Assembly: GCA_937893635.1 (NCBI GenBank)
Contig: CALBGF010000207.1
Span: 1 to 19,239 of the forward strand
DNA length: 19,239 bases
Reading direction: 5' to 3'
Source of the DNA: an uncultured Mollicutes bacterium
GTDB taxonomy: Bacteria; Bacillota_I; Bacilli_A; RFN20; CAG-826
The notes below the pieces were generated by a model. That model saw only the letters and a program-made list of their open reading frames with translations, had not been told where the DNA came from and ran no database searches. The stretch's first letter is position 1. Each line of letters starts with the position of its first letter. A program made the translations under genes and the position numbers. Below, one piece after another: positions 1 through 19,239 of this stretch.

Positions 1-1945
1 TATTAATAGTAGAGATTAAGTTATTAGCGGTATTAACATTAGTATTAACTTTGTCATTAATCCAACTACGAATACTAGCTATATAAGTTAATGTTTGACC
101 GATTGTTACGTCGTCAATATCTACTTGAGCATTTACACTTTCTTTTTGCTCAGCAGTTAAGAGATTATAATGATTAAGAACCTTTTCTAATCTACCATCT
201 TTACCATCAATGAAAGCACAAATTCCATCATTGCCACCATCAGCACGTAGCTTATGCCATTCAGTTAAGAATGAATTTTCAGTATAAACAATTTGGAAAG
301 TAAACCAATGATGATATGAATTATAGCTATCATTTTCTTCGGTAGTAAATACAACTGAATATATTCCAGGTTCAGTAGGTGTATAATCTATTATTTGCTC
401 ATTGTATTCATAATGAACATCAGGAAATTTGACACCATCTGGTGGAGTTAGAACCGGAGTATGAGGATTACCATCGTATTCAAATACATTAGTATCAATA
501 GTAATTTCTGGATCAACCTTATCGGCCTTAGTAATTTCATACCAGTAATATGCTGATATTTCAGCGTAGGTATCTGTTTGTGTTACTTTTACATTATAAG
601 CGTATGTACCAGGTTCAGTAGGAGCTTCATCGCTATAATAAACTTCGTCTTTAGTATAATATGCTGTAGCAGTAGCATCAGCATCACCTAATTCATAAGA
701 GAATGTTGGTAATTCATTAGCTTTAAATTTTGCTCCACCTACACCTTCAACTGCTTCACCATTAGCTTTAATGGTGATTGATGTGGCTTTTCTTAAATTA
801 AACCAATAGTAGGAAGTAGTAGCAGAATAGTAATCACTTGCAGGGATACTAACATTATATGTATATGTACCAGGTTCATTAGGAAGTGTTTGACCTAAAA
901 TATCAGCACCATCATTCTTAGCAAAATGCCAAGTGACATTTGCACCATAATCAGTTTCAAATGAAAATGGATTTTCTGAACTATAAGAAATTGTAGCGCC
1001 GCCTGCTCTTGGATCAACAACTTTACCATCGAGTTTTATTTTTATTTTTGGAGCTGCTGCTTTAGGTGTATTAATATTAAACTCACGAATTACTAGACCA
1101 TTTCTAGATGCACCTTCTAAAACAGGAGTTAATTTTAGATAACGGGCATTTATGACATTTGCTAATTCAACATAAATGTCTTGTCCAGAATAATTCCCAA
1201 TGCTTTCATAATCAACTCCATTTGTTGAATATGATAGATTGATTTCCTCAAATATATCAGTAGTTCTATTACTTGTACCAGATGCTAGTTTGATATTGTT
1301 AATTTCAACGTTATCACCATAATCTAAAATGACATTTGAATTTGATGTATATTGCCAATCAAAATAAGCAAATGTACTATAATCAAAATCAGCCATATCG
1401 TTTATATCATATCCTGGCACGATAGTGAAATTATTTTGAGTAACAACAGGTTTATAATAGGCAAATACATCATATAATCTAACCCATGCTCCACGATTAC
1501 CAGTAGAAAGCAATTTAATTGCAGTAGTAGTTATATTGCTTGAAAACTCTACAATACCTGAACTTGCATCTACTTCATCACTTGCATCTTCCCAATTACC
1601 ATCAGTGTTTTTGTAAACGACCTTAAATTTGTAGTAGTCGCTTGTGCTAAATAAGAAAGATAAGCGATTAAATGTTTGAGGGCTAGAATAATTTAATTGA
1701 ATGTAGTCACCTGCTTCAAAAACTTTTGCAAACCAAACAGCAGATTGTTTGTCATCATCAATAGCCCAATCAAGTTGACTACCAGAATAATAACTATTAA
1801 CATTTGATGTGATAGTAATTTCGTTAGTAGTTACGTCGCTATCATCAGCTAAAACATTATTTACGTTTTTACTATTTGTTAACATTACGCTTAATGCGGT
1901 GGCGATGGTAGCCATACCTAGAACTAATAATTTTTTGTTCTTCAT
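1..1945 (-). CDS. Secreted discoidin / Ig-like repeat surface protein (C-terminus outside window)
   Basis: The frame is open for 648 codons from an ATG at 1945 to the window edge, so this is the N-terminal part of a larger protein. It begins MKNKKLLVLGMATIATAL, a signal peptide that probably ends near VLA/DD (about residue 35). Residues about 38-165 and 166-290 look like two F5/8 type C (discoidin) domains, which usually bind glycans. Three Ig-like/MBG-type repeats of about 85-90 residues follow (about 290-550). Each carries a P(N/T)EPGxY motif and most end with a YYW-type stretch; the third contains FEYDGNPHTP, typical of MBG domains. From about residue 556 a helical segment begins with FLTEWHKLRADGG. 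No catalytic domain is visible in the part present. Clostridial glycosidases and adhesins have similar accessory domains. Role in binding host or dietary glycans is inferred; whether it is an enzyme or anchored to the wall cannot be seen. RBS AAGGAG lies 12 bases before the ATG. Confidence 0.85.
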   Translation of the reverse strand, partial: MKNKKLLVLGMATIATALSVMLTNSKNVNNVLADDSDVTTNEITITSNVNSYYSGSQLDWAIDDDKQSAVWFAKVFEAGDYIQLNYSSPQTFNRLSFLFSTSDYYKFKVVYKNTDGNWEDASDEVDASSGIVEFSSNITTTAIKLLSTGNRGAWVRLYDVFAYYKPVVTQNNFTIVPGYDINDMADFDYSTFAYFDWQYTSNSNVILDYGDNVEINNIKLASGTSNRTTDIFEEINLSYSTNGVDYESIGNYSGQDIYVELANVINARYLKLTPVLEGASRNGLVIREFNINTPKAAAPKIKIKLDGKVVDPRAGGATISYSSENPFSFETDYGANVTWHFAKNDGADILGQTLPNEPGTYTYNVSIPASDYYSATTSYYWFNLRKATSITIKANGEAVEGVGGAKFKANELPTFSYELGDADATATAYYTKDEVYYSDEAPTEPGTYAYNVKVTQTDTYAEISAYYWYEITKADKVDPEITIDTNVFEYDGNPHTPVLTPPDGVKFPDVHYEYNEQIIDYTPTEPGIYSVVFTTEENDSYNSYHHWFTFQIVYTENSFLTEWHKLRADGGNDGICAFIDGKDGRLEKVLNHYNLLTAEQKESVNAQVDIDDVTIGQTLTYIASIRSWINDKVNTNVNTANNLISTIN

Positions 1946-1992
1946 TTTTTAATTTGTCTCCTTTTTTTAACAAAATAAATTAATTACACTTA

Positions 1993-2022
1993 ATTGTAAG
2001 CGTTTTACTTGATGGTTGTCAA
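1993..2022 (-). promoter_or_regulatory. Promoter of the secreted discoidin protein
   Basis: Read on the reverse strand there is a perfect -35 TTGACA (2017-2022), an 18-base spacer and a -10 TACAAT (1993-1998). It lies about 50 bases upstream of the ATG at 1945. It is the only near-consensus -35/-10 pair I found in the window, suggesting strong, possibly regulated expression. Confidence 0.7.
1996..2009. promoter_or_regulatory. Possible cre-like / LacI-family operator over the promoter
   Basis: The forward-strand sequence TGTAAGCGTTTTAC lies between the -35 and -10 of the discoidin-protein promoter and overlaps the -10. The outer GTAA...TTAC arms are inverted repeats around a central CG. It resembles a CcpA cre site (TGWAANCGNTNNCA), but the 3' half appears shifted by one T. 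Carbon catabolite repression of a glycan-related secreted protein would make sense but is inferred. Confidence 0.35.
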
Positions 2023-2056
2023 TAAGTGTTTATATTTTTTCGGCATTTTATATAAT

Positions 2057-2088
2057 AAAAGGAGCCAAAAAGCAAAGTTTATGGCTCC
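2057..2088 (-). terminator. Terminator downstream of the FakA middle-domain gene
   Basis: The arms GGAGCCA (2061-2067) and TGGCTCC (2082-2088) form a perfect 7-bp stem. On the reverse strand it is followed by TTTTATTATA, as expected for a Rho-independent terminator, and it sits just after the stop at 2128. Confidence 0.75.
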
Positions 2089-2127
2089 GATTTTTAAAAA
2101 TTAAGAAACTAAAATAATAAATATTAG

Positions 2128-2379
2128 TTATCCTTTTAGTCCACGAGATTGTCTATCCATATCTTCAACAACAATATCATAGATTTCTCCTAAACTAGCG
2201 CAGTATTCTAATACTTTCCAAGGCTCATTAGTGTGATAGTGAATTTTAATAAGTTCATCATCACCTACAGCAAGTAAGCAATCTCCTTTAAAGTTGTTAG
2301 TAAAATAGTCATTTATAGCATCTTCATTTAAATTTTTACCCTCAATTAATAGTTGTGTGTCATAGCGATATTCAATCAT
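2128..2379 (-). CDS. Stand-alone FakA middle-domain protein
   Basis: This 83-residue protein matches only the middle domain of FakA/YloV, the DhaL-fold kinase that phosphorylates FakB-bound fatty acids in Bacillota. Matching elements are YDTQLLIEG (6-14), GDDELIKIHYHT (39-50), KVLEYC (55-60) and VEDMDRQ (71-77). The N-terminal kinase domain and the C-terminal domain are absent, and both ends are clean, so it looks like a genuine small gene rather than a fragment. As I recall, the FakA middle domain binds zinc through one Cys and two His. Here both His (47, 49) are kept, but the position of the Cys (YCT in FakA) is Asp7 (YDT). RBS AAAGAGG lies 7 bases before the ATG. It is divergent from greA. 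It could modulate a full FakA/FakB system elsewhere; this is inference. Confidence 0.75.
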   Translation of the reverse strand: MIEYRYDTQLLIEGKNLNEDAINDYFTNNFKGDCLLAVGDDELIKIHYHTNEPWKVLEYCASLGEIYDIVVEDMDRQSRGLKG

Positions 2380-2420
2380 TTTTAAACCTCTTTCTGTCAG
2401 TAAATACTATTGACAAATCT

Positions 2421-2429
2421 ATTGTAGCA
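2421..2429 (-). promoter_or_regulatory. Extended -10 promoter of the FakA middle-domain gene
   Basis: On the reverse strand TGCTACAAT gives a TGn extension and a -10 TACAAT (2421-2426), about 42 bases upstream of the ATG at 2379. No convincing -35 is seen. Confidence 0.45.
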
Positions 2430-2471
2430 TATTTTGTTAAGAAAGGCGTAAAACATAATAAATTTTCCTAA

Positions 2472-2480
2472 TTTGTCGAA
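2472..2480 (+). promoter_or_regulatory. Possible Spo0A box between divergent genes
   Basis: TTTGTCGAA is a perfect match to the Spo0A box consensus (TTTGTCRAA). It lies in the divergent region between the FakA middle-domain gene and greA, about 50 bases upstream of the -10 of the former and 80 upstream of the -10 of greA. A chance match in 19 kb is quite possible, and a Spo0A gene is not in the window. Confidence 0.3.
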
Positions 2481-2558
2481 TAGGAACGAGTTTTAACTTA
2501 TAATTTTGATTTTTAATGAAAACTTATAAAAAAATAGGTGGAATTATTCTAATTATAT

Positions 2559-2567
2559 TGATATAAT
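2559..2567 (+). promoter_or_regulatory. Extended -10 promoter of greA
   Basis: TGATATAAT combines a TGn extension with a perfect TATAAT (2562-2567). The -35 region is poor. The predicted leader is only about 16 bases and starts close to the ribosome binding site GAGGTGAT. Confidence 0.55.
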
Positions 2568-2589
2568 TATTTGTGCTTGAGGTGATATT

Positions 2590-3072
2590 ATGGCATTAGA
2601 GAAAAAAATTACAATTACAAAACGTGGTCGTGAAGCCTTAGAAAGTGAATTAAGAAATTTAATCGATGTAGTTCGTCCAGAAGTTATCGAGCAATTAAAA
2701 GCCGCTCGTGCACAAGGTGACTTATCTGAAAACGCTGACTATGATGCAGCTAGAGATAAACAAGCCCAAGTCGAACATCGTATTAGCGAAATTGAAAACA
2801 TTCTTTCTAATTGTGAAGTAGTTGATGAAAAACCTTTAGATTCTAAGGTAGTATCATTAGGTACTAAAGTTACTTTTAAAGATTTATCTGATAATACCGA
2901 ACATACTGTGGAAATTGTTGGTTCAGTAGAAGCAGATCCACTTCATGATTTAATTTCTAACGAATGTCCAATTGGTTTAGCAATGATTGGTAAACATGTT
3001 GGTGAGCGCACTGTTGTAGAAACTAGTGAGCCATATGAAATTGAAATTCTAAATATTACTTTAGATGACTAA
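2590..3072 (+). CDS. greA: Transcription elongation factor GreA
   Basis: GreA binds in the RNA polymerase secondary channel and stimulates cleavage of backtracked transcripts. The 160-residue length is normal for the family. Residues 1-75 form the N-terminal coiled coil; the tip motif GDLSENADY (43-51) carries the acidic pair Asp44 and Glu47 that corresponds to the catalytic tip. Residues about 80-160 are the FKBP-like C-terminal domain, including the KVTFKD and PIGLAMIGKHVGE segments. The ATG is preceded by TTGAGGTGATATT, a strong Shine-Dalgarno sequence. The gene has its own promoter and a terminator directly downstream, so it appears monocistronic. Confidence 0.97.
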   Translation: MALEKKITITKRGREALESELRNLIDVVRPEVIEQLKAARAQGDLSENADYDAARDKQAQVEHRISEIENILSNCEVVDEKPLDSKVVSLGTKVTFKDLSDNTEHTVEIVGSVEADPLHDLISNECPIGLAMIGKHVGERTVVETSEPYEIEILNITLDD

Positions 3073-3088
3073 TGTAATTTGAAAAATG

Positions 3089-3117
3089 ACACCTGAAAAA
3101 AATCAGGTGTTTTTTTT
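3089..3117 (+). terminator. Terminator of greA
   Basis: The perfect arms ACACCTGA (3089-3096) and TCAGGTGT (3103-3110) form an 8-bp stem with an A6 loop, followed by seven T (3111-3117). It stands 16 bases after the greA stop. Confidence 0.93.
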
Positions 3118-3136
3118 CGCTTTTTTGAAAATGCAT

Positions 3137-3152
3137 CACTATATAATTAGTG
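3137..3152 (+). promoter_or_regulatory. -10 promoter element of comEA framed by an inverted repeat
   Basis: A perfect TATAAT (3142-3147) is flanked on both sides by the 5-bp inverted repeat CACTA/TAGTG. It lies 16 bases upstream of the ATG at 3164, partly touching the Shine-Dalgarno GAGGTGAT. The symmetry could be an operator or accidental. No good -35 is visible. Confidence 0.4.
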
Positions 3153-3163
3153 AGGTGATATTT

Positions 3164-3700
3164 ATGGGAAAAATTGCAATTATCGGTGCAATCCTAACAG
3201 TAGTTTTGATGTTTGTCTTTACAAAGATTGATCCAAACTTAAATGGAAATGGAGGAAATGATAGTAATATCGTTAGTGTGGTTAAAGAATATGTCACATG
3301 TACGATAAGTGGGGAAGTCAATCGACCTGGTAAGTATGTATTAAATAATAATTCTACATTATTAGATTTAATAACTAATGCTGGAGGAATTACCGCTAAT
3401 GCAGATGACTTGGCGTATAATCCATCTTTGTTATTAGAGGATAATGGAGAATATTATATTGCTAAAAAATCTGCTACTCCAGATACTTGTGTGATGGAAA
3501 CAATTAAAAAAGTTAATATCAATTTAGCTAGTAAAGAAGAATTAATGACTGTTAATGGTATTGGTGCCACCATAGCGCAAGCAATTGTTAATTATCGTAA
3601 CGAAAATGGTGATTTTACTTGTTTAGAACAATTAAAAGAAGTTACCGGCATTGGCAATTCAACTTTTGAAAAAATCAAAGATTATTTAACTTTATATTAA
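3164..3700 (+). CDS. comEA: Competence DNA receptor ComEA
   Basis: ComEA is the membrane-anchored double-stranded DNA receptor of the transformation machinery, acting on the outer face of the membrane. The 178-residue protein has one transmembrane segment (about 3-20) and an SLBB domain (about 44-100, with SGEVNRPGKY). Two helix-hairpin-helix motifs follow: VNINLAS at 117-123 with NGIG at 131-134, and TGIG at 161-164. I start it at ATG 3164 because it follows TGAGGTGATATTT by normal spacing. An upstream in-frame ATG at 3086 would run through the greA terminator and is rejected. comEC follows with only one base between. The comEB gene found between the two in Bacillus is absent. Confidence 0.93.
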   Translation: MGKIAIIGAILTVVLMFVFTKIDPNLNGNGGNDSNIVSVVKEYVTCTISGEVNRPGKYVLNNNSTLLDLITNAGGITANADDLAYNPSLLLEDNGEYYIAKKSATPDTCVMETIKKVNINLASKEELMTVNGIGATIAQAIVNYRNENGDFTCLEQLKEVTGIGNSTFEKIKDYLTLY

Positions 3701-3701
3701 T

Positions 3702-5648
3702 ATGCTTGGTGCTATTATTGGTTTAATAATAGGAACGCTAACTTCAAAAAACATTTTCTTTATTTTATTTTTAGTATTTCCATTTATTCGCTGGTATAAA
3801 GATTTTCATAAATTATTGATTGTTTTACTATTTTTTACTTATGGACTTCTTACTTGCTTGTTAGCAAAAGTAAATACTTTTTCTAGCAATACATATTTAT
3901 TAGTGATAGAAGCAAAAGAAAATTATGTTATTGCTAGGAACTTATTTTCTAAGTGTTATATATCGGCAAAAGGAAATGATTTAGAAATCGGTGATATTAT
4001 AAAAGTGGATGGCATAGTTAAAGAATTAGATATGCACGCTATTGAATCACATTTTGATTTTAAAAATTATTTAAATAATAATGGAATATATTATGAGTTT
4101 TCAGTTGGAAAAATGGAAAAGATTTTATCTTTATTTTTTCCAATAAAGAAGATAGCAATATTTTTAACTAATAAATATGATGAATTAACTAGTGAATTAG
4201 CAAAATCATTAGTGTTTGGATATAGTTCAAAAACCATTAATAATTTATTTTCTAATAATTCATTTCGCTATATGTTAACATTAAATTCTTCCATTCTTGC
4301 TTTTGAAATGTATTTAATAGTAAATTTATTTAAAAAAACAAAACCAAAAGCAATCAAAATAGTAATATGCATTATTGGATCATTGTTATTTATATTGTTG
4401 TTTTTTAAAAAGTCATTATTAAAATTTTTGTTATTTATGATAGCTAAAAAGTTAAGAAAAGAAAAACAATTATCACTAATTAAATTATCGGAATTGATTT
4501 TGCTTATTTACTTGATTATATCGCCATTTAATTTTTATTCTTATGGAATATGGTATTCATTAATAATTATTAATTATTTTAATTTATGTCTAAAAAAAGT
4601 AAAAAATAAGGCAATTTATATAGCAATATTATTGATAATTTTAAACTATGTTTTTAATGGATATATTCCGATTACTTTATCAATAATGCGAATCGTTTTG
4701 CAGCCTATAATTTTAATATATGAACTTATTGTAATGCTATTAATGTTTATACCAATTCATATTAATTTAGCAACATATAGCAAGGGCATTATTTGGCTAT
4801 TAAATATTGCTAAAAATTTTGATTTTTCTTTTTATCCAATTGATTCTTTGGTATTAAAAATAGTAACAATAGCCATGTATATAATGTTTTTATATTTTAT
4901 TAATATTAAATATAATAAATTTAGCAAAAGTATCTTTTTAATTATGTCCTTAACTTTGACAGTATTTTCTTTACCGATTAATAATTATATTTATGATTAT
5001 TTATATGCAATCGATGTTGGTCAAGGTGATTGTTCTTTAATAGTACATAAAAATAAGACAATATTAATTGATACCGGTGGTCTTACTTATGAAGATATTG
5101 CCGCTACAACATTAATACCATTTTTTAGAAAGGTACATGTGAATAAAATAGATTATGTAATATGTTCACATAGCGACCATGATCATATTGGAGCTTTAGA
5201 TTCTTTAAAACAACTAATGAAAGTAAAAAATATAATTAATGAAAGAAGTCAATTTCCATTAAATGTTAATGGCTTAATATTTGAAAATTTAAATAATTAC
5301 GATTATAAAAATGAAAATGACTCATCTCTTGTTAATAAATTTACTTTTATTGGTTTGACTTTTTTATATATGGGAGATGCATCAACTACTATTGAAAAGA
5401 AAATAGTTAATGATTACGATTTAAAAGATGTTGATATTATTAAACTTGGACATCATGGGTCAAGCACAAGTACAAGTGAAGAACTTTTAGATGCTACAAC
5501 ACCAAAAGAGGTAATAATATCATTGGGTCATAATAACTATTATGGATTTCCGAATAAAGTTGTTTTAGAGCGACTTAATAAAAGAAATATAAAAATTCGA
5601 AGAAGTGATATTGAAGGAACAATTATATACAAAAAACTTATTTTTTAA
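3702..5648 (+). CDS. comEC: ComEC/Rec2-type DNA uptake channel, divergent core
   Basis: ComEC forms the channel through which single-stranded DNA enters the cytoplasm. This 648-residue protein has N-terminal membrane segments (1-62) and a DUF4131-like soluble part (about 68-150, with GDIIKVDGIVKE and HFDFKNYLNNNGIYY). A hydrophobic competence core follows (about 165-430), then a metallo-beta-lactamase-like domain from about 434. That last domain has VGQGD, a metal-binding HSDHDH near 488, MGDAS and GHHGS near 582, so its nuclease-type site looks intact. The core is odd: the HLLAISGLH-type motif that marks the family reads roughly RYMLTLNSSILAF here. It is translated right after comEA. The family assignment is secure; transport function is less certain because of the divergent core. 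Confidence 0.9.
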   Translation: MLGAIIGLIIGTLTSKNIFFILFLVFPFIRWYKDFHKLLIVLLFFTYGLLTCLLAKVNTFSSNTYLLVIEAKENYVIARNLFSKCYISAKGNDLEIGDIIKVDGIVKELDMHAIESHFDFKNYLNNNGIYYEFSVGKMEKILSLFFPIKKIAIFLTNKYDELTSELAKSLVFGYSSKTINNLFSNNSFRYMLTLNSSILAFEMYLIVNLFKKTKPKAIKIVICIIGSLLFILLFFKKSLLKFLLFMIAKKLRKEKQLSLIKLSELILLIYLIISPFNFYSYGIWYSLIIINYFNLCLKKVKNKAIYIAILLIILNYVFNGYIPITLSIMRIVLQPIILIYELIVMLLMFIPIHINLATYSKGIIWLLNIAKNFDFSFYPIDSLVLKIVTIAMYIMFLYFINIKYNKFSKSIFLIMSLTLTVFSLPINNYIYDYLYAIDVGQGDCSLIVHKNKTILIDTGGLTYEDIAATTLIPFFRKVHVNKIDYVICSHSDHDHIGALDSLKQLMKVKNIINERSQFPLNVNGLIFENLNNYDYKNENDSSLVNKFTFIGLTFLYMGDASTTIEKKIVNDYDLKDVDIIKLGHHGSSTSTSEELLDATTPKEVIISLGHNNYYGFPNKVVLERLNKRNIKIRRSDIEGTIIYKKLIF

Positions 5649-5650
5649 TG

Positions 5651-5656
5651 TATAAT
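5651..5656 (+). promoter_or_regulatory. Possible -10 box upstream of holA
   Basis: TATAAT lies just after the comEC stop and 24 bases before the holA ATG, preceded directly by TG. No good -35 is present. It may give holA its own transcript in addition to read-through from comEA-comEC. Confidence 0.35.
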
Positions 5657-5680
5657 AATTTGTAAGCGAGGTGTTCATCA

Positions 5681-6652
5681 ATGGTTATTATTTTATTTGG
5701 TGTACAAGATTTAATGCTTAAATCAACCTTAAAGAAGGTTACTAATGAACAAATTAAAGAAATTAATGAGTTCAATTTTGTTACGTACAACGCTTTAGAG
5801 TGTGAAATATTAGATGTAATGTATGAAGCAACTTTAATGCCTTTAGGTGAAGATAAAAGAGTAATTGTTGTTGAAAATGCTAGCTTTTTAAGTGCTGAAA
5901 AAGTAAAAAAGAATACCTTAAGTAAAGAACAAGAAAAAGCAATAATTGATTATATTAAAATACCTAATGATGCGACTGAATTGATTTTTATAGTTCACAA
6001 TGAAAAAATTGATGATAAAAGTCCAATTGTTAAACTTGTAAAAGAAAAAGGCCGTATTATTGAAGCAATGAATCCAAGTGATAAAGATTGGATTAAGTAT
6101 GCCGAAAAATTATTTGCAAATTACGGAATTACTGCTTCATTTAACGTTATTGATGAATTCACTAAAAGAACAAATAAAGACGCCATGCTTATGAACAACG
6201 AGGTTAAAAAACTAGCGCTTTATAGTAATAGTATTACAATGTCTGATTTAGATTTGTTAGTAGCACGTCCATTAGAAGATAAAATATTAAACTTATGCAC
6301 ATTAATTGTTACTAATAAAAAGAAAGAAGCAATAAGTTTATATCGTGATTTGTTAGTCAAAAATGAAGAACCAGTAGCGATGATTTCTTTAATTGCCACA
6401 CAATTAAGATTGTTTGTTGATGTTTTTACATTAAATGATGCTGGCTTATCTCAAGGAGAAATTGCAAATGAATTAAATATACATCCATATCGTATTAAAC
6501 TTGCTTTGGATAATCGTCGTTACATTCGTTTAAGTTCATTAAAGAATGAAATTGAGAATCTTTATCAATTAGATTACGATATTAAAAGTGGTAAAGTTGA
6601 TCGCTTTTATGGACTTGAAATGTTTATTTTGAATTTTAATAAAATAGATTAA
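5681..6652 (+). CDS. holA: DNA polymerase III delta subunit
   Basis: The delta subunit is the clamp-loader component that opens the sliding clamp. The 323-residue length and position between comEC and rpsT match YqeN/HolA of Bacillus. The N-terminal part has the family pattern ILFGVQDLMLKSTLKK followed by an acidic region and PLGEDKRVIVVENASF, the degenerate AAA+ fold without a Walker A lysine motif. The middle includes KLFANYGITASFNVIDEF and LMNNEVKKLALY. The C-terminal collar domain (about 205-323) includes LRLFVDVFTL and HPYRIKLALDN. Shine-Dalgarno GCGAGGTG precedes the ATG. The downstream terminator is shared with the convergent rpsT. Confidence 0.93.
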   Translation: MVIILFGVQDLMLKSTLKKVTNEQIKEINEFNFVTYNALECEILDVMYEATLMPLGEDKRVIVVENASFLSAEKVKKNTLSKEQEKAIIDYIKIPNDATELIFIVHNEKIDDKSPIVKLVKEKGRIIEAMNPSDKDWIKYAEKLFANYGITASFNVIDEFTKRTNKDAMLMNNEVKKLALYSNSITMSDLDLLVARPLEDKILNLCTLIVTNKKKEAISLYRDLLVKNEEPVAMISLIATQLRLFVDVFTLNDAGLSQGEIANELNIHPYRIKLALDNRRYIRLSSLKNEIENLYQLDYDIKSGKVDRFYGLEMFILNFNKID

Positions 6653-6666
6653 TTAAACTGAGTAAT

Positions 6667-6700
6667 AAAAAAGCCCCGCAATTTGCAGGGCGATTTTTAT
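6667..6700. terminator. Bidirectional terminator between holA and rpsT
   Basis: The arms GCCCCGCA (6673-6680) and TGCAGGGC (6684-6691) form a stem with one internal mismatch. It is flanked by six A on the left and ATTTTTATTTTT on the right. It therefore has a T tract on either strand and can end both convergent genes. Confidence 0.85.
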
Positions 6701-6712
6701 TTTTAATACAAC

Positions 6713-6979
6713 TTAAGCTTTTAAACTATTGACTAAGGCTTGAAGATGGCTCTTTTGTCTAGCAGCGGTATTTTTACTTTGAACACCTTTTGATACTGAT
6801 TTATCAATTTTAGCAACAGCTACTTTAAGTGCAGCTTCAGCTTTTTCTAAATCTTTTGCTTCAACAGCTAAACGAACTTTTTTCATTTCTGTTTTTACTG
6901 CAGTTTTAACACTTACATTGTTGGAGCGACCCTTTTCGTTAGTTCTAATTCTTTTTACTTGTGATTTAATATTTGCCAT
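6713..6979 (-). CDS. rpsT: 30S ribosomal protein S20
   Basis: S20 binds 16S rRNA in the body of the small subunit. The 88-residue protein begins MANIKSQVKRIRTNEKGR and is rich in Lys/Arg and Ala, with three long helices; it ends HLQALVNSLKA. Length and sequence fit the family. The start at 6979 is chosen because it follows ACGAGGTGAAATT on the reverse strand. A longer in-frame start at 7018 would add a non-homologous extension. Its reversed orientation between holA and gpr is the same as in Bacillus subtilis. Confidence 0.96.
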   Translation of the reverse strand: MANIKSQVKRIRTNEKGRSNNVSVKTAVKTEMKKVRLAVEAKDLEKAEAALKVAVAKIDKSVSKGVQSKNTAARQKSHLQALVNSLKA

Positions 6980-7099
6980 AATTTCACCTCGTTTCAAAAC
7001 ACGAAAAAAGTTTACCATAATATGAGATTATATTCAATAGTTTTGACCATTTTTTCATTAAATAAGTGAAAATGATAAATAATAATTTTAGGTGATAAA

Positions 7100-7969
7100 A
7101 TGCGTATAACTGATTTATATTTGAATGATTTTGCTGATGAACAAATAGGCAAAAAAATTGGTAAAAACTATGTAATTAAAAATATTAAAGAAGAGTATTC
7201 TAAAATAACAATGATTGAAATTAAAAATAGCAATAATGAATTTCATAAAGAAAAAGGAAATTATATTACAATTGCGTGCCTTTATGATTATGATAATGAA
7301 AAAACAATTGCTAAATATTTATTAAAAATATTAAAGAAGAATAATTTTAATAAAAACTCGCATGTTCTAATTGTAGGATTAGGAAATGATTCATATTTAT
7401 CCGATGCATTAGGACCAAAAGTAATAAAAAAAGTACAAGTAACATCTCATTTATCTTTTAATAAATTGAATTTAGTGAAAGTATCATGCTTTGTTCCTGG
7501 TGTTATGGCAGTTACGGGATTAGAGTCTTCCGAAATGGTTAAAAGTTTAGTTAAAGAATTTGCTATTGATCTTGTAATTGTTGTTGATTCATTAGCAACA
7601 AGAGATATCACTAGACTATATAAAACTTATCAAATTACTGATACAGGAATAAGTCCAGGAAGTGGTATCAATAATAATCGTTTGTCATTAAATAAGAAGA
7701 CACTAAAAGTACCTGTTATTGCTATTGGAGTTGCAACAGTTGTCGACACTATTTCTTTAATAATAAATACCTTAGAACAAGTGAATAAAGATTATATTCA
7801 TAAACTAAATATAAACAAACTTTATAATACGCTTTATCGTAAAGATACTAATTTTATTCTAACAAGCAAAGAAATTGATAGTCTTATTGATATAATTGCC
7901 AGCAATATTAGCAGTGCAATTAACTATGCTCTTAATCCTAAACTTTCAATAAACGACAAAGTCCGCTAA
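7100..7969 (+). CDS. gpr: Germination protease GPR, short form
   Basis: GPR degrades small acid-soluble spore proteins during germination. Conserved blocks are VGLGND (92-97), SDALGP (101-106), PGVMAVTGLES (133-143), VVDSLATRD (161-169), TDTGISPGSG (180-189) and PVIAIGVATVVD (205-216). Asp102 and Asp163 correspond, by my alignment, to the two Asp residues regarded as catalytic. At 289 residues it is shorter than the usual 330-370. The protein begins MRITDLYLNDFADE, so it starts almost at the RTDL motif where the zymogen is normally processed; the propeptide seems nearly absent. RBS TAGGTGAT precedes the ATG. A small membrane-protein gene follows. Presence of gpr implies SASP-containing spores or a recent spore-forming ancestor. 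Confidence 0.93.
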   Translation: MRITDLYLNDFADEQIGKKIGKNYVIKNIKEEYSKITMIEIKNSNNEFHKEKGNYITIACLYDYDNEKTIAKYLLKILKKNNFNKNSHVLIVGLGNDSYLSDALGPKVIKKVQVTSHLSFNKLNLVKVSCFVPGVMAVTGLESSEMVKSLVKEFAIDLVIVVDSLATRDITRLYKTYQITDTGISPGSGINNNRLSLNKKTLKVPVIAIGVATVVDTISLIINTLEQVNKDYIHKLNINKLYNTLYRKDTNFILTSKEIDSLIDIIASNISSAINYALNPKLSINDKVR

Positions 7970-8000
7970 AAAGAAGTGATATTTTATTGGTGGTGATAAT

Positions 8001-8312
8001 ATGAAAAACTTTTTTAAATCTGTTTTAATATTCTTATTAGGATTTGTAGTAATAAGTTCAATAGCTATAAAAAATCCAACAAATGGTAGTAATGAAAACA
8101 TACAACTAAATTCTACAATTGCTTCATTTGAAGAAGATATCAAAAATGGTAGTGTGGTAGAAGATGGAGTATTAGATGATACAAAAATTGAAGAAAATGA
8201 AACAAATAACGCTATGGCAAATATATTCCAAAAAATAGGAAATGGAGTTACTAAAGGTGTCGGAGCGGTTTTAAGATTTTTCTCGTCTTTGATTTCAAAA
8301 TTTATCGGTTAA
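8001..8312 (+). CDS. Small membrane-anchored protein in the yqxA position
   Basis: This 103-residue protein has one N-terminal transmembrane or signal-anchor segment (about 5-24), an acidic linker (about 30-70) and an amphipathic C-terminus (about 71-103, with FQKIGNGVTKGVGAVLRFF). I do not recognise a family with certainty. Place and architecture, directly after gpr in the gpr-spoIIP-yqxA-lepA neighbourhood, resemble Bacillus YqxA (DUF3679), a small protein of unknown function. It has none of the SpoIIP amidase region. The RBS GGTGGTGAT is strong, so it is very likely translated. A sporulation-linked role is inference from context. Confidence 0.6.
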   Translation: MKNFFKSVLIFLLGFVVISSIAIKNPTNGSNENIQLNSTIASFEEDIKNGSVVEDGVLDDTKIEENETNNAMANIFQKIGNGVTKGVGAVLRFFSSLISKFIG

Positions 8313-8317
8313 ATTAT

Positions 8318-8345
8318 TTGCTTATATCATAAAAAATGCTAAACT
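8318..8345 (+). promoter_or_regulatory. Possible promoter of fmt
   Basis: TTGCTT (8318-8323) and TAAACT (8340-8345) are separated by 16 bases, and a TGC extension precedes the -10. It lies directly before the fmt ribosome binding site. Confidence 0.4.
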
Positions 8346-8361
8346 ACTTGTGGTGATTTGA

Positions 8362-9300
8362 ATGAATAAAAAAGACTATCGCATTGTATTTATGGGTACG
8401 CCTGACATTGCTAAAGATGTATTAGAAGCATTAATAAATGATGGCTATAACATTGTTGGTGTTGTGGCTCAACCAGATAAACCAGTTGGAAGAAAGAAAA
8501 TTTTACAAGAAGTACCTACAAAAGTAATGGCCAAAATTCATAATATTCCAGTTTTTCAACCTGTAAAAATTAAATTAGACTATGAATTTATGAAAGAATT
8601 AAAACCAGATGTTATTATTACACTTGCTTATGGTCAAATTGTGCCACAAGGCTTATTAGATATTCCTACAATTGGAGCAATTAATTTGCATGGATCCTTA
8701 CTTCCTAAATATCGTGGTGCGGCACCTATGCAATATGCTTTAATCAATGGTGATAAAGTAACTGGTATGACTTTAATGCAAATGATTGATAAAATGGATG
8801 CTGGTGTAATGTATATGAAAAAAGAAGTTGAGATATCAAATGATGATACTTTGTCAACATTAACTAAAAAGATGACTACTGCTGCGATTGATTTAATTTT
8901 AGAAGCATTACCATTATATATTGAAAATAAATTACCAGGTGAAGAACAAGATGAAAGCTTAGTAAGTTTTTGTCCAACTATAAAAAAAGAACAAGAGCAT
9001 TTAGATTTGACTTTGTCAGCTCAAACTATCGTTAATTGGGTAAGAGCGTTAAATGATCATCCAGGAGCGTATTTACTTATGGATGATACAAAACTAAAAA
9101 TTTGGAAAGCGAAAGTAGTTAATAACAATGTAAAAGCTCAAGTTGGAGAAATTGTCGAAGCAAGTAAAAAAGGATTAATTATGCAAGCAATAGATGGACA
9201 AATTGCTTTACTTGAACTTCAAAAAGAAGGAAAAAACAAAATGGACTATTTGTCTTTCTTAAATGGCAATCAAGGATTAGTGGGAAAAATACTTAAATAA
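8362..9300 (+). CDS. fmt: Methionyl-tRNA formyltransferase
   Basis: Fmt transfers a formyl group from 10-formyltetrahydrofolate to Met-tRNA for translation initiation. The 312-residue protein has the N-terminal Rossmann-like formyltransferase domain: VFMGTPDIAK, the tRNA-contacting loop QPDKPVGRKK, LAYGQIVPQG and INLHGSLLPKYRGAAP. Asn108, His110 and Asp146 (MDAG) are the catalytic residues. The C-terminal OB-like domain runs from about 207 (WVRALNDHPGAYL). Length is normal. GTGGTGATTTG precedes the ATG. In Bacillus fmt is elsewhere (with def and priA), so its place here is a rearrangement relative to that genome. Confidence 0.97.
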   Translation: MNKKDYRIVFMGTPDIAKDVLEALINDGYNIVGVVAQPDKPVGRKKILQEVPTKVMAKIHNIPVFQPVKIKLDYEFMKELKPDVIITLAYGQIVPQGLLDIPTIGAINLHGSLLPKYRGAAPMQYALINGDKVTGMTLMQMIDKMDAGVMYMKKEVEISNDDTLSTLTKKMTTAAIDLILEALPLYIENKLPGEEQDESLVSFCPTIKKEQEHLDLTLSAQTIVNWVRALNDHPGAYLLMDDTKLKIWKAKVVNNNVKAQVGEIVEASKKGLIMQAIDGQIALLELQKEGKNKMDYLSFLNGNQGLVGKILK

Positions 9301-9467
9301 TGGGCTAAAAAGCCCAAATATTGGGTAAAAACACATTTTTCAATAAATTGGGCGATAACCGCCCACATAATTATTTGAAAACATAAGATATAGTGTCGAT
9401 AGGTTAATCGACTTCCCCCCTACTAGCAACTCTCACCTATAAAATAAGGCCAATCGGCCTTATTTTT
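9301..9467 (+). ncRNA. Candidate structured RNA, unidentified
   Basis: This gene-free stretch is packed with inverted repeats. TGGGCT/AGCCCA (9301-9316) overlaps an alternative hairpin CCCAA/TTGGG (9313-9325). A long irregular hairpin has ACAC/GTGT (9331-9334 with 9393-9396), TTTTCAA/TTGAAAA (9337-9343 with 9375-9381) and GGGCG/CGCCC (9350-9354 with 9360-9364). GTCGAT/ATCGAC (9395-9412) has a loop whose AGGT can pair with ACCT (9435-9438), a possible pseudoknot. A C6 run (9415-9420) lies unpaired before an 11-bp terminator. I tried 6S, SRP, tmRNA, T-box and common riboswitch signatures and recognise none. It could be a small RNA or a leader of the next gene. The strand is chosen from the terminator. 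Confidence 0.5.
9441..9467 (+). terminator. Strong terminator ending the structured intergenic region
   Basis: AAAATAAGGCC (9441-9451) and GGCCTTATTTT (9456-9466) form a perfect 11-bp stem with loop AATC, ending in TTTTT. It lies 141 bases after fmt and 55 before the next gene. The stem is nearly symmetrical, so it could act on both strands. Confidence 0.88.
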
Positions 9468-9486
9468 CTTGATAATCGTATTATTT

Positions 9487-9492
9487 TATACT
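9487..9492 (+). promoter_or_regulatory. Possible -10 box of the nuclease-helicase gene
   Basis: TATACT lies between the terminator at 9441-9467 and the GTG at 9522. No -35 at proper spacing is convincing. If used, it makes the helicase transcript independent of the structured RNA upstream. Confidence 0.3.
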
Positions 9493-9521
9493 AAATTATT
9501 AAAATAAAGGAGCAAAAAATC

Positions 9522-11864
9522 GTGGAAAAGAAATTAGATTTATCAGTACATCAATTAGTGGACTTTTTGCTTCGAAAAGGTGACATTGATAACCGTATTT
9601 ATAATAAAACTTCTATGAGTGAAGGAACACGTTTACATGCTTCTTATCAACGTCGTCAAAGTAATGAATATATGGCGGAATATTTTTTAACGCATACTTT
9701 TGAAGTTGATGACTTTTCAGTTACTTTAAGTGGACGTGCGGATGGAATTATTGAACGCCCGTTTTTTGCTATTATTGATGAAATTAAAACAAGTGTTATT
9801 GATAATGAAGAATTTTTTAATTCACAAAAAGAATGGCATTTAGGGCAAGCAAAAGTATATGCACTTATTTACGCGTTGGATAATGATTATAAAAATATGG
9901 GTGTACGTTTAACATACATCAATCAATTAAACGATAAACAACTCATCAAAGAATTTAAATACAGTGTAGAAGAACTAAATGAATATGTTATTTCTTTGAT
10001 TAAGGAATATTTAGATTTTTATCAAACAATATTTCGTTTAAAAGAAGAACGAAATATAACGGCAAAGACATTAGAATTCCCGTTTCCTAACTTTCGTAAA
10101 GGTCAAAGAGAATTAGCTAAATACACTTATTCAACATTAAATAAAGGCGAAGTTTTATTTGTTGAGGCTCCAACTGGAATTGGAAAAACGATGTCGACCT
10201 TATATCCCGCTATTAAAACATTTGCCAATGAAGAAAATGACAAAATATTTTATTTAACCGCGAAAAATAGCGGAATTGAGTCATCGTTTTCGGCTGCTAA
10301 ATTATTGTTAAATAAAGGGCTAAAAGCGAAAATTATTCAAATAACAGCCAAAGAAAAAATATGTGCATGTGTGGGAAGAAACTGTAATCCTGATGATTGC
10401 CCATATGCTAAAGGATATTATGAAAAGCTTCGTAAAGCATTAACTGATGCTTTAAATAGTGATACTCCTTATTCCAAAAATGAAGTATTAAATATTGCTT
10501 TAGACCATGCTTTATGTCCATTTGAATTTCAACTAGATTTATCACTATTTTGTGATGTGGTAATATGTGATTTTAATTATTTATTTGATCCACTTGTATA
10601 TTTAAGAAGATATTTTGATAATCCAACAAAAAATATTGTTGGTTTAATTGATGAAGCCCATAATTTGGTTGAGCGTGGAAGAAGTATGTACACTACTGAA
10701 CTAAATTATGAAAACTTTAAAAAAGCTAAAAAGGCATTAGGTAAATGTGAACATAAAAAATTAAAATCAAGCGTAAATAAATTACAAAAAATATTTAAAG
10801 AATATGAATCACTTTCTAATGATGGCTATAATTTAAATGAAGACTTAGATATTGAATTAGTACATGCTTTAAGTAATTTTCAAAAAGCGGCAACGGATTA
10901 TATGAAAAGAGTGCCGCTTGAAACAAAACAAGAGTTTACTGATTTCTTTTTTGAAGCCATAAGATTTATCAAAATAAGTGATTTCTTTAATGAAACCTTC
11001 CGCATGTTAACTGTTAAAGACGGTAAACAATTAGTAATTACAATCATCAATTTGGATCCATCAAAGCTTTTAAAAGATTCACTTGATTTATTGCGTGGAG
11101 CAGTGTTATTTTCCGCGACTCTATCGCCATTAGATTATTATGTAAGAATGCTAGGCGGAAATGATGAATCGCCAGTTTTAAAAATACCTTCACCATTTGA
11201 ACGTGATAATTTGCTCCTTATGATTGCCCCATCAGTGGCTACAACATATAAAAAGCGTAATGAAACTATTGATGAAGTAGCAAGTTATATTAAAACTATG
11301 ATTGATGCAAAAATGGGTAATTATTTTGTGTTTTTCCCATCTTATAAATATCTAAATAATGTTTTAAAGTGTTTTGATAATGTTGATTATGATATTCATG
11401 TTCAAACTAGTGAAATGAGTGAAATAGAAAAAGCACAATTTTTAGATAATTTTAAACCAAATCCTACCTCAACTCATGTCGCATTTGTAGTCTTAGGCGG
11501 TATATTTTCAGAAGGAATTGACTTATTAAATGATCGTTTAATTGGCGCGGTTATTGTAGGAGTTGGACTTCCTCAAATTTCATTTGAACGTGATTTAATT
11601 AAAGATTATTTTAATAATGAAGAAGAAAGTGGTTTTGAATTTGCCTATGTAAAGCCAGGTATGAACCGTGTTATTCAAGCCGTTGGTAGAGTTATTCGCT
11701 CGGAAAATGATGTTGGGGCTGTTTTATTAATAGATAATCGTTATTTGGAGTCAAGATATCGTGATTTATTTAAGAGTGAATGGGATAATTATAAAGTAGT
11801 ATTAAATATAGGGGATGTTCAAGACTCATTAAAAAGATTTTATGAAAGAAAAAATTACAAATAG
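9522..11864 (+). CDS. PD-(D/E)XK nuclease fused to a DinG/XPD-type helicase
   Basis: A 780-residue fusion starting at GTG, nine bases after AAGGAG. Residues about 1-170 form a RecB/Cas4-like nuclease: His39 (GTRLHASYQ), Asp74 (GRAD), Asp86-Glu87-x-Lys89 (IDEIKT) and Gln109 (GQAKVYAL). From about 190 comes an iron-sulphur superfamily 2 helicase: Walker A APTGIGKT (216-223), a cysteine cluster at 281, 283, 288, 293 and 332, and the DEAH box at 377-380 (LIDEAHNL). Motif VI is in QAVGRVIRS near 725. All catalytic residues are present. Such COG1199 proteins unwind 5'-3' and act on damaged or structured DNA; the nuclease suggests processing of flaps or repair intermediates. The exact role is unknown. 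It lies between fmt and the polyamine-like genes without clear functional link to them. Confidence 0.88.
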   Translation: MEKKLDLSVHQLVDFLLRKGDIDNRIYNKTSMSEGTRLHASYQRRQSNEYMAEYFLTHTFEVDDFSVTLSGRADGIIERPFFAIIDEIKTSVIDNEEFFNSQKEWHLGQAKVYALIYALDNDYKNMGVRLTYINQLNDKQLIKEFKYSVEELNEYVISLIKEYLDFYQTIFRLKEERNITAKTLEFPFPNFRKGQRELAKYTYSTLNKGEVLFVEAPTGIGKTMSTLYPAIKTFANEENDKIFYLTAKNSGIESSFSAAKLLLNKGLKAKIIQITAKEKICACVGRNCNPDDCPYAKGYYEKLRKALTDALNSDTPYSKNEVLNIALDHALCPFEFQLDLSLFCDVVICDFNYLFDPLVYLRRYFDNPTKNIVGLIDEAHNLVERGRSMYTTELNYENFKKAKKALGKCEHKKLKSSVNKLQKIFKEYESLSNDGYNLNEDLDIELVHALSNFQKAATDYMKRVPLETKQEFTDFFFEAIRFIKISDFFNETFRMLTVKDGKQLVITIINLDPSKLLKDSLDLLRGAVLFSATLSPLDYYVRMLGGNDESPVLKIPSPFERDNLLLMIAPSVATTYKKRNETIDEVASYIKTMIDAKMGNYFVFFPSYKYLNNVLKCFDNVDYDIHVQTSEMSEIEKAQFLDNFKPNPTSTHVAFVVLGGIFSEGIDLLNDRLIGAVIVGVGLPQISFERDLIKDYFNNEEESGFEFAYVKPGMNRVIQAVGRVIRSENDVGAVLLIDNRYLESRYRDLFKSEWDNYKVVLNIGDVQDSLKRFYERKNYK

Positions 11865-11880
11865 TAATTGTAATTACTAT
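11861..11880. repeat. Perfect 8-bp inverted repeat before the agmatinase gene
   Basis: ATAGTAAT (11861-11868) and ATTACTAT (11873-11880) are separated by TGTA. It overlaps the helicase stop codon and lies nine bases before a TATAAA (11889-11894) that may be a -10. No T tract follows, so it is not a normal terminator; an operator or mRNA hairpin is possible. Confidence 0.4.
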
Positions 11881-11915
11881 TAATAATGTATAAAATTGAT
11901 TGCGGTGATGAAATT

Positions 11916-12809
11916 ATGAAAGATTATTTCCGAGATTTATTAGTGGATAATATTGAAGAAGCTAAAGTTATTCTTACAGGTGTACCATTTGATAAAAATG
12001 CTTCAATTGGAAAAGGTGCATCAAAAGCTCCACAAGTTATGCGTGAATTATCAGCATCGGAACCTGCTTTAAGCATGGATGGAGATGACATAAGTGCATG
12101 TAAAATCTATGATACTGGTGATGTTGCTTATGAAGGAGAAGATGATATTACATATTTTGCTAAAGTAAGTAAACATTTAGATGAAACACTTAATACAAAT
12201 AAATTTAATTTAGTTGTTGGTGGTGATCATTCTATTGCTATAGCTAGTGAATTGTCATTTTTAAATTACGCTAAGAAACATAATAAGAAACCATTAATTA
12301 TACATATCGATGCTCATCCTGATATTTGTGATGTATATGAAGGTAGTAAATATTCTCATGCTTGCCCAATCAGAAGAGCAATTGATAATGGATATGCTAC
12401 TGAAGATATTATTCTTATTGGTATTAGAGGATTTGAAAAGCAAGAAGTAGAATATTTTGCTATTCATCCAGAAATAAAGATGTTTAATGCTAATTTTATT
12501 CATAACAATGGTATTGAACCGATATTTAAATATTTAAAAGAAACAATTAGTGATGATTATATGGTATATTTATCTTATGATATCGACGCAAATGATCCAA
12601 GTTTTGCTCCAGGAACTGGAACACCAGAAGCATTTGGCGTTAATAGTTTAGATATTATGAAAATACTTTGTTTCATTGTTAGAAACTTTAATGTGCCAAT
12701 GATGGATATTGTGGAAATCGCTCCACCACTTGATGTAAATGATATTACCACTTGGTTAGGTATTAAAGATTTATATGAAGTGTTTAAACAATTATTACTA
12801 AAGGAGTAA
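11916..12809 (+). CDS. speB: Agmatinase / ureohydrolase family protein
   Basis: Ureohydrolases split agmatine or arginine to urea plus putrescine or ornithine using a binuclear manganese site. All metal ligands are visible: GGDHS (His105), DAHPD (Asp132, His134, Asp136) and SYDIDANDP (Asp222, Asp224). His148 lies in the substrate loop and PGTGTPEAFG (232-241) is the family signature. I start it at ATG 11916 (297 residues), after GCGGTGATGAAATT; an in-frame ATG at 11886 has no ribosome binding site. Substrate is uncertain: agmatine is favoured because the next gene is an AdoMetDC-fold protein and because the signatures are closer to SpeB than to arginase, but formiminoglutamase or arginase activity is not excluded. 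Its stop lies eight bases before the next ATG, whose RBS overlaps the end of this gene. Confidence 0.85.
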   Translation: MKDYFRDLLVDNIEEAKVILTGVPFDKNASIGKGASKAPQVMRELSASEPALSMDGDDISACKIYDTGDVAYEGEDDITYFAKVSKHLDETLNTNKFNLVVGGDHSIAIASELSFLNYAKKHNKKPLIIHIDAHPDICDVYEGSKYSHACPIRRAIDNGYATEDIILIGIRGFEKQEVEYFAIHPEIKMFNANFIHNNGIEPIFKYLKETISDDYMVYLSYDIDANDPSFAPGTGTPEAFGVNSLDIMKILCFIVRNFNVPMMDIVEIAPPLDVNDITTWLGIKDLYEVFKQLLLKE

Positions 12810-12816
12810 CTGATTT

Positions 12817-13623
12817 ATGAAGAAGCATGTAATGTTTGATTTTTATGGTGCAAATCAACATCAATTAGATGATATAAAACACGTTAATGATTTATTAACC
12901 AAATTATGTTTTAATCTTGATTTACAACCAATTTGTCCACCACAACTAATTCCATATTATTATGGAAAGGTTAAAGAAGATATTGGTGTTTCGGCATTTA
13001 TATTATTAGAAGGCGGACACGTTACTATCCATACTTTCCCATTAAGAGAATGCTATTTCGTTGATATATTTGCAGAGACTGATTTTGACGATAATGCTGC
13101 CTATCAATTTTTCTTAAAAGAATTACCTTTTGACGAAAAGAATTCTATTAAAAATGTGAAAGATCGTTCTATTCGTAAGTTTGAAATGTTACCTTATGAA
13201 TCGGATGTTGATTTTGGTCCACACGTAATGACAGAAATTAAAGCACATACTACTCCAACAATGGAAGTATTATTCGACTTCTTAGAAAAAATAGTTTATG
13301 AAATTAATATGGATCCTATTACTCGTCCATTTGTTTTAAAATCAAGAATTAATAACCCAAAATATTTAAGTGCAATTATAGTTATTGCTCAATCACATAT
13401 TGCAATTCATTATAATTACAAAACTAAATTTATGTACGCAGATATCTTCTCTTGCGCACCATTTGATTACACTAATATTGATAAAATCTACGCTCCATTA
13501 GGAGAAGTAGTATCTAATGAATTAACCGCTCGCGGAAGCAAACATATTTACAAAGTAAAATCTAAAGTATCAAAAACTGATTTACGCGCGAATATGCGTT
13601 GGCAAAAGGCGATAAAGAAATAG
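12817..13623 (+). CDS. Tandem AdoMet-decarboxylase-fold protein, atypical
   Basis: SpeD-type enzymes self-cleave at Glu-Ser to make a pyruvoyl group that decarboxylates S-adenosylmethionine (or, in some relatives, ornithine or arginine). This 268-residue protein contains two SpeD-like halves. N-half: HVMFDFYG (4-11), then LLEGGHVTIHTFP (63-75) and VDIF (82-85), aligning with LLAESHISIHTWP but with Gly66-Gly67 replacing Glu-Ser and without the Cys after DIF. C-half: IAQSHIAIH (190-198) and ADIFSC (208-213), keeping Ser193, His194, His198 and Cys213 but with Gln192 for Glu. If self-processed, the pyruvoyl would come from the C-half. RBS AAAGGAG overlaps the end of the agmatinase gene. Together they suggest arginine to agmatine to putrescine, but substrate is inference; an inactive or AdoMet-using protein is possible. 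Confidence 0.75.
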   Translation: MKKHVMFDFYGANQHQLDDIKHVNDLLTKLCFNLDLQPICPPQLIPYYYGKVKEDIGVSAFILLEGGHVTIHTFPLRECYFVDIFAETDFDDNAAYQFFLKELPFDEKNSIKNVKDRSIRKFEMLPYESDVDFGPHVMTEIKAHTTPTMEVLFDFLEKIVYEINMDPITRPFVLKSRINNPKYLSAIIVIAQSHIAIHYNYKTKFMYADIFSCAPFDYTNIDKIYAPLGEVVSNELTARGSKHIYKVKSKVSKTDLRANMRWQKAIKK

Positions 13624-13624
13624 T

Positions 13625-14167
13625 ATGAATATTACAGTTTATTTAGGCGCTAATGAGGGTAATGACCATTCTTTAAAGAAAGCAGTCGCGGATTTTGGAA
13701 CTTGGATTGGTAAAACTAATAATACATTAGTCTATGGCGGTTCCCGTATCGGCTTAATGGGTGTTATTGCAGAAAACGCTCTGAAAAGTAACGCTAAAGT
13801 TATTGGCGTTGAACCAAGATTCTTTGTAGAAAAAGAATTACAAAATGATGATTTAAGTGAATTAATTGTTACTGAAAATATGTCAGAACGTAAAGCAAAA
13901 ATGATTGAATTAGGTGATGCTTTTGTGGCTTTTCCTGGCGGAACAGGCACATTAGAAGAAATATCTGAAATTATGTCGATGGTTTCTTTAAATCACACTA
14001 ATGCACCATGTATTATTTTTAATCTTCATGGTTATTATGATGGACTAAAAACTTTACTTGATAAAATGATTGAAATGGATTTATCTTCAATAGAAAGACA
14101 AAAAGGTATTTATTTTGTCTCTACATTAGAAGAAGTAGAAAAGATTTTACTTGCCAAAACATTTTGA
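13625..14167 (+). CDS. LOG-family nucleotide phosphoribohydrolase-like protein
   Basis: The LOG family (TIGR00730), often misnamed lysine decarboxylase, hydrolyses nucleoside 5'-monophosphates, including cytokinin ribotides, to base and ribose phosphate. The 180-residue protein has VYGGSRIGLMG (36-46), the catalytic-site Arg89-Lys90 (MSERKAKM) and PGGTGTLEE (104-112), all conserved; length is normal. Its ATG comes one base after the stop of the AdoMetDC-like gene and lacks a strong Shine-Dalgarno sequence, so it is probably translationally coupled. Link to the two polyamine-like genes is by position only. A purine-salvage role, for instance recycling adenine nucleotides, is possible but not shown. 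Confidence 0.9.
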   Translation: MNITVYLGANEGNDHSLKKAVADFGTWIGKTNNTLVYGGSRIGLMGVIAENALKSNAKVIGVEPRFFVEKELQNDDLSELIVTENMSERKAKMIELGDAFVAFPGGTGTLEEISEIMSMVSLNHTNAPCIIFNLHGYYDGLKTLLDKMIEMDLSSIERQKGIYFVSTLEEVEKILLAKTF

Positions 14168-14218
14168 TTAAAACAATAAATCCTAATTCAATATTTGCTT
14201 AATTAAGTAGTATTAATT

Positions 14219-14230
14219 ACAAAATTTTGT
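14219..14230. promoter_or_regulatory. Palindrome in the -35 region of the PLD nuclease promoter
   Basis: ACAAAATTTTGT is a perfect 12-bp palindrome ending 13 bases before TATAAT (14244-14249), so it covers the -35 position. It could be an operator of a controller protein. AT-rich palindromes also arise by chance. Confidence 0.35.
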
Positions 14231-14243
14231 ATCCAAATTTTAC

Positions 14244-14249
14244 TATAAT
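14244..14249 (+). promoter_or_regulatory. -10 box of the PLD nuclease cassette
   Basis: Perfect TATAAT in the 151-base gap after the LOG gene, 69 bases before the ATG at 14319. There is no recognisable -35; the palindrome at 14219-14230 occupies that place. Confidence 0.45.
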
Positions 14250-14318
14250 GCTTGTAGGTTACTTTAACGAAGATGATTAATAAGTTCTGTATAAAAAATT
14301 ATGGAGGAGTGAATTGAT

Positions 14319-15119
14319 ATGCTTAATATAATTAAAACGCCATCAAATGATGAATTTTTTAGTCTTGTAAAAAATTCTGAAAAAAATATATATTTATGTG
14401 CACCATTTATAAAAAAGGAAATCGTCGATAAAATATTAGATGCTAGAAAAGATGGAATAACAATGGTAGTTATTACATCTTCAAATATATCTAATTTTTT
14501 ATGTGGATCTCTTGATATATCGGCAATAAAAGAATTAATTAATCAAGGTGTTACAGTTAGAAATTATCAAAATTTGCACGCAAAAATATACATTTTCGAT
14601 AGAGAAAAGGCATTAGTTACATCAGCAAATTTAACAAATAATGCTTTATACAACAATTATGAATATGGAGTTTTGATTGAAAACGATGAAATTATCAATC
14701 AAATTTATGAAGATTATCAAGAAATGCTTGATAATGAAGATTGTGGTACTTTTAATATTAGTTTGTTAAATAATCTTGAAAAAATAAAACGACAAATTAA
14801 AAAAAGACCAATAGTAAATGTTGATTTTGACAATGACACAATCATTATTGAAAAGAAAAATATTTTAACTAAAAATATGTCTTCTTGGCAAAAAGATATT
14901 TTTGAAATAGTTAATGAATTTGATGAAAATATATTTCTTATAGATGATATTTATCGTCGCGAGAATGATTTAAAACTAAAGCATCCCAATAATAATTTTA
15001 TAGAAGCAAAAATTAGACAAATCTTGCAACAATTAAGAGATATGGGATTTATTAAGTTTGTGAGTAAGGGAAAATATAAGAAGTTATGGATTGATAAATC
15101 GAAAGTGAGTGAGAATTAA
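14319..15119 (+). CDS. PLD-type nuclease with DpnI/DRP-like winged helix, candidate restriction enzyme
   Basis: This 266-residue protein has an N-terminal phospholipase D-superfamily domain (1-140) with one HxKx4D motif, His87-Lys89-Asp94 (NLHAKIYIFD), followed by TSANLTNNAL and NNYEYG. Such single-HKD nucleases act as dimers, as in BfiI and NgoFVII. Residues about 190-257 match the winged helix of Dam-replacing proteins and the DpnI C-terminus: HPNNNFIEAKIRQILQQLRD (222-241) then GFIKFVSKGKYKKLW. In those enzymes this domain reads DNA, including methylated GATC in DpnI. No methyltransferase is nearby, so a methyl-directed or otherwise self-sparing restriction enzyme is my best guess. RBS GGAGGAGTG lies before the ATG. 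Other PLD nucleases, such as repair or relaxase-like ones, are alternatives. The domain pair is clear; the biological role is inferred. Confidence 0.78.
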   Translation: MLNIIKTPSNDEFFSLVKNSEKNIYLCAPFIKKEIVDKILDARKDGITMVVITSSNISNFLCGSLDISAIKELINQGVTVRNYQNLHAKIYIFDREKALVTSANLTNNALYNNYEYGVLIENDEIINQIYEDYQEMLDNEDCGTFNISLLNNLEKIKRQIKKRPIVNVDFDNDTIIIEKKNILTKNMSSWQKDIFEIVNEFDENIFLIDDIYRRENDLKLKHPNNNFIEAKIRQILQQLRDMGFIKFVSKGKYKKLWIDKSKVSEN

Positions 15120-15120
15120 A

Positions 15121-15399
15121 ATGAAATATATTGAACAGTTAGAAATTGCAAAAAAAGAAAAATTAAATACTACTAAGCTATTTATTGCTTATGAAATGGA
15201 AGCTTTATTAGGATCTAATAAAAATAAAATTAGCGAAGATAAATATGAAGAACTTTGCTCTATTGTGTACGAACATTATTTGAATATTGACTATTCTTCA
15301 ATTAACGATGTGGTACAAATTGTCTATGACTTATATTTAGATAATAAAAAAATTTCTGAAAGTATTATTCGTGAAAAACTAGAAACTATGTATTTATAA
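15121..15399 (+). CDS. Small helical partner of the PLD nuclease, unknown function
   Basis: A 92-residue, mostly helical, acidic protein that I do not recognise. It starts one base after the nuclease stop; the ATG at 15121 is preferred over the in-frame GTG at 15109, which would overlap the nuclease gene. It has no transmembrane segment and no cysteine motif; the segments LFIAYEMEALLG and VVQIVYDLYLDN look amphipathic. Tight coupling to the nuclease suggests an inhibitor, immunity factor, or DNA-binding or regulatory subunit, but nothing in the sequence decides between these. No terminator is visible after it. Confidence 0.65.
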   Translation: MKYIEQLEIAKKEKLNTTKLFIAYEMEALLGSNKNKISEDKYEELCSIVYEHYLNIDYSSINDVVQIVYDLYLDNKKISESIIREKLETMYL

Positions 15400-15509
15400 T
15401 TTGAATTATAAACCAAATAGATAAATAAAAGGCTTATCAATTATTAGGTGGAGTTCAAATTGAAAAAATACTATCAATCAAAATAATTATTTAATAATTA
15501 AAATTAATT

Positions 15510-15518
15510 TGTTATACT
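15510..15518 (+). promoter_or_regulatory. Extended -10 promoter of lepA
   Basis: TGTTATACT gives a TGn extension and a -10 TATACT (15513-15518), 28 bases before the lepA ATG. The -35 region is a run of A and T without a clear hexamer. Confidence 0.5.
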
Positions 15519-15546
15519 TTATGTCAGTAAGAAAGAGGTGGTATTT

Positions 15547-17358
15547 ATGGCATTTGATCAAAAGAAAATACGTAATTTTTCTATTATTGCACATATTGAT
15601 CATGGTAAATCCACTTTAGCAGATCGAATTTTAGAACTTACTGGTAGTGTGGATAAACGTGAAATGAAAGAGCAACTACTTGATTCGATGGATTTAGAAA
15701 GAGAACGTGGAATTACAATTAAACTTAATGCGGTTACTCTTAATTATGTTGCAGACGATGGAGAAACATATATATTTAATTTAATTGACACTCCGGGACA
15801 CGTCGACTTTACTTATGAAGTATCTCGTTCTTTAGCGGCTTGTGAAGGCGCTTTGTTAGTTGTTGATGCCACGCAAGGAGTAGAAGCTCAAACATTAGCA
15901 AATGTCTATTTAGCAGTTGATAATGATTTAGAAATTATTCCAGTTATTAATAAAATTGATTTACCTTCCGCTCATCCTGAATTTGTTAAAAAAGAAATTG
16001 AACAAAGAATTGGTATTACGTGTGATGATGCGGTTGAAGTATCCGCTAAAACGGGACTTAATGTTGAACAAGTCTTAAAAATGATTGTGAAAGATATTCC
16101 TGCTCCAGTAGGTGATATTAACGCTCCATTAAAGGCTTTGATATTTGATTCAAATTATGATGCATACCGTGGTGTTGTCATTAATATTCGCTTAAAAGAA
16201 GGACAAGTTAAAGTTGGAGATGTTATCCATCTTATGGCGGCTAATAAAGATTATTTAGTTACTGAACTTGGTATTCGTACACCAAAAGAAGAAAAACGTG
16301 ATGTTTTATACGCCGGTGAAGTTGGCTATTTATGCGCCCAAATTAAAGATATTAAAGACGTTCATCCAGGTGAAACAGTAACCTTAAAAAATAATATGGC
16401 ACAAGAACCTTTACCAGGATATCGCCATATTAATCCAATGGTATTCTGTGGTTTATACCCAGTTGATTCTAAAAAATATGGTGATTTAAAAGAAGCTTTA
16501 GAAAAATTATGTTTAAATGATTCATCTTTACAATTTGAACCGGAAACATCCCAAGCTCTAGGATTTGGATTTAGATGCGGATTCTTAGGCTTATTACATA
16601 TGGATGTTGTGCAAGAACGTTTAGAAAGAGAATATAACATTGATTTAATATTAACTGCACCATCGGTTATTTATAAAGTAAAACTTACTAATGGTGATAT
16701 TATCAATCTTGATAACCCTTCAAAATTACCTGATTCCTCATTAGTCAAAGCAATTGAAGAACCTTATGTCAACGCCTCAATAATGACACCAAAAGAATAT
16801 GTTGGTCCAATTATGGAGTTATGCCAAGAAAAAAGAGGAATTTACACCGATTTAGAATATTTTGATGATACGCGTATGATTTTAAAATATGAAATACCAT
16901 TAAGTGAAATTGTTTATAATTTCTTTGATAAACTTAAAAGCTATTCAAAAGGTTATGCTTCATTTGACTATGAATTAAGTGAATATAAAGAATCTAATTT
17001 AGCTAAAATGGATATCTTATTAAATGGACAACCAATTGATGCTTTATCATTAATTGTTTATAAACCATCAGCGTATACTCGCGGAAACTTAATTACAAGA
17101 AAACTTAAAGACGTTATTCCTCGTCAACAATTTGAAGTACCAGTTCAAGCGGCCATAAGCGGAAAAGTTATTGCTCGTACTGATATTAAAGCAATGCGAA
17201 AAGATGTTTTAGCGAAGTGTTACGGCGGAGATATTTCTCGTAAAAGAAAACTTCTTGATAAACAAAAAGAAGGTAAAAAACGTATGAAAAAAATTGGTTC
17301 TGTGGAAGTCCCACAAGAAGCGTTTATGTCTTTACTTTCTATCGATGATGACGAATAA
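15547..17358 (+). CDS. lepA: Elongation factor 4 (LepA) GTPase
   Basis: LepA is a ribosome-binding translational GTPase involved in ribosome biogenesis and translation under stress. The 603-residue length is normal. G-motifs are AHIDHGKST near residue 17, DTPGHVDF near 80 and NKID near 135, with SAKTG further on. The LepA-specific C-terminal domain is complete, including [35 protein letters not shown] and [16 protein letters not shown] near the end. I start at ATG 15547 after AAAGAGGTGG; an in-frame GTG at 15538 lies inside the ribosome binding site. A terminator overlaps the stop codon. Confidence 0.98.
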
Positions 17359-17380
17359 GCACGAATTTCGTGCTTTTTTT
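17357..17380 (+). terminator. Terminator of lepA
   Basis: AAGCACGA (17357-17364) and TCGTGCTT (17368-17375) form an 8-bp stem with a three-base loop, running into a T tract to 17380. It starts within the lepA stop codon. Confidence 0.9.
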
Positions 17381-17454
17381 GTGTTTTATGTCGCATTTTG
17401 TTAGTAGATTTTTAGTAAATATTTAGTTTTTATGTAGAATATAACTTGTAAATT

Positions 17455-17463
17455 TGTTACAAT
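17455..17463 (+). promoter_or_regulatory. Extended -10 promoter of the Fic-like gene
   Basis: TGTTACAAT combines a TGn extension with the -10 TACAAT (17458-17463), 19 bases before the ATG at 17483. The -35 is weak. Confidence 0.5.
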
Positions 17464-17482
17464 TAATTCCGAGGTGAAGCCT

Positions 17483-18865
17483 ATGGGTAACGAAAACCTG
17501 GCATTCAAATATTCTAATGACATATACGCAACAAGAAAACAAGTATCACAAATGCTTGGAATTTCTAACATTGATAAGTTCTGGAATGATATTATTTCTT
17601 ATCGTAGTCATTATACTTTAAGTTTAAATTTAAGAAACATCGAAAGAATGCCAATGAATTTAGTATTATCACCAAAAATACTTGATGATTTAGTAGCAAA
17701 AGAACGTAAATTATCAAAATTAATGGTAAAATTCGGCAAATTAAGCGATGATGATTATGTTAAATATTCAGTAAGAAACAATCAATATAATTTAATTCTT
17801 ACAAATATTGCCGAAAAATATCATATTGATTTTTCTGAAGGATTATTAAATCTTATCATTAGTGGTAATGCTTCTTCATTAACACCAAGTCAAAATATCT
17901 TGTTAAATTATTATCAAGCACTACACCATATTGAAACTCGTTTTTATGATCCAATTGATGAAAAATTATTAAGAACACTATTAGGATATTTAGTATCATC
18001 AAATGATGAAAACATTTATCGTAAAGAAGAAATAGAAGATGCCTCATCAAGAATTATTATTGATCGTATTTATAGTGCAGCACCAGTTGAACGAATTGTT
18101 CCAATGATGAATGATTTATTTGATTTTCTTAATAATAATAACAATTGTCCAGCCTTAGCTAAAGCAATTGTGGCTTTCTATTATGTAATGATGATTAAAC
18201 CATTTGATTTCTTTTCCGAAGAAATGGCCACCTTACTTGCTAAATACGTTTTAGCGCATAATGACTTTGAAGAGCCTAGTGTACTTATTGATTTTGAGTG
18301 TTTCATTAATAATTATCAAGAAGATGTTAATTATATTATGAAAGAAGTAAATAAAACTAATGATGTAACATATTTATTAACATTTATGTTAGACAAAATA
18401 ACTGAACACATTGATAATATGTCCTCATCAATTGAAGTGAGCAATTCTCAATCAATTGAAAAGGAATTCTTTAAAAGTGAACTAGATAAAAGCGAACCAG
18501 AAGAAAAAATTGAAAAAAAACATGTAGAAGTAGTGGAAAGTCAAGAAGATTTGTTGCATAATGTTGATTATGAGGTACGTGTTGCACTTCCTAAACTTCC
18601 AATTGGATTAGATGAACGTAACGCTAATGCAATCGCGGAGCACTTATTAGAAATGAAACCGAACCTTAAACGCGGCGAAGCACAATTTTATGCTCGACAC
18701 TGTACAATTGGTAAATATTACACCATCCAACAATATAAAGAAATGAATGAATGTGCTTATGAAACAGCGCGTACATCTATGGATAATTTGGTTAGTGAAG
18801 GATTTTACCAAAAAGAAATGATTAAAAATAAGAAGTATGTATATACTCCAATTCCAAGAAAGTAG
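17483..18865 (+). CDS. Fic-fold protein lacking the catalytic motif
   Basis: Fic proteins transfer AMP or related groups using an HPFx(D/E)GNGR motif. This 460-residue protein keeps the flanks of the fold: PVERIVPMMNDLFDFLNN (201-218) and PALAKAIVAFYYVMMIKPF (223-241) with MATLLAKYVLAHN after. The motif itself reads KPFDFFSEEMA: the catalytic His is Lys239 and the GNGR anion hole is gone. A charged linker (about 320-370) leads to a C-terminal winged helix (about 405-455, YTIQQYKEMNECAYETARTS), as often seen after Fic domains. The intact reading frame argues for a functional pseudoenzyme, perhaps a regulator or scaffold. Start ATG 17483 is set by GAGGTGA; a GTG at 17474 lies inside that site. 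A small membrane protein gene and hemW follow closely and may be co-transcribed. Actual function unknown. Confidence 0.68.
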   Translation: MGNENLAFKYSNDIYATRKQVSQMLGISNIDKFWNDIISYRSHYTLSLNLRNIERMPMNLVLSPKILDDLVAKERKLSKLMVKFGKLSDDDYVKYSVRNNQYNLILTNIAEKYHIDFSEGLLNLIISGNASSLTPSQNILLNYYQALHHIETRFYDPIDEKLLRTLLGYLVSSNDENIYRKEEIEDASSRIIIDRIYSAAPVERIVPMMNDLFDFLNNNNNCPALAKAIVAFYYVMMIKPFDFFSEEMATLLAKYVLAHNDFEEPSVLIDFECFINNYQEDVNYIMKEVNKTNDVTYLLTFMLDKITEHIDNMSSSIEVSNSQSIEKEFFKSELDKSEPEEKIEKKHVEVVESQEDLLHNVDYEVRVALPKLPIGLDERNANAIAEHLLEMKPNLKRGEAQFYARHCTIGKYYTIQQYKEMNECAYETARTSMDNLVSEGFYQKEMIKNKKYVYTPIPRK

Positions 18866-18874
18866 GTATTTATT

Positions 18875-19120
18875 ATGTTTTTAACGATGCATCCGTTATT
18901 ATTTATCGTAGTTATTTTAGCTTTTTTCGGTCTTATTGCTCTTATTGTTTTCGTTTTAAGAAAACATTTACCAAGTCTTCGTGATGATGGAGAAAAACCT
19001 GCTACTAAAGAAGAAGCAGCAAAAGAAGCTCTTGATCGTATTTTAGTTCCTATCGAAGATAACGATGAAAATAAAGAAAAAGAAGATTCAAAAGAAGAAA
19101 ATAATGAAAAGAGTGAATAG
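18875..19120 (+). CDS. Small single-pass membrane protein with acidic tail
   Basis: An 81-residue protein with one hydrophobic segment (about 6-29, LLFIVVILAFFGLIALIVFV) and a long hydrophilic, Glu/Asp/Lys-rich tail (about 40-81). I do not recognise a family. The N-terminus probably lies outside with the tail in the cytoplasm, judging by positive residues (RKH) after the segment. It begins nine bases after the Fic-like gene, with a weak Shine-Dalgarno (GTAGGTAT), and overlaps the start of hemW by 17 bases. No other clue to function. Confidence 0.6.
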   Translation: MFLTMHPLLFIVVILAFFGLIALIVFVLRKHLPSLRDDGEKPATKEEAAKEALDRILVPIEDNDENKEKEDSKEENNEKSE

Positions 19121-19239
19121 TTTATATATTCATATTCCGTTTTGTACACATCTTTGTGAGTACTGTGATTTCACAAAGATGTTTTATTTACGTCCTTTTG
19201 TTAATAAATATATTAAATTTTTAGTTAAAGAAATTGATA
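19104..19239 (+). CDS. hemW: Radical SAM HemW (heme chaperone), 5' end only
   Basis: HemW is a radical SAM protein related to HemN that binds and delivers heme rather than oxidising coproporphyrinogen. Only the first 45 codons are in the window. The sequence LYIHIPFCTHLCEYCDF (7-23) contains the CxxxCxxC cluster motif at Cys14, Cys18 and Cys21. The ATG at 19104 overlaps the preceding gene by 17 bases and suggests translational coupling; an in-frame GTG at 19113 is an alternative start. Its place after lepA, though separated by two genes, agrees with the lepA-hemW order in Bacillus. Confidence 0.9.
   Translation, partial: MKRVNSLYIHIPFCTHLCEYCDFTKMFYLRPFVNKYIKFLVKEID

Follow-up and report, generated by a model that had tools for sequence, protein, structure and literature searches.

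A PLD-winged helix nuclease gene and its small adjoining partner gene in an uncultured Mollicutes bacterium: a probable modification-dependent restriction pair

The DNA stretch analysed here (the window, 19,239 nucleotides) contains two adjacent forward-strand genes. Taken as a whole, the pair is best explained, with fair probability, as an N6-methyladenine (m6A)-dependent, type IV-like nuclease of the PLD-winged helix (PLD-wH) class with a small accessory partner. The nuclease gene occupies positions 14319..15119 (+), stop codon included, and encodes 266 amino acids; GGAGG at 14303..14307 (+), read from the sequence, is its probable ribosome-binding site. The partner gene (15121..15399, +) starts 1 bp past the nuclease stop and encodes 92 amino acids from ATG, or 96 from an upstream GTG. 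Both open reading frames are present at the coordinates given in the earlier note, which had regarded the cassette as possibly an undescribed defence module. The pairing with this partner is indeed new within the literature searched, but "undescribed" fails for the nuclease, because a 2024 report already presented PLD-wH endonucleases as probable type IV restriction enzymes that depend on N6-methyladenine (PMC11037411, available part of the text). Judged by its sequence, the window nuclease is a new member of this published class.

Comparison with Pfam divides the nuclease into two domains, both matched above the curated cut-offs: PLDc_2 at residues 16-136 (14364..14726, +; E 1.1e-21) and DpnI_C at residues 189-255 (14883..15083, +; E 3.7e-23). 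The HKD motif (H87-x-K89-x4-D94; 14577..14600, +) is intact, so the protein is a single-HKD PLD nuclease, as had been proposed. The predicted C-terminal winged helix superposes on DpnI at 1.1 Å over 70 residues with 41% identity; together with the profile match, this upholds its assignment to the DpnI/Dam-replacing type. Among solved chains DpnI is by far the nearest by profile, and it is the sole match at E ≤ 1e-6. K231 and R233 pair with K229 and R231 of DpnI in an ungapped alignment; alanine mutants at the DpnI positions were impaired, and DNA binding or DNA protection by the winged helix was weakened (PMC4117772, available part).

Conservation was assessed in an alignment of the query with 112 homologues (240-290 aa) out of 120 listed of 309 in all. 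Among these 113 sequences, drawn from the 120 listed of 309, H87 is kept in 113, K89 in 112 and D94 in 109, all three in 108; K231 and R233 are kept together in 109, and all five residues in 104. Homologues that lack the HKD residues, which would have counted against the proposal of the earlier note, are thus few in this alignment, and the window copy shows no sign of decay in its HKD and reader residues. One relative (L110, 1498-2283), located between AIPR and HSDR_N_2 genes, has lost the HKD motif (N, R, D) and retains an intact winged helix; from its sequence it could be a reader without a nuclease of its own. A protein that bears the annotation of a sigma-70 family factor (L111, 2318-3691, plasmid NZ_CP028262.1) likewise contains a DpnI-type winged helix; its gene adjoins a DEAD/DEAH helicase gene.

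In the proposed mechanism, the 266-residue protein would be a type IV-like restriction enzyme that depends on modification of its target. The winged helix at its C-terminus would dock on duplex DNA with N6-methyladenine in an ApT context (sites of the GATC type, like those of DpnI). Dependence on m6A is likely but inferred. For the published class 27 predicted endonucleases are reported, two of which, Aba4572I and CbaI, were less toxic in Dam- than in Dam+ E. coli (PMC11037411, available part). Since the PLD domain has one HKD motif, two chains would have to pair to build an active site. Cleavage would be metal-free, via a covalent intermediate on His87, and probably outside the methylated site. 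The 92-residue gene would be read from the same message as the nuclease, and its helical accessory product, most likely acting by binding the nuclease or keeping it in check, would be one among several small partners that the class can exchange. Our own reading of the locus is that of an m6A-dependent nuclease whose small controller can be exchanged.

The distribution of the class is patchy. A PLD-wH match at E ≤ 1e-25 occurs in 7 of 279 genomes of one order, one of them with the winged helix only. Alignment matches at E ≤ 1e-30 were obtained in 6/391 genomes of another class and 2/183 of a third sample, figures that include fragments, one other architecture and genomes counted before. In viruses, one protein scan gave none, and alignment gave seven loci, mostly with the winged-helix part only; one viral match has 27% identity over residues 86-266. 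Phages contributed one record (winged-helix part only) and plasmids nine, none covering 80%. The PLD domain is structurally near Nuc and NucT, and a housekeeping or repair nuclease of that type with a DNA-binding tail could be imagined on this ground. The patchiness within the order, the DpnI-type reader and the defence neighbourhoods of the relatives all argue against it, and this explanation is highly improbable.

The five closest relatives examined (L001-L005, 47-59% identity) all sit among defence genes, which supports the earlier proposal of a probable defence role. AbiH is found at L001, GmrSD at L004, and an IIG-like protein with an MkoC-like helicase at L005. At L003 the neighbours are a D12 gene about 5 kb upstream, HNH, PDC-M33A/B/C and PDC-S41. 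At L002 two D12 methyltransferase genes and an AlwI-type REase gene lie directly upstream, in one tight run with the PLD-wH gene (4501-8780), and SIR2/HerA genes lie downstream. The AlwI-type protein of this run also matches the R.BspD6I small subunit, and the L002 PLD-wH protein could accordingly serve a type IIS system as an additional subunit. HNH and AAA_21 genes occur on the opposite strand at L093 and L094. Near five more distant relatives (L006, L007, L011, L013, L014), the nearest genes tested were metabolic or unrelated rather than defence genes.

The earlier statement that no methyltransferase lies nearby agrees with the window, in which no DNA methyltransferase was seen (6 ORFs compared with Pfam, the remaining ORFs by eye). 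It does not extend to the relatives, two of the five close ones (L002, L003) having D12 genes near the PLD-wH gene. Such loci could indicate a conventional or auxiliary restriction-modification nuclease that works beside host methyltransferases and whose winged helix reads either a sequence or some mark different from m6A in GATC. The gene run at L002, the D12 gene upstream at L003, the presence of D12 in 7/17 PLD-wH genomes and the FokI winged helix, which is not methyl-dependent (PMC11037411, available part), are in favour of this explanation. A window in which no methyltransferase was seen, the singular closeness of the winged helix to DpnI and the retention of both DNA-contact residues count against it, and it is considered unlikely.

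The D12 counts also bear on the preferred m6A-dependent reading. If GATC-methylated DNA were the target, hosts would be expected to lack Dam, and the counts go against such a simple Dam-conflict picture. PF02086 (D12) was found in 7/17 PLD-wH genomes (4/7 in the order, 3/10 elsewhere) versus 66/272 other genomes of the order. Exclusion of D12 by PLD-wH is therefore not seen, D12 being no rarer with PLD-wH than without it. A D12 protein exceeds the NCBIfam 'dam' cut-off in 6/17 PLD-wH genomes; in one of the genomes (G285, carrying L010), an uncurated MAG, a full-length DpnII-methylase-like protein (266 bits) is encoded on a different contig. Co-occurrence could result from different site specificity, from regulation (perhaps by the partner) or from contamination. 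GATC sites number 25 in the window versus 49.5 expected, a depletion that says nothing about avoidance because CATG is equally depleted (27 versus 59.3).

The partner belongs to a family (family A) of 18 homologues (E 5.1e-46 to 4.6e-21), all but three of which are 92-93 aa long and 59-95% identical. Conservation at the protein level in these homologues identifies the 92-residue frame as a true gene rather than a frame open by chance. The predicted structure comprises five helices (pLDDT 91.6). No accepted match was obtained in Pfam, NCBIfam, PADLOC or PHROGs, so the protein is without a known family, and no published description of such small partners for PLD-wH enzymes was found in the open-licence literature. 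A weak profile similarity to the N-terminal part of the anti-CRISPR AcrIF14 (E 0.005) was observed. Clear acidity is found in 18 of the 19 family A sequences, the exception, P0133, being balanced.

This acidity, and the position of the small gene 1 bp behind the nuclease, would suit a toxin-antitoxin-like pair, in which an indiscriminate nuclease is held by a 92-residue antitoxin and infection leads to cell death or arrest. The published failure to over-produce PLD-wH proteins in E. coli, even without Dam, fits as well. In the available part of the report no PLD-wH enzyme was purified and the over-expressed protein was not seen, two further members were not expressible in Dam- cells owing to toxicity, and the class is the sole published winged-helix-fusion nuclease class that resisted purification (PMC11037411). 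Relatives, however, carry the nuclease without family A, and 9/17 loci have no small partner. Moreover, the key residues of the DpnI-type reader are invariant, and a toxin that cuts without guidance would have no use for such a reader. A toxin-antitoxin pair is accordingly held to be quite doubtful.

The nuclease and family A are coupled less regularly than the tight spacing in the window suggests. The earlier description as tightly coupled is borne out by that spacing, but not by the order of 279 genomes: family A is absent from all six of its genomes with a full-length PLD-wH protein, and was strongly matched in one genome (G138) and weakly in one more (G102; 26% identity, 253-aa frame). The G138 copy is degraded by an in-frame stop and has no PLD-wH gene within 18 kb, the best PLD-wH match of the genome being E 2.1e-4. 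The small gene could thus be an unrelated passenger, by chance behind the nuclease. Small-protein clusters, which lie on longer and more numerous contigs than nuclease clusters (≥ 69% identity, 99-100% of the query), are suggestive in the same direction. Other observations oppose it. The nuclease cluster P0012 (69% identity) and the partner cluster P0132 (66%) agree in contig count (4) and in the length of the longest contig (14,451 bp), and the pair therefore seems to have been kept once in a diverged copy. The G138 copy stands behind a defence run (L069, 8865-15019: AAA_11 helicase, MazG-like and SLFN-g3 helicase genes, then the degraded family A gene), possibly another home of the family A protein. 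The AAA_11 helicase of this run shares 65% identity with the helicase whose gene immediately precedes the PLD-wH gene at L005. Small partners are also found in the same place behind other PLD-wH genes. A passenger gene is an appreciable possibility, but on the unlikely side.

The place behind the nuclease was compared at 17 loci, the window included, where the gene is uncut, its winged helix can be recognised and the DNA behind it can be read. L110 was retained despite its lost HKD motif. The loci left out were L012 and L013 (gene cut by the contig end), L026 (winged helix only), L104 (the same as L007), L105 (interrupted gene, 97 bp from the contig end), L107 (winged helix not intact), L108 (fragment), L109 (other architecture) and the viral loci L086-L092. 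At 8/17 loci a small gene begins close to the end of the nuclease stop codon, at most 11 bases ahead of it or 1 base beyond it; these are not eight independent events, L011/L014 and L093/L094 being close pairs. Four families occupy the slot: family A in the window (92 aa), PF27350 at L007, L010, L011 and L014 (83-91 aa, precomputed assignment), ASCH at L093 and L094 (115-116 aa) and DpnD-PcfM at L106 (62 aa, E 4.4e-18). BLASTP detected no similarity between the four, L106 included. The overlap is partly a by-product, since conserved C-terminal 'LW' codons create ATG or GTG; the slot genes are judged real because conservation at the protein level extends beyond the overlap. The remaining 9/17 loci have no such small gene; at L004 GmrSD follows 19 bp on, and at L006 an unrelated 193-aa gene. 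The outcome for the small gene among homologues, which the earlier note had left to a survey, is therefore divided: this particular family is missing from all six genomes of the order that encode a full-length PLD-wH protein, and some small gene fills the slot at about half of the loci.

At L106 (1474-2476), the PLD-wH gene is overlapped by the DpnD-PcfM gene behind it. The family is of interest here since the DpnC nuclease and DpnD are described as making up the DpnI system (PMC8515895, available part). A wider reading, less likely than not, makes PLD-wH enzymes two-component systems: the small protein encoded by the overlapping or adjacent gene would be dedicated to controlling the nuclease, as inhibitor, licensing factor or target selector, and at least four families would have been recruited to this slot independently. 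It would explain the toxicity or non-expression of PLD-wH enzymes cloned alone, and the coexistence of some of them with Dam-type methyltransferases in one genome. Should PLD-wH enzymes be controlled by a co-encoded small protein, co-expression would be the missing step for their purification. If the wider reading is true, single-gene m6A-dependent nucleases would become two-gene modules in defence surveys, and a function would be given to DpnD, the old companion of DpnI, the role of which is, to our knowledge, unexplained.

The nuclease and partner genes are the last of a variable block (11865..15537, +) between a DinG/XPD-like helicase gene (9522-11864) and lepA (ATG at 15547). The block contains five genes: arginase family, AdoMet decarboxylase, LOG-like, nuclease and partner. 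The junction was compared in seven related genomes with both flanks seen, of eight examined: about 30 bp separate the match ends in 4/7, and 1.1, 2.0 and 4.3 kb of other genes lie there in 3/7. A hydrolase-like gene (by eye, GxSxG) is common to the three filled junctions. The first three block genes (11886-14167) form a polyamine-type run, and only 17/279 genomes of the order have a match to the LOG-like protein (best 65%). Because the junction varies among relatives, the pair resembles cargo carried at a permissive site. The GC content of the two genes is low (23.7% and 22.6%), which is weak evidence for import because the window gene at 3702-5648 is equally low (22.4%). Promoter-like sites (17 versus 14.4 ± 3.4 in shuffles) and terminators (none) were uninformative.

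Among named systems, DISARM DrmC gave the best PADLOC matches of the PLD half and was rejected: the score is 57.1 bits versus a cut-off of 133 (NCBIfam NF038319), and no DISARM genes were recognised in the window. SauUSI, a 5mC-dependent PLD restriction enzyme, differs by its ATP dependence, helicase and other reader, all absent here. Unlike BfiI, NgoAVII and NgoFVII, the window protein has no B3-type recognition domain, DpnI_C following PLD instead, and no methyltransferase or helicase partner was seen. With the DpnI system of Streptococcus pneumoniae it shares the m6A-reading type of winged helix and the presence of a second small protein. It differs in its N-terminal half, which is PLD by profile and fold, whereas DpnI has a metal-dependent PD-(D/E)XK domain; the window partner, unlike DpnD and the L106 protein, has no DpnD-PcfM (PF14207) match at E ≤ 1. 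The closest likeness of architecture is to Aba4572I and CbaI, in which a PLD domain likewise precedes a DpnI-type winged helix, in a class mostly without an adjoining methyltransferase; 87% of more than 1,000 winged-helix fusions have none within three genes (PMC11037411, available part). The hosts of these two enzymes are Anaerolineaceae and Chloroflexi, whereas the window comes from a Bacilli-type MAG lineage, and the available text of that report discusses no small partner, though hypothetical genes follow both published loci. Compared with its relatives, the window pair is a new variant, in which a helical protein fills the slot that they fill with other small proteins.
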